From Rossellomorea marisflavi (GTDB lineage Bacteria; Bacillota; Bacilli; Bacillales; Bacillaceae_B): a stretch of 64,000 bases of DNA. Under the pieces are notes generated by a model. It ran no database searches and had not been told where the DNA came from. It saw only the letters and a list, made by a program, of their open reading frames with translations. Location: positions 1 to 64,000 of the forward strand of contig CP033051.1 in NCBI GenBank assembly GCA_003667865.1, read 5' to 3'. The number at the start of each line of letters is the position of its first letter. The stretch's first letter is position 1. Position numbers and translations under genes: made by a program. This document shows, one piece after another, positions 1-64,000 of this stretch.

Positions 1-464
1 TTTGTTGCCTCTTCTATTGCCCTAGTAATTTTCTCACCTACAACAGAGCCCATACTTCCCATACGGAAACGAGAGTCCATAACAGCAATAGATACTTCCA
101 TACCATTCATTTTGCCTATACCAGTAAGAACTGCTTCATTTAAGTTTGTCTTTTTACGGTCTTTTTCTAGTTTTTCTATGTAGTCTGGGAAACCAAGCGG
201 GTTAACAGAGACAAGCTCACGATCTAATTGTTGAAACGTCCCTTCATCCAAAAGACTTTTGACTCTCTCAAAAGCATTCATAGGAAAATGATATCCACAA
301 TGAATACATACCTTGAGATTTTTATTTAGTTCTTTTGTGTACATGATTTTTTTACAATCAGGACATTTTGTCATTATACCTTCAGGGACATCTTGTTTCG
401 CCGCTTCTGTTGGTATAGTTGCGTACTTGATCTTTTCTTTTTTCGTCCTATTGAAAAGTCCCAT
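1..464 (-). CDS. accD: Acetyl-CoA carboxylase carboxyltransferase subunit beta (N-terminal part)
   Basis: The gene runs off the left edge, so about 154 N-terminal residues are visible. AccD pairs with AccA to transfer the carboxyl group from biotin-BCCP to acetyl-CoA, the first committed step of fatty acid synthesis, in the cytoplasm. The visible part has the family's N-terminal zinc ribbon, with CPDC near residue 34 and CIHCGYHF near residue 53. The start of the carboxyltransferase fold follows (segments [19 protein letters not shown]). The ATG at 464 is preceded by a strong AAGGAGG site. The FadR-like gene and malic enzyme lie upstream on the same strand, 113 bp away. This matches B. subtilis order. 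The identification is firm; the C-terminal part is outside the window. Confidence 0.97.
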
Positions 465-577
465 GATGATACCTCCTTAGTAAAACGTAAGACATGTATA
501 AAACAAATCAATCGAATACTACTTGTCTATCATTTTAACCGAATCTTTTAAAAATCGTTGTTGGAAATTGTCGCTCA

Positions 578-1213
578 CTATTCGACAATATTCAAGAATT
601 GATCATACGCAAGCAAAGCTTGCTTCTCATCTTGTTGATTAATGGCATGTAGTATCGACAATAATTTAGATCGGTTACGGTCTGTGATGGACACCTCTCC
701 TTTTTCAAGCAAGGAATAGTCCTTTAAAATAAACCAGATTCTGTAAAGAAGAAAATTATTGCTTTCTTTTACTAATTCCTGAAAGAAATCAGAAACTCTG
801 TTCAATTCAGCTTGTTGAACTTCGTGTTCAAGATGCAGAACTTGTCTTTTGTTAGCAATTAAAAGATGAATGCTTTCTTTTTCTATCATAGACATTGTTG
901 AAGATACGTCCTTCTTCGCACGCTCATCTTGTAAAATAAACATTCCTAATAAATCTACTAACGTATGATTTCGAAAGTCTCGAATGAATGTGCCTTCTCC
1001 ACGTCTTGTTTCAATTAAACCGAGAAGCTCTAACGCACGTAGAGCTTCTCTTACTGATGATCTGCCTACACTCAACCGATCTGAAAGCTCTCGTTCAGAT
1101 GGTAATTTGTCTCCTGGTTGTAAACCGTCGTTGGAGATCATTTCTTTTAATTGGTGAACAATTCCATGAAATACTTTTGAATGTGACTGGAATGCGTTCA
1201 CGGCTTCTTTCAC
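578..1213 (-). CDS. GntR/FadR-like transcriptional regulator
   Basis: This is a 211-residue regulator. An N-terminal winged helix-turn-helix of the GntR type (roughly residues 12-78, including PGDKLPSERELSDRLSVGRS and SVREALRALELLGLIETRRG) is followed by a mostly helical ligand-binding domain resembling the FadR/FCD group. It is on the short side for that group. The start is GTG at 1213, and it overlaps the stop of the malic enzyme gene by 4 bases (GTGA), so the two are translationally coupled in one operon. Its position between malic enzyme and accD suggests control of carbon flow into fatty acid synthesis. That role is inferred from neighbours only; the effector is not identifiable from the sequence. 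Confidence 0.85.
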   Translation of the reverse strand: MKEAVNAFQSHSKVFHGIVHQLKEMISNDGLQPGDKLPSERELSDRLSVGRSSVREALRALELLGLIETRRGEGTFIRDFRNHTLVDLLGMFILQDERAKKDVSSTMSMIEKESIHLLIANKRQVLHLEHEVQQAELNRVSDFFQELVKESNNFLLYRIWFILKDYSLLEKGEVSITDRNRSKLLSILHAINQQDEKQALLAYDQFLNIVE

Positions 1214-2448
1214 TCACCTTTACCAATAACTGCTAATTGTTCTGTTTTCCTACGGATTTCTTCTGGATCCACTTTTACTCGGGCAACACCTGTTTCCATT
1301 GCTGCTTTTGCTACTGCAGCAGCAACGGCTGGAGCAACACGACTATCAAAAGGAGCTGGTATAACATATTCTGTACTTAATTCTGATTCATCGATTAAGC
1401 TAGCAATTGCTTCTACAGCTGCCCTTTTCATCTTTTCATTTATATGTGTAGCACGTACATCTAATGCCCCTCTAAAAATTCCAGGGAATGCGAGAACGTT
1501 ATTTACTTGATTAGGGAAGTCAGAACGTCCAGTTCCAATAACTTTTGCTCCTGCTTCTTTTGCTTCTTCTGGCATAATTTCTGGTACTGGATTTGCCATA
1601 GCAAAAATAATGGGGTCTTCGTTCATAGACTCAACCATTTCTTTTGTTAATGCTCCTGCTACAGACACCCCAATAAAGACATCAGCATCTTTTATAACGT
1701 CTTCTAAGCCACCTGCAATTTTGTCTCGATTGGTGAATTTAGCCACTTCATCTTTTACTTCATTCATCCCATTTGGTCGTCCTTCATATATAGCACCACG
1801 GGAATCACACATGATAATATCACGCACTCCGTAATTGTATAAAAGTTTAATTATAGCAATACCTGCTGCACCTGCACCATTTGCTACAACCTTAATTTCA
1901 GACATTTTCTTATCGACGATCTTTAATGCATTCACTAAACCGGCAACTGTTACAATTGCTGTTCCGTGTTGATCGTCATGAAAAATTGGGATATTTGTTT
2001 CCTTTTTTAATCGTTCTTCTATAATGAAACAGTTCGGTGCTGCAATATCCTCTAAATTCACACCACCAAATGTTGGTTCTAGTAATTTTACAGTTTCAAC
2101 AATCTTGTCAACATCAGTTGTATCTAAACAAATTGGAAACGCATCTACACCTGCAAAGCTTTTGAATAATACGGCCTTTCCTTCCATAACTGGTAGAGCC
2201 GCAGCAGGTCCAATGTTTCCAAGCCCTAATACCGCTGTACCATCTGAAACTACAGCAACCATATTGCCTTTCATTGTATATTCATAAACCGTTTCAGGCT
2301 TGTCATATATTACTTTACATGGCTCTGCAACCCCTGGAGAGTATGCTAAGCTTAAATCCTTTGCATTACGTACTTCTACTTTTGATTTTGATTCAAGCTT
2401 TCCCTGATTTACTCGGTGCATATGTAAGGCTTCTTCTCTTAAAGACAA
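1210..2448 (-). CDS. ytsJ: NAD(P)-dependent malic enzyme
   Basis: The 412-residue protein oxidatively decarboxylates malate to pyruvate and reduces NAD(P)+. Visible features are the N-terminal malic domain (LSLAYSPGVAEPCK near residue 31, GNMVAVVSDGTAVLGLGNIG near 60), the metal-binding stretch FHDDQHGTAIVT near residue 156, and a Rossmann domain with GAGAAGIAIIKLL near 191. The length matches the small bacterial malic enzymes such as B. subtilis YtsJ. The start is TTG at 2448, chosen because AAGGAG lies 9-10 bases upstream and no ATG fits better. The gene is followed without a gap by the FadR-like regulator. It is divergent from nothing: dnaE lies upstream on the same strand, 188 bp away. 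Confidence 0.95.
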   Translation of the reverse strand: MSLREEALHMHRVNQGKLESKSKVEVRNAKDLSLAYSPGVAEPCKVIYDKPETVYEYTMKGNMVAVVSDGTAVLGLGNIGPAAALPVMEGKAVLFKSFAGVDAFPICLDTTDVDKIVETVKLLEPTFGGVNLEDIAAPNCFIIEERLKKETNIPIFHDDQHGTAIVTVAGLVNALKIVDKKMSEIKVVANGAGAAGIAIIKLLYNYGVRDIIMCDSRGAIYEGRPNGMNEVKDEVAKFTNRDKIAGGLEDVIKDADVFIGVSVAGALTKEMVESMNEDPIIFAMANPVPEIMPEEAKEAGAKVIGTGRSDFPNQVNNVLAFPGIFRGALDVRATHINEKMKRAAVEAIASLIDESELSTEYVIPAPFDSRVAPAVAAAVAKAAMETGVARVKVDPEEIRRKTEQLAVIGKGE

Positions 2449-2636
2449 GTTTGTTCACTCCTTAAAAATAGTTAAAGCAACTTAAACGTAACATTTTTTT
2501 ACATCTACGTCTTCTATGAGAGACTAGTATTCAATTGAAATAAAGTAAAATAATATACATATAAATGCTTCGACAAAGTGGTCAGACCACATCATCTACT
2601 AAACAATAATATAAATAGCACTTCAAGTAAAGAATT

Positions 2637-5600
2637 TTACTTGAAAACAACATTTTTTTCTCCGAGCACTTTTTGTAATGCTTCTATTGCTTCTTCTGTT
2701 GGTTTAATTCTATATTGCACCGGCAGTTGTACCGTTCTATTATCTATTTCATAGAATAACACTACAGAAGTATTCCCTTTATAGGATGCTATAATGCCTC
2801 GGATATCCTCTGCGATTTTCTTTGGATCTAATTCCATGACAATTTTAAGATATAGTTTCTTTGTTAATGCCGCCGCAAGGTCCTTTACCTGCTCTATTGG
2901 CTTTACTTCACTAACAATGAATTGCTTCTTCCCGTTACGCTCGTCAAAATCTCCCTTAATAAAGAGAATCGATCCTTCTTTAACTAGTGTCATAACATGC
3001 TTATACGTATTCGGAAAAAGAACCCCATCCACTTCTCCGCTTTCATCCGTCAGTACAATAAATGCCATAACGTCTCCCTTTTTTGTTCGAATTGTACGTA
3101 TACTTGATACATAGCCCCCAATTGTCACATTTTTTTGTTCTGGACGTGTATCTTCTATATAGTAAGCTCCCAGTGTAAGAAGGTAACTTCTATAAGGCGA
3201 GATAGGATGGTTAGATAGATAAAACCCTAATGCCTGCTTTTCAAATTGAAGCTTCGTGTTCATATCCATATGATCCACTTCAACATACTTTGGCTTTATA
3301 AAAAACTCCTCTTCATCCTGGAATAAGTCTCCAAGATCACTATCCGGCATAACTAGATCTGCATGCTCTATTGCAACATCTAAACTGGCTAATAAAACGG
3401 CTCGATCTTCCCCAAACTCATCAAAAGCACCGGCAAAAACAAGATTCTCTAACACTTTGCGGTTAATTATTTTCGTCGAAACACGAATACAAAAATCAAA
3501 TAAGTCTGTATATGGTTTTTCCTTTCTCGTTTGGAAAATCTCACGTAACGCTTGTGCTCCGACACCTTTTATCGCAGCCAAACTAAAGCGAATTCCTTTG
3601 TCTCCTTCAACTTGAAAGGAAAATTGACTGTTATTTATAGATGGGGTCAGAATTGGAATATCATTTTGTGTTGTTTCACGCACGTATTGCGCAATCTTTT
3701 GATCATTACCAATTGATGCAGTTAACAACGCCCCAAAGAAAAAGCTCGGATAATGAGCCTTTAAATAGGCTAACTGATAAGCGATCATGCTATAAGCAAC
3801 AGCATGGGATCGGTTAAATCCATAATTCGCAAATTTCACAATCAAATCATATACTTCATGTGCAACATTATCGGAATAGCCCTTTCGGATTGCTCCTCCC
3901 ACAAAATGCTGACGTTCCTCATCTAGGACTTCCTTTTTCTTTTTCCCAACAGCTCTTCTTAATAGGTCGGCTTGTCCAAGAGAGAATCCTGCCATCTTTG
4001 AAGCAATCTGCATAATTTGTTCTTGGTAAACAATAACACCATATGTCATATTCAAAATTGGTTCGAGATCTGGATGTAAATATTGAATATCTTGTTTGCC
4101 ATGCTTCCTTTTTATATATTCTGGTATATGTTCCATTGGACCTGGTCGATAGAGAGCATTCACCGCTACAATATCTTCAAAGGAAGTAGGTTGAAGCTTT
4201 GTTAAGACATCCCTCATCCCATCAGACTCGAGTTGAAAAATTCCATTTGTTTTACCTTCTGTTAATAACTGAAGTGTTTTAGGATCATTCTCAGGAATTC
4301 TGTGTAACGAAAAATTTTTACCGTTACGTTTAATACTTGTTACAATTCTTTCTAAAATGGTTAAGTTCCTTAGTCCTAAGAAGTCCATTTTTAATAATCC
4401 AATTTCCTCTAGTGTATCCATAGGATATTGCGTTAGATACACATTCCCTTGAGAGGCTTGGATTGGCACAATGTCCACAAGCGGTTGATCACTAATAATA
4501 ACACCTGCAGCATGGGTTGACGTATGCCTTGGTAACCCTTCAATTTTTAGTGCAGTTTGAAACAAGCGTTTATAATGGTCCGATTGATTGATGATGTTCC
4601 GAAGCGGTTCAGACTCTTTAAATGCAGCTTGTAGTGTAATTCCCAGTTTGTTTGGGATCGCTCTTGATAATGTTTCTTGTTCCTTTGTATTTAATCCAAA
4701 AACACGAGCTGTATCGCGAAGTGCTGCTTTTGCTGCGAACGTTCCAAATGTAATGATTTGTGCAACATGTAAATCTCCATATTTACGCATGACATACTCA
4801 ATGACTTCATCTCTACGATGGTCAGGGAAATCGATGTCTATATCCGGCATTGATATCCGCTCAGGGTTTAGAAATCGCTCAAATAACAATTTGTGTTCAA
4901 TTGGATCTACATCGGTAATTCTGAGTACATAGGCGACTAGAGATCCTGCCGCTGAACCACGTCCCGGTCCAGTAAGGATTCCATTTTCCCTTGCATATTT
5001 CATGAAATCCCAAACGATTAAAAAGTAATCATTAAAGCCCATTTTCTCAATGATTTGTAGTTCATATTGTAATCGATCTTTGTAGATTTGATTTGTATCC
5101 CCCATTCGCTCCTTTAACCCCACAAGGCAGGCTTTGTGTAGAGCCTCAGCAGAACTCATCCCTTCTGTTAGGGGATATCTCGGTAAAAGATTTTGATGAA
5201 AATGAATCTCTACATGACAACGGTTGGCAATATGAATCGTGTTCTCAAGTGCATCAACATCATCATAAAAAAGCTCAACCATTTCATTTTTGGATTTAAG
5301 ATAATATTCTTTTACTTCTGTTGGCATTCTGTCATCGTCAGAAAGCTTTGAACCGTCACGAACGGCCAGTAAACATTCATGTGCAAAAGAATCCTCTTTA
5401 TCTATGTATTGAACATGATTTGTGACGACTCGTTGTGTTCCCGTTTCCTTACTTAGCTGATCTATTTGTGATAACAAACTGTCATCTTCCTTGACACCAG
5501 GCTTTTGCTTCCCTAAGTAAAAATGCTGTTTTGAAAAAATAGATTGAAAAAGAGACACAGCTTCTTTTGCATCATCCAGTCGACGATCTAGTAGTAGGGA

Positions 5601-5999
5601 TTCTATTTCTCCCTCTTTTCCTGGTGTTATGGCAATTAGCCCACTTGAATATCCTTTTAACCATTTTAATGGCAGACCTTCAGGAGTTTTCGTTGAGATG
5701 ACACTAGAGATTTTTACTAGGTTTTGATATCCCTCGTTGTTTTCTGCGAGAAGGATAAGAGGAAAGGATTTTCCTTCTTGAATGTTGCTCTGAATATCTG
5801 CTGTTAAGCCAATAATCGGTTTTATGTTTTCTTTTAAGCAAGTTTTATAGAATGGTATTGCTCCGTACAAGACATTACGATCTGTAATGGCGAGCATTTT
5901 ATATTCTAATGATTTTGCTTTTTGGATTAAGGATTCTATAGAAATGGTACTTGATAATAAACTGTACGCAGTTGATATTTGTAAATGTACAAAGGACAA
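2637..5999 (-). CDS. dnaE: DNA polymerase III subunit alpha, DnaE type
   Basis: This is the second replicative polymerase of Firmicutes. In B. subtilis DnaE extends RNA primers on the lagging strand before handing over to PolC. The protein is about 1,120 residues. It shows an N-terminal PHP domain (VHLQISTAYSLLSSTISIES, ITDRNVLYGAIPFYK), the palm motif PDIDIDFPDHRRDE with its catalytic aspartates near residue 390, the preceding GRGSAAGSLVAYVL, helix-hairpin-helix segments, and a C-terminal OB fold (VTIGGYVSSIRTIRTKKG). The reading frame opens at a GTG at 6008, but the TTG at 5999 has a better-spaced AAGGGTG site and gives the usual N terminus MSFVHLQ. I therefore place the start there. No proofreading exonuclease domain is present, as expected for DnaE. 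Confidence 0.97.
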   Translation of the reverse strand: MSFVHLQISTAYSLLSSTISIESLIQKAKSLEYKMLAITDRNVLYGAIPFYKTCLKENIKPIIGLTADIQSNIQEGKSFPLILLAENNEGYQNLVKISSVISTKTPEGLPLKWLKGYSSGLIAITPGKEGEIESLLLDRRLDDAKEAVSLFQSIFSKQHFYLGKQKPGVKEDDSLLSQIDQLSKETGTQRVVTNHVQYIDKEDSFAHECLLAVRDGSKLSDDDRMPTEVKEYYLKSKNEMVELFYDDVDALENTIHIANRCHVEIHFHQNLLPRYPLTEGMSSAEALHKACLVGLKERMGDTNQIYKDRLQYELQIIEKMGFNDYFLIVWDFMKYARENGILTGPGRGSAAGSLVAYVLRITDVDPIEHKLLFERFLNPERISMPDIDIDFPDHRRDEVIEYVMRKYGDLHVAQIITFGTFAAKAALRDTARVFGLNTKEQETLSRAIPNKLGITLQAAFKESEPLRNIINQSDHYKRLFQTALKIEGLPRHTSTHAAGVIISDQPLVDIVPIQASQGNVYLTQYPMDTLEEIGLLKMDFLGLRNLTILERIVTSIKRNGKNFSLHRIPENDPKTLQLLTEGKTNGIFQLESDGMRDVLTKLQPTSFEDIVAVNALYRPGPMEHIPEYIKRKHGKQDIQYLHPDLEPILNMTYGVIVYQEQIMQIASKMAGFSLGQADLLRRAVGKKKKEVLDEERQHFVGGAIRKGYSDNVAHEVYDLIVKFANYGFNRSHAVAYSMIAYQLAYLKAHYPSFFFGALLTASIGNDQKIAQYVRETTQNDIPILTPSINNSQFSFQVEGDKGIRFSLAAIKGVGAQALREIFQTRKEKPYTDLFDFCIRVSTKIINRKVLENLVFAGAFDEFGEDRAVLLASLDVAIEHADLVMPDSDLGDLFQDEEEFFIKPKYVEVDHMDMNTKLQFEKQALGFYLSNHPISPYRSYLLTLGAYYIEDTRPEQKNVTIGGYVSSIRTIRTKKGDVMAFIVLTDESGEVDGVLFPNTYKHVMTLVKEGSILFIKGDFDERNGKKQFIVSEVKPIEQVKDLAAALTKKLYLKIVMELDPKKIAEDIRGIIASYKGNTSVVLFYEIDNRTVQLPVQYRIKPTEEAIEALQKVLGEKNVVFK

Positions 6000-6117
6000 G
6001 TTCAGCACACCCTTTTTTAGTACTTGCTTTCTTTTAAAGCTCCAGAGGAACTTCTATATATATATAATTAAGAATTTGAAAATGAGTATGAATTGTAGAT
6101 ATAAACTGTCTATCTAC

Positions 6118-6246
6118 TGAGTTGCTTGGAGCGGAAGGTGCTTGACTCCTGCGGGACTTAGCGGGACTAGTGAGACCCCACAGCGAAGCGAGGAGGCTCA
6201 CTCCCGCCCCGCGGAAAGCAAGCACCTGGAGCGCAAAGCAACGGCC
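6118..6246 (+). repeat. Long-hairpin intergenic repeat, copy 1
   Basis: This is one of five related copies in the window. It begins GAGTTGCTTGGAGCGGAAGG and ends GGAGCGCAAAGCAACGG. Outer arms GTTGCTT/AAGCAAC and AGGTGCTTG/CAAGCACCT are inverted. A GC-rich middle holds further short pairings (GTGAG with CTCAC). It lies between the dnaE start and ytrH. Short ORFs predicted across it are artefacts of the repeat. Confidence 0.85.
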
Positions 6247-6398
6247 CTTGTTTATAACTGATTCCAATGGCATTGTATTCTATTAGTTTCATTATATTGA
6301 AGATATCAAGAAAAAGAAAATATGTTCTCCCTTTCATATCCTTTCGTCTTGTCCCATATAGTGATATAAGGAAGTAAATTCGTATTGGGGATGAATGT

Positions 6399-6731
6399 AT
6401 GGTGGAGCCATTTTTTCCGGAGTTTTTCAAGAGTTTCTTTATTGCTTTAGGCGTATTATTGGGTGGTTCTTTGCTTGGAGGTTTAGCAGCCTTTGCAACA
6501 GGGCAGCCTCCGTTGACTGAAGTGTATCGACTTTCAAATATTTTAAGAATCTGGGCAATTATTGCGGCAATTGGCGGTACTTTTGACACGCTTTATAGTG
6601 TAGAAAGAGGCTTTTTTGATGGGGATTCTAAAGCATTATTTAAGCAATTCTTACTCATCCTTTCAGCAATGGGAGGGGCACAAGCCGGTTCCGAGATTAT
6701 TAAGTGGTTTACACAGGAGCATATTTCATGA
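6399..6731 (+). CDS. ytrH: Sporulation membrane protein YtrH
   Basis: This 110-residue protein has three hydrophobic segments (about residues 10-37 around FKSFFIALGVLLGGSLLGGL, 46-64 around ILRIWAIIAAIGGTF, and 86-100). Glycine-rich turns such as GGSLLGGLAAFATG are typical of the YtrH family. In B. subtilis ytrH is a mother-cell (SigE) gene needed for efficient sporulation; its biochemical role is unknown. The ATG at 6399 follows a GGGG-containing ribosome site. Its stop overlaps the ytrI start (ATGA), so the two are translated together. Position next to dnaE matches B. subtilis. Confidence 0.93.
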   Translation: MVEPFFPEFFKSFFIALGVLLGGSLLGGLAAFATGQPPLTEVYRLSNILRIWAIIAAIGGTFDTLYSVERGFFDGDSKALFKQFLLILSAMGGAQAGSEIIKWFTQEHIS

Positions 6732-7231
6732 GGATTCCACCTTACTATCGATTGCCGAGCTTTCAGCGCTTTTTTGCTGGTGTCGTTATTGGGGGAGCGA
6801 TTAGTTGGGTTATCTTTCTATTTATGTTCGGTGTCCTCCAGGAAAAACAAACACAGCTGATTCAAAAGCACAGTGATGATATACAAAAATACAAGGAAGA
6901 AAAGCTGTATTGGCAGGAAGAGTTTACAAAGCTTAATGAAAAGAATCAAGATAGTTTAACAATACAAGAAATTAAAGTAAAGATTACCAATAGGGAAAAG
7001 TTTAAGATTGAACAACTAAGTATTCATGAAGCAGAGGAGCAGATACGAAAGGATTTACGAAGTCTTCTTGCTAAGGATATCAAATCTGTTTATCAAAATA
7101 AAGATTTAATTAATCGCACTATCGAAAATAAAATCCTCAAAATCAATGACAAACGGTACAAGTTAAAGGTAAAGGATGCTTTCTTTTTCACTACTATTGA
7201 ACTCAATTTAGAGCTATCTTATTCAGAATAG
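6728..7231 (+). CDS. ytrI: Sporulation membrane protein YtrI
   Basis: This is a 167-residue protein with one N-terminal membrane segment (residues about 15-37, RFFAGVVIGGAISWVIFLFM). A charged coiled-coil stretch follows (about 45-85, QLIQKHSDDIQKYKEEKLYW), then a small alpha/beta domain presumed to lie outside the membrane. An earlier in-frame ATG exists at 6704, but the ATG at 6728 has AGGAG upstream and overlaps the ytrH stop. It also gives the family's usual length. YtrI acts with YtrH in sporulation in B. subtilis; mechanism is not known. A shared hairpin terminator follows at about 7325. Confidence 0.92.
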   Translation: MRIPPYYRLPSFQRFFAGVVIGGAISWVIFLFMFGVLQEKQTQLIQKHSDDIQKYKEEKLYWQEEFTKLNEKNQDSLTIQEIKVKITNREKFKIEQLSIHEAEEQIRKDLRSLLAKDIKSVYQNKDLINRTIENKILKINDKRYKLKVKDAFFFTTIELNLELSYSE

Positions 7232-7324
7232 AAAATAACAATCAGGCTAAATATGAGTTTAGATGTAATAGACAAAACTGTAAATCACAGAATATATTTT
7301 ATTCACACAATTTCACAATATAAA

Positions 7325-7360
7325 AGGCTTAGGAGGAATCTTTACCTCTAAGCCTATTTT
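7325..7360. terminator. Bidirectional terminator between ytrI and the HAAS gene
   Basis: A stem AGGCTTAG(G)AGG / CCTCTAAGCCT around an 8-base loop, with T-rich sequence on both sides. It serves the convergent ytrHI operon (+) and the padR-HAAS operon (-). Confidence 0.75.
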
Positions 7361-7420
7361 CATATTGTCTTATTGTGCTATCGTTCTCATTACTGTAATT
7401 GTAATGCATCAAAACATAAA

Positions 7421-8185
7421 TCAACTGAAATTTTTCACATCTTTAGTCTTTTCAATTTTCATTACTATAAACAAGTAAATCCCAATGCATATTGGAATTC
7501 CAATTCCCGAAATCGTTAACTTTATTTCTTCTTTTAGATTAAACATTCCCATAATAATATCCGGAAGAAACAAAAGTAACGGGAGAATAATAGAGATCCA
7601 AGTTTTGCTCCATACTGATATAGCTATAAACACAGCTATCGCAATAATAATTGCAATAGTATTGCCAGTATCATTAAATATCAAAGTAGGGGTTTCAAAG
7701 TGTCTATCCAAATAAATTAATCCAAAAAACAAACTAGTAGGGGTGAAGCCAAGAATTACTAATAATAAATATTCTTTTGTTTTAGATAACTTCTTGCTTG
7801 CTACATATTTAAAAACAACTAATGTGAGTGATAAAAATAATAATAGGATAAATAGGTTTCCACCCAATTCCAACAAAGAGTATTCTATTCCACCACTGAG
7901 GGCATTCCCTATTACATCATATGCAAAAAGACCGATAATAAGGATTGGAATGTATTTTAGCCAACTTCTTAAATCAAGTGACATTTCACCCGCAATTTGT
8001 TCCATATATTCTTTCGGAGTTCCACCAATAATCCCTTCTACACTTTTTCCCTTTGCTTCCGCCTCTGATAAATGGTCTTCCAATTCTTCAATAATGCCTT
8101 CTATTTCTTTTTCATTTTTTCCACTTGAAAATAAATACAATCTCAAATTCTGCAAAAATTCGCTGCTTTGTTTTGATATACTCAT
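7421..8185 (-). CDS. HAAS-domain integral membrane protein
   Basis: The 254-residue protein starts with a soluble HAAS-like helical domain (residues about 1-70; key stretch EIEGIIEELEDHLSEAEAKG and GGTPKEYMEQIAGEM). About six hydrophobic segments follow between residues 76 and 242. In this family the HAAS domain is typically encoded next to a PadR regulator, as here: padR ends 5 bases upstream and the ATG at 8185 has AAGGAAGG before it. These pairs are thought to sense envelope or antibiotic stress, with the HAAS domain possibly contacting the PadR protein. The substrate or signal cannot be read from sequence. The module is absent from the B. subtilis version of this locus, so it looks accessory. 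Confidence 0.8.
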   Translation of the reverse strand: MSISKQSSEFLQNLRLYLFSSGKNEKEIEGIIEELEDHLSEAEAKGKSVEGIIGGTPKEYMEQIAGEMSLDLRSWLKYIPILIIGLFAYDVIGNALSGGIEYSLLELGGNLFILLLFLSLTLVVFKYVASKKLSKTKEYLLLVILGFTPTSLFFGLIYLDRHFETPTLIFNDTGNTIAIIIAIAVFIAISVWSKTWISIILPLLLFLPDIIMGMFNLKEEIKLTISGIGIPICIGIYLFIVMKIEKTKDVKNFS

Positions 8186-8190
8186 TACGA

Positions 8191-8517
8191 TTAACCTTCC
8201 TTTCCTAATAAATGATCTACACTCTTAGAAATTTCAAACCAACGTTCTTGAAACGCCTCTAATTCTTCTACACCATTCTTTGTCAAGGAATAATACTTTC
8301 GTTTCGGACCACCTGATGGAAGCGATTTTTGAGTTGTTACAACTAACCCTTCTTTTTTCATACGTAGTAATAAAGGGTAGATACTTCCTTCGCTTACCAT
8401 TGTAAATCCGTACGAGTAAAGTCTTTCCATCATTTCATAACCATAGGTTTCTCCTTTGGAAATAATCGATAATAAGCATCCTTCTAATATTCCTTTTAAT
8501 ATTTGACTCGAAGACAT
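8191..8517 (-). CDS. PadR family transcriptional regulator
   Basis: This is a 108-residue winged-helix repressor of the short PadR-s2 type. It has the characteristic LKGILEGCLLSIISKGETYG and GYEMMERL helices followed by SEGSIYPLLLRMKKEGLV and the beta wing PSGGPKRKYYSLT. The C-terminal dimerisation helix is short (GVEELEAFQERWFEISKSVD). The frame is open to 8586, but the ATG at 8517 has AAGGGGTG correctly spaced, so it is the start. It is the first gene of a two-gene operon with the HAAS protein. Two 23-bp dyads in its promoter region fit autoregulation. Confidence 0.92.
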   Translation of the reverse strand: MSSSQILKGILEGCLLSIISKGETYGYEMMERLYSYGFTMVSEGSIYPLLLRMKKEGLVVTTQKSLPSGGPKRKYYSLTKNGVEELEAFQERWFEISKSVDHLLGKEG

Positions 8518-8545
8518 AAACTTCACCCCTTTTAAAGAACTTGAA

Positions 8546-8568
8546 ACTATCTTGTTATGCAACATAGT
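8546..8568. promoter_or_regulatory. Operator-like dyad, proximal copy (PadR)
   Basis: The sequence is a near-perfect inverted repeat with half-sites ACTATcTTG and CAAcATAGT separated by 5 bases. It lies in the padR leader, 29 bp before the start codon. A sister copy is exactly 50 bp upstream. Confidence 0.65.
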
Positions 8569-8595
8569 TGTGTAAAAATAATGCACAACGAAGTA

Positions 8596-8618
8596 ACTAA
8601 CTTGTTATGCAATATAGT
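8596..8618. promoter_or_regulatory. Operator-like dyad, distal copy (PadR)
   Basis: Half-sites ACTAacTTG and CAAtATAGT, with the same 5-base spacer (TTATG) as the proximal copy. It begins 4 bp downstream of the predicted -10 box, so bound repressor would cover the transcription start. Confidence 0.65.
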
Positions 8619-8622
8619 TTAC

Positions 8623-8650
8623 ATATTATCATATTTCATAATATTGTCAA
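8623..8650 (-). promoter_or_regulatory. SigA-type promoter of padR operon
   Basis: On the minus strand a perfect -35 TTGACA (8650-8645) is followed by 16 bases and the -10 TAATAT (8628-8623). The 8519-8972 gap otherwise holds only the two operator dyads and AT-rich sequence; I see no further gene there. Confidence 0.65.
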
Positions 8651-8972
8651 ATGGTTTCTCGAATTTTCACGTTTTTCTTTACGTACATTAGTTCAAAACG
8701 CCTTTATTATTCCCCCCACCCTAATCACATTCCGTGATATTCAGTTACTAAATAACAACCAAACAACACATACTTGGCGATATTTTCATCCTATCTGAGG
8801 AGGAACCAATGAATTAATATGTGACTATCTAAAAATGTTAGAAGCTATAATATAACAAGAAAAATCGCACAGTAATTTCTATATGATTACCGTACGACTT
8901 TCCTTGATATTTTAATGTTTGCACCTATAAAGTAATTTTATCACTTAAATTTCGCTTGTTATTTTTGTGCGT

Positions 8973-9911
8973 TTAGCTTTGTGCACACACCTGTTGGAGT
9001 TCTTTAACAACTAGAGCCTTTTCATCCCAAGAAAAAATAGAAGCCCCTGCTGCCATAGGATGTCCTCCACCATTGTAGTTTTTCGCAATTGTATTGATAA
9101 TCGGTCCTTTCGAACGAAGTCTTACACGAATTTGATCAGCTTCTTCAATGAAAAATACCCAGGCTTTAATTCCTTTCACATCACCTAATGTACTTACTAA
9201 CAGCGATGCCTCTGATGGAACCACATTGAATTCCTGTAACACTTCTTTTGTCATTGTCACAACTGCACAACCATTTTCGTCCATTTCAAAATTTTGATAA
9301 ACATATCCTTGTAGCTTTAGCACCTTTGGGTCCATTTCATACATATTGTTAAAAAGCTCATTTCGATTGAAATCATATGTAATTAACTCTCCCGCAACCG
9401 CTAATGTTCGCTGCGTTGTACTAGGATATAGGAAGCGACCAGTATCTCCAACCATTCCAGCAAACAACAATCTTGCCGCTTCATCGTTAAGTTTTAATCC
9501 AGACTCTTTTCCGCTCTCATACAGCTCGTATATCATCTCACTACAAGAGCTAGCCGCTGTGTCAACCCATAATACATCGCCGTATTGATCTTCATTCGGG
9601 TGATGATCAATTTTAACAAGCTTTTCTCCTTTTGCGTATCGAGAATCACAAATACGTTCTTGATTCGCTGTATCACACACAATAACTAGTGCCCCTTCAT
9701 AAACACTGTCATCTATTACATCTAATCGCTTTAAAAAGTAAAGAGAAGGCTCTTCTTCACCAACCGCGTACACCTTTTTATCTGGGTACGAGTACTTAAT
9801 CATTTCAACAAGACCACCTTGCGAACCGTATGCATCCGGATCCGGTCGAACATGGCGATGTACAATAATGGTTTCATATTGTTGGATTAATGATAGAATT
9901 TCGGATTTCAC
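8973..9911 (-). CDS. nrnA: Nano-RNase / pAp phosphatase NrnA
   Basis: This 312-residue DHH-DHHA1 phosphoesterase degrades 2-5 nt RNAs and dephosphorylates 3'-phosphoadenosine 5'-phosphate, using Mn2+. Visible metal-binding motifs are HVRPDPDAYGSQ (residues 19-30), CDTANQ (about 84) and DHHPNEDQYG (about 106). The C-terminal substrate motif GGGHPMAAGAS is at about 284. The start is GTG at 9911 behind AAAAGGAG; no in-frame ATG is better placed. The length equals the B. subtilis protein (formerly YtqI). It is divergent from ytpI across a 158-bp gap, matching the conserved order. Confidence 0.96.
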   Translation of the reverse strand: MKSEILSLIQQYETIIVHRHVRPDPDAYGSQGGLVEMIKYSYPDKKVYAVGEEEPSLYFLKRLDVIDDSVYEGALVIVCDTANQERICDSRYAKGEKLVKIDHHPNEDQYGDVLWVDTAASSCSEMIYELYESGKESGLKLNDEAARLLFAGMVGDTGRFLYPSTTQRTLAVAGELITYDFNRNELFNNMYEMDPKVLKLQGYVYQNFEMDENGCAVVTMTKEVLQEFNVVPSEASLLVSTLGDVKGIKAWVFFIEEADQIRVRLRSKGPIINTIAKNYNGGGHPMAAGASIFSWDEKALVVKELQQVCAQS

Positions 9912-10069
9912 TTATAAAACTCCTTTTATGCGACATGCCTGTATGATGTCGTCCATTTAATTTTTCAAGAAAAAATAAAATGTTCACAGAATATTATTTG
10001 GATTTCTTGCTTGTTCCCGTTACAATAATAGAGATTAAGATTGAGCTCTAGCATAATGGAGGAAAGCAA

Positions 10070-10375
10070 ATGTTTGTTTTAGCTATATTTATTGTCCTTA
10101 CTCTTACTTTTTATATTTTTTATAAAGTTAGACAAGTTCGTAGCAATCGTCCAATGGAAAAAAAGTGGTTGTCTGCAAAAGCAAGTATCGCGTTAGGATT
10201 CTTTATCGCGCTATTTGGGATTAACCAGCTTTTTATTTATCAAATGACGATTACGTATGTCATTTCTGCTATTTTTATCGTGATCGGCTTAGGAAGCTGC
10301 TGGGCTGGTTGGAAAATGTACAGGCACGTACTTCCATTTGCCATTAGAGAAGCAGAAGAGTTAGATGGAAAATAA
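10070..10375 (+). CDS. ytpI: YtpI family membrane protein
   Basis: This 101-residue protein has three hydrophobic segments (about residues 1-18, 38-56 and 62-82). A basic stretch (KVRQVRSNRPMEKKW) follows the first segment, and the tail ends in an acidic cytoplasmic EAEELDGK. The pattern and position between nrnA and ytoI identify it as YtpI, whose function is unknown. The ATG at 10070 is preceded by GGAGGAAAG. It is transcribed alone, toward ytoI, and ends at a strong hairpin shared with the convergent gene. Confidence 0.9.
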   Translation: MFVLAIFIVLTLTFYIFYKVRQVRSNRPMEKKWLSAKASIALGFFIALFGINQLFIYQMTITYVISAIFIVIGLGSCWAGWKMYRHVLPFAIREAEELDGK

Positions 10376-10388
10376 TAATTCTTGAGAT

Positions 10389-10420
10389 AGACTTGGCTTA
10401 CTATTGCTAAGTCTTTTTTT
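10389..10420 (+). terminator. ytpI terminator
   Basis: Stem AGACTTGGC / GCTAAGTCT (one G-T pair), 9-base loop, then seven T. It abuts the ytoI stop codon. Confidence 0.9.
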
Positions 10421-11738
10421 AATGTCGGTCAATAAGTTGACATATGATCAGGCATTTCCCAACAAGAACACCTTCGTGAAACACTTCTACATCAACTTTA
10501 CCAAATTTACGCCCTACATCAAGAACCCTTGGTTGTATCTCGAGCAGGCTTTCCATCTGAACTGGTTTTATAAAATAAATAGACATATTCTCTACTACAA
10601 GATCACCTTTTTTATAAGGCTTTAGCGCACGATTGGCCACTTCTGTAACAATGCTCGTAAAAACTCCGTAAGAGATTGTACCGAGTCCGGTTGTCATTTG
10701 CGGTGTTACAGCAAATCGATAGAGGTCTTTTTCACCTGACTTCCCTTCAGTCACCTCTAGCTGACTTGTAATGGAATCTTCTATCGTTTCTCCAACTTGT
10801 GGCTGTCTTTGAATCATTTGCAATGCCTTTAGTACGTCCTGACGACTAATAATCCCCTGAAGTTTACTTTGTTCATTTACTACTGGGAGCACTTCGATCC
10901 CTTCCCAAATCATGACATGGGCAGCAGACGCTACACTTGTATTCGTACTTACTGTGATTGGATTTTTCGTCATTAGTTTATTGATTTTTATTTGCTTCTC
11001 TTGTCCCATGACATCTTTTGATGTAATCATTCCCTGTACTCTCATATTTTGGTCTACGACCGGAAATCTGCTGTGAAAGGTAGACTGGTTTTTCTCATAC
11101 CATTCTTCAAGAGTATCGTCGTGATGTAAGTAAGCCGTTTTGTCTAATGAAGTTAAAATGTCTTCTACAAGAACAATTTCTTTCTTTATTAGTTGGTCAT
11201 AAATAGCACGATTAATCATGGCTGCTACAGTAAACGTATCGTAGGATGTTGATATCACTGGAAGTTCTAATTCGTCCGCAAGCTTCTTTACTTCATCATC
11301 TGTATCAAATCCACCTGTTATCAGTACAGCTGCACCCGCTCTTAATGCAAGCTCATGTGCTTTTGTACGATTACCGACAATGAGAAGATTGCCTGCATCT
11401 GTATAACGCATCATTGCTTCAAGCTTCATTGCTCCAATAACAAATTTATTAAGCATTTTATGAAGTCCTGCACGCCCACCTAATACATGACCATCAATGA
11501 TATTCACAACTTCTGCAAATGTAAGTTTCTCAATGTTTTCCTTTTGTTTTCTCTCTATACGGATCGTTCCAACCCGTTCTATCGTGCTTACATAACCCTT
11601 TGCCTCAGCATCCTTAATAGCACGGTAAGCTGTTCCTTCACTAACCTCTAATGCTTTAGCAATCTGCCGAACGGATATCTTTTCTCCGATTGGAAGTGAA
11701 TCTATGTACTCTAAAATCTGCTCGTGCTTCGTAGCCAA
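10419..11738 (-). CDS. ytoI: HTH-DRTGG-CBS-hotdog protein YtoI
   Basis: This is a four-part protein of 439 residues. It has an N-terminal winged helix (about 1-60, SVRQIAKALEVSEGTAYRAI), a DRTGG domain (about 75-180) and a pair of CBS domains (about 190-310, including GMITSKDVMGQEKQI and LQGIISRQDVLKALQ). A C-terminal thioesterase-like hotdog domain (about 320-439) completes it. CBS domains usually bind adenine nucleotides, so a nucleotide-sensing regulator is likely, but no function is established. The frame opens at GTG 11747. The TTG at 11738 is better spaced from AAAGGG and gives the family N terminus MATKHEQIL, so it is preferred. Confidence 0.9.
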   Translation of the reverse strand: MATKHEQILEYIDSLPIGEKISVRQIAKALEVSEGTAYRAIKDAEAKGYVSTIERVGTIRIERKQKENIEKLTFAEVVNIIDGHVLGGRAGLHKMLNKFVIGAMKLEAMMRYTDAGNLLIVGNRTKAHELALRAGAAVLITGGFDTDDEVKKLADELELPVISTSYDTFTVAAMINRAIYDQLIKKEIVLVEDILTSLDKTAYLHHDDTLEEWYEKNQSTFHSRFPVVDQNMRVQGMITSKDVMGQEKQIKINKLMTKNPITVSTNTSVASAAHVMIWEGIEVLPVVNEQSKLQGIISRQDVLKALQMIQRQPQVGETIEDSITSQLEVTEGKSGEKDLYRFAVTPQMTTGLGTISYGVFTSIVTEVANRALKPYKKGDLVVENMSIYFIKPVQMESLLEIQPRVLDVGRKFGKVDVEVFHEGVLVGKCLIICQLIDRH

Positions 11739-11816
11739 CCTTTTCACCCTTTAATTTGTATTAAGTACCTTCATTATAAAGTGTATTCAAGGCTCTTTCA
11801 ATTTATAGAAAAAGAG

Positions 11817-11852
11817 AGAGGGACGGACCTAGCTTCGCAGGTCCGTCCCTCT
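11817..11852 (-). terminator. Terminator of the 80-residue membrane protein gene
   Basis: A perfect 14-bp stem AGAGGGACGGACCT / AGGTCCGTCCCTCT with an 8-base loop. T-rich tail on the minus strand. The 12-mer AGGGACGGACCT recurs in the hairpin at 16215. Confidence 0.85.
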
Positions 11853-11859
11853 TCTTCTA

Positions 11860-12102
11860 TTACCCAAAAGAACGTGCTCTTCTTTTTGGCTTTTTATAAG
11901 ATTGGAACTTGCTAGTATTCTTTGCTTTCTTAGGTGCATACATTAATGCAGATAAATTTCCAAGTAGTACAATAGCGGCCAATGCTAGCCAGGATATGGC
12001 AAAGATTCCTTCCATGCCTGCAGCGTGAACCGAGAGTCTTGGAACAGCATAATACAGCATAAGACCAGCTAATAGAATGCAAAGTATATATCTTTGTTTC
12101 AT
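11860..12102 (-). CDS. Small two-segment membrane protein of unknown function
   Basis: An 80-residue protein with hydrophobic segments at about 4-22 (YILCILLAGLMLYYAVPRL) and 31-53 (GIFAISWLALAAIVLLGNLS). A strongly basic C-terminal tail (KPKRRARSFG) should sit in the cytoplasm. I do not recognise a named family. The ATG at 12102 has an excellent AAGGAGGAG site and its own terminator follows, so it is a real gene. A second reading frame over the same DNA (11930-12121) lacks such support. It lies between ytoI and ytkL. Confidence 0.75.
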   Translation of the reverse strand: MKQRYILCILLAGLMLYYAVPRLSVHAAGMEGIFAISWLALAAIVLLGNLSALMYAPKKAKNTSKFQSYKKPKRRARSFG

Positions 12103-12202
12103 GAACAGCTCCTCCTTTCATACTTGTTTCATATGTATGCTCGTACTATTTATTTTATTTCTCGTTTGCGACTTCTTTGGGTGTCTTTTTATAAGTAGAA
12201 AC

Positions 12203-12249
12203 TCCATAAAAAATACCGCACAAACACCTATATCAGTATTTGCGCGGTA
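12203..12249 (-). terminator. ytkL terminator
   Basis: Stem TACCGC-ACAAA / TTTGCGCGGTA with one mismatch. Followed on the minus strand by a run of T. Confidence 0.8.
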
Positions 12250-12298
12250 AGGATCATCCTATTTCAAGTTAACAGTAAGAATGTATTTAAAGAAACGC

Positions 12299-12979
12299 TT
12301 ATAGTTCAATGCTTTCTCCAACTTCTAGTACTTTTCCATCTACAACCTGAAGCAGAGAGATAAAGTTGTTTGGATCCTGTTTAATAGGAGGGAACGTATC
12401 AAAGTGAATCGGAACAACAAGCTTCGGATTAAGAAATGATGCTGCAGTAGCCGCATCTTCCGGTCCCATTGTAAAATTATCTCCAATTGGCAGGAACGCT
12501 AGATCAATCGGATGTCTTTCCCCAATTAATTTCATGTCTGAGAATAATGCTGTGTCACCTGCATGGTAAACCGTTTTTCCTTCAATCATTAATAGAACTC
12601 CTGCAGGCATTCCCATATAAATAATTTGGTTATCAGGTGTAGTATAGCTGCTACCATGGAAAGCTTGTGTTAGTTTAACCTTTCCAAATTCAAATTCAAA
12701 GCTTCCACCAATATGCATTGGATGAGCTTTTACTCCCTGAAAGCCAAGGTATGTAGCAATTTCAGCATTAGCAATTACAAGAGCATCATTCTTTTTAGCT
12801 AATTCAACCGTGTCACCGAAATGATCATTATGACCATGAGTTAAAATAATAAAATCCGGTTTCTCATTTTCTACTTTAAGATCGGTTAATCCATTCCCAT
12901 TGATAAACGGGTCAATAAGGATCGTTTTCCCCTGGGTTTCAACCTTTACGACAGCATGTCCATGATATGAGACTTTCAT
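12299..12979 (-). CDS. ytkL: UPF0173 metal-dependent hydrolase YtkL
   Basis: This 226-residue protein has the metallo-beta-lactamase fold. The metal motif [10 protein letters not shown] (HxHxDH) lies at about residues 48-57. Further ligand histidines are in [13 protein letters not shown] and [12 protein letters not shown] (about 137). The closing [11 protein letters not shown] is near 190. These match the UPF0173 family, which includes B. subtilis YtkL; the substrate is unknown. The ATG at 12979 has AGGAGG upstream. It is a single-gene unit with a hairpin terminator. Confidence 0.93.
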
Positions 12980-13261
12980 TAAAATGACCTCCTATTATTT
13001 TCTCAATACTAGTATTCTTTATAAAAAAACGATTTCCTCCTATCAAATGTTCCACTATACTGTATACCCGTTTTGGTTGTCTTTAAAAGCTATTTTCTTC
13101 TAAAGAATATATGTTTTATCTTCTTCTCTTCTTAGGAAGTCGTTCGCTACTAAAAGCACACCAATTGCTTTGTCAACTACATGATGACTCTTAGAGAAAA
13201 ATATTTGAGAGATGTTCTCTTAATCTAATGGTCTCAAGTCAACATTTGAGTCAGGTCCAAA

Positions 13262-13305
13262 AGAAAAAACCATCCCTTTAAGCTCTTACACTAAAAAGGA
13301 TGGTT
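13262..13305 (-). terminator. ald terminator
   Basis: Stem AACCATCC / GGATGGTT with pairing AAG/CTT extension; T-rich tail TTTTTTCTTTT on the minus strand. The rest of the gap 12980-13261 is AT-rich and I see no gene or clear site in it. Confidence 0.85.
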
Positions 13306-13318
13306 GTTGATGAATCGA

Positions 13319-14431
13319 TTATGATAATAATAATTTTGAATCTTTGTATTCTAAATCATGAGCTTCTGCAACCGCTTTGTATGTTACATACCCATCAAGT
13401 GCATTTAAGCCTTTTAATAACGCTTCATTATCAAGACACGCTTGTTTATAACCTTTGTTCGCAATTTGGATAGCATAAGGAACCGTTACATTTGTAAGCG
13501 CAATCGTTGATGTACGTGGAACCGCACCTGGCATATTCGCAACTGCGTAATGAACCACTCCATGCTTCTCATAAGTAGGAGCATCATGTGTTGTTATACG
13601 GTCAGTTGTTTCAAAAATACCACCTTGGTCAATCGCAATGTCAACAACTACAGAGCCTGGCGTCATTTGTTGGATCATATCCTCTGTAACAAGCTTTGGT
13701 GCTTTTGCACCTGGAATTAAAACAGCACCAATGACTAGGTCTGATTGCTTTACAGCATTTTCAATATTTAATGGATTAGACATTAACGTTGTTACATCAT
13801 GTCCAAAAATATCATCTAATTGACGAAGACGATCTGGGTTTAAATCAATAATCGTTACTTGTGCGCCTAGCCCAATAGCCATTTTCGCCGCATTTGTTCC
13901 AGCTACTCCACCACCGATAATCGTTACACGCCCACGTTGAACCCCAGGAACTCCTGAAAGTAGAATTCCTTTACCACCATGGATTTTCTCTAAGAATTGT
14001 GCACCGATTTGTGTTGCCATTCTTCCTGCTACTTCACTCATAGGAGTAAGTAAAGGAAGTGCACGGTTATATTCAACTGTTTCATAAGCAATTGAAACAA
14101 CTTTATTTTCAATTAACGCTTTTGTTAAGTTCGGCTCTGCCGCTAGATGTAGATATGTAAACAAGATTAATCCTTCACGGAAGTGAGCATATTCACTTTC
14201 TAATGGTTCTTTTACTTTCATAACCATTTCCATAGACCATGCTTCAGCAGCTGTTTCAACGATATTCGCTCCCGCTGCAATATAATCTTCATTTGTGAAA
14301 CCTGAACCAATTCCTGCTCCTGATTCAATAAAAACTTCGTGTCCAAATTGAACTAAGTTCACAACTCCAGCAGGTGTCATGGCTACACGATTCTCATTAT
14401 TTTTAATTTCCATTGGTACTCCAATACGCAT
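13319..14431 (-). CDS. ald: Alanine dehydrogenase
   Basis: The 370-residue NAD-dependent enzyme interconverts L-alanine and pyruvate plus ammonium. It allows alanine use as carbon and nitrogen source and matters for sporulation in B. subtilis. The start [20 protein letters not shown] is diagnostic. The N-terminal catalytic domain contains [12 protein letters not shown] (lysine near residue 74) and the active-site histidine in [10 protein letters not shown]. The central Rossmann motif [18 protein letters not shown] lies near residue 173. The ATG at 14431 follows AGGAGGT. It is transcribed alone. Length and motifs are standard. Confidence 0.97.
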
Positions 14432-14661
14432 ATTAGACCTACCTCCTATATTCCTTTATAAAAAAAGACAAATTCCCTTCACTACTATAACATTTCCTGT
14501 CGAAAATGCGATATATTTTTGTGTAATATGAAAGCATTTTCATTTTAACAAGAAAATCTTTGAATTCCTAATGTTTTTTAAAAATATCCAAAGTTTTTAT
14601 CTTCGCTTTTTTTCAAACATTCTTTACAATGAATAATGTAACTTCATAGAATTGAGGCGAG

Positions 14662-15993
14662 ATGCACATGCAGAAGCAACCATTAATAGAAAGATTAGGT
14701 CTTGAACCAGTACCCATGAGCTTAAAAACGACGCAGTGGTGGGAATATTTCATGATTCAATTGGCCTTCTCCGTAAACTCTGGAAACTTTCTCGTTCCGG
14801 CATTGGCCGTTTTAGAAGGAGGACTTTCTTTTTACTGGGCCATTCTCAGTACAGTATTAGGAGCAGGCTTAGCCTTTCTATTTGTATCTATTTTATCCTT
14901 GCCTGGAGCACGTTATGGTTTACCTGGACAATTTGTTATTCGAACGATGATTGGAAAAAAATTATCGATGTTCAGCGCTTCTCCTATTCGTTCGTTAACG
15001 TCACTTTATTGGTTTAGTGTCCAAACAATCGGTGGGACCCTTGTAGTCATTTCAATTTTAGAAAAATGGGCAGGTCTTTCAGTCCCCTTCTTACCTGTTG
15101 CACTTTCTTTAGCACTTGTCATGACAGTCTTAGCTTTAATTGGATTTGACGCCGTAAAAAAGGCTACCAAAATGTTTATACCGGTTTTAGTAGTCGGCCA
15201 GATGATTCTACTATATATATTTCTCTCAGATATCACTTCAGGTAATGTGCAAGTAAATGAAACAAGCTCTTTTTCATTTTCAATGTTTGTGTTTTTCGCA
15301 AGCTTAGCCTTTGTACAATATGTTTCAGGAGTTAGTGCTTCTTCAGATATGACACGTTATGCTACAAACGAACGTCATGGATTTTGGGGATTGTATGCAG
15401 GAAATGTTATTGGCTTTACCATGACAGCTATTCTCGGATCATTAAGTGCCGAACTCTATCAAAACTCAAATCCATTTGTTGCTGCAAGCGAATCTACCGG
15501 TTCTGTTGTTTTCATGATTATTATCATCATTACAGCAATGGTATCGATGATTTCGATTAATCTTAGTAATGCCTATACTGGTGGCTTTAGTCTACTCAAT
15601 GCTCTCCCTCAAATAGGGAGATTAAAAAGTGCCATTCTATTTGGAGTCTGTGGAATTGTATTAAGTGCATTTCCTACACTTGTCGAAAATGCAGAAAGCT
15701 ATATTTCGTGGCTTGGTGCTTTCGTTGTACCTCTTTCGGCCATTATCGTTACTGACTTTATTTTGATCAAAAAGAAAGAGATCAGTGAAGAGGACCTCAT
15801 ACAGCTTGCAGAAGGTAAAGCAACATATAATCATCAAGCATTAGCAACCTTGCTAACCATGATTGTGTTCTACATTGCCATCCCAGACCAATGGTCCCCA
15901 GGATTTATCACATTCGTCGCAACATCAGTCGTGTATTACTCGTTGATGAGTATGAAAGTAAATCGGAATGTACGAGGTCAGCGTGCTAGTTAG
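14662..15993 (+). CDS. NCS1-family cytosine/purine permease
   Basis: This protein of about 443 residues has twelve hydrophobic segments and resembles nucleobase:cation symporters of the CodB/NCS1 group. The N-terminal signature is PVPMSLKTTQWWEYFMIQLA with FSVNSGNFLVPALAVL after it. It also has LPGARYGLPGQFVIR and SGVSASSDMTRYATNERHGF, the last resembling the conserved DxxRY element before segment 7. Uptake of cytosine, uracil, allantoin or a related compound is possible; the substrate cannot be chosen. Two ATGs (14662 and 14668) fit the GAGGCG ribosome site; the second has more usual spacing. No nucleobase-degrading enzyme gene is nearby. Confidence 0.85.
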   Translation: MHMQKQPLIERLGLEPVPMSLKTTQWWEYFMIQLAFSVNSGNFLVPALAVLEGGLSFYWAILSTVLGAGLAFLFVSILSLPGARYGLPGQFVIRTMIGKKLSMFSASPIRSLTSLYWFSVQTIGGTLVVISILEKWAGLSVPFLPVALSLALVMTVLALIGFDAVKKATKMFIPVLVVGQMILLYIFLSDITSGNVQVNETSSFSFSMFVFFASLAFVQYVSGVSASSDMTRYATNERHGFWGLYAGNVIGFTMTAILGSLSAELYQNSNPFVAASESTGSVVFMIIIIITAMVSMISINLSNAYTGGFSLLNALPQIGRLKSAILFGVCGIVLSAFPTLVENAESYISWLGAFVVPLSAIIVTDFILIKKKEISEEDLIQLAEGKATYNHQALATLLTMIVFYIAIPDQWSPGFITFVATSVVYYSLMSMKVNRNVRGQRAS

Positions 15994-16042
15994 TTTCAAG
16001 AAAATAAGAAATTGCATTTTTTAAAGGCCCTTTTAAGAACCT

Positions 16043-16173
16043 GAGTTGCTTGTAACGGAAGGTGCTTGACTCCTGCGGGAAATAGCGGCACTGGTGAGAC
16101 CCCGCAGGCGCTAGCGCCGAGGAGGCTCACCGCCGCCCCGCGGAAAGCAAGCACCTGTAGTGGAAAGCAACGG
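16043..16173 (+). repeat. Long-hairpin intergenic repeat, copy 2
   Basis: Begins GAGTTGCTTGTAACGGAAGG and ends in TGGAAAGCAACGG. Arms AGGTGCTTG/CAAGCACCT are intact. The central part carries GCAGGCGCTAGCGCC, an extra small palindrome. It lies downstream of the permease gene. Confidence 0.85.
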
Positions 16174-16214
16174 ACCATGTCAATTAGAACTGTTTTTATA
16201 AACTTACATATCAA

Positions 16215-16240
16215 AGGTCCGTCCCTATAGGAACGGACCT
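16215..16240. terminator. Terminator-like hairpin AGGTCCGT...ACGGACCT
   Basis: Stem AGGTCCGT / ACGGACCT with inner CCTATAGG. T-rich sequence (CATTTTATTT) follows on the plus strand. It sits between the permease (+) and the 50-residue gene (-) and could end both. Confidence 0.7.
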
Positions 16241-16248
16241 CATTTTAT

Positions 16249-16401
16249 TTATGAATATTCGTTTTCACCATCATTATGAAATACTTGTCCATCAGGGCTA
16301 TCTACGACACCGTTAATATACGCGCCCATGATTTGACTACTTACCTCTTCTACCTCATGCTCATTGTAAAAAAAGGTTTCTTTTGGGTCTCTTTGCTTCA
16401 T
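16249..16401 (-). CDS. Small acidic protein of unknown function
   Basis: A 50-residue polypeptide starting MKQRDPKETFFYNEHEVEEV. It is rich in Glu/Asp, with no membrane segment and no cysteine. The open frame reaches 16449, but the ATG at 16401 has GGAAGGAAGG well spaced, so it is the likely start. I do not recognise a family. Presence of a good ribosome site and a terminator hairpin 9 bp past the stop support expression. It is divergent from the universal stress protein gene. Confidence 0.65.
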   Translation of the reverse strand: MKQRDPKETFFYNEHEVEEVSSQIMGAYINGVVDSPDGQVFHNDGENEYS

Positions 16402-16509
16402 GTTAATCCTTCCTTCCGTTTTATATAGAATCTCTTCTATATTTTTCAAAAATTTGTTACAGATATGAGTGGAAAAATATAGTATTCTTAAAGTAAGGAG
16501 GGATGTTGT

Positions 16510-16959
16510 ATGGCGTTACAATATAAAAATATCCTTGTTGGTGTTGACGGTTCTAATGAAGCAGAGTGGGCGTTTCAAAAGGCAATTGAAATTGCAAAAC
16601 GGAATGATAGTAAGCTCTCTTTACTACATGTAATTGATACACGATCCTTTGCCGCTGTTGAATCCTATGATAGAAAAATTGCAGATAGAGCCGAACGGTT
16701 TGCTCACGATCTACTAAAAAAATATGAGGATCAAGCTTTACAGTCTGGTGTTAAGCATGTGAATACATTACTAGAATACGGGTCACCAAAAGTGATCATC
16801 CCAAAGGATGCAGCGAATAAAGTAAATGCCGACTTAATCATTTGTGGTGCTACGGGCTTAAATGCTGTTGAGCGTTTTCTAATTGGAAGTGTTTCCGATC
16901 ATATAGTGCGTTCTGCACCATGTGATGTTCTTATTGTTCGGACAAAAGAAGATGAATAG
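16510..16959 (+). CDS. Universal stress protein (UspA family)
   Basis: This 149-residue Usp domain protein carries the strand 1 motif ILVGVDGSNEAEWAF (aspartate contacting ATP, near residue 14). The C-terminal ATP-binding motif GATGLNAVERFLIGSVSD is near residue 117 (pattern G-x2-G-x9-G-S). It is therefore probably an ATP-binding Usp that forms dimers. The ATG at 16510 follows AAGGAGGG. The next gene starts 11 bp after its stop, so they are likely cotranscribed. The precise stress role cannot be inferred. Confidence 0.93.
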   Translation: MALQYKNILVGVDGSNEAEWAFQKAIEIAKRNDSKLSLLHVIDTRSFAAVESYDRKIADRAERFAHDLLKKYEDQALQSGVKHVNTLLEYGSPKVIIPKDAANKVNADLIICGATGLNAVERFLIGSVSDHIVRSAPCDVLIVRTKEDE

Positions 16960-16970
16960 GAGGTCTATCT

Positions 16971-17492
16971 TTGACGTTACAGGTTCTAATAACTGAATTT
17001 GAAAGTATAAAAGGAAAAGGCGAACGCACTCTCGAACAACTCACATTAGAACACATCCTGTATTCTCCTTCAGCTGAATCGAATAGTATTGCTGTAATTG
17101 TGAAGCACCTACATGGTAACATGTTGTCACGTTGGACAGAATTTTTAACAACTGACGGAGAAAAGCCTTGGAGAAAACGTGATGATGAATTTGTCTTAAA
17201 CCATTTATCGAAAGAAGAGCTTTTTGTTCTTTGGCAAGAGGGCTGGAGTCTTGTTATGGACACGTTACACTCCCTAAAAGAAGAAGACCTTTCCAAAGAC
17301 GTCTATCTGCGTGGAGAAAAACACACTGTATATGAAGCAATCTTGCGACAATTATCGCATTACAGTTCACATGTCGGGCAAATGATGTACATCGGAAAAA
17401 TGCTTTTAAATGAAAATTGGATTTCTCTAAGTATTCCAAAAAGAAAATCAAAGGAATTTTTAGAAAAAAAGCGACAAGAAGCGAACAGATAA
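16971..17492 (+). CDS. DinB-like protein (DUF1572 type)
   Basis: The 173-residue protein has the four-helix DinB/YfiT-like arrangement of the DUF1572 group. Likely metal-site histidines are in AVIVKHLHGNMLSRW (about residue 47) and in RQLSHYSSHVGQMMYIGKML (about 130). The start is TTG at 16971, chosen because AGGAGG lies 7 bases upstream and the frame has no earlier start. It follows the Usp gene in the same operon. Some DinB-fold proteins are thiol-dependent S-transferases, but the reaction of this group is not known. A strong terminator follows. Confidence 0.85.
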   Translation: MTLQVLITEFESIKGKGERTLEQLTLEHILYSPSAESNSIAVIVKHLHGNMLSRWTEFLTTDGEKPWRKRDDEFVLNHLSKEELFVLWQEGWSLVMDTLHSLKEEDLSKDVYLRGEKHTVYEAILRQLSHYSSHVGQMMYIGKMLLNENWISLSIPKRKSKEFLEKKRQEANR

Positions 17493-17503
17493 TAATTATA
17501 ACC

Positions 17504-17538
17504 AAAGGGAAGTATCTACTCTTTAGATACTTCCCTTT
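17504..17538. terminator. Bidirectional terminator
   Basis: A perfect 15-bp stem AAAGGGAAGTATCTA / TAGATACTTCCCTTT with a 5-base loop. It lies between the convergent DinB-like gene (+) and the EcsC gene (-). Confidence 0.85.
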
Positions 17539-17541
17539 ACG

Positions 17542-18381
17542 TTAGTGTCCTTGTTTTTTTAAATGAAGGTAACGATATTGATAATAATGCTCTGCAAAGT
17601 CTGTAATGTTTCTTGCTAATTGATAATTAATGCCAGCTCCTATTGCCATGCTGATGATTGGGAGACCGGAAAGAGTTTTCTTTCGGAAAAGTGTTATAGC
17701 AACTGCTTTAAAACAATGCTTTAAAGGTCCTTCTAGCCAACTAGTGTCTGTTAGCTTTTCAGAACCATTGTAAAAATAATCTGACTCTTTTGTTTTGAGG
17801 TCTTCCATTAACTCTTCCCATGCTGTTGCCTTTAATCGGGAGGGTAATGTAGCTGCATGAAAAACTTTTAAAGATGTCATCATTTCAAAAGGTGTTTGAA
17901 CATCAAAACCATATGTGATCGCAATAAGTTGAATAGATCTAAGATTAATGATGACCATAGCTGGAAGATCTGATCCTAGTGCAATAAATCCGCCAGTTCC
18001 GGCAACTCCACCTTGCAGTAATGAATAGATGCGATGTCTTCCGGCATGCTGTTCCGCAATATAATGTAATTGATCGATAGTAAGATGCTGCAGATCTTGA
18101 ACATCCTCTATAGTTTGATTAAAGGCTCGAGCTGTTGTCACGATTCGTTCCCTTGCATCATTTTGCATTTGTGAGCCTTGAATCATCGAATGCATGTGAA
18201 ACAACCATCCATCTAGACGACTTAGGAACGGATCTTGATATGTTTCGGGAATGGCAGAGAAGGCAGTATTTATCCATTTTACATATGTATGTTCAAAATC
18301 GTTTGTTTCATAGGAGTACAGAGAATTCTTCCATGTTTGAATATTTTCCCAGACTTGTTGGTCACGCTCCGTCCAATTCAA
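17542..18381 (-). CDS. EcsC family protein
   Basis: A 279-residue protein with the EcsC domain. Amphipathic stretches are GVAGTGGFIALGSDLPAMVI (about residues 135-155) and LSGLPIISMAIGAGINYQLA near the C terminus (about 240-260). In B. subtilis EcsC is encoded with the EcsAB transporter, but here the gene stands alone, so a link to that transporter is not supported. The frame opens at GTG 18435. The TTG at 18381 has AAGGGGG at proper spacing and begins MNWTERDQQVWENIQ, which I favour. Function is unknown. Confidence 0.85.
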   Translation of the reverse strand: MNWTERDQQVWENIQTWKNSLYSYETNDFEHTYVKWINTAFSAIPETYQDPFLSRLDGWLFHMHSMIQGSQMQNDARERIVTTARAFNQTIEDVQDLQHLTIDQLHYIAEQHAGRHRIYSLLQGGVAGTGGFIALGSDLPAMVIINLRSIQLIAITYGFDVQTPFEMMTSLKVFHAATLPSRLKATAWEELMEDLKTKESDYFYNGSEKLTDTSWLEGPLKHCFKAVAITLFRKKTLSGLPIISMAIGAGINYQLARNITDFAEHYYQYRYLHLKKQGH

Positions 18382-18593
18382 AAATTCAGCCCCCTTATGA
18401 TTTTTTTCTTTTTTAATTATAGCATATTTTACCACTAAGGTTGTGCACTCTACCTCATAACAGTACCCTTTACTGTTAGAACGTTCCGTTTATCGCTAAA
18501 AAACAGGCTGCAGACAATCAAGTTTTGGTCTAACATTTTTCTGAATTATGGAGCTTGTGTCATGAAAATATACTCTAGCATTCCTTTAACGCC

Positions 18594-18772
18594 CGGACAT
18601 TTGTTCCGCTATTTCCCCTAAAAACTGTAATCTTGAGGGTTTTGCGGACATTTGTTCCGTTATTCAATCAAAAAAGCAGTGAATTTTCTTCATTTTATCA
18701 AAATAACGGAACAGATGTCCGTCAGCAGCTGACAATCAATGTTTTTACAGAAAGTAACGGAATAAATGTCCG
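18594..18772. repeat. Cluster of four REP-like 20-mers
   Basis: Copies of CGGACATTTGTTCCGTTATT lie at 18594-18613 (+, one change), 18645-18664 (+), 18702-18721 (-, one change) and 18753-18772 (-, two changes), in the order forward, forward, reverse, reverse. A small palindrome (GTCAGCAGCTGAC) lies just after the third copy. The gap 18382-18987 holds this cluster and the ackA terminator; I see no gene in it. Confidence 0.8.
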
Positions 18773-18877
18773 CTGAAGTGACCAATACGAAGATTCAAAA
18801 ACCGACCGTTCATTCAATAAACCTTCATAACGATTAATTGAAATGATCTTCAAATGAAAAGCCTCAAAGACCTGATG

Positions 18878-18910
18878 AAAAATTGGCATAGATATCATTA
18901 TCTATGCCAA
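18878..18910 (-). terminator. ackA terminator
   Basis: A perfect 12-bp stem TTGGCATAGATA / TATCTATGCCAA with a 4-base loop. Followed on the minus strand by TTTTT. Confidence 0.85.
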
Positions 18911-18987
18911 TTCGTATGTCACTTACTTAATATGCACTCCACAAAAGGAACTGCTTATACTAAATATTAAGAATGCTTAAAAATGAC

Positions 18988-20178
18988 CTATATGGAAGCC
19001 AACCGAACAACGTCACGGGCAATCATGACTTCTTCATCTGTTGGGATTACCATAACTTTTACTGGAGAATGTGGGTAGTTGATAAATCGTTCGCCACCTC
19101 GTACTTTGTTTCGAGCTGGGTCCCAATACACGCCCATGAATTCAAGACCTTTAAGAACCTTTTCACGAATCACATCACTATTTTCACCAATTCCTGCTGT
19201 GAAAATAATGGCATCAACACCATACATTCTTGATGCATACGAACCAATATATTTATGAATACGATTTGCAAATACCTCTAAAGCTAGTTCTGCACGTTCA
19301 TTTCCTTGTTCTGCTTCTAACTCAATGTCACGTAAATCGCTTGAGAAGCCCGAAACCCCTAACATCCCTGATCTTTTATTAAGAGTGTCAAGTACTTCAT
19401 CTGCTGTGTTACCTGTTTTCTCCATAATATATGGAATGAGAGCAGGGTCAATATTCCCTGAACGCGTTCCCATCGTTACACCAGCAAGTGGTGTGAATCC
19501 CATCGATGTATCAATAGATTTACCGCCTTCTATTGCAGCAATACTAGCCCCATTCCCTAAGTGACAAGATATAAGACGAATTTGTTCCTCCGGTCTTCCG
19601 AGCATCGCTGCTGCACGCTCTGTTACGTACTTATGTGAAGTACCATGGAATCCATACTTACGAATTCCATAATCCTTGTAATACTCGTAAGGTAAGCTAT
19701 ATAAGAATGAGCTTTCAGGCATCGTTTGATGAAATGCAGTATCAAATACAGCCACAGCAGGTACATTTGGTAATACACTTTGGAAAGCCTGAATCCCTGT
19801 AATATTCGCAGGATTATGAAGAGGAGCTAAGTCGGATAACTCATTAATCTTACTTAGTACGTCATCTGTTATGTTTACTGAATCATCGAATACCTCCCCA
19901 CCATGAACAACACGATGGCCAATTCCTTCAATTTCATCAAGAGATTCAATAATTTTGTAATCTGTTAATTTATTTAAAAGCATTTTTACAGCGACATCAT
20001 GGTCTGGAATGTCTGTTACTTCACTTTTCTTTTCACCATTTACAGTAATGTTGAATACGGCGTCATCAAGTCCAATTCGTTCAATTAGTCCTTTCGTGAT
20101 TACTGTTTCTTCCGGCATTTCAAATAACTGAAATTTCAAAGAAGAGCTTCCAGCGTTAATTGCGATTACTTTTGCCAT
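18988..20178 (-). CDS. ackA: Acetate kinase
   Basis: This 396-residue enzyme converts acetyl phosphate plus ADP to acetate plus ATP, the last step of overflow acetate production. Motifs are [20 protein letters not shown] at the N terminus, [20 protein letters not shown] (catalytic Asp near residue 148), [15 protein letters not shown], and [37 protein letters not shown] is near 330. The frame extends to 20226, but the ATG at 20178 follows AAAGGAGCGG and gives the standard N terminus. A cre-like CcpA site lies upstream. YtxK is encoded upstream in the same direction, in the order ytxK-ackA seen in B. subtilis. Confidence 0.97.
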
Positions 20179-20255
20179 ATTGACCGCTCCTTTATTTTCT
20201 AACATCTTATGTTTTATTTTGTTCAAGCATACACGTTTCTATCTCTCAATTTTTC

Positions 20256-20284
20256 ATTTAATCATTGTCAATTATCGAATTCAA
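20256..20284 (-). promoter_or_regulatory. Candidate ackA promoter
   Basis: Minus strand -35 TTGAAT (20284-20279), 17-base spacer, -10 TTAAAT (20261-20256). The predicted start is near 20249. Confidence 0.5.
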
Positions 20285-20298
20285 GGAGAACCTTCTTT

Positions 20299-20312
20299 TG
20301 GTATCGGTTACA
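20299..20312 (-). promoter_or_regulatory. cre-like CcpA site upstream of ackA
   Basis: TGTAACCGATACCA on the minus strand fits the cre consensus TGWNANCGNTNWCA except at one W position. Its centre is about 56 bp upstream of the predicted ackA start. This is the position from which CcpA activates ackA in B. subtilis. Confidence 0.6.
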
Positions 20313-20438
20313 TAGTAAAGTAATTCTTTTCTGAAAAATAAAACAGGGAAAAAGTATGTAAAATTACATAAACCTCCTACACAATTTACCATATATCCTC
20401 CCCAACTCCTTCTTAATCATCCACTTATAAAACAGCAA

Positions 20439-20467
20439 ACAAAAAAGACGGAGCTGCGCTCTGTCTT
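20439..20467 (-). terminator. ytxK terminator
   Basis: Stem AAGACgGAGC / GCTCtGTCTT, starting at the ytxK stop codon, then a T run on the minus strand. Confidence 0.8.
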
Positions 20468-21458
20468 ATCTTGATTTATTCACTTTTAGCCACGAGTCAA
20501 TCTTCCCTAAAATGTCCTCAACAGCGCGAGGATTAGATAAGCTCGGAAGCTTTGCTAGTAGAACTTCCTTAGGAGGCTGGATACCTTCCATTTTCTTTTG
20601 GAGAACAAGAACACTCTTAGCCGATGACTCACTTTTAAATAATGATGTTGGTAATTGTAATAACCCTTGGATAAATACTTGGTCCTTAAAGAACTCGTGT
20701 AGCTGCTTCGCTTGTGGTGATTCAAACAATCCATTAGGTACTAGGAAAAATAAATATCCGCCTTCTTTTGTATATTTCACACTTTGCTCAATAAATAAAT
20801 GGTGTGAGTAGGAATGACCCTCCTCGCTTCGCAGAGTATACTCATTCGCACGAACCTCGTTAGGGTAATAGCCAACTGGCAGGTCACTTATTACAACATC
20901 TACAGGATCAATAAATAGGGGCTCTAAAGCATCCTGATTAAATAATTGAAGTGGATGTTCTTGCAGATTGGCTCCAATATAGGCAAGTTTTAATAAAACA
21001 TCGTCGATATCCACTCCAATGGAGTCGATGTTACGGTCTGGTAAATGATTCAGTACGGTTGTTAATAGATTGCCTGTTCCAATAGCAGGATCTAAAAGTG
21101 TTAGTTGATCACGATTGTGTGAAAATTTGTCCACAAGAAAGCTCATAAAAATCCCTATAGAATCTGGTGTCATTTGATGATTGGGTTGAGCCAGTTCTTT
21201 CATTCCTTTTAAAATAGCGAATTGGAATGATTTTCGGATTTGTTCTTTTGAGAGTTGTTCTAGTTTGATTTCATCATATTTTTTTTGAATTCTTTTTTTG
21301 GTAATTTCACTTAATTCTTCTTGGAGAATGGTTTGTTGAAATAGGTTTTCACCTGATTCTGCAATGGCTTCAAGGTATGTGCATTGTAGTTCTTCTTCAA
21401 GAACTGTTGCTGTTTCGTCTAGTACGTAAAATAATGTTTCTACTGGTGAGGCAATCAT
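20466..21458 (-). CDS. ytxK: SAM-dependent methyltransferase-like protein YtxK
   Basis: A 330-residue protein. The N-terminal helical region (about 1-95) is followed by a Rossmann methyltransferase domain. The SAM motif is TLLDPAIGTGNLLTTVLNHL (about 120). The motif IV region is VVISDLPVGYYP, where DLPVGYY replaces the NPPY of adenine-N6 methyltransferases. It resembles the catalytic subunit of type I restriction enzymes but has no specificity subunit nearby. No function has been shown for YtxK; the altered motif makes DNA methylation uncertain. The ATG at 21458 is behind AGAGGAG. Position before ackA is conserved. Confidence 0.92.
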   Translation of the reverse strand: MIASPVETLFYVLDETATVLEEELQCTYLEAIAESGENLFQQTILQEELSEITKKRIQKKYDEIKLEQLSKEQIRKSFQFAILKGMKELAQPNHQMTPDSIGIFMSFLVDKFSHNRDQLTLLDPAIGTGNLLTTVLNHLPDRNIDSIGVDIDDVLLKLAYIGANLQEHPLQLFNQDALEPLFIDPVDVVISDLPVGYYPNEVRANEYTLRSEEGHSYSHHLFIEQSVKYTKEGGYLFFLVPNGLFESPQAKQLHEFFKDQVFIQGLLQLPTSLFKSESSAKSVLVLQKKMEGIQPPKEVLLAKLPSLSNPRAVEDILGKIDSWLKVNKSR

Positions 21459-21523
21459 GTTTTCAAAACTCCTCTAATTTCAAATTAAATATAATTACAT
21501 AAGATGTATTTATTATTATAGGG

Positions 21524-21697
21524 CCGTTACTCTCCACTCCAGATGCTTGCTTTCCGCGGGGCGTGAGGTGAGCCTCCTCTATGGAAGGTTTCGTTCCAGT
21601 AGGTACGAAACCCGGGTCTCACCAGGGTTAAATGCATAGCATTTAACCTTTCCCGCAATTCCCGCAGGAGTCAAGCATCTTCCGTTCCAAGCAACTC
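21524..21697 (-). repeat. Long-hairpin intergenic repeat, copy 3 (inverted, with insertions)
   Basis: On the minus strand it begins GAGTTGCTTGGAACGGAAGA. The inner arms are AGATGCTTG / CAAGCATCT: both sides changed relative to the other copies (AGGTGCTTG / CAAGCACCT), so the pairing is kept. The centre has two added hairpins (GGTTAAATGC...GCATTTAACC and GTTTCGT...ACGAAAC). It lies between ytxK and tpx. Confidence 0.85.
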
Positions 21698-21814
21698 TGT
21701 AGGTTGTCTAATTCCTTTTTTACCCATTAAATGATTCTTTTTAATTCAATTTTTCTACAATAAAAATAAATTATTTTCTCTTGTTCTATGTAGTTTAACA
21801 GAGTAGTTGTAAAC

Positions 21815-21847
21815 AGAAAAACTGATCTAGATTTATACTAGATCAGT
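21815..21847 (-). terminator. tpx terminator
   Basis: A perfect 10-bp stem ACTGATCTAG / CTAGATCAGT with a 7-base loop and a TTTTTC tail on the minus strand. Confidence 0.85.
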
Positions 21848-21870
21848 CTTAATATGATTCGAAAAGACTG

Positions 21871-22371
21871 TTATTTTGCTGCTTTTACGGCTTCGATTGC
21901 TTTGTCGTAGTCTGGGTGGTTTGTTGCTTCGCTTACGTATTCTACGTAGGTTACTTCATCATTTGAGTCTACGACAAAGACAGCACGAGCTAGTAGGCGA
22001 AGTTCTTGGATGTGCACCCCGTATGCTTCACCGAAAGAGAGATCACGGTGATCGGATAGTGTTTGGACATTGTCAATGCCGTTCGCTCCACACCAGCGTT
22101 TTTGTGCAAATGGTAGGTCTACTGAAATTGTTAAAACTTCTACATTATTCAATGTAGCTGCTTCTTCATTAAAACGTCTTGTCTGTGCATCACATACGCC
22201 TGTGTCGATTGATGGAACTACGCTTATTAAGCGTACTTTACCTTTTGAAGAATCTAATGTTACAGGAGAAAGATCATTTGCTAATACTGTGAAGTTAGGT
22301 GCTTTATCCCCTACTTTCACTTCATTGCCTAATAATGTTACGGGATTTTGTTTAAATGTAATAGATGCCAT
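21871..22371 (-). CDS. tpx: Thiol peroxidase
   Basis: A 166-residue atypical 2-Cys peroxiredoxin that reduces hydroperoxides using thioredoxin. The peroxidatic cysteine lies in [20 protein letters not shown] (about residue 60). The resolving cysteine is in [18 protein letters not shown] (about 94). The N-terminal [20 protein letters not shown] and a C-terminal [20 protein letters not shown] are standard. The ATG at 22371 has AGGAGG at a slightly long spacing. It is downstream of ytfJ/ytfI in the same direction as in B. subtilis but has its own terminator. Confidence 0.97.
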
Positions 22372-22524
22372 TTAATAATTCCTCCTATTGTGAGAAGTAT
22401 GTGTATATAGTTTAATAGTACAAAATAGAGGACAATTTAATCAACTATTTGAATTGTATGTAGTATTTTTCTCTCTTTTATATGAGAGCTTGATTTCAAA
22501 TTGATTTTATATGTACGTTTCATC

Positions 22525-22576
22525 AAAAAGAAAAGTTGACGAAAGAAGACTAGGTAGCTTCTTCTTGTTCGTCAAC
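22525..22576 (-). terminator. ytfJ terminator
   Basis: Stem GTTGACGAA / TTCGTCAAC extended by AGAAG / CTTCT. A T-rich tail (TTTTCTTTTT) follows on the minus strand. Confidence 0.85.
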
Positions 22577-22593
22577 ATTGGGAATCAAATTTC

Positions 22594-23067
22594 TTATTGG
22601 AAGTTTTGGTTTTGATTTTGATTCATTTGATTTTGACCATTTTGTTGCTGCTGATTTTGTTGATTAGAAGAATTATCTTTTTTCAGCATGCTCTGAATTT
22701 TTTCAACTGCTCCAGGTGCTAGATCAATCAAACGGTCAATGATATGAGTATTTTCATCTAAGTGAAGCATTTTCACTCCATTACTTCCTACAATTAAGAA
22801 GGCAATCGGTGTAATGGATACTCCTCCACCACTACCCCCACCAAAAGGTTGTTTAGATGATCCTCCATCCTGACCTTTTTCACCTTTTCCATCAATTTTG
22901 AATTCGCTACCACCTGCAGCAAATCCAAAGCCTACTTTAGATACAGTTAGAATCACACTGCCATCTGGTGTTTCAACAGGGTCACCAATGATTGTATTAA
23001 CATCAATCATTTCCTTCAGGTTTTCCATAGCGGTTGTCATTAGGCCTTCAATAGGGTGTTCTGACAT
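22594..23067 (-). CDS. ytfJ: Sporulation protein YtfJ (GerW family)
   Basis: The 157-residue protein has the glycine-rich YtfJ/GerW core: IIGDPVETPDGSVILTVSKV (about 26), GFGFAAGGSEF, and GGGSGGGVSITPIAFLIVGS (about 77). An unusually Asn/Gln-rich tail follows (from about residue 133). In B. subtilis YtfJ is made in the forespore under SigF, and in related bacilli the family is needed for germination. No enzyme function is known. The ATG at 23067 has AAAGGAGG upstream. The ytfI gene precedes it by 18 bp in the same operon. Confidence 0.93.
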   Translation of the reverse strand: MSEHPIEGLMTTAMENLKEMIDVNTIIGDPVETPDGSVILTVSKVGFGFAAGGSEFKIDGKGEKGQDGGSSKQPFGGGSGGGVSITPIAFLIVGSNGVKMLHLDENTHIIDRLIDLAPGAVEKIQSMLKKDNSSNQQNQQQQNGQNQMNQNQNQNFQ

Positions 23068-23085
23068 AGAGAACGTCCTCCTTTA

Positions 23086-23793
23086 TTAAACAGATTGTTT
23101 TTCAGAAGAGAAGAGTGATAGTGGCATTGATTTAAACCGAAACTTGCCACCTCTCCAATAACGAAATATCTTTAAACCTACTAGGATAGCATTCCCTATG
23201 CGAAACTGGATAATACATGAAAATTCAGTCTGAATGATTGGCTTTTGAAATGAGGGAGTAATGGTGATGCTAGGCATATTTTGTAAACGCATATAATTGC
23301 TAATAACACCGATTAGCCCTCCTTTTGCAGACCAGAGTAGTCCAGTAAGTGTTCCTGTTGTTGCAGCATCTGACACACCTATCACGCTATCCCACTTAAT
23401 ATTCCTTAGCTTCATTGTGTTAAGGAATTTGCGAATAATCTTATGCATTGCTTGAACATGCTCAAGCATAGATTTTGTATCTTGTATCATGTTTAAGAAA
23501 TCTTTAGGCGAGAACTTCATCCGTTTTTCACTTGTAGTATCCGCTGTGTCTTCCTTCCCTAATTGTGTTTTCTCCTGTATTTCTACATTTGCATCGTCAT
23601 TAATCTTCACCATTGGAATATCGATTTTATATTGTATAAGTCCAAACCATGCTCGAAATTTTATTGTATATTTGTCATTATCATTACCGTGATATAGATA
23701 CACTTCTATGGTTAGCTTTGTAATGATAATAGTGAAAAACAAAAGTAAAAGTATGCCTACAAGTATAACGAAAAACCATAGCCAGCCATTCAT
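23086..23793 (-). CDS. ytfI: DUF2953 membrane protein YtfI
   Basis: A protein of about 235 residues with an N-terminal membrane anchor (LWFFVILVGILLLLFFTIII). A domain of the DUF2953 type follows, with the conserved IKFRAWFGLIQYKIDIPMVK near residue 42. The second half contains GVSDAATTGTLTGLLWSAKG and GGKFRFKSMPLSLF. The function is unknown; the constant pairing with ytfJ suggests a sporulation role. The frame opens at GTG 23802, only 2 bases after AAGGG. The ATG at 23793 is 11 bases after it, and I prefer it with limited confidence. Confidence 0.88.
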   Translation of the reverse strand: MNGWLWFFVILVGILLLLFFTIIITKLTIEVYLYHGNDNDKYTIKFRAWFGLIQYKIDIPMVKINDDANVEIQEKTQLGKEDTADTTSEKRMKFSPKDFLNMIQDTKSMLEHVQAMHKIIRKFLNTMKLRNIKWDSVIGVSDAATTGTLTGLLWSAKGGLIGVISNYMRLQNMPSITITPSFQKPIIQTEFSCIIQFRIGNAILVGLKIFRYWRGGKFRFKSMPLSLFSSEKQSV

Positions 23794-23833
23794 ATTTTTC
23801 ACGACCCTTCAGCCTACCATTATGGTCATGTAG

Positions 23834-23866
23834 AAAAAAAAATAAACCTGCACAATATACAGGTTT
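23834..23866 (-). terminator. yteJ terminator
   Basis: Stem AAACCTG / CAGGTTT, 9-base loop, then a long T run on the minus strand. It ends the sppA-yteJ operon. Confidence 0.85.
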
Positions 23867-23875
23867 ACTTCCTAG

Positions 23876-24424
23876 TTAGGAATTAAATTTGGAGAAAGTC
23901 GGCTTAAAAAATTGGCGGACACTTTTCTCTCGAACAACGGTCGTCTCTGCAAATAAATCATGAATCCCTTGCTTCTTTGTTGTAAAAGCAACGACCACGT
24001 ACAATACAAAGATAAAATTGGAGATGAACCTTCCAATTAACTCTCGGAATATCACTGTATCCCAGCCTGGTTTTTCTCCGGTGAGATGGATTACCCGTAA
24101 ACCAAATATCATTTTACCAAGAGTCTGACCTAATTTTTTGGTCATGAGAATAAAGTAACCGTAAAAAATAATGGCTGAAACGATTGAAATTGCCGAAAAC
24201 ATCGAGCCATCTGTTAATGAGATATCTAGCAAACGAAAAATCGGATTTACAATCATCCTTGTGATACTGCCAATTATTAAAAGGTCCAATAAATAGGCCC
24301 AGAAACGAATCCAAAAACCCCCAAGCTCTAATAACCTAGAGTCACTTTCACTTAAACTACTTTGACGATTCTGTTCAGGTACTTCTTCAGATTGATTTAT
24401 GTTTTGATGTGTCTGTTCATCCAT
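23876..24424 (-). CDS. yteJ: RDD family membrane protein YteJ
   Basis: The protein of 182 residues begins with a hydrophilic, Gln/Ser-rich arm (about 1-40). The RDD domain follows: GFWIRFWAYLLDLLIIGSIT (about 45, key Arg and Asp residues), then TKKLGQTLGKMIFGLRVIHL (about 110), and three to four membrane segments. RDD proteins are small membrane proteins, some acting as ion transporters or modulators. In B. subtilis YteJ is encoded with SppA and modulates its protease activity. The frame opens at GTG 24433; the ATG at 24424 fits AGAGGTG better. It starts 11 bp after sppA stops. Confidence 0.9.
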   Translation of the reverse strand: MDEQTHQNINQSEEVPEQNRQSSLSESDSRLLELGGFWIRFWAYLLDLLIIGSITRMIVNPIFRLLDISLTDGSMFSAISIVSAIIFYGYFILMTKKLGQTLGKMIFGLRVIHLTGEKPGWDTVIFRELIGRFISNFIFVLYVVVAFTTKKQGIHDLFAETTVVREKSVRQFFKPTFSKFNS

Positions 24425-24435
24425 TTCTATCACCT

Positions 24436-25446
24436 CTATTCAGAATATAGATACATTAAACGTGGTGAATTGGGTCTAGAGAGGATTTCCGTTAAGACCA
24501 TTGTGTCTAGATCTTTCCCCATCATTTTTTGAGCACCCATTGAAATGAAGTCCGAAAATGGATCATTTGAAGCATATGAAAATACTTGTGCTCCCTCTAA
24601 GTTTTGGTCTTTTTTCAGACTCTCAATAACATCCTCCATATAGCCAAAGTCATCAATTAGCTTTAGCTCCTTAGCTTGAGTACCATCATAGATTCTCCCA
24701 TCTGCAATCTCTCGTACTCTTTTTTCGTCTATATTGCGTCCTTCAGAGATTACTTTAACAAAGCCATCATAAGAATTGTCAATCATATCTTGAAGAATAT
24801 TACGTTCTTCTTGAGTCATTTCACGTGAAGGACTCATGATGTCTTTATATGGTCCACTCTTAATTGTGACAAATTCTACTCCATATTTCTCTGCAAGCTC
24901 TCCATAATTAACACTTTCCATTATGACTCCAAGTGATCCTGTTAACGTCTCTTTACTAGCAAAGATCTTAGTTGCTGGTGCCGATATGTAATATCCTCCT
25001 GAAGCTGCGGTAGATCCCATTGATACGTATATTGGTTTCTTTGATTCCTTGATAATTTCTACTAGTTTGTCGTGAATTTGTGCGCTCTCTACAACTCCAC
25101 CACCAGGGGTATTCACTTTAAGAACAATTCCTTTTACACTATCATCCTCTTGGACAGCATCAAGCTGTTGCATAAATAGATCATGATTATAACCAGGAGA
25201 TGCAAAAATTGAACCTACATCAGCTGAATCTTGAATCACCCCTTCGACCTCAAGGACCGCGATTCGTTCCAGTATACTTCCTTCCTCTATTACTTCTTCT
25301 GCAAACTCACTTGATGGTCCCGCAATAAGTTCACCAAAAACTTTATTAAAATCTGTGGTAAGCATAGTAGAAGCAACATTTATAATTGTTGAGACTAGAA
25401 AAAGCCCTGCTGCAATTCCTATCGCAATCCAACGCTTTGCATTCAT
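24436..25446 (-). CDS. sppA: Signal peptide peptidase SppA
   Basis: A 336-residue membrane serine protease (family S49) that degrades leftover signal peptides; in B. subtilis it also protects against lantibiotics. It has one N-terminal membrane segment (WIAIGIAAGLFLVSTIINVA). The catalytic serine is in MGSTAASGGYYISAPATKIF (about residue 149). The catalytic lysine is in FVTIKSGPYKDIMSPSREM (about 201). The substrate-binding strand GIVLKVNTPGGGVVESAQIH is near 105. The ATG at 25446 is behind AGGAGGAAG. It forms an operon with yteJ. Confidence 0.95.
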   Translation of the reverse strand: MNAKRWIAIGIAAGLFLVSTIINVASTMLTTDFNKVFGELIAGPSSEFAEEVIEEGSILERIAVLEVEGVIQDSADVGSIFASPGYNHDLFMQQLDAVQEDDSVKGIVLKVNTPGGGVVESAQIHDKLVEIIKESKKPIYVSMGSTAASGGYYISAPATKIFASKETLTGSLGVIMESVNYGELAEKYGVEFVTIKSGPYKDIMSPSREMTQEERNILQDMIDNSYDGFVKVISEGRNIDEKRVREIADGRIYDGTQAKELKLIDDFGYMEDVIESLKKDQNLEGAQVFSYASNDPFSDFISMGAQKMMGKDLDTMVLTEILSRPNSPRLMYLYSE

Positions 25447-25853
25447 TTATCTTCCTCCTCATTCCTGTTGTTTTTTTCTTACAGGTTCTACTACGAATCT
25501 AATTAAGAGATTGTTTCAATAAAATGCCAAAATAGTTAATTTTTTTTTCAAATAACTATTATTATCAAGAAATTTTTAAAATCCATAGCTTTCTTTCATA
25601 AGAATGGTTTCTAATTTACCACATAAAAAATGGTAAGGACCCTTCAACCATCATGATCTTAAAAATAGTTATAAATTCTCAATAATAATCAAATAATCAT
25701 GGAACATTCTGTCCAAAATAAAATGTATTGATTTGCCACCTTTTTCACAATACCCAAAAGAATGATAAGATAGTTAATATAAACATTTTAGCAACTTTTT
25801 TCAAGTTTTGTAAAAAGTAATAACTGATGCAGGAACATAAGGAGGAAATACAT

Positions 25854-26657
25854 ATGTCTGAACGTAAGAATATTTATTTTTATACAATGGAAGCTCGTGA
25901 TGTAGAACAAGTACAACTTGATGCATTATTTCAATTAGCCGAAAAACATCAGTTTACGATTGTTGATACTCCTCAATCCGCAAATATTATCGTCAGTATC
26001 GGTGGAGATGGTGCATTCTTACAGGCTGTGCGTAAAACTGGCTTTAGACAAGATTGCTTATATGTCGGGATTTCCGTATCTGGAACACTGAGTATGTACT
26101 GTGATTTCCATATAGATAATATAGAAGAAATGATAAGCAGTATGACTTTTGACAACATTGAAGTACGTAAATATCCCACGATTGAAGTAAATATCGATAA
26201 TCAAGGAACGTTTATGTGCTTGAATGAATTTAGTATTCGTTCTGGGATCATCAAAACATTTGTTATGGATGTGTATATCGATGACCTTCATTTCGAAACC
26301 TTCCGTGGTGATGGTATGATTATTGCAACACCAACAGGGAGCACAGCCTATAACAAATCAGTTAACGGTGCCGTTGTCGATCCAATGCTCCCTTGCCTAC
26401 AAGTAAGTGAACTTGCTTCTCTAAACAATAATCGTTACCGTACGTTAGGGTCTTCTTTTATCCTTAGCGGCAACCGCAAACTAAAATTAAATGTTGTTCA
26501 AGACGGTAATGATTACCCAGCAATGGGCGTTGATAATGAAGCAATTAGTATTCAACATGTGAAGCAAGTTGAATTCTCACTAAGTAATCAAGTTGTTAAA
26601 ACGGTTAAGCTAAAAAATAACTCCTTCTGGGAAAAAGTAAAACGCTCATTCTTATAA
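25854..26657 (+). CDS. nadK2: NAD kinase 2
   Basis: This 267-residue enzyme phosphorylates NAD to NADP. It shows the GGDG motif in IIVSIGGDGAFLQAVR (about residue 46), the FxCLNEFSI element near 120, and ATPTGSTAYNKSVNGAVVDP near 160, all standard for NAD kinases. The frame opens upstream at 25827, but the ATG at 25854 has AAGGAGG correctly placed. It also gives the same length as B. subtilis YtdI/PpnKB. It is divergent from sppA across 407 bp of AT-rich DNA, which must hold both promoters; I see no gene in that gap. Confidence 0.95.
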   Translation: MSERKNIYFYTMEARDVEQVQLDALFQLAEKHQFTIVDTPQSANIIVSIGGDGAFLQAVRKTGFRQDCLYVGISVSGTLSMYCDFHIDNIEEMISSMTFDNIEVRKYPTIEVNIDNQGTFMCLNEFSIRSGIIKTFVMDVYIDDLHFETFRGDGMIIATPTGSTAYNKSVNGAVVDPMLPCLQVSELASLNNNRYRTLGSSFILSGNRKLKLNVVQDGNDYPAMGVDNEAISIQHVKQVEFSLSNQVVKTVKLKNNSFWEKVKRSFL

Positions 26658-26684
26658 TGTTGACAGGTTAGTAACTCACAAATA

Positions 26685-26749
26685 AAAATGCAGGAATTTG
26701 CACGACTTTTAATGGACTATCCAAAGAAGTCTGTACATTCCTGCATTTT
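26685..26749. terminator. Bidirectional terminator between nadK2 and rarD-like gene
   Basis: A 13-bp outer stem AAAATGCAGGAAT / ATTCCTGCATTTT with nested GACTT/AAGTC and TGG/CCA pairings in its loop. The T tract is better on the minus strand. Confidence 0.8.
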
Positions 26750-26810
26750 ACGTGTAAATGAATCTTCATACTAAGAACGTTGCTCTCCACATTATTTACT
26801 AACGAAATGT

Positions 26811-27731
26811 CTAAGCACTTAATTTCTGCAACTGTTTTCTTCTCTTACGTGCATCAACAATTCTTGAACCAGTGAAAATCGTTAGAGCAGACCAGATAAA
26901 CAAGAACGAAATCATATGTGTAAATGTAAATACCTCATCATAAACAAAAATCCCTAATATCAATGTGATGGTAGGCGCAATATATTGTAAGAATCCTACC
27001 ATATACAACGGAATTCTCTGTGCACCTTTTGCAAAAAACAATAATGGAATCGCAGTAACGGCCCCAGCACACACTAGAAGAATATCTGTACCAATGGAAA
27101 CGGAAAACAATGACTGACTGCCCTGCACCATTAGATATACCATGTATCCAAAAGCAATAGGTGCAACAGTTAAGGTTTCTAGAGTAAGCCCAATATCTGA
27201 TTCAACCTTGATCATTTTTTTCGCTAAGCCATAGAGACCAAAGGACAATGCGAGTGTTATCGCAATCCACGGAAATTGCCCATAAGAAATTGTTAAAATC
27301 AAAACACCTATTGTAGCCAAGGCAAACGATATCATTTGAGGCTTTGATAAGCTTTCTTTTAAAATAAATACGCCTAATAGCACACTAACAAGTGGATTGA
27401 TATAATATCCAAGACTTGCTTCAACCATTTGATTGGTATTGACAGCGAAAATATAAACAAACCAATTTATACTAATAAGCAAGGATGCTAAAACAAGTGC
27501 AAAAAGCTGCTTTTTATTTACTAATGAATCTTTTATAAGCTTCGTAAAATGGTTCCACCTTTTTGTTACTAGTAATACAAGTACCATAAACCAAAATGCC
27601 CAAAAGATTCGATTTGCCAAGATTTCATCTGATGGAACATGATTTAGAAATTTCCAATAAATCGGTAGTATTCCCCATAGAAAATATGAAAAAGCTGTAT
27701 ATAGCAAGCCTTGCTGTTCTTCTGTTCTCAT
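26811..27731 (-). CDS. RarD/EamA family transporter
   Basis: A 306-residue drug/metabolite transporter with ten hydrophobic segments and two EamA repeats. It begins MRTEEQQGLLYTAFSYFLWG; further RarD-type signatures are EILANRIFWAFWFMVLVLLV and GYYINPLVSVLLGVFILKE. The last of these, with SISYG and FLQYIAPTITLILG in the second repeat, is typical of the RarD subgroup (chloramphenicol-sensitivity protein). Substrate is unknown. The frame opens at 27842, but the ATG at 27731 has GGGGGAAGG and starts at the first conserved block. It is transcribed alone. Confidence 0.9.
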   Translation of the reverse strand: MRTEEQQGLLYTAFSYFLWGILPIYWKFLNHVPSDEILANRIFWAFWFMVLVLLVTKRWNHFTKLIKDSLVNKKQLFALVLASLLISINWFVYIFAVNTNQMVEASLGYYINPLVSVLLGVFILKESLSKPQMISFALATIGVLILTISYGQFPWIAITLALSFGLYGLAKKMIKVESDIGLTLETLTVAPIAFGYMVYLMVQGSQSLFSVSIGTDILLVCAGAVTAIPLLFFAKGAQRIPLYMVGFLQYIAPTITLILGIFVYDEVFTFTHMISFLFIWSALTIFTGSRIVDARKRRKQLQKLSA

Positions 27732-27844
27732 TGCCTTCCCCCATTTTATTTCTAAACTCGAAATATCTCCATTATAAAGTCCCGTTAAGGTTGTAGCAAG
27801 AGAAATATTAAAAGACAAACTCTGAAAAATTAACCAACACATTT

Positions 27845-27893
27845 AGGGAATTTACTTCCTACATAAAAACTCATAGGTAGAAGTAAATTCCCT
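27845..27893. terminator. Hairpin downstream of ytcJ
   Basis: A long stem AGGGAATTTACTTC / GAAGTAAATTCCCT with a loop of about 21 bases. No good T run on the minus strand, so it may be a weak terminator or an mRNA-stabilising hairpin. Confidence 0.5.
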
Positions 27894-27925
27894 GAAAATT
27901 TTAGATATGATTTAGATTAGTATTG

Positions 27926-29521
27926 TTAAGATTGATACACAATTGTTTCATCAACAATCGTCATTTTTACTTTTGTATTTAGTAACTCATCCGGGTTCTC
28001 ACGGAACGGATCGATTGGAAGTACTGTAAAGTCAGCATCAAAACCGGGTTGAAGCATGCCTCGATTATGTTCATGATGACAAGCATAAGCACTTCCTTTC
28101 GTAAATAAAGAAATCGCTTCATACATTGATAATCTTTGTTCAGGCTGATAAACCGTTTTTTCAGGATCTAATGGATTTGTTCTTGTAACAGCAGCATGAA
28201 TTCCTAGAAGTGGATCAACGGGTTCAATCGGAGCATCTGATCCACCAGAGCATGGAATTCCCTCATCCAGTAAAAGCTTCCATGCATAATTGTATTCCAT
28301 TTTATCTGCACCAATGCGTTCTATTACCCATGGGAAGTCGGAAGCAACAAATCTTGGTTGAATATCGAGCACGATTGGTAATGGTTTAATTCGATCAATT
28401 AATTCTCTTCTTAGAATTTGTGCATGAATGAAACGGTCTCTACGATTATCAACAGTAGGATAAAGCTCTACTGCATCTAACACATGCTCAAAAGCAAGAT
28501 CACCGATTGTGTGAACAGCTATTGGCATATCATATTCTCGTGCCTTTTTCAGCAGCATCTCTAATGTTTCCTTGGAGTGGATCTCGACTCCATTTGTTGA
28601 AGGGTCATCTGCATAAGGGTGACTCAACAGTGCTGTTCTTCCCCCCAATGCTCCATCTGAGAATATTTTCATTGCACCAAACTCAACAAAAGGACCACCT
28701 GACAAAAAGCTATGATTTCCTTTTTTCCAATCTTCTACTACAGTATGATGAACAAGTAAATGCGCACGGAACTTCATTTCTTGCTGCTCAATGATATTTA
28801 GAAAGGATTGATACGTTTTATTGAAATCTCCATAATAACTTAAATCCTCTGTATGTCCTCCAACCAATCCTAGACTCCAGCAACTCTTAATGGCTCTTGT
28901 TAATGCTTCTTCGAGATATTGAGAAGAAATATCCGGAAGTGCTGGTGTTAGTAAATCTTGTGCCTTATCCTTTAAAAGGCCATTTAACATACCGTTAGTG
29001 TCCTTTTCAATAACCCCACCTGTAGGACTTGGAGTACCTTCATGTATTCCAGCATTCTCTAATGCTCTTGAATTTGCTACAATTGCATGTCGACAAATAC
29101 GGTTCAGCATAACCGGATGATCAGGAGCAATGGAGTCTAGCTCTTCTCTCGTCAATACATCCGGCTGTTCCCAGAGATTTTCATTCCAGCCATCACCAAT
29201 AATCCATTGGCCCTCTGGCACTTCCGTCGTTCTTTCTTGAACTGCCTTCAAAACATCTTGCTTGCTTGTAAGTTTTGATAAGTTTAATCTCATTAGCGTT
29301 TCACCGTGTCCAATAAGATGCATATGGCTGTCTACAAATCCTGGGAACAATACTCCCCCTTCTAAGTCTATCTTTTCTTCAATTTCAGCTTTCCATTTCT
29401 CTTTTAATTCTACTAGAGTTCCCATATCCTTAATGATTCCATCACTAGTAAAAAGGGCTTCTACTGTTTGTCCTTCTTCGGCCATTGTATAAATGGTACC
29501 GTTATGCCACAAAGTTCCCAC
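27926..29521 (-). CDS. ytcJ: Amidohydrolase YtcJ
   Basis: A 531-residue protein of the amidohydrolase-3 (YtcJ-like) family, with metal ligands in PGFVDSHMHLIGHGETLMRL (HxH, about residue 66). The carboxylated-lysine or histidine region is FGAMKIFSDGALGGRTALL (about 285). A further ligand is in REYDMPIAVHTIGDLAFEHV, and the final aspartate is in IPCSGGSDAPIEPVDPLLGI (about 445). The family cleaves amide or imide bonds in small molecules; the substrate of YtcJ is not known. The start is GTG at 29521 behind AGGAGG. It follows ytcI by 117 bp on the same strand, as in B. subtilis. Confidence 0.92.
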   Translation of the reverse strand: MGTLWHNGTIYTMAEEGQTVEALFTSDGIIKDMGTLVELKEKWKAEIEEKIDLEGGVLFPGFVDSHMHLIGHGETLMRLNLSKLTSKQDVLKAVQERTTEVPEGQWIIGDGWNENLWEQPDVLTREELDSIAPDHPVMLNRICRHAIVANSRALENAGIHEGTPSPTGGVIEKDTNGMLNGLLKDKAQDLLTPALPDISSQYLEEALTRAIKSCWSLGLVGGHTEDLSYYGDFNKTYQSFLNIIEQQEMKFRAHLLVHHTVVEDWKKGNHSFLSGGPFVEFGAMKIFSDGALGGRTALLSHPYADDPSTNGVEIHSKETLEMLLKKAREYDMPIAVHTIGDLAFEHVLDAVELYPTVDNRRDRFIHAQILRRELIDRIKPLPIVLDIQPRFVASDFPWVIERIGADKMEYNYAWKLLLDEGIPCSGGSDAPIEPVDPLLGIHAAVTRTNPLDPEKTVYQPEQRLSMYEAISLFTKGSAYACHHEHNRGMLQPGFDADFTVLPIDPFRENPDELLNTKVKMTIVDETIVYQS

Positions 29522-29564
29522 AACTTGTTCCTCCTACTTCTATATGTACAATATTTATTCATAT

Positions 29565-29610
29565 GAAAAGAACTGACAAGTGAAAAAGGTTCATCCCTTA
29601 TTTTGTCAGT
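29565..29610 (-). terminator. ytcI terminator-like hairpin
   Basis: Arms ACTGACAA / TTGTCAGT with a 23-base loop; tail TTCTTTTC on the minus strand. Confidence 0.6.
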
Positions 29611-29638
29611 CCATTTATTCTATATTATCATGTTTTCT

Positions 29639-31222
29639 TTAGTTGTTTAAAGTGGTGGCTTCTTTTTGTCTTAATTCAATTCTTCTAATTTTACCTGAAG
29701 TGGTTTTTGGTAGCTCTTGAAGGAATTCTATCTTTCTAGGATATTTGTATGGTGCTGTTAACTCTTTGACATGGTTCTGTAGCTCCTTTACTAAATCCGG
29801 TTCGTCTGCATTAACTCCATCTCGTAAGACGACGAATGCTTTGACAATGCTCCCTCTTTCCGGATCTGGGCTTGCTACAACAGCACATTCTTTTACTGCG
29901 GTATGCTTGACTAAGGCATCCTCTACTTCAAATGGTCCAATCGTATATCCAGAGCTGATTATAATGTCATCTCGTCTACCTTCAAACCAGAAATACCCGT
30001 CTTCATCCTTTTTGGCTTTATCCCCCGTAATATAATAATCTCCTCTAAATTGCATTGCTGTCCGTTCCGTATCCTTATAATAATTCTTAAATAAAGCTGG
30101 TGTTTCAACATGAACAGCTATGTCTCCTACCTCACCTACTGAACATGGATTGCCTTCTTCGTTAATAATTTCTACCCTGTTTCCTGGTGTCGGTTTCCCC
30201 ATAGATCCAGGCTTTAATGGCATTCCTTTCGTGATCCCAACCAATAAGGTGTTTTCTGTTTGACCATATCCATCTCGAACTTCGATATTAAAATATTTTT
30301 TAAAGGTATCAATCACTTCTCTATTCAACGGCTCCCCTGCTGAAACAGCACTGTGGAGATGCTCTAGCTTGTATTGATCTAGTCCATCCACCTTTGCCAT
30401 TAATCGATATTCAGTAGGGGTACAGCATAATACGTTTACCTTATGATGATCTAATAAAGCGAGGTATTCGTTTGGTTCAAACTTCCCGTTATAGACAAGA
30501 CCTGTTGCACCAGATCCTAATACCGATAAAAAAGGACTCCAAATCCATTTTTGCCATCCAGGAGCAGCCGTTGCCCACACAACATCACCTTCTTCAATAC
30601 ACAACCATTCTTTAGCCGCTGTCCGAAGATGAGCATATGCCCAACCATGCGTATGTACGACTCCTTTTGGATTTCCAGTTGTGCCAGAGGTATAGGATAA
30701 AAAGGCCATATCCTCCCTAGAAGTCTGGCAGAAAGGGAAATCCGTTGGAGCTTTCGCAGACTCTTGGTCTAAAGACACCCATCCTTCTTCCGTGTTTCCT
30801 ACCACAAACCTTTTAATTGAATGAATACTCTCTACTTTATTGAGTTCTTCCACATATGGAAAATAGGACACAATGGCTTTTACATCCCCATGCTGAACAC
30901 GATAGTCAATGTCCTTCGCACGCAGCATCTCTGAGCATGGGATTACCACATATCCTGCCTTTAGAGCGGCAACATATGTTTCATACGCTTCAATAAGTCT
31001 TGGCACCATAACAAGGATAACATCCCCTTTTGTTAATCCTTGTTTCGTGAATACATGTGCGATTTGGTTTGCCCGTTCTATTAATTTATAGTATGTAAGT
31101 TCTTTTTGATTTCCATCTTCGTTCTCCCATTTAATGGCTACCTTGTCCTTATTTTGAGCAAATCGTTCCATTTCTTCTACAAGATTATAGTTTTCAGGTG
31201 CTAGTAATTGCTCACGATTCAT
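29639..31222 (-). CDS. ytcI: Acyl-CoA synthetase YtcI
   Basis: A 527-residue AMP-forming ligase of the acetyl/medium-chain acyl-CoA synthetase group. The P-loop-like motif is AFLSYTSGTTGNPKGVVHTH (about residue 172). DGYGQTENTLLVGITKGMP (about 320) and YYITGDKAKKDEDGYFWFEG (about 395) follow. The acceptor lysine is in YPRKIEFLQELPKTTSGKIR near the C terminus. The enzyme activates a carboxylic acid to acyl-AMP and then acyl-CoA; chain-length preference cannot be read. The ATG at 31222 has AAGGGGG. It is 117 bp upstream of ytcJ. Confidence 0.93.
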   Translation of the reverse strand: MNREQLLAPENYNLVEEMERFAQNKDKVAIKWENEDGNQKELTYYKLIERANQIAHVFTKQGLTKGDVILVMVPRLIEAYETYVAALKAGYVVIPCSEMLRAKDIDYRVQHGDVKAIVSYFPYVEELNKVESIHSIKRFVVGNTEEGWVSLDQESAKAPTDFPFCQTSREDMAFLSYTSGTTGNPKGVVHTHGWAYAHLRTAAKEWLCIEEGDVVWATAAPGWQKWIWSPFLSVLGSGATGLVYNGKFEPNEYLALLDHHKVNVLCCTPTEYRLMAKVDGLDQYKLEHLHSAVSAGEPLNREVIDTFKKYFNIEVRDGYGQTENTLLVGITKGMPLKPGSMGKPTPGNRVEIINEEGNPCSVGEVGDIAVHVETPALFKNYYKDTERTAMQFRGDYYITGDKAKKDEDGYFWFEGRRDDIIISSGYTIGPFEVEDALVKHTAVKECAVVASPDPERGSIVKAFVVLRDGVNADEPDLVKELQNHVKELTAPYKYPRKIEFLQELPKTTSGKIRRIELRQKEATTLNN

Positions 31223-31309
31223 ACCATTTCCCCCTTTGTTTCATTCACTACTATTATACAGATTTATTTAAATCTTTTAAATAATATGACAATTATTCAT
31301 ATAAAAGAA

Positions 31310-31335
31310 GATGTCTCTTACATGTTAGAGACATC
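31310..31335 (-). terminator. MATE gene terminator
   Basis: Stem GATGTCTCT / AGAGACATC with an 8-base loop; T-rich tail TTCTTTTAT on the minus strand. Confidence 0.65.
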
Positions 31336-31416
31336 CCCTCTATTTTCGTTATTTTTTCGGCAGCATCTTGAGATAGTTGTTTCGAGTTAGGATGCCCTTG
31401 TTCTGTATCTCAATAA

Positions 31417-32772
31417 TCAAGACCCCTTCTCAGTAGTCTTCTCATTAAAGACCTTTAACTCATCCCACTTACCATATTTATAATAAAGATATGCAATGAT
31501 ACTGCTAATCACAAAACTGGCTCCCATCCCATAAGCAATGCCACGTTCACCAAACTGATGTGAAAACAGGTAAGTTAGTGGGTATCTCAAAACCCAAAAT
31601 GAGATAATATTAAGGACTAACACCTGCATCATTGCACCTGTAGCTCTCACAACCCCATTTAATATAAAATTAATTCCGAGAAATGGATAAAAAAATGCAA
31701 TGATGACTAAGTACTCGGTTCCAAATGATACGGCTCGATCGTCTCCAATAAATAGTTGAATTCCGTATCTTGCAAAAATCACTACTACAACGGCAATCAA
31801 TACCATTATGAGCAGATTAATAATAAATCCATATAAGGTAATCTTATGGACACGATCCCATTGGTTGGCACCGATATTTTGTCCTGCCATGCTGTTTACA
31901 GCAGTACCCAAAGCCATCGCTGGAAGCATGATAATACTATCTAAACGTTGAGCTGCTCCGAAACCAGCCACTACAGCTTCACCATGTGATGTTACAACAC
32001 TCATAATTGCCATTACCCCCGCTGCAATGACCATCATTTGTAATCCAGAAGGAATTCCTAACTTAACGATCACACTGATTTCTTCAAAGCTCGGAAGCTT
32101 TGGTGTTGAAAAAGGAACAAGCTTTCTTTTAATAACTAGATACAAACCATAAAAGAAGGCTGCTGCTTGTGATAAAACCGTAGCCCATGCAGCACCATTA
32201 ATCCCCAACGAAAGAGTGGAAATAAGAATAGGATCAAGAATAGCATTTAGTATGACGGCAAGAGTAACAAATTTTATAGGCGTCACACTATCTCCTAAGG
32301 AACGCAGTACACTTCCAATAAAGTTATAACCTAATAAAAATATAATACCTATGAAATTTATTTGAAGATATTGCTCTGCTTCTTCTATCATGGTTGAAGG
32401 TGTACCTAATAATTCTAGTGTCCATCGTGATGACGTATATCCAATGATGCCAACGATAATGCCAAGGACAAACAATAACACTACAAAAGCATTTAAGTAA
32501 TTTTGTAAACCTTGCTCGTCATCCTTCCCTTTTTGCTGAGATAGGATGGTTAACGTTGTATTATTAATTCCAATAATAAAAGACAACACGGTAAAAATAA
32601 CTGTACTAGAAACAGCTACAGCCCCTAATCCTGAGCTTCCTAAAAGATTTCCTACCCATATACTATCAATAAACTGATACGACACTTGTAATAAATTTGT
32701 TAATACAATAGGTGCTGAGAAAAATACAAGCTGCTTTAAAATATTTCCTGATGTTAAATCATTGGTATTCAA
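31417..32772 (-). CDS. MATE family multidrug efflux transporter
   Basis: A 451-residue protein with twelve hydrophobic segments in two MatE repeats. The first contains QFIDSIWVGNLLGSSGLGAV and the second GFGAAQRLDSIIMLPAMALG. These proteins export organic cations using Na+ or H+ gradients; substrate unknown. The start is TTG at 32772 with GGGGAG upstream. The gene lies between ytcI and sspA, where B. subtilis has none that I recall, so it may be an accessory insertion. Base composition is not obviously different from its neighbours. Confidence 0.9.
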   Translation of the reverse strand: MNTNDLTSGNILKQLVFFSAPIVLTNLLQVSYQFIDSIWVGNLLGSSGLGAVAVSSTVIFTVLSFIIGINNTTLTILSQQKGKDDEQGLQNYLNAFVVLLFVLGIIVGIIGYTSSRWTLELLGTPSTMIEEAEQYLQINFIGIIFLLGYNFIGSVLRSLGDSVTPIKFVTLAVILNAILDPILISTLSLGINGAAWATVLSQAAAFFYGLYLVIKRKLVPFSTPKLPSFEEISVIVKLGIPSGLQMMVIAAGVMAIMSVVTSHGEAVVAGFGAAQRLDSIIMLPAMALGTAVNSMAGQNIGANQWDRVHKITLYGFIINLLIMVLIAVVVVIFARYGIQLFIGDDRAVSFGTEYLVIIAFFYPFLGINFILNGVVRATGAMMQVLVLNIISFWVLRYPLTYLFSHQFGERGIAYGMGASFVISSIIAYLYYKYGKWDELKVFNEKTTEKGS

Positions 32773-32881
32773 TTTAATCTCCCCATTTTACCTCTGAGTC
32801 TCCTAAAGTCCCATAAAAACTCTTTATCCAAGTGTAGCATATGACATGGAACAAACTGTGATGTTGTGCTCAGAGAACATA

Positions 32882-32908
32882 GAAAAGAGCGGGACGAAAT
32901 CCCGCTCT
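32882..32908 (-). terminator. sspA terminator
   Basis: Perfect stem AGAGCGGGA / TCCCGCTCT, 5-base loop, TTTTC tail on the minus strand. Confidence 0.9.
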
Positions 32909-32934
32909 GTAGCCATTTTATTTAATTATATTTA

Positions 32935-33150
32935 TTATAGTTGAGAGTAGCTTCCGCCTAATTGTTGTTCAGCCATTTGAACTAGACGTTTCGTGATCTC
33001 TCCTCCAACAGATCCGTTTGCACGAGATGTTGTGTCAGGACCAAGGTTTACACCAAATTCTGAAGCGATTTCATACTTCATTTGATCAATTGCTTGTTGA
33101 GCTCCAGGAGCTACTAATTGGTTTGAAGAATTACTTCTGCTTTGTGCCAT
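32935..33150 (-). CDS. sspA: Small acid-soluble spore protein, alpha/beta type
   Basis: A 71-residue SASP that coats forespore DNA in an A-like form and protects it from UV and chemicals. The germination-protease cleavage region [20 protein letters not shown] is at about 26-45. The DNA-binding signature [20 protein letters not shown] is at about 46-65. The frame extends to 33213, but the ATG at 33150 follows AAGGAGG and gives [11 protein letters not shown], the family start. Expression should depend on SigG in the forespore. The location next to thiI matches B. subtilis sspA. Confidence 0.96.
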
Positions 33151-33235
33151 GTGTATCACCTCCTTGTGAGTATAGAATGTGCGGAAACACATGGCTTCAT
33201 TCAAAAAAAGCATTGGTAATTCTTCCTAGTAGGTA

Positions 33236-34447
33236 TTAAAGCAAATCTTCGAACTCAGCTAAAGTATTCTTTTCCTCAGATCCACTTAATGTAATGGTTT
33301 CAATATTCTCTATCGCCGTTTCAATTAAGCCTTCAAAATCAACAAAGCTCTCATAATACTTGATTTTTTCCGTTTTCGGCTTTGTTTTAGGCGCTGGAGG
33401 TGTAAAAATCGTGCAGCAGTCCTCATAAGGCAGAATGGAAATATCATGTGTATCAATTTCTTTTGCAAGCTCAATAATTTCGAGCTTGTCCATTGCGATT
33501 AATGGTCTTAATACAGGTGTGTTTGTCACTTCATTAATTGCCTGCATACTCTCTAGCGTTTGACTGGCAACTTGACCTAGGCTCTCTCCAGTAACTAGTG
33601 CCAACCCATTTTCTTTTTCTCGAATCATATCTGTAATTCGAAGCATATACCGTCTTGTTGATGTCATTGTGTAATTTTCAGGAACCTGCTTGTGAATTAA
33701 CTGCTGAATTTCGGTAAAAGGAACGATATGAAGCTTGATTTGACCAGAGAAGCGTGTAAGCTTTTTAGCAAGATCGATGACTTTTTGCTTTGCTCGTTCG
33801 CTTGTAAATGGTGGACTATGGAAATGAACGGCTTCAATCTCAACTCCCCGTTTCATCGTTAAAAATCCTGCAACAGGACTATCAATCCCACCTGAAAGCA
33901 TCAGCATTGCTTTTCCACTTGATCCAACTGGCATTCCACCTGCTCCTTCAAATACCTCACTTGACAAATAAACGCCTTCTTTACGTACCTCAACATTCAC
34001 CTTAATATCAGGGTTCTTCACATCCACCTTGAGATCTTCAATATTCTTTAAAACGTATGAGCCCACCTCATAATTCAGGTCATTTGTTTCATAAGGAAAG
34101 CTTTTATCTGCACGCCTTGCTGCTACTTTGAACGTAATACCATGCACAAATGATTTTTTCACAAGCTGCAATGCTGCTTCTTTTATTTGTTCTATATCTT
34201 GCTCTACTTTTACAACCGGGCTATAACTTTGTATGCCAAATATATTTTGTAAACGTGGAAGAATCACTTCTCCGTCCTCTTCTCCTAAATAGATATGAAG
34301 ACGGTCACGATCGGCTTGTACCTTAACAGTAGGCATGTCTTGTAAAAGTCCGAGAATATTATATCTTAGCTGACTAATAAATTTTTTGCGATTTCTTCCC
34401 TTTGTTGAAATTTCACCATATCTGATTAATATTCTTTCATATTTCAT
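33236..34447 (-). CDS. thiI: tRNA 4-thiouridine synthase ThiI
   Basis: A 403-residue enzyme that forms s4U8 in tRNA. It has an N-terminal ferredoxin-like plus THUMP region (residues about 60-165). The PP-loop ATP pyrophosphatase motif MLMLSGGIDSPVAGFLTMKR is near 182. The C-terminal EDCCTIFTPPAPKTKPK is typical of Bacillus ThiI. It lacks the rhodanese domain of E. coli ThiI, as in other bacilli, so sulfur must be passed directly by the cysteine desulfurase encoded just upstream. Its ATG overlaps the nifZ stop by four bases (ATGA), so the two are translationally coupled. Confidence 0.96.
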   Translation of the reverse strand: MKYERILIRYGEISTKGRNRKKFISQLRYNILGLLQDMPTVKVQADRDRLHIYLGEEDGEVILPRLQNIFGIQSYSPVVKVEQDIEQIKEAALQLVKKSFVHGITFKVAARRADKSFPYETNDLNYEVGSYVLKNIEDLKVDVKNPDIKVNVEVRKEGVYLSSEVFEGAGGMPVGSSGKAMLMLSGGIDSPVAGFLTMKRGVEIEAVHFHSPPFTSERAKQKVIDLAKKLTRFSGQIKLHIVPFTEIQQLIHKQVPENYTMTSTRRYMLRITDMIREKENGLALVTGESLGQVASQTLESMQAINEVTNTPVLRPLIAMDKLEIIELAKEIDTHDISILPYEDCCTIFTPPAPKTKPKTEKIKYYESFVDFEGLIETAIENIETITLSGSEEKNTLAEFEDLL

Positions 34448-35598
34448 GATTTTGATCTCCTCATCGTAGGGGCTAAATTTTCCATTTCCTTTATTAACGC
34501 ATGATAAAATTTGTCTATTTCATCAAGAGTATTTTCAAATGTAAGACTAATTCGTAAAGATTGATCTGCAAGTTGTTCCGGAACACCCATAGCTAAAAGC
34601 GTTTTGCTTGGTTCACTACGCTTAGAAGAGCAGGCACTTGTAGTTGAGACATAGATTTGATGATTTTCAAGTGCATGAACCATCACTTCTCCTTTAAAAC
34701 CCTCTACTGAAAAATTTAAAATATGGGGTGCCGATCCATCTATAGGTGTATGAATAACAATGGATGAGAGCTGCTTCAGTTTCTCTCTAAGAGCCTCCTT
34801 CATCATTTGAAGGTGAGAGATTGAACGTGATGCTTCTTCAGTATGAATTCGTAGAGCTTTCGCAAATGCCACAATGCCTGCAACATTCTCGGTTCCGCTT
34901 CGTATACTTCTCTCCTGATCCCCACCAGTTAGAATCGGTGAAATATCAATCCCTTTACGTTTAAATAATAGACCATTTCCTTTAAGTCCATGAATTTTGT
35001 GAGCAGATAGTGTACATAAATCAATATGAGCTTCATAAAAATTCAACGGGACTTTTCCACAGCCTTGAACATAATCAACATGAAATAACACCTTTGGATA
35101 CTTTTGAAGCTCGGCACCAATCTCTTTTATTGGCTGAATCACTCCAATTTCATTATTGACATGCATGATGGATACTAAAATAGTATCCTTTCTAATCGCA
35201 TTTCTAACATCCTCAACAGAAACTCTTCCTTCCGAATTTACCGGAAGATAGGTTATCGAAAAGCCTAGCTCTTCAAGTTGCTGACATGCATGAAGGACTG
35301 ATGGGTGTTCAATAGAGGAAGTAATGATGTGCTTTCCCCTATTTCTATACTGAAGAGCTGCTCCTTTAATCGCTAGATTATTGGCTTCTGTACCACCAGA
35401 CGTGTAAAATATTTCCTGAGCTTGAACATTTAATATAGAAGCCATTTGTTCCCTTGCTTGATGTAAGAGTTTCTCTACTTTTCCACCAAAGGAATGGATG
35501 GATGAGGGATTAGCATATAGATTTTCGTTTATTTTTACAAATGTATGTAAAACCTCTTGATACGGTTTTGTTGTCGCACTATTATCTAAATAAATCAA
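34444..35598 (-). CDS. nifZ: Cysteine desulfurase (ThiI partner)
   Basis: A 384-residue PLP enzyme that takes sulfur from cysteine and, in B. subtilis, hands it to ThiI for s4U formation. The N-terminal motif is IYLDNSATTKPYQEVLHTF. The PLP lysine is in LCTLSAHKIHGLKGNGLLF (about 200). The catalytic cysteine is in YVSTTSACSSKRSEPSKTLL (about 322). The frame reaches ATG 35634, but that start has no ribosome site. The TTG at 35598 has GAGGGTGG and gives the normal N terminus, so I choose it. It is coupled to thiI. Confidence 0.94.
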   Translation of the reverse strand: MIYLDNSATTKPYQEVLHTFVKINENLYANPSSIHSFGGKVEKLLHQAREQMASILNVQAQEIFYTSGGTEANNLAIKGAALQYRNRGKHIITSSIEHPSVLHACQQLEELGFSITYLPVNSEGRVSVEDVRNAIRKDTILVSIMHVNNEIGVIQPIKEIGAELQKYPKVLFHVDYVQGCGKVPLNFYEAHIDLCTLSAHKIHGLKGNGLLFKRKGIDISPILTGGDQERSIRSGTENVAGIVAFAKALRIHTEEASRSISHLQMMKEALREKLKQLSSIVIHTPIDGSAPHILNFSVEGFKGEVMVHALENHQIYVSTTSACSSKRSEPSKTLLAMGVPEQLADQSLRISLTFENTLDEIDKFYHALIKEMENLAPTMRRSKS

Positions 35599-35795
35599 GG
35601 ATTCCACCCTCTTTTTTATTGTTTCCAAATTCATATGTTACCATAGTTTCACGCAATCCTCACATAAGTGATAAGGCTAATTATAATTCAAATTGTTTAA
35701 AATCTTTAGACTTTTGGTTTTTTCGACAATTTTCAAATGTACTATGTTACATTTTTTATATTACGAATTAGATACATCAGGAGGACTTTCATTAC

Positions 35796-37112
35796 ATGAA
35801 TAAGAAAGCGCTAACAAAAACTCAAACCCTAACGATTGGTCTCATGCTTTTTGCCTTGTTTTTAGGTGCCGGAAATATGATTTTCCCCCCTTACTTAGGG
35901 CAGCAGGCTGGTAATCATGTTTGGCAAGGAATCATTGGCTTTTTAATCACGGGGGTAGGGCTTCCTTTGTTAGGAGTTATTGCGATTGCTCGAACTGGTG
36001 GTGATTTACAGTCACTCGCAAGTCGAGTTCATCCAATATACGGAATCGTTTTTACTGTTATTATGTATTTAGCGATTGGACCATTCTTTGGTATTCCTAG
36101 AACTGGGACGGTTGCATTTGAAATTGGAATGATTCCATTTCTACCTGAAATTGAAGACCCTTACGGAATTCCATTGCTCTTATACACGATACTTTTTTTC
36201 GGGATTACTGCCTTCCTTTCCTTAAATCCAACTAAGCTTGTTGATCGTATTGGAAAGGTATTAACACCATTACTACTTATTGTATTAGCATTATTAGTAG
36301 CCAAAAGTTTTATAACACCTATGGGAGAACCACATGCACCTGAACAAGGCTATTTAGAAGGACCCCTATTTAAAGGGTTTATTGAAGGCTATTTAACGAT
36401 GGACACGATTGCTGCATTAGTATTCGGAATCGTAGTCATCTCAGCAATAAAAGAAAAGGGCATTTCATCGAGAGCAGCTATTACAAAAATATGTATTACA
36501 GCAGGTGTAATTGCTGCAATTGGATTAGCAATCGTGTATGTTTCTCTTGGATATATCGGTGCTACAAGTACTGATTCCATTGGGCTACAGGCTAACGGTG
36601 GAGCGATTCTCTCCTCAACGGCATATCATTTATACGGTTCAACAGGAACGATTATTCTTGGGCTAGCGATTACATTCGCTTGTTTAACAACATCGATTGG
36701 ACTGGTTTCTGCAACCGCTCAATATTTCTCAAAAATCACGAGAGTATCTTATAACGTATTCGTATTTGCGCTTTCAATCTTTAGTATGTTAATCGCTAAT
36801 GTTGGCTTAACACAGTTGATTTCCATTTCATTACCGGTACTTATAACGATCTATCCTCTAGCCATTGTCTTAATATTGCTTTCATTTATGCATAATTGGT
36901 TTAAAGGATATTCACTCGTATACATTTTCGCTTTGATTCCTACTGGGATCATTAGTGCAATAGATGGCATCAAAACAGCTGGGATTGACTTGACAGCTTC
37001 CTTAGGATTTATTTCGCAACTCCCCTTCTTTGAAGAAGGAGTAGGTTGGCTCCTACCTTCAATTATTGGAGCGGTATTGGGATATCTTGTTTCTACTGTT
37101 GTTAAAAAGTAA
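35796..37112 (+). CDS. brnQ: Branched-chain amino acid transporter, BrnQ family
   Basis: A 438-residue Na+-coupled carrier for Leu, Ile and Val with about twelve membrane segments. Family signatures are FALFLGAGNMIFPPYLGQQA at the N terminus and GVGLPLLGVIAIARTGGDLQ (about 55). YLAIGPFFGIPRTGTVAFE follows near 92. The ATG at 35796 has AGGAGG 11 bases upstream. It corresponds to braB at this place in B. subtilis. It is divergent from nifZ and convergent with the ezrA operon; a strong hairpin separates them. Confidence 0.95.
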   Translation: MNKKALTKTQTLTIGLMLFALFLGAGNMIFPPYLGQQAGNHVWQGIIGFLITGVGLPLLGVIAIARTGGDLQSLASRVHPIYGIVFTVIMYLAIGPFFGIPRTGTVAFEIGMIPFLPEIEDPYGIPLLLYTILFFGITAFLSLNPTKLVDRIGKVLTPLLLIVLALLVAKSFITPMGEPHAPEQGYLEGPLFKGFIEGYLTMDTIAALVFGIVVISAIKEKGISSRAAITKICITAGVIAAIGLAIVYVSLGYIGATSTDSIGLQANGGAILSSTAYHLYGSTGTIILGLAITFACLTTSIGLVSATAQYFSKITRVSYNVFVFALSIFSMLIANVGLTQLISISLPVLITIYPLAIVLILLSFMHNWFKGYSLVYIFALIPTGIISAIDGIKTAGIDLTASLGFISQLPFFEEGVGWLLPSIIGAVLGYLVSTVVKK

Positions 37113-37135
37113 TCCTTGGTCAAATAAGCAAAGAA

Positions 37136-37170
37136 AGAGACGTTCTCTATTTGAACGTCTCTTCTTCTTT
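37136..37170. terminator. brnQ terminator
   Basis: Stem AGAGACGTTC / GAACGTCTCT with a 7-base loop, then TTCTTCTTT. It overlaps the last codons of the convergent small gene. Confidence 0.85.
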
Positions 37171-37473
37171 AACATATTCTAAAAGGTTATCTATACTAAC
37201 AAAGCCATCTCGTACTAAATGTTGCACATCAATTAGTTTCAATCCTTCTGAAACACTAGTAGAGTTCTTTTCCATTTCTTGTATAGCATTAGTTTGTTGC
37301 ATAGAAGGAGATGTTTTGTCTAGGTCACCATTGTCATACTCTAAAGGTGATTCTAACTGTTCCGTCCCATACTCTGATGAACTACTAGAATTAGAAAAAA
37401 TTAATAAGCTGATGACACAAGCCCAAATGACGACACATACAATACCAATCACGGTCAATGTGGCTTTTTGCAA
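37147..37473 (-). CDS. Small single-pass membrane protein downstream of ezrA
   Basis: A 108-residue protein with one N-terminal membrane segment (VIGIVCVVIWACVISLLIF). A Ser-rich linker (SNSSSSSEYGTEQLESPLEY) and an acidic exported or cytoplasmic tail follow. I know no family. The TTG at 37473 follows the ezrA stop codon directly (TAATTG), with GAGG 8 bases before it, so translation would be coupled to ezrA. The opposite strand carries an ORF of equal length without a membrane or ribosome-site signature; I take that as the shadow. Confidence 0.55.
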   Translation of the reverse strand: MQKATLTVIGIVCVVIWACVISLLIFSNSSSSSEYGTEQLESPLEYDNGDLDKTSPSMQQTNAIQEMEKNSTSVSEGLKLIDVQHLVRDGFVSIDNLLEYVKEEETFK

Positions 37474-39165
37474 TTAATATTCCTCATTGAGAAGACGTTC
37501 AATCTTTTTCAATGCACCTGGCTCAACTTGCTCCACTGCAGCAGCAGCTTGCTCTAATGCATTTTGATAATCAAAGCTTCTAAAAGCTGACTCCGCTTGC
37601 ATAAGACTCTCATTAACACTTGCATACCTGCTTCGGTAACGATTTCCATATTGGATCACTTTTTCAACAAGAATGACATTCTCTAAAAGTTCTTCCGTTT
37701 TCTCACTAAATAGATTGACGGCCTCTTCTGTAATAGAAAGCTGTTCCTGAACCGCCTTCATGTTAAGAGGCTTCTCTTCTAAACGAAGGATAATATGCTG
37801 TATATTCTTGTTTGCTTGATCTAACAGTTCCATATAATCAGTAGGCAACCCTGGAATGTTAGATTTTTGTATTTTGCGATTTGATTCCATTATGTTCTTT
37901 TTGAGTTCTGCTACCGTTTCCCTAGCAGCAATTTCATCTCTTCGTAAGTTTTGAAGGAACAAATGAAATTCAATCTGTTCTTCCTTTATTTCCTCTATTT
38001 GCTTCAGGATCTCTGTAAGCTCTTCTTGAAGGTACGAATAGGCTGCCAGATTTTCCTCTTCTTCTTTTAGAACAAGCTCATAACGCTTTGTAAGCTGTTG
38101 GAGTTTCTTTTCAAGCTGAGAAGGTGCTTCAATCTCATCCTCAAGAAGTTGATATCCCTCTTGAATAAATCCGATATCCTCTCGTATCGAGTAATTTTCT
38201 TCCTTCACTTTTTCTAAATTTTCGATAGTATCTTCTTTATGTTTTAGAACAAATTCTTTTGCATGAACTTCTTTTTCAAATAAGTCATACAGAACTTCAA
38301 TGTTTTCTTTCATTTCCTTACTTTGTTCCTCAACTCGTTCAATCTCCAATTGTTCTAATGCTGTAACATTGTCATTAAGGACCTTACGAATCTCCTTAAC
38401 TTGTTCTTCAAATTCAAGGTGTTCAAGAATATACCCTTGCTTTTGCATTTCTGTGTAACCCGATTCGAGTTCATCAATTTGAGAAGGAATCAATGTTAGA
38501 AAGTCTGTTAACAAGTCCGGAATTGCTGCCATTTTATACATCAGTTGGTTCATTTCATCTGTTAATGATAGAACCACTTCTCTTGCATCAAGATAATTCC
38601 CTTGTTCTGTCATTTCTTGATAATCATCAAGTTTTGCTGAAAATAAATCGAGCTGCTTTTCAAGGCTTATAGCAGTAAGTCCATATGTATGGCGATGTGC
38701 CAAAAGCTGCTTTTTACTATTCCGGTAGTCTTCTCGTAAACGCTCAACCTCTAAGCGATTCTTTTCCTCACTACCAACAAGTTCATCTAACTCTGCAAGA
38801 ATGGTTTCAATCTGGTTCTCTGTTGTTTCTAGAGTATCTTCAATCTTCCGAAATACTTCCTTGGATTTTCCAATTCGAAACTTATCTGTGTATTCCTCGG
38901 CATCAAACAAAAGTTCCTCTACATTTGGAAGGTGAACGGCAACAATTTCATCCCAGCCCTGACGCCACTTTTCAAAAGATTGTTCTGTTTGACCAGTCAT
39001 ATTTAATTGTTTTACTCTGGAAAGCTCCCCTAAGACGGGGCGATTCATAATATCTACTTTCCATGACTCTAGCCGATCGATTTCTGTATAATATTTTCTA
39101 CGAAGGAAATATCCTATAAGAAATACGATAAGTATGATAATAATGCCACCGATGACGTATCGCAT
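37474..39165 (-). CDS. ezrA: Septation ring formation regulator EzrA
   Basis: A 563-residue protein that binds FtsZ and limits extra Z rings. It has an N-terminal membrane anchor with a very short outside end (VIGGIIIILIVFLIGYFLRR, residues about 4-23). A long spectrin-like coiled-coil region rich in Glu, Leu and Lys then runs to the C terminus. The C-terminal patch near the conserved QNR-like motif (YGNRYRSRYASVNESLMQAE, about 510) is recognisable. The ATG at 39165 has AGGAGG. Position next to brnQ and hisK is conserved. Confidence 0.96.
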   Translation of the reverse strand: MRYVIGGIIIILIVFLIGYFLRRKYYTEIDRLESWKVDIMNRPVLGELSRVKQLNMTGQTEQSFEKWRQGWDEIVAVHLPNVEELLFDAEEYTDKFRIGKSKEVFRKIEDTLETTENQIETILAELDELVGSEEKNRLEVERLREDYRNSKKQLLAHRHTYGLTAISLEKQLDLFSAKLDDYQEMTEQGNYLDAREVVLSLTDEMNQLMYKMAAIPDLLTDFLTLIPSQIDELESGYTEMQKQGYILEHLEFEEQVKEIRKVLNDNVTALEQLEIERVEEQSKEMKENIEVLYDLFEKEVHAKEFVLKHKEDTIENLEKVKEENYSIREDIGFIQEGYQLLEDEIEAPSQLEKKLQQLTKRYELVLKEEEENLAAYSYLQEELTEILKQIEEIKEEQIEFHLFLQNLRRDEIAARETVAELKKNIMESNRKIQKSNIPGLPTDYMELLDQANKNIQHIILRLEEKPLNMKAVQEQLSITEEAVNLFSEKTEELLENVILVEKVIQYGNRYRSRYASVNESLMQAESAFRSFDYQNALEQAAAAVEQVEPGALKKIERLLNEEY

Positions 39166-39414
39166 TATAAGCCTCCTGTTCAGTTATTCATTCAGAGTCT
39201 ATTCTTCAAAAATGGGTGGTACTTTTATAGACTTATATAAATAGATTTTATTTTGTAGTTTAAAAACTCATTGTTATAATGATACCATGTAAACGACATT
39301 TTTTGACTAATTCATTTAATTTTTTCTAGTAGATTTCATATTTTAATAGAATTTATTTTTTTCGACACTATCAGCTAATTATACCCTTTGTATCAGGAAA
39401 AGGAAATGATAAAA

Positions 39415-40209
39415 ATGACGAAAATAGATGGCCATATTCACTCTCCATACTGCCCTCATGGCACAAAAGATCCATTTGAAAAATATATCGAGCAGGCAAT
39501 TCAATTAGGTTATACACAAATCACATTTACTGAACATGCCCCTCTACCAAAAGGATTTGTCGATACCACTCCTACCATGGACAGTGGTATGACACGTGAA
39601 TCCCTAGATCTGTATTTATCTGATTTAAAAGAACTACAAAACCGATACAGTCACAAGATCAATATTTTAATAGGGTTAGAAGTTGACTTTATTGAGGGCT
39701 ATGAGAAAGAAACAACAGATTTTCTGAATACGTATGGAATGGTATTAGACGATAGTATTCTCTCCGTACACTTTCTTCACAATAAAAACAGCTGGGACTG
39801 TTTAGATTATAGTCATGAATACTTCAACAGAATGCTTGAAACATATGGCTCTGTTGACCTAATTTACGATAAATACTACGACACAGTAAAAAAGTCAATT
39901 CTGGCTGAACTAGGTAACTACAAACCAAAACGAATTGGGCATATGACTCTAGTACGAAAATTTCAAAAGCTACACAAACCGACTCATTCATATGAGCAGG
40001 AAACAAATGATATTCTTAAGCTCATCAAGGAACATGACTTACAGCTAGACTACAATGGGGCAGGCCTACTAAAACCATACTGTCAAGAAACATACCCTTC
40101 CGAAGACATAATAAAGAAGGCAAAAGCATTAAACATCCCAATTATATACGGATCAGACGCACACCAAGCAAAGGACTTAAATCAAGGGAGAGAAAAGATG
40201 CTGTTGTAA
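39415..40209 (+). CDS. hisK: Histidinol-phosphatase, PHP family
   Basis: A 264-residue PHP-domain phosphatase that dephosphorylates L-histidinol phosphate in histidine synthesis. Metal ligands are in KIDGHIHSPYCPHGTKDPF (residues about 3-21), QITFTEHAPLPKGF (about 44), LIGLEVDFIEGYEKE (about 90) and IIYGSDAHQAKDLNQGREKM (about 245). The frame opens at 39388, but the ATG at 39415 has AAAGGAA at good spacing and starts at the first conserved residue. Other his genes are not adjacent, as in B. subtilis (hisJ/ytvP). Confidence 0.93.
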   Translation: MTKIDGHIHSPYCPHGTKDPFEKYIEQAIQLGYTQITFTEHAPLPKGFVDTTPTMDSGMTRESLDLYLSDLKELQNRYSHKINILIGLEVDFIEGYEKETTDFLNTYGMVLDDSILSVHFLHNKNSWDCLDYSHEYFNRMLETYGSVDLIYDKYYDTVKKSILAELGNYKPKRIGHMTLVRKFQKLHKPTHSYEQETNDILKLIKEHDLQLDYNGAGLLKPYCQETYPSEDIIKKAKALNIPIIYGSDAHQAKDLNQGREKMLL

Positions 40210-40268
40210 TAGGGGAGTAAGATCTCTTTAAAAAAGGAGTAATTACGATTATTTTCTATAAGTCTACT

Positions 40269-40447
40269 GAGTTGCTTGGAGCGGAAGGGCGCTTGACTAC
40301 GTGGGATTTAGTAGGAATGGTTGAATGCTAGTCTAGTATTCAGTCCCTATGAAAACTTGATTACGTACCAACTGGAACGGAACCTACCATGTAGGAGGCT
40401 CATTCCCACCCCGCGGAAAGCAAACACCATGGAGCAGAAAGCAATGG
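40269..40447 (+). repeat. Long-hairpin intergenic repeat, copy 4 (decayed)
   Basis: Begins GAGTTGCTTGGAGCGGAAGG, ends GGAGCAGAAAGCAATGG. Inner arms (GGCGCTTG versus CAAACACC) no longer pair well. An added hairpin TGAATGCTAG/CTAGTATTCA resembles the inserts in copy 3. Open frames across it are artefacts. Confidence 0.75.
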
Positions 40448-40470
40448 GCTTTTTAAAGTTTGATTATCTT

Positions 40471-40524
40471 CAAAACAAAAAGGAAGAACCAAAAGTTGAG
40501 CAACACTTTTGCATTCTTCCTTTT
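40471..40524 (-). terminator. refZ terminator
   Basis: An 11-bp stem AAAAGGAAGAA / TTCTTCCTTTT with an inner AAAAGT / ACTTTT stem; TTTTTGTTTTG tail on the minus strand. Confidence 0.85.
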
Positions 40525-40553
40525 AAAATTGAACATACTTTTAATATAAAACA

Positions 40554-41213
40554 CTATAAAACGGCAACATCCTTCTCCCTAGTTACACCATCAGAAGTAA
40601 TCTGTAAGGAATCAATCCACTTCTCAATATTCTTCATATAATAATCAATAAAATACTTCTCATGCGGAAACACATGCCAAACCTCTCTTAACTGCTGACT
40701 GTTTAAAAATGGCATCGTAATCATTGACTTCAACTGAATAACCAAAAAACTTATCGGCTGCTTCATAATAATTTGATCTTCCATTGCTTGTTCAAACAAA
40801 ATCTTATAAAAGTACCGTTCCTTCATAAGATAAGACGAAATGATTTCTCGAATCACCTGTGAATCAATTGAAATTTCTCGCCAGATGAACCGACTCAAGT
40901 AATGATTCTCACATTGAAACGATAATATATCTCTAACAGCATGCTTTAAACAAACGTCTGCAGGCTTACTCTTTAATTGTCCTATTTGATCTTCAATAAA
41001 CTGAAGGTACTGCTCAAAGAATTGTGTAAAACACTCCTCTAACAACCCTTGTTTTCCTTGAAAATAATAAGAAATATTTGACACGTTAACATTTGCCTTC
41101 TTGGCAATCTCACGAACGGAAGTACCGTCATACCCATGGTCATTGAACAACATAACAGCGGCATCAAAAATCTTCTGCTTTGTACATGTAGAGGTTGTAT
41201 TATTCTTCAACAT
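40554..41213 (-). CDS. refZ: FtsZ regulator RefZ (TetR family)
   Basis: A 219-residue TetR-fold protein. The helix-turn-helix is at about 12-60 (TKQKIFDAAVMLFNDHGYDG, REIAKKANVNVSNISYYFQG), followed by a mostly helical domain. Position between hisK and ytsP identifies it as the counterpart of B. subtilis YttP/RefZ. RefZ binds motifs around the origin-proximal chromosome and tunes Z-ring position during sporulation. The ATG at 41213 has GAGGGAG upstream. Identification rests on both fold and synteny. Confidence 0.88.
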   Translation of the reverse strand: MLKNNTTSTCTKQKIFDAAVMLFNDHGYDGTSVREIAKKANVNVSNISYYFQGKQGLLEECFTQFFEQYLQFIEDQIGQLKSKPADVCLKHAVRDILSFQCENHYLSRFIWREISIDSQVIREIISSYLMKERYFYKILFEQAMEDQIIMKQPISFLVIQLKSMITMPFLNSQQLREVWHVFPHEKYFIDYYMKNIEKWIDSLQITSDGVTREKDVAVL

Positions 41214-41428
41214 TTCTCCCTCTTTTCAAATCTTCTTTATTGAATCCAAAACAAAAATATGCTAAAAATGGTTCAACGGGTTCGCAAGATGTTACCCATT
41301 ACAGTTGAATTCGTGTTATCCAGTGTAATTCCTTTAATGAATTCTCGACAGGTTTTTAAGTCTTGGCTGTTATCCAACGTGAAATAAAACGCTTTACCCA
41401 TTTTTTTGTAGAATAAGGGGGATTTCTG

Positions 41429-41914
41429 ATGTTTAAAGTAGAAAAATACAAAAGCTCAAGAGCAGATAATTACAATCTTGTCATCAAGCAGCTTCGTGCA
41501 CTTCTCGAAGATGAGAAAAATTCCATTGCTAATTTAAGTAATGCATCTGCATTATTAAATCAATTTCTAGACCGTGTAAACTGGGTAGGCTTTTACCTAT
41601 ATGACGAGTCAGAAAATCAACTGGTTCTAGGACCATTTCAAGGCTTACCGGCCTGCGTTAGAATCCCATTAGGACGTGGAGTATGTGGAACATCTGCTGA
41701 AAAACAAGAAACCATCCTTGTTCCTGATGTTCATGCTTTCCCAGGTCACATTGCCTGTGATGCTGCGTCACAATCAGAAATCGTGGTGCCGATTGTAAAA
41801 GACGGAAAGCTTCTTGGAGTTCTGGATATCGATAGTCCAGAAAAAGAACGATTTGATGAAGTGGATCAACAAAAACTAGAAGAATTTGTGCAGGAGTTAT
41901 TAAATCATTTATAA
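41429..41914 (+). CDS. ytsP: Free methionine-R-sulfoxide reductase (GAF domain)
   Basis: A 161-residue single GAF-domain enzyme that reduces free methionine-(R)-sulfoxide. The three conserved cysteines are all visible: LPACVRIPLGRGVCGTSAEK (two of them, near residues 77 and 87) and FPGHIACDAASQSEIVVPIV (near 111). The N-terminal LDRVNWVGFYLYDESENQLV (about 48) is standard. The ATG at 41429 has AAGGGGG upstream. It is B. subtilis YtsP by position and length. Its terminator follows at once. Confidence 0.93.
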   Translation: MFKVEKYKSSRADNYNLVIKQLRALLEDEKNSIANLSNASALLNQFLDRVNWVGFYLYDESENQLVLGPFQGLPACVRIPLGRGVCGTSAEKQETILVPDVHAFPGHIACDAASQSEIVVPIVKDGKLLGVLDIDSPEKERFDEVDQQKLEEFVQELLNHL

Positions 41915-41921
41915 AGAATAC

Positions 41922-41958
41922 AATCCAACATGGGGAAAATCCTATGTTGGATTTTTTC
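41922..41958 (+). terminator. ytsP terminator
   Basis: Stem AATCCAACAT / ATGTTGGATT with additional GG/CC pairs, then TTTTTTC. Confidence 0.9.
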
Positions 41959-42076
41959 AATTTATATATTTTTAAAAATCACATAAAATATCACAGCATA
42001 GTTCTTCTTTCAAATGAACAAGATACATCTTGTATGATGTAGAAAATTTGTAAAAAATCATGTAGGGCGGAATAAA

Positions 42077-42187
42077 ATGTTTAAACATACTATTAAGAGA
42101 TTTCCACTAGTTTTATTTTTACTAAGTGTACTTTTTGTATTCTTTTTAAGTTTCGGAATAAATAAAATCAATGAGTTCTGGAAATGA
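42077..42187 (+). CDS. Short hydrophobic signal/anchor peptide, first part of a split locus
   Basis: A 36-residue ORF: a basic start (MFKHTIKRF) and a hydrophobic core (PLVLFLLSVLFVFFLSFG), then NKINEFWK. It looks like a signal peptide or membrane anchor without a mature part. The ribosome site GGGCGG is well spaced before ATG 42077. The propeptide-like ORF begins inside its last 17 bases in the +1 frame. Either the two were one secreted protein split by a frameshift, or they are coupled. No other gene in this stretch explains the signal. Confidence 0.5.
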   Translation: MFKHTIKRFPLVLFLLSVLFVFFLSFGINKINEFWK

Positions 42188-42419
42188 CAAGACAATAGAA
42201 CTAGTTAAGAATAAATCTATTTCCCCTATGAAAATACCAGCACATGACGAAAAGATCATTCAATTCTTAATAGATTCAGGGAAAATAAAAACAGGTGCGA
42301 CAATGCAAGAGATTGAAGAAGAACTGCTAAAATACTTAGAAAAGTCACAGGGTGAACATAACATACATGGAAAAGAGAAATTAAAATATATTCAGAATCT
42401 AAAGGAGAACATACAGTAA
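42171..42419 (+). CDS. Free-standing InhA propeptide-like protein
   Basis: An 82-residue polypeptide whose residues 24-62 (AHDEKIIQFLIDSGKIKTGA, TMQEIEEELLKYLEKSQGE) align without gaps to the propeptide of the M6 protease encoded next door (AHEEKLIEMLQNTGKLSKDA, TIEQAEKAVQKFLQDKQEG). I count 14 identities in 39 positions plus many conservative changes. It has no catalytic domain. Its own ATG has only a weak GGAA site, and it overlaps the signal-like ORF in another frame. A strong terminator 54 bp past the stop makes it a separate unit. It could be a protease inhibitor or folding helper, or a remnant of a duplicated inhA. Confidence 0.55.
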   Translation: MSSGNDKTIELVKNKSISPMKIPAHDEKIIQFLIDSGKIKTGATMQEIEEELLKYLEKSQGEHNIHGKEKLKYIQNLKENIQ

Positions 42420-42472
42420 TAATCGCAAAAACCTAGAGTGAATAGCATCATTTCGAAACTGTCACTAGCTAT

Positions 42473-42499
42473 GGGCATTCCCAAAGCTAGTGTTTTTTT
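42473..42499 (+). terminator. Terminator of the propeptide-like locus
   Basis: Stem CACTAGCT / AGCTAGTG with inner GGG/CCC pairs and seven T. It separates the small locus from inhA. Confidence 0.92.
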
Positions 42500-42585
42500 A
42501 TAGTCAAAAAATAGAACCATTGACTTATAAAATCCATTTCAACTTTGTCCAAATCTCAAATTTTTTTTTCAAAAAACAGATTAAT

Positions 42586-42609
42586 AGAATAGGCATTTAT
42601 ATCTATTCT
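42586..42609. promoter_or_regulatory. Inverted repeat upstream of inhA
   Basis: AGAATAG and CTATTCT separated by 10 bases, about 65 bp before the inhA start in an AT-rich promoter region. Possible operator; no known regulator is matched. Confidence 0.3.
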
Positions 42610-42674
42610 CATTTTTCTGAATTTACACTATATTTAAAATGTTTACTAGATATTACATAGAGGAGAGTGGCAAT

Positions 42675-45116
42675 TTGAAAGCGAGAAATGTTTTATCAAT
42701 GGCCATGGTCGCAGCGTTAACCTTAGGTACATTTGGCACAACTGCAAGCAGCATGGTACCAAAAGCAGAAAGCATCACGACAGTAGAACACAAGGATTCG
42801 CATTCTCACAAGGATGCACATTCTCATTCTCATAAGGAAGGTCCTTTTGACTTAGCAATTGCACACGAAGAGAAATTAATAGAGATGCTGCAAAACACCG
42901 GTAAGCTTTCTAAGGATGCTACGATTGAACAAGCTGAAAAAGCAGTACAAAAATTTCTTCAAGATAAGCAAGAAGGATTAAAAGAATTTGAAAGTGATGA
43001 AGAGTTATTAGAAAAAGAACTGGAAATACAAGAAGAAATTAAAGAAAAGCTGAAAAATGATAACAAAAGTAAAGCAAATGATAAAGGGAACAAAAATAAA
43101 GGGAAACGTAATTTAGCTCCTGTAGTCGAAGAGGAATATGACGGTGAAACTAGGACAGATAAAGTACTAGTTCTATTAGTTGAATTCCCTGACTTCCCTC
43201 ATAATAGTATCCAACCAGGCGAGACAGATATGTACTACGAAGATTATGTAAAAGAGCATTATGAAGATATGGTCTTTGGAGACAATGGATTTGAAGGGCC
43301 TAATGGAGAAACATTTGTTTCTATGAAACAGTTTTACGAGCAGCAAACGGATGGTGCTTACACTGTAGAAGGTACTGTTGCAGGCTGGTACATGGCATCT
43401 AAAAATGCCGCTGAGTATGGTGGGAATAATCCAGCAACTGGAGACAATGATAAAGATGCTCGTAGTCTAGTAAAAGAAGCTCTACAAGCAGCTGCTGCAG
43501 ATCCTAGCTTAAACCTTGGAGATTTTGACCAAGAAGACCGTTATGATCTTGATGGTGATGGAAACACACGCGAACCCGATGGCTTAGTTGACCACTTAAT
43601 GGTCGTTCACTCAGCTGTTGGTGAAGAAGCAGGTGGTGGAAGCTTAGGACCTGACGCGATTTGGTCACACCGTTGGAATTTAGGTGCTGTTACACCGATT
43701 GCTGGTACAGAGGCTACAGTTCCTTACTGGGGTGGTACAATGGCAGCATACGATTACACAGTACAACCTGCAGATGGTGCTGTTGGAGTTTTCGCACATG
43801 AATATGGTCATGATTTAGGCCTTCCTGATGAATATGATACACAATACACAGGCTCTGGTGAACCTGTTGCGTACTGGTCATTGATGTCAGCTGGTAGCTG
43901 GGCTGGAGATGTTCCTGGAACAGAGCCAACAGGGTTTAGTGCCTGGTCAAGAGAATTCTTACAAGCTGCACATGGTGGCAACTGGTTAAAATATGATGAA
44001 ATTAGTTTAGAAGACATTGACCGTAAGGGACTTGAAGTATATCTGGATCAAGCAAATACAAAAGGAACAAATCTTGATGCACTTCGTATCAATCTTCCTG
44101 ACAAAGAAACGATTGTAAACACACCTTTCAGTGGAGAGTTTGAATATTTCAGTGGTAGCGATAACGATTTAGATAACTCCCTAGCATTTAATGTCGACCT
44201 ATCTAATGTAACAGCTGGTCAGCTTACATTCAAAGCGTGGTATGATATTGAGCAGGATTGGGATTACGGTTCAGTCCAAGTAAGCGAAGATGGACAAAAT
44301 TGGACAACTATTCCTGGTAACATCACTACAGATACAAACCCACATGATCAAAACCCTGGTCATGGGATCACGGGTGCTTCAAATGGTTGGACAGATGCTA
44401 TTTTTGATTTAAGCGCTTATGCTGGAAAAAATATCTCAGTAAAAATTAATTACTGGACAGATGTTGCAGCTATTAATCCAGGCTTATATGTAGATGATAT
44501 TCGCGTAGCCGCTCAACAAGAAGGAACTCTTTCTGATGCAACAGAAGTTGAAATCTTATTCGATAATGCAGAAGGCGAAGCAATTGTGACATTAGACGGT
44601 TTTACAAAGAACAATGGTATGAAAACGAGTGAACACTACTATTTACTAGAGTGGAGAAATCACCAAGGTGTTGATGCTGGCTTAGGACATATTCGTCGTG
44701 GAGAAAGCTTAATGTCCTATGATCCAGGTCTAGTAATCTGGTATGCTGACAATAAGTATAGTGACAACTGGACTGGAATTCACCCAGGTGAAGGATTCAT
44801 TGGAGTGGTTGACTCTGATCAAAAAGAACTTTTCTGGAGTGATAAATCAGTTGCTTCTTCACGTTACCAAATTCATGACGCAGCATTTAGTTTACGTAAT
44901 GATGAGAACATGTTCCTTGATTACAGCGAGTTACTTGGAATCACATTGACGGATAAAACAAAGAAATTCATTAAAGAATTCGATGATAGTAAAAACTATC
45001 TAAATGAAGCTCTTCCTGACTCAGGACGTAATGTCCCACAATACGGGTTAAAAATCACTGTAACCGGTGAAGCAAAAGACCGTTCTGTAGGACGCGTTTT
45101 AATCACAAAAAAATAA
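42675..45116 (+). CDS. inhA: Immune inhibitor A metalloprotease (M6)
   Basis: A secreted zinc protease of 813 residues. A signal peptide (about 1-32, KARNVLSMAMVAALTLGTFG) is followed by a His/Asp-rich stretch (HKDSHSHKDAHSHSHKEG, about 39-56), a helical propeptide (about 58-145), and the M6 catalytic domain with HEYGHDLGLPDEYD (HEXXH plus Asp/Glu ligands, near 375). A C-terminal half contains a MAM-like beta domain (FEYFSGSDNDLDNSLAFNVD). In the Bacillus cereus group InhA cleaves host antimicrobial peptides and matrix proteins; here it may be a general secreted protease. The frame opens at 42639, but TTG 42675 has AGGAG and starts the signal peptide. B. subtilis lacks it at this locus. Confidence 0.93.
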   Translation: MKARNVLSMAMVAALTLGTFGTTASSMVPKAESITTVEHKDSHSHKDAHSHSHKEGPFDLAIAHEEKLIEMLQNTGKLSKDATIEQAEKAVQKFLQDKQEGLKEFESDEELLEKELEIQEEIKEKLKNDNKSKANDKGNKNKGKRNLAPVVEEEYDGETRTDKVLVLLVEFPDFPHNSIQPGETDMYYEDYVKEHYEDMVFGDNGFEGPNGETFVSMKQFYEQQTDGAYTVEGTVAGWYMASKNAAEYGGNNPATGDNDKDARSLVKEALQAAAADPSLNLGDFDQEDRYDLDGDGNTREPDGLVDHLMVVHSAVGEEAGGGSLGPDAIWSHRWNLGAVTPIAGTEATVPYWGGTMAAYDYTVQPADGAVGVFAHEYGHDLGLPDEYDTQYTGSGEPVAYWSLMSAGSWAGDVPGTEPTGFSAWSREFLQAAHGGNWLKYDEISLEDIDRKGLEVYLDQANTKGTNLDALRINLPDKETIVNTPFSGEFEYFSGSDNDLDNSLAFNVDLSNVTAGQLTFKAWYDIEQDWDYGSVQVSEDGQNWTTIPGNITTDTNPHDQNPGHGITGASNGWTDAIFDLSAYAGKNISVKINYWTDVAAINPGLYVDDIRVAAQQEGTLSDATEVEILFDNAEGEAIVTLDGFTKNNGMKTSEHYYLLEWRNHQGVDAGLGHIRRGESLMSYDPGLVIWYADNKYSDNWTGIHPGEGFIGVVDSDQKELFWSDKSVASSRYQIHDAAFSLRNDENMFLDYSELLGITLTDKTKKFIKEFDDSKNYLNEALPDSGRNVPQYGLKITVTGEAKDRSVGRVLITKK

Positions 45117-45124
45117 TAAACAAA

Positions 45125-45167
45125 AAAAGCGGCAGATCACAGATACATTCGGGATCTGCTGCTTTTT
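45125..45167. terminator. Bidirectional terminator of inhA and the lyase gene
   Basis: Stem AAAAAGCgGCAGATC / GATCTGCtGCTTTTT with a loop of about 13 bases. T tracts on both strands. Confidence 0.9.
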
Positions 45168-45217
45168 CTTGTACTTTCCTGTCATCCCTTCACTTTTCCA
45201 AAGGATTCTAAGAATTC

Positions 45218-46405
45218 TTACTTATTCATTCCATCTAATGCTTGTTTTAGATCCGTCCATATATCTTCGTATGCTTCTAATCCAACCGAAAGCCTCACCA
45301 ATTGTTCGGTAATCCCCATAGATGCTCTAACATCTTCTGGTACAACAGAATGAGTCATTGTTGCAGGATGCTGAATTAGTGTTTCGGCATCTCCCAAACT
45401 AACAGCAATTTTGATAAGCTTTAACCGATTTATCATATTCTGCACATCAATTTTGGATCCCTTTACGGTAAAAGATATAACACCACTAGGTTTTTTCATC
45501 TGTTTTTTCATAATGTCATAGTCTGGATGATTAGCATCTCCAGGAAAGAAGACTTCTTGAACCGAAGAATGCCCAGCCAATAGACTAGCAATTTTTACTG
45601 CGTTGTCACTATGGCGGTCCATTCGTATTGGCAGTGTCTTTAAGCCTCTTAATAATAACCATGCATCAAATGGAGAAATAATTCCACCGATATCTTTTGC
45701 TGTTGTCATCTTAATTGACGCAATCACTTCTTTTCTCCCTACAACCACCCCTGCAATAACATCCCCATGGCCCCCTATATATTTTGTAGCACTGTGAATC
45801 ACAATATCACAGCCTAGTTCAATAGGACGTTGAATATATGGAGAGCAAAAGGTGTTATCTACAACTACTGGAATTCCTTTTTCCTTTGCAACAGATGCAA
45901 CCATCTCTAAATCTATTAATTTCATTGTTGGATTAATAGGAGTTTCAACATAAATGCATTTAGTATTTGGTTGAATCCTTGATAATAGCTCTTCTTTAGA
46001 ATCCATCGAAGAAAAATCGCATTCAATATTGTACTTTTCTTTCATCATTTCAAGCAATCCGAACGTACAACCATAAACACCTTGAGAACAAAGGATATGA
46101 TCATTGGCTTTTGTTAACGCAATCAACACTGCGGATACAGCAGCCATGCCGGACCCAAAGGCTAGACCAGCTTCTCCATTTTCTAAGGAAGCCATTCTTT
46201 CTTCAAGCATCGTAACAGTTGGATTTCCTAGACGAGAATAAATATAACCTGCTTCCTCTCCAGCGAATCGTCGCTCCCCTTGCTGAGCATCTTGAAACGT
46301 AAAGGTGGAGGTTTGAAACAACGGTGATGCTAAGCTTTGATGGAAGTTTTCTGATTGATATCCTTCGTGAATAACCTTTGTTTCAAAATGTTTACTTTGC
46401 TTCAT
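45218..46405 (-). CDS. Methionine gamma-lyase-like PLP enzyme
   Basis: A 395-residue Cys/Met metabolism PLP enzyme. The PLP lysine is in IVIHSATKYIGGHGDVIAG (about 208). GLAFGSGMAAVSAVLIALTK binds the phosphate, and YSRLGNPTVTMLEERMASLE supplies the partner-subunit Tyr and Arg. The stretch SQGVYGCTFGLLEMM (about 110) places a Cys at the position that marks methionine gamma-lyases. It would convert methionine to methanethiol, 2-oxobutyrate and ammonia. Cystathionine gamma-lyase or homocysteine desulfhydrase activity is also possible. The ATG at 46405 has GGAGG. The gene is not at this locus in B. subtilis. Confidence 0.85.
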   Translation of the reverse strand: MKQSKHFETKVIHEGYQSENFHQSLASPLFQTSTFTFQDAQQGERRFAGEEAGYIYSRLGNPTVTMLEERMASLENGEAGLAFGSGMAAVSAVLIALTKANDHILCSQGVYGCTFGLLEMMKEKYNIECDFSSMDSKEELLSRIQPNTKCIYVETPINPTMKLIDLEMVASVAKEKGIPVVVDNTFCSPYIQRPIELGCDIVIHSATKYIGGHGDVIAGVVVGRKEVIASIKMTTAKDIGGIISPFDAWLLLRGLKTLPIRMDRHSDNAVKIASLLAGHSSVQEVFFPGDANHPDYDIMKKQMKKPSGVISFTVKGSKIDVQNMINRLKLIKIAVSLGDAETLIQHPATMTHSVVPEDVRASMGITEQLVRLSVGLEAYEDIWTDLKQALDGMNK

Positions 46406-46501
46406 ATAAAATCCTCCATTGCGAATATTTTTTTACTAGTATATTTATATTCTATGCAAAAAAGAAACAAAAAGAAAGCGCTTTCAGTTATTCTTATCAT
46501 A

Positions 46502-46542
46502 AAACAAAAAAACTAGTGCAAAGGACATCCTGGCACTAGTTT
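46502..46542 (-). terminator. ytrP terminator
   Basis: Stem AAACTAGTGC / GCACTAGTTT with inner AGGA/TCCT pairs; TTTTTTTG tail on the minus strand. Confidence 0.9.
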
Positions 46543-46546
46543 AGAC

Positions 46547-48382
46547 TTAGGAATTTATATTGTTTTGGATACTTACTTTGTTTTTACCAGTATTCTTAGC
46601 AGCATATAATGCCTTATCTGCTCTTTGCACAAGAGTATTAACACTTTCATTGTCAAACGATTCCATGCGATTCCAAGCAGATACCCCACATGAAATGGTG
46701 ACCATTGGTGACGTAGACGTTGGAGACAGTCTTACCATCTCATTGGCAATATGAATCCCTTCTTCAAGTGCCAGTTCAGGAAAGTAAGCGGCAAGCTCCT
46801 CCCCACCCCATCTAGCAACAAATCCTTTATCGCCCACTATTTTCTTCATTAGATTAGATACTTGAATAATGACTTCGTCTCCAACCTGATGGCCATATGT
46901 ATCATTAACAGACTTGAAGTTATCAATGTCTAAAATGATAAAGACACCTGACTGATCCTGTTGCATTGACTTGTCCATTTCATCATCTAAGTAGTTTCTG
47001 GCATACAACTGGGTCATATGGTCAGTGATGACCAATTTCTCTAGTTTTTCTCTGAGCATAGCATTGGTAATCGCTAGTGTTGAGTGATGAATGAAGGACT
47101 GTAAAAGCTTATACATATCAAATGTAAACATATATGGCTCTTCATGTGCTACAATACAGAATCCAATTAGCTCATTATGCTGAATCATCGGAATTGCCAT
47201 TAGTGATAAATAGTTTGGTTCTGTAAGTTTCGATGATAAGTCTCCTATAAAAATGGAATCCTTCTCTTGTTGAATACGTTCTTCTACATAATCAATAATG
47301 TCTCTTGCTTCTTCTAACTTGAAGAATGACGAGCTTTCATCTAAGATTGCAAATTGATTCTCTTGTTTGAATACAAATCCAATTGATGATGCCTGAAACG
47401 ACCGTTTGATTTGATTTTTTAAAAAGACTAATGTTTCAGACATACGTAAATTAAGATTTAATTTGTGTGATGTTTCATTTATAAGTTGAAGGTCTGTTAT
47501 AAGCCTTCTTGATTGTTCATAAAGCTTTGCATTTTCTAGTGCACTTCCAGCAGTATAGGCAAGCAAGCGAATGAATTCGAGTTGGTTTTCATAAGAGGAA
47601 GATGGGTTATTGGTATTAACCTCTAAGACCCCGTATATCCCTTGCTTTCCTTTTAATGGAGCGTACAATAAGATATCTCTTGTATCCAAGCATTTATCTA
47701 CCTCAATCGATCCACTCACAAAAGCCTTCATACTAGCTTCATTAGCACGCTCAAAATCAAAATTCTTAATCGGCAAATCACCATGCTCATAGTTATCATT
47801 AGATAAAAGCACACTAAAAGTATAATCAGGAAATACTCTAAATAGCGTTCCAATGACCTGCGCTAATAATTTATTGACATCACGATTTGAATGAAAGATT
47901 TCCGTCACCTTAAATAATTCCTGATAACGATTTCCCTCATCAATTACACCAGTTGACGTAATCCATTGATTAATGAATTTCTCTGTAAGGCGATGAAGTT
48001 CTCCAGCTACTTCCTGAGATAGTCCATTTTTTTCTGGAAGGGTAAATCCTACTAAGATTAATGGATTCTTTTCCTTTGTCTCAAAGAGAAATACCATATG
48101 AAATGGACCTTTATTTTCGTCATATGTCCATTTTTCCCCGGGCTCTAAGAAAGACTGAAGCTGTTGTTGTGTTATTGAACTCGGGGCATCTTTCAAATTG
48201 ATATCTCGATATAATTCAAAATTTTCCCCACCAAAGAAGTAGAAAGAACACCCTTCTACTTGAATTAGTTCGGATATCATGTCCATCCATTGATTAGTGA
48301 TCTGTTTTTGACCTTTTACTTTGAACAGGTCAAAAAGATGGGCTTTATATTGAAGTATTATATGATTTACGTTTGTCATCAT
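46547..48382 (-). CDS. ytrP: GAF-GGDEF diguanylate cyclase-like protein YtrP
   Basis: A 611-residue cytoplasmic protein with a diverged N-terminal region (1-140), two GAF-like domains (about 160-300 and 315-445), and a C-terminal GGDEF domain (about 450-605). The metal and GTP-binding segments ITDHMTQLYARNYLDDEM and FIILDIDNFKSVNDTYGHQV are intact. The signature is RWGGEEL, an active-type GG(D/E)E with Leu in place of Phe. It probably makes cyclic di-GMP under control of the GAF domains. No membrane segment and no EAL domain are seen. It is encoded 27 bp after the next upstream gene, on the same strand, and precedes rpsD as in B. subtilis. Confidence 0.9.
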   Translation of the reverse strand: MMTNVNHIILQYKAHLFDLFKVKGQKQITNQWMDMISELIQVEGCSFYFFGGENFELYRDINLKDAPSSITQQQLQSFLEPGEKWTYDENKGPFHMVFLFETKEKNPLILVGFTLPEKNGLSQEVAGELHRLTEKFINQWITSTGVIDEGNRYQELFKVTEIFHSNRDVNKLLAQVIGTLFRVFPDYTFSVLLSNDNYEHGDLPIKNFDFERANEASMKAFVSGSIEVDKCLDTRDILLYAPLKGKQGIYGVLEVNTNNPSSSYENQLEFIRLLAYTAGSALENAKLYEQSRRLITDLQLINETSHKLNLNLRMSETLVFLKNQIKRSFQASSIGFVFKQENQFAILDESSSFFKLEEARDIIDYVEERIQQEKDSIFIGDLSSKLTEPNYLSLMAIPMIQHNELIGFCIVAHEEPYMFTFDMYKLLQSFIHHSTLAITNAMLREKLEKLVITDHMTQLYARNYLDDEMDKSMQQDQSGVFIILDIDNFKSVNDTYGHQVGDEVIIQVSNLMKKIVGDKGFVARWGGEELAAYFPELALEEGIHIANEMVRLSPTSTSPMVTISCGVSAWNRMESFDNESVNTLVQRADKALYAAKNTGKNKVSIQNNINS

Positions 48383-48409
48383 TTATCTCACCCACAAAAA
48401 CTTTTTCAG

Positions 48410-49006
48410 TCATTTCGTTTGTGCTATAGCGATATGATCATCATAGACTAGCAACCATACTGATTCATCTATTGATATTGAGTGTATGGATTTTAGTAGT
48501 GTATCACTTTTAGTCTCTATCTTATACCGTTCATTATCGCTCACTACTTCTATTACAACGGGTTCTTGCTCTAGAATAGTAAAAGGCTTGTCCGAACTTT
48601 CAACGTTAGTTGGTGTATCAGAATGACTCTCGATCACCTTTAATGTTTCAGACAGGCGCAACCAGTCATGTTTTTCTGTTTGTATCCATATATTTGAACC
48701 ATTTGTAAAGACTTCTATTATAGAATCCTGTAAGGTTATACTCTCAATGACACGAAAGTAATATTGATTTGCTAAGTCAATTTCATATTTAATAAGGAGC
48801 TGTTGATCGTCCTGTTTTTTCGCCACAACGACAAAAGGATTCTTATTCTCTTCTGCCTCGTTTAGTACTTGTACAATCATAGGACGACTCGCAGGTTTCT
48901 TTGAATTCTGACTACCTTCTCTTGCGCTGATTCCTACAATTACGAAAAGAATCCCGATACCAATAAGTATATATCGTATGATTTTTTGACGGTGTGTTTC
49001 TTCCAA
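48410..49006 (-). CDS. Single-pass membrane protein of unknown function
   Basis: A protein of about 198 residues: a basic N terminus (EETHRQKIIRY), one membrane segment (ILIGIGILFVIVGISA, about 9-26), and a soluble domain likely outside the cell. That domain is rich in beta strands with Thr/Val and acidic residues. I do not recognise a family. The frame opens at TTG 49018; TTG 49006 has GGTGAT upstream and is preferred, but the start is uncertain. Its 27-bp gap to ytrP suggests cotranscription, so it may tune the cyclic di-GMP enzyme; that is inference from position. Confidence 0.7.
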   Translation of the reverse strand: MEETHRQKIIRYILIGIGILFVIVGISAREGSQNSKKPASRPMIVQVLNEAEENKNPFVVVAKKQDDQQLLIKYEIDLANQYYFRVIESITLQDSIIEVFTNGSNIWIQTEKHDWLRLSETLKVIESHSDTPTNVESSDKPFTILEQEPVVIEVVSDNERYKIETKSDTLLKSIHSISIDESVWLLVYDDHIAIAQTK

Positions 49007-49133
49007 ATCAATCACCAAGTTTTTAGTATATACAACTAACTATTATATCATATAATGTTTTGTTCACGCGAAATGATTTACCTATGTAATAAAATTAACA
49101 TTTAACTTATTGTCATAATATACGGTTCAACCC

Positions 49134-49162
49134 TTGACTTATGAATCTAGAAATCATATAAT
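49134..49162 (+). promoter_or_regulatory. SigA promoter of rpsD
   Basis: -35 TTGACT at 49134-49139, 17-base spacer, perfect -10 TATAAT at 49157-49162. The transcript would start near 49169, just before the leader RNA. Confidence 0.85.
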
Positions 49163-49211
49163 GTTCGTTGTGTAAAATAAATTGCAGCCTAAGTGATGTC
49201 ATATATGTTTT

Positions 49212-49334
49212 GTATTTTGTTCCTCACTGCAGGTGTATCTTGTAACCCTCTGCTGCAGGGGCGAAGGTACATGAAAACAAAATACTCATAGATGAATTCT
49301 CACGCCGGTTTTTATTTTACAACAAAATAAAAAC
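49212..49334 (+). ncRNA. rpsD 5' leader (ribosomal protein S4 autoregulatory RNA)
   Basis: The outer stem GTATTTTGTT (49212-49221) / AACAAAATAC (49276-49285) encloses GC-rich elements (CTGCAG, CTGCTGCAGGGG) typical of the Bacillus S4 leader, where S4 binding represses its own translation. A second 11-bp hairpin, GTTTTTATTTT / AAAATAAAAAC (49308-49334), ends 3 bases before the AAGGAGGAG ribosome site. Identification rests on position and fold; I did not run a covariance search. Confidence 0.75.
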
Positions 49335-49351
49335 ACGAAGGAGGAGACTAT

Positions 49352-49954
49352 ATGTCTCGTTATACTGGCCCAAGCTGGAAATTATCTCGTCGTCTTGGAA
49401 TCTCTCTAAGCGGTACGGGTAAAGAATTAGAAAAGCGTCCTTACGCTCCTGGACAACACGGTCCTAACCAACGTAAAAAATTATCAGAATACGGTTTACA
49501 ACTACAAGAGAAGCAAAAGCTTCGTCATATGTATGGTGTAAATGAGCGTCAATTCCGTAACTTATTTGACCAAGCTGGTAAAATGCAAGGTAAACACGGT
49601 GAAAACTTCATGGCGTTACTAGAGTCTCGCTTAGACAACGTAGTATACCGTTTAGGTCTTGCTCGTACTCGTCGTCAAGCACGTCAATTAGTTAACCACG
49701 GTCACATCACTGTAGATGGTTCTCGCGTAGATATCCCATCTTACCGTTTACAATCTGGTCAAACAATCGGTGTTCGTGAAAAATCACGTAACCTTGACAT
49801 CGTTAAAGAAGCAATCGAAGTAAACAGCTTTGTTCCTGACTTCTTAACGTTTGATGCTGATAAATTAGAAGGTTCATTCACTCGTCTTCCAGAGCGCACT
49901 GAACTTCCAGCTGAAATTAACGAAGCACTTATCGTTGAGTTCTACTCTCGTTAA
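49352..49954 (+). CDS. rpsD: 30S ribosomal protein S4
   Basis: A 200-residue primary assembly protein of the 30S subunit that binds the 5' domain of 16S rRNA. It has the N-terminal [20 protein letters not shown] and the S4 RNA-binding domain near residue 92 ([40 protein letters not shown]). The B. subtilis-type form has no zinc cysteines, and none are seen. The ATG at 49352 has a perfect AAGGAGG. Codon use is strongly biased, as expected for a highly expressed gene. It is monocistronic with its own leader and terminator. Confidence 0.98.
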
Positions 49955-49968
49955 TCGTTTCATAAGAA

Positions 49969-49998
49969 AACCTCAACCATTTTGGTTGGGGTTTTTTG
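49969..49998 (+). terminator. rpsD terminator
   Basis: Stem AACCtCAACCA / TGGTTGgGGTT, a 3-base loop, then a T tract. Confidence 0.92.
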
Positions 49999-50001
49999 TT
50001 T

Positions 50002-50022
50002 GGGAAGCGTAGGGACGGTTCT
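50002..50022 (+). repeat. REP hairpin half at left edge of IS91-like copy 1
   Basis: GGGAAGCGTA followed by GGGACGGTTCT is the 5' arm and loop of a REP-like hairpin. The matching 3' arm TGTGCTTC lies at 52581-52588, on the other side of the IS. With G-T pairs the two arms are complementary. Confidence 0.7.
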
Positions 50023-50054
50023 TATAGGGGTCAATCGGAAGTTTTGCACGCAAA

Positions 50055-50088
50055 AAGGCACAACTAGTTCAGAATCTAGTTGTGCCTT
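50055..50088 (-). terminator. Terminator hairpin in IS91-like copy 1
   Basis: A perfect 13-bp stem AAGGCACAACTAG / CTAGTTGTGCCTT with an 8-base loop. A T run follows on the minus strand, downstream of the transposase gene. Between it and 50327 lie smaller GC hairpins (CCCCAGCCTATGGGG) of the presumed replication-origin end. Confidence 0.8.
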
Positions 50089-50327
50089 AAGCTTGTCATC
50101 CTCAAATGAACTGTCCGCAAAATTTTTGATTGCCCAAGAAGAATGAAGTCGCGGTCCCCAGCCTATGGGGTTTCAATCTTCCGGTGTTCTTTCTTTTTTT
50201 GTTTTTTTCATCTTTTTTTCATTTTTTTGTAACTTTCTTGTTCGTTGATTAGTTTGTTTTAGCTCTTTTAGATGTATTTTCCCCCTCCCCACTGAAGGGG
50301 CAATTTTTAAATATTCAACTGATCTTG

Positions 50328-51470
50328 TCAGGGTAGAGACTCCTGAACAAAGGATTCCATATGAAATTTCTTACAAACCGGACATAAGGTAACGTCTTTT
50401 TTTAGTAGAATAGACACAACCTCAATGGTGCTCAACCCTTCAAACCTTGGTTTATAAACAGGACTCTCTGTTAATTTTCTACACAACGCTAACTTCGTTT
50501 TTTTATTCCGATTTGCGAGTATCCCATAGTGCCTGATTTTGACAAATCCCTTCGGGAGAATATGCATTAAAAATCTGCGGATAAACTCAGTACCTTTGAG
50601 AGTCACCGTCTTTTTTTTATTATGATCTTTATAATCCTTTACTTGAATAGTGACAGTATCTGATTGAAATGAATGAATTCGATTATTTGAAATGGCAATT
50701 CGATGTGTGTAACGTCCAAGATATTCCATCACAGCCAAAGGACCTGAAAAGGTTCGTTTGGTATAACTGTACCAATTAAGGTCATAACACTCGTCTATTA
50801 ACTTCTGAAATCGTTTAGGATCTTTGTACTGTTCCGTGTTATTAAAAAACTGAAGCTTTCCTTCTTCATAATATCGTTTGAGATAATAAAGATACTTCCC
50901 ACGAAACTTCTTTGAAAGAACTTTAATCGGAATAAAGAATTTTTTACTCGTGTGACACCAATTGTTGTGTTTGTTTAACCCTCCAGCCAACACGACAGTG
51001 TGAAGGTGCGGGTGGAAATGAAGGTTTTGTCCCCATGTATGCAAGACAGAAAAGAACCCAATCTGTGCACCTAAGTATTTTGGATCTCCGGCAAGCTCCG
51101 TTAATGTCTCCGCAACGGCTTTGTACATTAAATCATAAAGTAACTGTTGATTATGATAGATCATCATATGAAGCTGTTCTGGCATGGTAAATACAACATG
51201 AAAATAAGGAGCGTTCAGAATATCCTTCTTTCTCTTATCGACCCAAATATCTTTGTTGACTCCTTGGCAGAGTGAACAATGTCGATTTCTACAAGAATTA
51301 TATCTCACCGAAGTATGATGACAGCCTTTACATTCATAAGCATGTCCACCTATGGCGGAGGTGCGACAAGACATAATATCCCTAGTTGCTTTCAATTGTT
51401 CACGAGATAATTTAAATTGTTTTTTATACGAAGGATAAAAAGTATGAAACAGCTCTTGAACCGTACTCAT
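50328..51470 (-). CDS. IS91-family HUH transposase, copy 1
   Basis: A 380-residue rolling-circle transposase. The N-terminal zinc-binding domain has Cys/His pairs in HAYECKGCHHTSVRYNSC and RNRHCSLCQG (about 43-70). The HUH metal motif is QNLHFHPHLHTVVLAGG (about 150). The catalytic tyrosine region is MEYLGRYTHRIAISNNRI (about 250). A C-terminal zinc-like CPVCKKFH is near 362. Its ATG overlaps the stop of the recombinase gene (ATGA), so they are translated together. It nicks one strand and moves by replication without making a target duplication. Identical to copy 2. Confidence 0.93.
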   Translation of the reverse strand: MSTVQELFHTFYPSYKKQFKLSREQLKATRDIMSCRTSAIGGHAYECKGCHHTSVRYNSCRNRHCSLCQGVNKDIWVDKRKKDILNAPYFHVVFTMPEQLHMMIYHNQQLLYDLMYKAVAETLTELAGDPKYLGAQIGFFSVLHTWGQNLHFHPHLHTVVLAGGLNKHNNWCHTSKKFFIPIKVLSKKFRGKYLYYLKRYYEEGKLQFFNNTEQYKDPKRFQKLIDECYDLNWYSYTKRTFSGPLAVMEYLGRYTHRIAISNNRIHSFQSDTVTIQVKDYKDHNKKKTVTLKGTEFIRRFLMHILPKGFVKIRHYGILANRNKKTKLALCRKLTESPVYKPRFEGLSTIEVVSILLKKDVTLCPVCKKFHMESFVQESLP

Positions 51471-52336
51471 CTTTGTCGGCTACCTTCAGAATCTAAAGGA
51501 CTTTTGACTCCTATGTAACTTTTAGAAGTCATATGAAGGTAAGAAAGAGTGGTCACTAAGCTTTTGTGTCCAAGCAATTGTTGAATAAAAACAGGGTCAG
51601 TCCCATCTTCTAATAAGTGCGTTGAGAAACAATGCCTCAGCGTATGTGCTGAGATTCTAGAATCTAATTTTAGCTTGTTTCTTAGTTTAATAATTGTATT
51701 CTTAATCGTCTTGACATGGATGTGATCCTGACTATTTTGACCAGGAAATAACCAATCAGTAGGATGATATGTTTTTGTGAAGTTGGATCGAAAGTACTCT
51801 CTAAGCACTTTCAGTGCAGTTTCTGATAAAATCGTATACCGATTTGTGTTGTGTTTCGCGTGTTCCACACGGACTCTCATTGTTTTACTACATATATCTT
51901 GAATTTTTAACTTCGCTACTTCACTTACCCTTAATCCACTTCCATAGAGTAACGCAAGTATCGCTTTATGTTTAAGATTATCTGTAGAATTCAAAAGTGT
52001 CTGGATTTCTTCCCTAGAAGGGACAACTGGGAAGGTTTTAAGTCGTTTCATTCTAGGAACTTTTCTTGCGTTCCAATCTTTTTCTAATACAAACGTATAG
52101 AAAAATCGAATCGACGAGATATAATTATTAATGGTTCCTGGTGAAAGACCTTTTTCTTTTTTTAAGAAAAGAATATATTGTTGGATATCCTCTTCCTTTA
52201 ACTCTTGAATGGGAGTGTTTTGTTTTTCTAAATAGACGAAAAATGCCTGTATTCTTCTGAAGTAGGATTCTCTAGTAGAATGGGGTGTCCCTTTGAGTTC
52301 AAAGTAGAGTTCTATTTTTTGATTATATATGTTCAT
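51467..52336 (-). CDS. Tyrosine recombinase of the IS91-like element, copy 1
   Basis: A 289-residue integrase. It has an N-terminal SAM-like core-binding domain (about 8-90, KGLSPGTINNYISSIRFFYT) and a catalytic domain with Arg in LLYGSGLRVSEVAKLKI (about 140), HTLRHCFSTHLLEDG (HxxR, about 234), and LLGHKSLVTTLSYLHMTSKS with the nucleophilic Tyr (about 265). The frame begins at 52357, but ATG 52336 has a perfect AGGAGG. Its constant coupling to an HUH transposase suggests a role in resolving circles or cointegrates; that is inference. Confidence 0.9.
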   Translation of the reverse strand: MNIYNQKIELYFELKGTPHSTRESYFRRIQAFFVYLEKQNTPIQELKEEDIQQYILFLKKEKGLSPGTINNYISSIRFFYTFVLEKDWNARKVPRMKRLKTFPVVPSREEIQTLLNSTDNLKHKAILALLYGSGLRVSEVAKLKIQDICSKTMRVRVEHAKHNTNRYTILSETALKVLREYFRSNFTKTYHPTDWLFPGQNSQDHIHVKTIKNTIIKLRNKLKLDSRISAHTLRHCFSTHLLEDGTDPVFIQQLLGHKSLVTTLSYLHMTSKSYIGVKSPLDSEGSRQR

Positions 52337-52440
52337 AATTAGTTCCTCCTCTGACATTCATGAATTCTCTTAATTGGTGAATTCATCCATCAAGGAGGAG
52401 CACGACAAGAAGTATGTAGATGTGGTATGATAGGCATAAG

Positions 52441-52513
52441 AAAAAAGTATGTCCTCTCTCTTGGATTGTTTGGTTTGGCGATTAAACAATACCACAAGAA
52501 GGCATACTTTTTT
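52441..52513. other. Long hairpin at the head of IS91-like copy 1
   Basis: AAAAAAGTATG / CATACTTTTTT enclose a second stem ATTGTTT / AAACAAT. With T runs at both ends it is likely to stop transcription entering the element from outside. An identical structure is at 59238-59310. Confidence 0.65.
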
Positions 52514-52596
52514 TGTTTTTTCACTATTAAAATTATATTGGGCTTTTAAAGAGCCATCGCGTTAGCGATTTCGTTCTTCCTGTGCTTCTTTATCAT

Positions 52597-52629
52597 AGAA
52601 AAGAAGCATGAGATCCGTCCCCATGCTTC
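52597..52629 (-). terminator. Intact REP hairpin acting as ABC-operon terminator
   Basis: On the minus strand GAAGCATG, loop GGGACGGATCT, CATGCTTC, then TTTTC. It stands 8 bp past the ABC gene stop. Together with the split hairpin at 50002/52588 it forms an inverted REP pair. Confidence 0.75.
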
Positions 52630-52636
52630 CCCCATA

Positions 52637-54469
52637 TTACGATGCATCCTCAAACTGACTATTATAAAGATCCGTATAAAATCCATTTTGGGCTAATAAT
52701 TCTTTGTGATTACCACTTTCAATAATGTCTCCGTCTTTCATAACAAGGATGAGATCTGCATTTTTAATCGTTGATAGTCGATGAGCAATAACGAATGACG
52801 TTTTGCCCACTGTCAATTTATCCATCGCCTCTTGGATTAACACTTCTGTTCGTGTATCTACAGAGCTTGTTGCTTCGTCTAAAATAAGAAGTGGTGCATT
52901 TGACACCATTGCACGTGCTATAGTGATTAGCTGCTTTTGTCCAGCTGATAAATTTGCTTTATCATCTAGCACTGTGTCATATCCCATTGGCAGTGTTCCA
53001 ATAAAGTGATGAAGCCCTACTGCTTTACATGCTTCTTCGACTTCCTCATCCGTTACACCTTTTCTCGAATACACAATGTTCTCACGAATTGACCCTTCAA
53101 AAATCCACGTATCTTGTAACACCATACAGAATAGGTCGTGAATGTTTTGACGTGTTAAGTCTTTTGTTGAAATACCATCAATAAGTATTTCTCCGCCGTT
53201 TACCTCATAAAAGCGCATAAGAAGATTAATAAGTGTTGTTTTCCCAGCACCTGTTGGTCCGACTATTGCTACTTTTTGTCCTGCATATGCAGTTGCCGAA
53301 AAGTCGTTAATAATCATTTTATTTTCGTCATACCCAAACCGAACATGTTTAAATTCTACATTTCCTTTAGCCTCTTCTAGTACGTTTCTTTTCCCACTTT
53401 CATTCGCAAACTCTTCTTCTGCCAAAAATTCAAACACACGTTCACTTGCAGCAGCAGTTGATTGTAAGTTCGTAACAGCTTGTGCAAGTTGACTAAGTGG
53501 TTGCGTAAATAAACGAACATAAACGATAAAGGCCACGATTACCCCGAACGTAATGGTTCCATGAACTGCAAGCACTGCCCCCACAATACAAACAACAACA
53601 TACCCTAAGTTCCCAACGAACATCATTAGTGGCATCATCAGACCTGACATAAATTGAGATTTCCAAGCACTGTCATACAGTCTTGTATTAATTTCGTGAA
53701 ACGTATCCTTCGCTTTCTTTTCCGCGTTATACACCTTCACGATATTTTGACCAGTATAGATTTCTTCAATATGACCATTCAGCTTTCCAAGCTCTTGCTG
53801 TTGCAGAATAAAGTATTTTTGTGATTTTGATATAATAATAGTCATAAAACCAAACCCAACAAGTGTAGAAAGAATTGCAGCAATCGCCATAATCCAGTTT
53901 GTATAGAACATCATCACAAGAGATCCAATAAATAATGTTGCAGCCGATACAAGTCCACTTACGCTTTGGTTCATTGTCTGACCAATTAAGTCTACATCAT
54001 TCGTTACACGACTAAGTACATCCCCGGTACTTGTTGAATCAAAATATTTTAACGGAAGACGGTTAATCTTCGTTGATATATCGGTCCGTAAGTTTTTCGA
54101 AACACGCTGTGTGATTGTCGCCATAATAAATCCTTGAACATAGTTAAAAATAAATCCTACACCATATAGAAACGCTAAAATAGTGGCAATATGAACGACT
54201 GCATCAAGGTCTATTTCACCCATTAACCCTACTGCGATGATGTCAGTAATCTGACTAAGGAATTCTGGCCCAATAATGTTAAAAACCGATCCGACCATTG
54301 CTAAAATGAGTGCAATGATAATCATTGGTACATACTTTTGACAGTAAGACATGAGCTGTTTCATCGTTTTCTTGAAGTTTTTCGGTTTGCCACTACTAGA
54401 TTGTCTGGGTTCATCATGCTTTTTTGAGAGTTTATTTTGTTCTGACTCTGCCCTTTTACCCAATTTCAA
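52637..54469 (-). CDS. ABC multidrug exporter, subunit with canonical ATPase site
   Basis: A 610-residue half transporter: a basic arm, six membrane segments (about 50-330) and a C-terminal ATPase domain. Walker A is AIVGPTGAGKTTLINLLMRF (about 395), the signature is LSAGQKQ, Walker B is LLILDEATSSVD with the catalytic glutamate, and the switch histidine is in FVIAHRLSTI. The signature is altered (LSAGQ), which fits a heterodimer partner whose opposite site is degenerate. TTG 54469 overlaps the upstream ABC gene by 14 bp; TTG 54463 is an alternative start. It probably pairs with the next gene to export drugs. Confidence 0.92.
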   Translation of the reverse strand: MKLGKRAESEQNKLSKKHDEPRQSSSGKPKNFKKTMKQLMSYCQKYVPMIIIALILAMVGSVFNIIGPEFLSQITDIIAVGLMGEIDLDAVVHIATILAFLYGVGFIFNYVQGFIMATITQRVSKNLRTDISTKINRLPLKYFDSTSTGDVLSRVTNDVDLIGQTMNQSVSGLVSAATLFIGSLVMMFYTNWIMAIAAILSTLVGFGFMTIIISKSQKYFILQQQELGKLNGHIEEIYTGQNIVKVYNAEKKAKDTFHEINTRLYDSAWKSQFMSGLMMPLMMFVGNLGYVVVCIVGAVLAVHGTITFGVIVAFIVYVRLFTQPLSQLAQAVTNLQSTAAASERVFEFLAEEEFANESGKRNVLEEAKGNVEFKHVRFGYDENKMIINDFSATAYAGQKVAIVGPTGAGKTTLINLLMRFYEVNGGEILIDGISTKDLTRQNIHDLFCMVLQDTWIFEGSIRENIVYSRKGVTDEEVEEACKAVGLHHFIGTLPMGYDTVLDDKANLSAGQKQLITIARAMVSNAPLLILDEATSSVDTRTEVLIQEAMDKLTVGKTSFVIAHRLSTIKNADLILVMKDGDIIESGNHKELLAQNGFYTDLYNSQFEDAS

Positions 54470-56213
54470 GCTCCTCCTTTGTTAACTGAGAATACGCAAT
54501 TTCTTGATAAACACTGCAATCTTTCATAAGCTCATCATGTTTCCCAATACCAACAACTTTTCCTTCATCTAACACAACAATTCGATCAGCGTTCTTAATC
54601 GTTCCAATTCTCTGTGCAACAAGTAAAGTCGTTGCATCTTTAATCTCTTTTTTCAAAAGTGAACGCAATTGACGGTCCGTCTTATAATCCAGTGCGGAAA
54701 AGGAATCATCAAACAAATAGATTTCTGGCTTCTTATAAATTGCCCGAGCAATTGAAAGTCTTTGCTTCTGACCACCTGAAAGATTCATTCCACCTTGAGA
54801 AACGCTGCCTTCATACTGATTTTCCATTTTCTCTACAAACTCTTTCCCTTGAGCAATCTCAACTGCCCTTTGAACATCAACTTCAATATTTGTTTCATCA
54901 CTTCCATACGCAACATTTGAAGCGACTGTACCTCTAAACATCATGGACTTTTGTGATACATAGCCAAGCTTTTGTTGTAGTGCTTCGAGCGTATACTCTT
55001 TCACATTCACACCATCAACGAAAATTTCTCCTTCTGTTGCATCATAAAAACGTGGGAGTAAGTTAATTAATGTGCTTTTCCCACTACCCGTTGATCCAAT
55101 AAACGCCACCATTTCACCTTTATGTGCGGTAAAACTAATATCTTGAAGAATGTATTCAGCTGCATCGGGATACTTAAAGCTTACATTTCTGAATTCTACT
55201 TCCCCAATCAGCCCGGTCACTCCCTCTGTCACTGTTCCATCTGTAATCTTCGTTTTTGTATCAAGCACTTCATTAATCCTCTTTGCAGATACAGAAGCTC
55301 GTGGAAGCATAATAAAAACAATCGAAAGCATCATAAAAGCCATAATTACTTGCATCGCATATGTTGAGAACACGACCATATCTGCGAATAGATTCAATCG
55401 ATCTGGAACGGCCGCATCATAAATTAAAATCGCCCCAATCCAGTAAATCGCTAAACTAATTCCCGACATTATCAGAGTCATTGTTGGCATCATAATGGCC
55501 ATTGTTCTATTCGTAAATAGATTCGTTCGTGTTAACTCATCATTAGCCTCTTCAAACTTTTCTTCTTGATATTTTTCTGCATTGTATGCATGAACCACAC
55601 GAATTCCTGTTAAATTCTCTCTCGTTACACGGTTTAAATTATCGGTTAACGATTGTATAATTTTAAATTTTGGTAGAGCAATAAACACGATAATGGAAAG
55701 CATTATAATAAGAAATGCTACTGCAATTCCTGTTGCTGCTGACCATTGCCAGCTTTTCCCCATAATTTTGTAAATCGCCCATACTGCTAGAATCGGTGCC
55801 TTTACTATTGCCTGCAAACCCATTGCAATAAGCAATTGTACTTGTGTAATATCATTTGTCGAACGAGTAATTAAGCTTGAAGTAGAGAAACCATTAATTT
55901 CCTCCATAGAAAAAGACATCGTCTTTTCAAAAACCTTTGCGCGCATCCGAACGGAAAAACCAGCCGCTACCTTTGCAGCAAAAAAACCAACCAGCATCGC
56001 AGCAAACATACTACCTATTGCGCAAAGCAACATATAGCCACCTTGCACCATTACATCGCTAATTTTACTTCCTTCTGTTTGCACAAGTTTCGTAATTTCA
56101 CTCATATAATCAGGTAATTTCAAGTCAAGCCAAACCTGTATCACAATGAAGGCTAAACTAAAAAATACAAGCATCCATTCTTTCTTATGAAAGTATTTAA
56201 ATATTTTCAGCAT
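54456..56213 (-). CDS. ABC multidrug exporter, subunit with degenerate ATPase site
   Basis: A 585-residue half transporter with six membrane segments (about 12-310) and an ATPase domain. Walker A is AFIGSTGSGKSTLINLLPRF (about 375) and the signature is normal (LSGGQKQ). But Walker B reads YLFDDSFSALD, with Asp in place of the catalytic Glu, and the switch motif is LLVAQRIGTI, with Gln in place of His. These are the hallmarks of the noncatalytic half of heterodimeric exporters such as BmrCD or TM287/288. The ATG at 56213 has AAGGAG. It is the first ABC gene after marR, with a MarR-type operator just upstream. Confidence 0.93.
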   Translation of the reverse strand: MLKIFKYFHKKEWMLVFFSLAFIVIQVWLDLKLPDYMSEITKLVQTEGSKISDVMVQGGYMLLCAIGSMFAAMLVGFFAAKVAAGFSVRMRAKVFEKTMSFSMEEINGFSTSSLITRSTNDITQVQLLIAMGLQAIVKAPILAVWAIYKIMGKSWQWSAATGIAVAFLIIMLSIIVFIALPKFKIIQSLTDNLNRVTRENLTGIRVVHAYNAEKYQEEKFEEANDELTRTNLFTNRTMAIMMPTMTLIMSGISLAIYWIGAILIYDAAVPDRLNLFADMVVFSTYAMQVIMAFMMLSIVFIMLPRASVSAKRINEVLDTKTKITDGTVTEGVTGLIGEVEFRNVSFKYPDAAEYILQDISFTAHKGEMVAFIGSTGSGKSTLINLLPRFYDATEGEIFVDGVNVKEYTLEALQQKLGYVSQKSMMFRGTVASNVAYGSDETNIEVDVQRAVEIAQGKEFVEKMENQYEGSVSQGGMNLSGGQKQRLSIARAIYKKPEIYLFDDSFSALDYKTDRQLRSLLKKEIKDATTLLVAQRIGTIKNADRIVVLDEGKVVGIGKHDELMKDCSVYQEIAYSQLTKEELEIG

Positions 56214-56238
56214 TTACTTCTCTCCTTAGCTACCCTTT

Positions 56239-56257
56239 TATCTAACACTGTTAGGTA
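56239..56257. promoter_or_regulatory. MarR-type operator before the ABC genes
   Basis: TATCTAACACTGTTAGGTA. It is the same dyad as at 56746, with two changes (one in the spacer, one in the right half-site). It lies 26 bp before the first ABC gene's start codon. Confidence 0.65.
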
Positions 56258-56263
56258 ATTGCG

Positions 56264-56294
56264 AAAAATATGACAGACCTTTTAACTCGGTCTG
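56264..56294 (-). terminator. Weak terminator after marR
   Basis: Stem CAGACC / GGTCTG with a loop of 9 bases; TTTTT follows 5 bases later on the minus strand. May allow partial read-through into the ABC genes. Confidence 0.45.
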
Positions 56295-56295
56295 C

Positions 56296-56724
56296 TTATT
56301 GCATTTCATTTGATTGATGGATTTCGTGAATCCGTTTCATAATCCTTACAAATTCCATAGAATCATGCTCACCAAGCTGCTCAAATGTTTTTATCATTAT
56401 TTCCATTGCCTTCTCAAACTCCGCTTCCATAAACGTTTTACCGATATCTGTAATCTTAACAATAACAACACGTTTATCACTAACATCTCGATGCCGTTCA
56501 ATGAAGTTTTTCTTTGATAAGCTGTTTAACGTAGACGCAACACGAGGTGTTGTCAAACAAAGCTTCTCACTTAGTTCTCCTGCTGTCACACCGTTATCTT
56601 CCATAAGAAAACCTAAAATGCGCCTCTCCCCATGTGAAACATCTTCGACCTTTTTTTGAAATGGTCCTTTTCCCGTCATCCTGATTGAATGGAAAAATTC
56701 CTTGGCTAAAGCATTATAATCCAT
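56296..56724 (-). CDS. MarR family transcriptional regulator
   Basis: A 142-residue winged-helix repressor: GERRILGFLMEDNGVTAGEL (about 32), then the recognition helix region LCLTTPRVASTLNSLSKKNF (about 55), and the wing IERHRDVSDKRVVIVKITD. The frame opens at GTG 56733; ATG 56724 has GAAGGTG properly spaced and is preferred. It precedes two ABC exporter genes. A 19-bp palindrome overlaps its own -10 box, and a near copy lies before the ABC genes. So it probably represses both and is released by a drug ligand. Confidence 0.92.
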   Translation of the reverse strand: MDYNALAKEFFHSIRMTGKGPFQKKVEDVSHGERRILGFLMEDNGVTAGELSEKLCLTTPRVASTLNSLSKKNFIERHRDVSDKRVVIVKITDIGKTFMEAEFEKAMEIMIKTFEQLGEHDSMEFVRIMKRIHEIHQSNEMQ

Positions 56725-56745
56725 ACTCAACACCTTCCGATAATA

Positions 56746-56764
56746 TATCTAACACTATTAGATA
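56746..56764. promoter_or_regulatory. MarR-type operator in the marR promoter
   Basis: A perfect 19-bp dyad TATCTAA-CACTA-TTAGATA that overlaps the -10 box of the marR promoter. Confidence 0.75.
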
Positions 56765-56785
56765 ATAGTTTTTAGAATCTGTCAA
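56757..56785 (-). promoter_or_regulatory. SigA promoter of marR
   Basis: Minus strand -35 TTGACA (56785-56780), 17-base spacer, -10 TCTAAT (56762-56757). The edge of the IS91-like copy 2 flank lies about 14 bp upstream of the -35. Confidence 0.75.
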
Positions 56786-56798
56786 GGGGAAGCGCGGG

Positions 56799-56819
56799 GG
56801 GAAGCGCGGGGACGGTTCT
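56799..56819 (+). repeat. REP hairpin half at left edge of IS91-like copy 2
   Basis: GGGAAGCGCG followed by GGGACGGTTCT. The matching arm TGCGCTTCC lies at 59378-59386, past the element. A partial tandem duplicate (GGGGAAGCGCGG) precedes it. Confidence 0.7.
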
Positions 56820-56851
56820 TATAGGGGTCAATCGGAAGTTTTGCACGCAAA

Positions 56852-56885
56852 AAGGCACAACTAGTTCAGAATCTAGTTGTGCCTT
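56852..56885 (-). terminator. Terminator hairpin in IS91-like copy 2
   Basis: Identical to the copy 1 hairpin: stem AAGGCACAACTAG / CTAGTTGTGCCTT, downstream of the transposase gene. Confidence 0.8.
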
Positions 56886-57124
56886 AAGCTTGTCATCCTC
56901 AAATGAACTGTCCGCAAAATTTTTGATTGCCCAAGAAGAATGAAGTCGCGGTCCCCAGCCTATGGGGTTTCAATCTTCCGGTGTTCTTTCTTTTTTTGTT
57001 TTTTTCATCTTTTTTTCATTTTTTTGTAACTTTCTTGTTCGTTGATTAGTTTGTTTTAGCTCTTTTAGATGTATTTTCCCCCTCCCCACTGAAGGGGCAA
57101 TTTTTAAATATTCAACTGATCTTG

Positions 57125-58267
57125 TCAGGGTAGAGACTCCTGAACAAAGGATTCCATATGAAATTTCTTACAAACCGGACATAAGGTAACGTCTTTTTTT
57201 AGTAGAATAGACACAACCTCAATGGTGCTCAACCCTTCAAACCTTGGTTTATAAACAGGACTCTCTGTTAATTTTCTACACAACGCTAACTTCGTTTTTT
57301 TATTCCGATTTGCGAGTATCCCATAGTGCCTGATTTTGACAAATCCCTTCGGGAGAATATGCATTAAAAATCTGCGGATAAACTCAGTACCTTTGAGAGT
57401 CACCGTCTTTTTTTTATTATGATCTTTATAATCCTTTACTTGAATAGTGACAGTATCTGATTGAAATGAATGAATTCGATTATTTGAAATGGCAATTCGA
57501 TGTGTGTAACGTCCAAGATATTCCATCACAGCCAAAGGACCTGAAAAGGTTCGTTTGGTATAACTGTACCAATTAAGGTCATAACACTCGTCTATTAACT
57601 TCTGAAATCGTTTAGGATCTTTGTACTGTTCCGTGTTATTAAAAAACTGAAGCTTTCCTTCTTCATAATATCGTTTGAGATAATAAAGATACTTCCCACG
57701 AAACTTCTTTGAAAGAACTTTAATCGGAATAAAGAATTTTTTACTCGTGTGACACCAATTGTTGTGTTTGTTTAACCCTCCAGCCAACACGACAGTGTGA
57801 AGGTGCGGGTGGAAATGAAGGTTTTGTCCCCATGTATGCAAGACAGAAAAGAACCCAATCTGTGCACCTAAGTATTTTGGATCTCCGGCAAGCTCCGTTA
57901 ATGTCTCCGCAACGGCTTTGTACATTAAATCATAAAGTAACTGTTGATTATGATAGATCATCATATGAAGCTGTTCTGGCATGGTAAATACAACATGAAA
58001 ATAAGGAGCGTTCAGAATATCCTTCTTTCTCTTATCGACCCAAATATCTTTGTTGACTCCTTGGCAGAGTGAACAATGTCGATTTCTACAAGAATTATAT
58101 CTCACCGAAGTATGATGACAGCCTTTACATTCATAAGCATGTCCACCTATGGCGGAGGTGCGACAAGACATAATATCCCTAGTTGCTTTCAATTGTTCAC
58201 GAGATAATTTAAATTGTTTTTTATACGAAGGATAAAAAGTATGAAACAGCTCTTGAACCGTACTCAT
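57125..58267 (-). CDS. IS91-family HUH transposase, copy 2
   Basis: Identical in all 380 residues to the transposase at 50328-51470. It has the same zinc-binding Cys/His cluster, HUH motif (HFHPHLH) and catalytic Tyr region. The reading frame is intact, so this copy should be active. Its start overlaps the recombinase stop by four bases. Confidence 0.93.
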   Translation of the reverse strand: MSTVQELFHTFYPSYKKQFKLSREQLKATRDIMSCRTSAIGGHAYECKGCHHTSVRYNSCRNRHCSLCQGVNKDIWVDKRKKDILNAPYFHVVFTMPEQLHMMIYHNQQLLYDLMYKAVAETLTELAGDPKYLGAQIGFFSVLHTWGQNLHFHPHLHTVVLAGGLNKHNNWCHTSKKFFIPIKVLSKKFRGKYLYYLKRYYEEGKLQFFNNTEQYKDPKRFQKLIDECYDLNWYSYTKRTFSGPLAVMEYLGRYTHRIAISNNRIHSFQSDTVTIQVKDYKDHNKKKTVTLKGTEFIRRFLMHILPKGFVKIRHYGILANRNKKTKLALCRKLTESPVYKPRFEGLSTIEVVSILLKKDVTLCPVCKKFHMESFVQESLP

Positions 58268-59133
58268 CTTTGTCGGCTACCTTCAGAATCTAAAGGACTT
58301 TTGACTCCTATGTAACTTTTAGAAGTCATATGAAGGTAAGAAAGAGTGGTCACTAAGCTTTTGTGTCCAAGCAATTGTTGAATAAAAACAGGGTCAGTCC
58401 CATCTTCTAATAAGTGCGTTGAGAAACAATGCCTCAGCGTATGTGCTGAGATTCTAGAATCTAATTTTAGCTTGTTTCTTAGTTTAATAATTGTATTCTT
58501 AATCGTCTTGACATGGATGTGATCCTGACTATTTTGACCAGGAAATAACCAATCAGTAGGATGATATGTTTTTGTGAAGTTGGATCGAAAGTACTCTCTA
58601 AGCACTTTCAGTGCAGTTTCTGATAAAATCGTATACCGATTTGTGTTGTGTTTCGCGTGTTCCACACGGACTCTCATTGTTTTACTACATATATCTTGAA
58701 TTTTTAACTTCGCTACTTCACTTACCCTTAATCCACTTCCATAGAGTAACGCAAGTATCGCTTTATGTTTAAGATTATCTGTAGAATTCAAAAGTGTCTG
58801 GATTTCTTCCCTAGAAGGGACAACTGGGAAGGTTTTAAGTCGTTTCATTCTAGGAACTTTTCTTGCGTTCCAATCTTTTTCTAATACAAACGTATAGAAA
58901 AATCGAATCGACGAGATATAATTATTAATGGTTCCTGGTGAAAGACCTTTTTCTTTTTTTAAGAAAAGAATATATTGTTGGATATCCTCTTCCTTTAACT
59001 CTTGAATGGGAGTGTTTTGTTTTTCTAAATAGACGAAAAATGCCTGTATTCTTCTGAAGTAGGATTCTCTAGTAGAATGGGGTGTCCCTTTGAGTTCAAA
59101 GTAGAGTTCTATTTTTTGATTATATATGTTCAT
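58264..59133 (-). CDS. Tyrosine recombinase of the IS91-like element, copy 2
   Basis: Identical to the recombinase at 51467-52336, with the R, HxxR, H and Y catalytic residues intact. ATG 59133 is preferred because it has AGGAGG at good spacing. The frame itself opens at 59154. Confidence 0.9.
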   Translation of the reverse strand: MNIYNQKIELYFELKGTPHSTRESYFRRIQAFFVYLEKQNTPIQELKEEDIQQYILFLKKEKGLSPGTINNYISSIRFFYTFVLEKDWNARKVPRMKRLKTFPVVPSREEIQTLLNSTDNLKHKAILALLYGSGLRVSEVAKLKIQDICSKTMRVRVEHAKHNTNRYTILSETALKVLREYFRSNFTKTYHPTDWLFPGQNSQDHIHVKTIKNTIIKLRNKLKLDSRISAHTLRHCFSTHLLEDGTDPVFIQQLLGHKSLVTTLSYLHMTSKSYIGVKSPLDSEGSRQR

Positions 59134-59237
59134 AATTAGTTCCTCCTCTGACATTCATGAATTCTCTTAATTGGTGAATTCATCCATCAAGGAGGAGCAC
59201 GACAAGAAGTATGTAGATGTGGTATGATAGGCATAAG

Positions 59238-59310
59238 AAAAAAGTATGTCCTCTCTCTTGGATTGTTTGGTTTGGCGATTAAACAATACCACAAGAAGGC
59301 ATACTTTTTT
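59238..59310. other. Long hairpin at the head of IS91-like copy 2
   Basis: Same structure as at 52441-52513. Nested stems AAAAAAGTATG/CATACTTTTTT and ATTGTTT/AAACAAT upstream of the recombinase gene. Confidence 0.65.
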
Positions 59311-59402
59311 TGTTTTTTCACTATTAAAATTATATTGGGCTTTTAAAGAGCCATCGCGTTAGCGATTTCGTTCTTCTTGCGCTTCCTTAATCATAGAAAA
59401 GA

Positions 59403-59418
59403 AGCATGAGAACCGTCC
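59403..59418 (-). repeat. Half of a REP hairpin split by IS1182
   Basis: GAAGCATG plus AGAACCGTCC. The other half (GAACCGTCC then CCATGCTTC) is at 61146-61163, past the IS1182 element. Joined, they form GAAGCATG, loop of 11, CATGCTTC. Confidence 0.75.
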
Positions 59419-59501
59419 GAGACCAGTGAAAAAGTCAGTTATCATTTATAACCTTCGGTTTTAAGTTTGTTCTGCTTGACTTAAATAATTTTAAACACAA
59501 A

Positions 59502-59564
59502 AAAGCCCTCCTAATGTTATAATTTTGTATCGACCAAGAAACAAAATTTTACTAGGGGGGCTTT
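59502..59564 (+). promoter_or_regulatory. Hairpin that sequesters the IS1182 transposase ribosome site
   Basis: AAAGCCctCCTA pairs with TAGgggGGCTTT, and inside that AATTTTGT pairs with ACAAAATT. The ribosome site GGGGGG (59555-59560) is in the 3' arm, so transcripts read in from outside would be poorly translated. Confidence 0.6.
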
Positions 59565-59567
59565 ATT

Positions 59568-61103
59568 ATGCTTCGAATTGAGCCAAAGCAATCAAGTTTT
59601 CATTCAATATTATATGATAAAATTCCAGAAAATCATACCCTTAAGAAGATTTCTTTAGTAGTAGATTTTAGTTTTATTAATATTTTACTAGCGGACAGTT
59701 ATTGCGCAGGATTTGGTCGTCCTGCAAAAGAACCAGAATTAATGTGTAAACTTCTCTTATTACAACAACTCTGTAACCTTTCAGATGAGAAGCTTATTAT
59801 GGATGCAAATTTAAACCTTGCCCACTTATATTTCCTTGGGGTAAATCCTGAAACGGTCCTACCTGATAAAAGTCTATTATCCAAATTTAGAACGCAACGC
59901 CTTGGAGAAACCACGCTCGATGAGATCATTACTGAGGTCGTAAGACAATGTATAGAACAAGGTATTATTGAGAGTAAGAGTGTTAGTATTGACTCTACTC
60001 ATATAGAAGCGAATACAAAAAAGAAAACCCCTGAAAGAATCATGAAGCACTTAGCTAAAAGAATTATCAAGACTTACGAAGAAGAATCCGGTAATCCCTT
60101 AGAAAATCTACCAGCAATTCCAGAGTACCAGGAAATAGAGGATCACAAAGAAGCAAAAACTGTGATGAAAACCTATTTAGAAACTGTCATTGACGAAGTC
60201 AATAAGCGTACATCTGTTAAAGAGTCTCAGACTCATAAGGTCATTCAAAAGTCTCGTGAGATACTAAAAGACCCAAAGTTTTTGAACCAAAAAAGTATTC
60301 GTTCCCTTATCGATGAAGACGCAAGGGTTGGCAGGAAGAGTAAAACGCAAGACTTCTATGGCTATAAAACGGAGTTTGTGATGACAACGGATGAACGAAT
60401 TATTACTTCAGTAAGGACTTCAGATGGTGCTTATGTGGATGGCAGTTATGCAAAGGAAATGTTGGCGGAAACGCAAAAAGCAGGTGTGATACTCGAAGAA
60501 GTCTACGGGGACAAAGCCTATTTTAGAAAGTCGATTCTTGAAGATATTAATGCCGTAAAAGCGAAAGCTTTTATACCTGTTAGTGCCACAGTCTACAGAA
60601 TAGATGAAAGTGAATTTACATACAACAAAGATTCCGATGAATGGCAGTGTAGTCAAGGGAATATCACTGTAAACAAGAAGTATCATAGTTCTAAAAGAAA
60701 AGATGGTACCAGAAGGGAAGGTTATAAATATTATTTTGAACTCAATCAATGTAAAGCGTGCCCTCTTCATGATGAGTGTGCTAAGACGAGTGCACGAAGA
60801 ATACTATCTGTGGGACTAAATTCAACTGAATTTTACGAGATCTCTCAATACCAAAAAACAGATGAGTTCAAAGAAAAGTATAAAAAGAGAGCCTCCATAG
60901 AAGGAAAAAACGCGGAGCTCAAAAGATTCCACGGCCTATCTCGAGCAAAGGGGTATGGTCTTTTAAGTGTGTCCATACAATCAAAATTGGCTGCATTAGC
61001 AGTAAATTTAAAGAGGATAGCAGCAATAGCAGCTTCCTCTTTAACTGTATTTTTAGATAAATATCTAATGACCCACTTTAATTTTCAACTATTTACCATT
61101 TAG
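59568..61103 (+). CDS. IS1182-family transposase
   Basis: A 511-residue DDE transposase. The N-terminal domain (about 1-115; EPELMCKLLLLQQLCNLSDE, LPDKSLLSKFRTQRLGE) binds DNA. The catalytic residues are in KSVSIDSTHIEANTKKK (first Asp, about 141), LEEVYGDKAYFRKSILED (second Asp, about 310) and KKRASIEGKNAELKRFHGLS (Glu, about 446). A Cys-rich insert QCKACPLHDECAKTSARR (about 395) is typical. The ATG at 59568 follows a G-rich site held in a hairpin. The frame is full length, so the element may be active. Confidence 0.95.
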   Translation: MLRIEPKQSSFHSILYDKIPENHTLKKISLVVDFSFINILLADSYCAGFGRPAKEPELMCKLLLLQQLCNLSDEKLIMDANLNLAHLYFLGVNPETVLPDKSLLSKFRTQRLGETTLDEIITEVVRQCIEQGIIESKSVSIDSTHIEANTKKKTPERIMKHLAKRIIKTYEEESGNPLENLPAIPEYQEIEDHKEAKTVMKTYLETVIDEVNKRTSVKESQTHKVIQKSREILKDPKFLNQKSIRSLIDEDARVGRKSKTQDFYGYKTEFVMTTDERIITSVRTSDGAYVDGSYAKEMLAETQKAGVILEEVYGDKAYFRKSILEDINAVKAKAFIPVSATVYRIDESEFTYNKDSDEWQCSQGNITVNKKYHSSKRKDGTRREGYKYYFELNQCKACPLHDECAKTSARRILSVGLNSTEFYEISQYQKTDEFKEKYKKRASIEGKNAELKRFHGLSRAKGYGLLSVSIQSKLAALAVNLKRIAAIAASSLTVFLDKYLMTHFNFQLFTI

Positions 61104-61188
61104 GGGAACAGAGAAAGAAAAAAACGTTAGTTTTTCACTGGTCTCGAACCGTCCCCATGCTTCATGCTTCCTCCACCCATGCTTCAAA

Positions 61189-62478
<1,290 letters not shown>

Positions 62479-62499
62479 TTAGGGCGTTTAAAGTTAGGG

Positions 62500-62740
62500 A
62501 AAAACAAAAATGCCCCTGCAAATATGCAGGGACGCTGTCGCGCGGTACCACCCAAATTAAGGAAATATCCTTCACTTTATACGTTAACGGTTCGTTCCGT
62601 TTGCTGCTACTATAAGGTTCACAACAAATGCTCCAGGACGTAATTCATATACTATTTGTGACAGTTTGCACCAAACACTGCCTCTCTTCATAACAGGGAT
62701 AGCATACTACTGAGTTCCTTTCACAGCAGTTTCATATAGA
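62500..62740 (-). ncRNA. tyrS T-box leader
   Basis: On the minus strand the T-box sequence TGGGTGGTACCGCG (62555-62542) is followed by the terminator GTCCCTGCA/TGCAGGGGC and TTTTTG. A Stem I with GAAGAGAGGCAGTG lies further 5'. A TAC triplet in ATGAATTACGTCC (about 62640) fits a tyrosine specifier, consistent with tyrS downstream. A possible -35 TTGACT is at 62783-62778. Low uncharged tRNA-Tyr would favour termination; high would favour read-through. Confidence 0.92.
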
Positions 62741-62874
62741 ATTGTATAATGTGGTTTTATCACAAACTAATGTTAGAAGTCAATAGGCCTTTATTAAATC
62801 ATTAGTAATTTTGACAATTATGACTTACCATCCCTCTTAAAGAATTTAGTAATTGAAACTAATATTAATTCACA

Positions 62875-63006
62875 GAGTTGATTGGAGCGGAAGGTGCTTG
62901 ACTCCTGCGGGACTAGCGGGTCAGGTGAGACCCCACATGAGCGTAGCGAAGAGGAGGCTCACCGCCCGCCCCGCGGAAAGCAAGCACCTGGAGCGGAAAG
63001 CAACGG
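62875..63006 (+). repeat. Long-hairpin intergenic repeat, copy 5
   Basis: Begins GAGTTGATTGGAGCGGAAGG and ends GGAGCGGAAAGCAACGG, with arms AGGTGCTTG / CAAGCACCT intact. It lies between the divergent tyrS leader and the penicillin-binding protein gene. ORFs across it are artefacts. Confidence 0.85.
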
Positions 63007-63088
63007 ACACTATCACAAACCCTCCTCCTTTATGCCTTCTCATTCGGCACTCAAATTACCAATTGTAACACTTACTAGAGCCGTTATG

Positions 63089-63097
63089 TGCTATAAT
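63089..63097 (+). promoter_or_regulatory. Extended -10 promoter of the penicillin-binding protein gene
   Basis: TGCTATAAT: a perfect -10 TATAAT with the upstream TGn extension, 26 bp before the ATG. No good -35 is present, as is common for extended -10 promoters. Confidence 0.6.
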
Positions 63098-63123
63098 AAT
63101 AATGTTTTAGGAGGATTGAGACT

Positions 63124-64000
63124 ATGAAAAACTCTTGGAGTAAAATTATTGAGCGTTTATCTCCCATACTAAACGTTTTTCGAAACCATAGATTCAAGAA
63201 AAACTTTCGCATTACCTATGGTGTTTTTTGGAACTTATTACTTATTTTTATGATTATATCAGTCATTGGACTAACTTTTGCTGGCGGAGTTGGTGCTGGT
63301 TACTTTGCTTCACTAGTAAAGGACGAGCCTATTCGCCCCTACGAGGACATGCAAAAGGATATTTATAATTATGAGGAGATATCAGAGCTTTACTTTGCAA
63401 ATAACAAGTACTTAGGAAAGCTCCGCTCAGACCTTGAACGTGAAGAAGTGAGCCTAGACCAAATATCAGACTATCTTAAGAAGGCTGTAATTGTAACGGA
63501 AGATGAGTATTTTGAAGAGCATAATGGAATTGTACCTAAGGCCATCCTTCGTGCCATTGTTCAAGAGTTTACAAACTCTTCTACACAGACAGGTGGGAGT
63601 ACACTTACACAACAATTGATCAAAATGCAAATTCTAACGAATGAAGTATCTTTTGACCGAAAGGCAAAGGAAATTCTGCTTGCGTTAAGATTAGAGCGAT
63701 TCTTTGAAAAAGATGAAATTCTTGAAGCCTATTTAAATGTCGCAACATTGGGACGAAATTCATCAGGACAAAATATTGCAGGAGTTCAAACGGCAGCACA
63801 AGGTATTTTCGGTGTCGACGCTAAAGATCTTTCACTTCCACAAGCTGCATTCATTGCGGGATTACCTCAGGCACCTTTTGCTTATACACCATTCACAAAT
63901 AGTGGTGAAGTAAAGGAAAATTTAGAACCTGGAATCTCACGTATGAATACCGTTTTATATAGGATGCTTGAGGAAAACGCAATCACAAAGGAACAATACG
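63124..64000 (+). CDS. Class A penicillin-binding protein (N-terminal part)
   Basis: Runs off the right edge; about 292 residues are visible. A basic cytoplasmic start is followed by one membrane segment (VFWNLLLIFMIISVIGLTFA, about 34-53) and the GT51 glycosyltransferase domain. The catalytic glutamate is in VIVTEDEYFEEHNGIVPKA (about 125). Further motifs are GGSTLTQQLIKMQIL (about 158) and the conserved GVQTAAQGIFGVDAKDLSL. It polymerises lipid II into glycan strands; a transpeptidase domain is expected beyond the window. The ATG at 63124 has TAGGAGG. It is probably a PBP1a-type enzyme. Confidence 0.93.
   Translation, partial: MKNSWSKIIERLSPILNVFRNHRFKKNFRITYGVFWNLLLIFMIISVIGLTFAGGVGAGYFASLVKDEPIRPYEDMQKDIYNYEEISELYFANNKYLGKLRSDLEREEVSLDQISDYLKKAVIVTEDEYFEEHNGIVPKAILRAIVQEFTNSSTQTGGSTLTQQLIKMQILTNEVSFDRKAKEILLALRLERFFEKDEILEAYLNVATLGRNSSGQNIAGVQTAAQGIFGVDAKDLSLPQAAFIAGLPQAPFAYTPFTNSGEVKENLEPGISRMNTVLYRMLEENAITKEQY

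Follow-up and report, generated by a model that had tools for sequence, protein, structure and literature searches.

The stretch of DNA analysed here, which we call the window, comprises 64,000 nucleotides of the Rossellomorea marisflavi genome (G000; contig CP033051.1, positions 1 to 64,000), and its features of interest are listed in Table 1. Two copies of an IS91-like element, identical across their 2558 bp, and one IS1182-family element each interrupt a member of a single family of REP hairpins, as the original prediction had proposed with essentially exact coordinates. The same prediction placed a second, inverted hairpin about 15 bp past each right arm, one intact and one split by the IS1182 element, and this REPIN-like setting is confirmed, with gaps of 14 and 15 bp. 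The REP arms are imperfect, with Watson-Crick pairs at six of eight positions at copy 1 and at seven of eight at copy 2.

Table 1. Features of the window around the three insertions.
Feature	Position	Strand	Remarks
REP left piece, copy 1	50004-50021		split by IS91-like copy 1
Target word GAACCGTCCC at copy 1	50012-50021	minus	in REP left piece
IS91-like copy 1, 2558 bp	50022-52579	minus	ori end left, adjoining GAAC; ter end right
IS91-family transposase, 380 aa, copy 1	50328-51470	minus	Zn_Tnp_IS91 and Y2_Tnp; HxH 155-157, YxxxY 250
Xer-like tyrosine recombinase, 296 aa, in copy 1	51467-52357	minus
REP right piece, copy 1	52580-52588
Intact inverted REP, REPIN-like partner of copy 1 REP	52603-52629	plus	gap 14 bp
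REP left piece, copy 2	56801-56818		target word 56809-56818 (minus)
IS91-like copy 2	56819-59376	minus	transposase 57125-58267, recombinase 58264-59154
REP right piece, copy 2	59377-59385		gap to second REP 15
Second REP, left part	59401-59418	plus	ends in 9-bp duplication GAACCGTCC (59410-59418)
IS1182-family element, GAGACC...GGTCTC ends	59419-61145	plus	DDE transposase 59568-61103
Second REP, right part	61146-61163	plus	duplication GAACCGTCC 61146-61154, arm CCATGCTTC 61155-61163

The IS91-like transposase combines a Zn-binding N-terminal domain with a Y2 HUH domain and scores 442 bits against the NCBIfam IS91 model (cut-off 125). The ter end of the element is GAAGAACGAAATCGC, with the hairpin ATCGC-TAAC-GCGAT. 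All four G000 copies are identical, and those in G003, a genome of the same genus, are nearly so within each of two groups. A scan of genome contigs found just three distant relatives (45-48%), and a class-wide search found IS91 transposases in six of 398 genomes, G000 included, with at most 52% identity outside G000; these class-wide matches are left out of the copy counts. An IS608-like base-pairing guide was not seen: when target words of 7-9 nt are sought in the element, matches to the target word or its reverse complement do not exceed 7 nt. The element does have one 8-nt match to the target word read backwards. The IS1182-family element encodes a DDE transposase (382 bits, NCBIfam cut-off 270) between terminal inverted repeats GAGACC...GGTCTC.

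The REP unit consists of 27 nt, GAAGCNNNN / GAACCGTCC / CNNNGCTTC, and the loop of its hairpin is GAANCGTCC. A covariance model (E < 0.02) finds 52 matches in the 4.59 Mb of G000, 11 of them with GAACCGTCC as the central 9 nt, and the family makes up about 0.04% of the chromosome. REPIN-like inverted pairs with gaps of 15-17 bp are present at five further places, and two intact REPs fold at -6.5 kcal/mol, with z about -5 against shuffles. At one locus (L033) a Y1_Tnp ORF (1090-1914) lies between REPs at 1060-1086 and 1893-1919 and scores 73.6 bits as a RAYT, below the NCBIfam cut-off of 80. This ORF is probably a RAYT gene, which would make the REP family RAYT-associated. The REP at 1893-1919 overlaps the first codons of the ORF as listed. 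Neither a GTAG nor a terminal CGTC tag was found in the A1 hairpin consensus or beside the REP at 52603-52629. An empty REP matching the window's own site was sought in 11 genomes of the genus, read past rpsD (L113-L123, 551-701 bases each); none of these stretches has a 27-mer with the REP pattern, so synteny gives no date for the window's insertions.

All four full IS91-like copies that a genome-wide DNA search located in G000 split the REP family, and the insertion lies directly 5' of GAAC, with the ori end abutting it. The word GAACCGTCCC adjoins 13 of 13 ori ends (four in G000, seven in G003, one in G064 and a fragment in G152), 12 of which belong to complete elements; the ends were located without requiring the word, which was defined in G000 and is tested by the other genomes. 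It occurs 23 times in G000, and an element reading this sequence would land in REPs anyway, because they carry 22 of the 23 words. GAAC by itself is estimated from the window to occur about 35,500 times in G000, which gives a probability of about 2e-13 for four of four insertions at the word by GAAC alone. Among the G000 REPs the element selects the loop variant: it is GAACC at all four insertion sites, compared with GAACCGTCC in 11 of the 52 REPs (Fisher p=0.0037). In G003, six of the seven insertions are in REPs and one is not; the word occurs there 70 more times, with a REP-type arm in 63 cases and without one in seven, by eye. The availability of the word in G003 matches its use by the element. 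Since CGTCCC is nearly invariant across this REP family, the REP sites on their own do not reveal what number of the 10 bases the element reads.

The G003 copy outside REPs lies inside a Spore_permease gene (spore-germination permease, Pfam E 1.7e-39). G004, which matches G003 at 99% identity across 600 bp here, has an empty counterpart that reads ...TTTTTAGC / GAACCGTCCCTGC..., with GAACCGTCCC already in place. Comparison of the two sets the ends of the element, places the insertion directly 5' of GAAC and reveals no target duplication. The 27-nt empty site folds to 0.0 kcal/mol, the fold of its 71-nt context is not superior to that of shuffles (z -0.12) and its arms form three of eight Watson-Crick pairs, as many as 37.5% of random arms attain. 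Because a count that included wobbles gave this hairpin-free site six of eight 'pairs', arms are judged here by folding energy and by Watson-Crick pairs. An IS91-family target of about 10 nt, beyond the usual four, would be new, and outside REPs it is suggested by this single clean event and by remnants. On the opposite side of the balance, two ter-end remnants (G000:733863 and G011:C37) do not adjoin REP arms.

All eight IS1182-type copies found in G000 by DNA search (at least 71% identity) split the same REP family. With the four IS91-like copies, this genome-wide count is far beyond chance and upholds the strong target choice that had been predicted. The loops at the eight sites are GAACC (three), GAAAC (two), GATCC, GAATC and GAAGC. 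One of the GAAAC sites reads GAAGC on its other side. The target duplication is the central 9 nt of the REP; of six close copies, five have 9 bp duplicated and the sixth 8 bp, and seven of the eight copies have matched duplications of 8-9 bp, the remaining G000 copy having unequal ones. Of seven copies outside G000, three (L057, L058 and L059) are in hairpins with other, unrelated arms, one (L055) is in a weak REP-like hairpin, one (L056) shows one half, one (L054) occupies a REP whose 3' arm is degraded, and the site of a relative with 52% identity (L060) has no palindrome. The class-wide search found IS1182 in two of 398 genomes, including G000, and added no copy. The duplication of the central 9 nt, the five loop variants and the three relatives in other hairpins fit a hairpin-targeting element; the L054 and L060 sites and the unequal duplications speak against it. 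Taken alone, the contrast in loop use with the IS91-like element does not reach significance (p=0.08).

The sequence itself shows the junctions, words and duplications, and the one empty site. They make it very probable, in our judgement, that two unrelated transposons use one REP family as their landing pad and that each reads a feature of its own, and it is within this explanation that the IS91-like element would need no hairpin for targeting. It would insert directly 5' of GAACCGTCCC, presumably by rolling-circle transposition, as its family suggests, and without a duplication; its copies would end up in REPs because these carry nearly all of the words. The IS1182 element would read the palindrome irrespective of which loop variant it has, and would duplicate the central 9 nt by cutting in a staggered way at their two edges. 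Word and palindrome may be read by the transposases themselves or, for the IS91-like element, by its Xer-like partner. Both elements appear to use one and the same junction, which separates positions 9 and 10 of the REP. The original prediction of structure-directed loop targeting fits the IS1182 element, given its tolerance of loop variants and the unrelated arms around three relatives, but not the IS91-like one, which has the word at every ori end and a hairpin-free site in G003.

It could be argued that the IS91-like element is structure-directed as well and picks GAAC, which is at the loop edge, in an extruded or single-stranded REP hairpin. Eleven of the 12 complete copies are in recognisable REPs, and 10 of these fold at -2.1 kcal/mol or better. 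Two points limit the sequence-reading explanation: the L051 site, with no stable fold, has kept its 5' REP arm, and folding alone is a weak discriminator, the reconstructed REP sites covering -2.1 to -6.3 kcal/mol while random arms placed around the word attain -2.5 in 12% of cases. Against the structure-directed alternative, the G004/G003 pair is an insertion at the word in coding sequence without a hairpin, and the share of off-REP insertions in G003 (1/7) is not different from that of palindrome-less words (5/70 by eye; Fisher p=0.45, small numbers), so that an extra fold preference is unneeded. We regard this alternative as unlikely. The original prediction also allowed that the hairpin halves might be fixed ends travelling with the element, and the constant word after the ori end would agree with this; but the arms vary between copies and broadly co-vary within each site, the spore-permease copy has none, and the empty site in G004, which already has the word, refutes the idea, leaving it a negligible chance.

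Selection might also have produced the pattern if GAAC sites were hit nearly at random and the survivors were the copies that had landed in harmless REPs. Intergenic insertions should be nearly neutral, but by our estimate the neutral intergenic GAAC sites must far exceed 23, and the gene-disrupting G003 copy is still at the 10-mer, which makes this explanation very improbable. We give as little credence to a spread of copies by homologous recombination between REPs instead of repeated transposition: the identity of the four G000 copies, and the near identity of the G003 copies within each of their two groups, speak for it, yet the homology between REPs extends over just 27 bp and is interrupted, the arms beside the elements vary, a copy outside any REP has a clean junction, and matched duplications accompany nearly all of the IS1182 copies.

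REP targeting by insertion sequences invites a fold-based explanation. The value of this locus is that it separates fold from sequence, one element being tied to a loop word that appears usable outside a hairpin and the other indifferent to the loop variant. Through the natural empty-site pair, the ends are fixed for an IS91-family element with a tyrosine recombinase on board. The findings also suggest how a rolling-circle transposon could have moved from a 4-nt target to one of about 10 nt, a route that is testable and of interest for programmable insertion. A bolder scenario, which we offer tentatively and think rather doubtful, is that a Xer-carrying IS91 lineage traded the 4-base GAAC for a 10-base REP-loop word of its hosts, perhaps read by the recombinase, that the REPs became a dedicated safe harbour, and that HUH rolling-circle and DDE cut-and-paste enzymes share the REP 9/10 junction.

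The IS91-like element has in common with IS91 and IS801 the Zn-binding and Y2 HUH domains, the absence of a duplication, GAAC by the ori end and a hairpin near the ter end. The IS801 targets given in an excerpt of PMC3189936 are the 4-nt GAAC, GGAC, CAAG and CGAC, whereas here GAACCGTCCC stands at every one of the 13 ori ends, including one that is not in a REP. A plasmid match annotated as ISAzo26 also has a tyrosine recombinase upstream, and a relative in G218 (52% identical) also encodes a recombinase-like protein, by eye; the three copies of this relative appear to join TATG, TATC and TATG at the ori end, as judged by eye with no empty site. Among the matches listed, the open-access literature contained no REP-targeted IS91 member.

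In REP/REPIN-RAYT systems, too, the palindromes are short and occur as inverted pairs, and a Y1 transposase gene lies between REPs. PMC3733652 describes GTAG and CGTC super-families; here, the hairpin consensus has no GTAG tag and the RAYT is under the cut-off.

Insertion sequences that target REPs, and IS1182 members that target palindromes, have been described before. According to a portion of PMC5678879, IS1272 targets inverted repeats and some IS1182 members target palindromes. Insertion into inverted repeats of differing sequence is also what the IS1182-type copies display, but IS1272 is said there to take the place of the inverted repeat and to make no duplication, whereas the elements here leave both arms standing and duplicate the central 9 nt. 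IS1397, IS621, ISPsy8, ISPa11, ISPpu9/10, ISRm22 and ISRm19 resemble the G000 elements described here in that every copy splits REPs at a fixed position. A type 1 association asks for 100% of copies at one position; the counts are eight of eight IS1182 and four of four IS91-like copies in G000, but six of seven IS91-like copies in G003. PMC1525189 names IS3, IS110, IS4, IS256 and IS5 as REP-targeting families, with ISPpu9 and ISPpu10 using one common REP position and one of seven IS91 copies in Shigella associated with REPs; IS1182 is not mentioned in that paper. What differs here is that rolling-circle-type HUH and DDE elements meet at one REP position, and do so in a spore-former.

The window (positions 1-64000 of the Rossellomorea marisflavi genome G000, which is a single contig of 4,591,517 bp) contains the two IS91-like elements and the IS1182-family element where they were first noted, and each of them does split one 27-nt hairpin of the same family, the REP (GAAGCNNNN, centre GAACCGTCC, CNNNGCTTC). 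Pfam and NCBIfam identify the IS91-like proteins as a transposase (Zn_Tnp_IS91 with Y2_Tnp) and a Xer-like tyrosine recombinase, and the protein of the other element as an IS1182-family DDE transposase. REPs and IS elements also bracket a MarR regulator and two ABC exporter genes that lie between rpsD and tyrS (Pfam for MarR and one ABC gene). By eye, G003 (same genus) and G026 have no more than about 200 bp between rpsD and the tyrS 3' end, and the block looks like a REP-bracketed acquired cassette.

The original observation extends across G000. The four full IS91-like copies, identical across 2558 bp, all have matching REP halves, with arms that vary from site to site. REPs are likewise split by all eight IS1182 copies within reach of the DNA search (six at 99-100% identity and two at 71%). 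Five of the six close copies have duplicated the central 9 bp of the 27-mer, and the sixth has an 8-bp duplication; one 71% copy has a 9-bp duplication and the other, L028, has unequal halves, as if two copies had recombined. The left edge of the IS1182 duplication, REP junction 9|10, is also the IS91-like entry point.

A REP model built from an alignment of 17 intact copies has 60 matches in G000 at E<=1 and 52 at <0.02 (150 of 1947 first-look candidates scored), and a simple-pattern search gave a similar set. The 52 include inverted pairs whose members are separated by 15-17 bp (five pairs), 1 bp (two) or 79-93 bp (four); therefore, the REPIN-like setting that had been proposed is a fair description. 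Their loops start with GATCC (14), GAACC (12), GAAGC (12), GAAAC (6) or others (8). Two REPs flank a Y1 transposase gene, one of them overlapping its first codons, and five further REPs are nearby (seven altogether). Its protein scores 73.6 bits against the NCBIfam REP-associated tyrosine transposase (RAYT) model, just below the cut-off of 80, and the gene is a probable RAYT. The nearby IS1182 copy is about 1 kb away, and the genome is spore-former-like.

Coordinates and properties of the elements, genes and sites
Feature	Locus or genome	Position	Strand	Details
IS91-like full copies	G000	50002, 56799, 713528, 722236 (search coordinates)		
MarR/ABC exporter genes	G000	52637-56733		bracketed within 49352-62451 of the window
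Y1 transposase gene, 274 aa	L033:1090-1914	G000:C1, about 697,120-697,950	minus	flanked by two REPs
IS1182 relative, 71%	L028	G000:C1:1950476		9-bp flanks GAAACGTCC vs GAAGCGTCC
IS91-like relatives	G003			7 copies, protein identity 77-79%
IS91-like relative	G064			1 copy, 74%, one internal stop
IS91-like relatives	G152			2 partial copies
IS91-like copy	L052	G003:C1:1531799-1534354		
Partial IS91-like copy	L042	G152:C1:215890		
52% transposase relative	L124	G218:C1:1687227		palindrome GCCCTTATGT...ACATAAGGGC before the ter end
49% transposase relative	L126	G364:C7:4140		palindrome GCGCATATGTG...CACATATGCGC before the ter end
IS1182 relative site	L054			3' arm degraded, -0.3 kcal/mol
IS1182 relative site	L055			REP-like hairpin, 3' arm GCTTC, 5' arm diverged, -2.0 kcal/mol
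IS1182 relative site	L056			3' half alone visible
IS1182 relative site	L057			hairpin, other arms AACCGC around GGACAGGTCC, -8.7 kcal/mol
IS1182 relative site	L058			hairpin, other arms GAATCA around GGACGGTTC, -4.4 kcal/mol
IS1182 relative site	L059			hairpin, other arms GTCAGAGG around GACCTGTCC, -6.1 kcal/mol

Close matches to the IS91-like element are present in four of 199 related genomes, G000 counted. A search that made no demand on the target located the ori end in 13 of 14 loci, and the 10-nt word GAACCGTCCC adjoins it in all 13. One G152 copy has no ori end, and its ter end comes after the REP arm GAAGCAAGA. Plain REP arms are on both sides of four G003 copies and of the G064 copy; in G003, the 5' arm of L049 is diverged but can still pair partially, L051 combines a 5' arm with a degraded 3' one, and L052 has no REP arms. 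The 3' arm of the G152 fragment is GTGCTCC. Beyond the L042 transposase the sequence passes into a REP-like hairpin whose arms differ (GGAAACAC..GTGTTTCC around GAACCGTCC), as though the element contained a REP.

L052 interrupts a spore-germination permease gene, the upstream part of which matches Spore_permease; a GerAC-type gene lies downstream. The 600 bp upstream of L052 matched in 11 of 36 same-genus genomes, G003 and G000 counted. In G004 (99% identical), TTTTTAGC is continuous with GAACCGTCCCTGC and there is no element; therefore, the element spans GAAGAACGAAATCGC to GACCCCTTTAA and entered just 5' of GAAC without duplication. G013, G010 and G032 have word variants at the corresponding place, as expected for coding sequence.

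At 0.0 kcal/mol the 27-nt target of L052 has no fold, and the 71 nt around it behave like shuffles (z -0.12), compared with -6.5 kcal/mol for two intact REPs (z -5.1 and -4.8). Eleven reconstructed REP sites of IS91-like copies range from -2.1 to -6.3 kcal/mol, but L051 is at 0.0. With random arms around the word (n=2000), 12% reach -2.5 and 36% yield 0.0 kcal/mol. The word occurs 23, 77 and 11 times in G000, G003 and G064, and read backwards 5, 14 and 2 times. By eye, 22 of the 23 in G000 are at a split REP or next to one or more REP arms, and the remaining one (2000622) sits in a different inverted repeat; of 70 in G003 away from IS91 copies, a REP-type arm accompanies 63, two are in other palindromes and five in none. 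Reading of the word alone would bring an element into REPs about nine times in ten, in agreement with the 11 of 12 complete copies located there. The GAACC loop is used by four of four IS91-like and three of eight IS1182 copies (Fisher p=0.08, not significant alone); against the REP pool, the IS91-like use gives p=0.0037.

Seven remnant stretches of the IS91-like element were chosen among the matches listed. Ori-end fragments of G013 (GAACCGTCCCGTGTGCTC), G030 (CCGTCCCCATGATTC) and G005 (AAACCGTCCCC, arm absent) keep the word whole or mostly. The G026 ter-end fragment is within a REP, and no REP adjoins those of G000 (733863) and G011. The G032 match is confined to the element interior and says nothing on the ends.

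IS1182 matches at 1e-150 occur in eight of 199 genomes, G000 counted, and seven copies outside G000 were examined. The most distant (L060, 52%) has no palindrome at its site. The sites of these relatives are consistent with palindrome reading.

The Xer-like partner is a candidate reader of the word, but the G218 relative (52% identical) also encodes, by eye, a recombinase-like protein and appears to join other words, TATG and TATC. Long palindromes of unrelated sequence lie directly before the ter ends of L124 and L126.

It is established that certain insertion sequences invariably split REPs (PMC1525189), and a table in that report has only one of seven IS91 insertions in Shigella as REP-associated. 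Among the matches listed, no open-access paper describing an IS91 member that targets REPs, or an IS91 target of greater length, was found. Three things are new here: the length of the word, a natural site that lacks a fold, and the use of a single REP junction by two chemistries. The targets stated for the IS91 family in PMC3189936 are tetranucleotides; palindrome-targeting IS1182 members have already been reported, and the statements on the IS1272/IS1182 family in PMC5678879 agree with palindrome reading by the IS1182 element described here.
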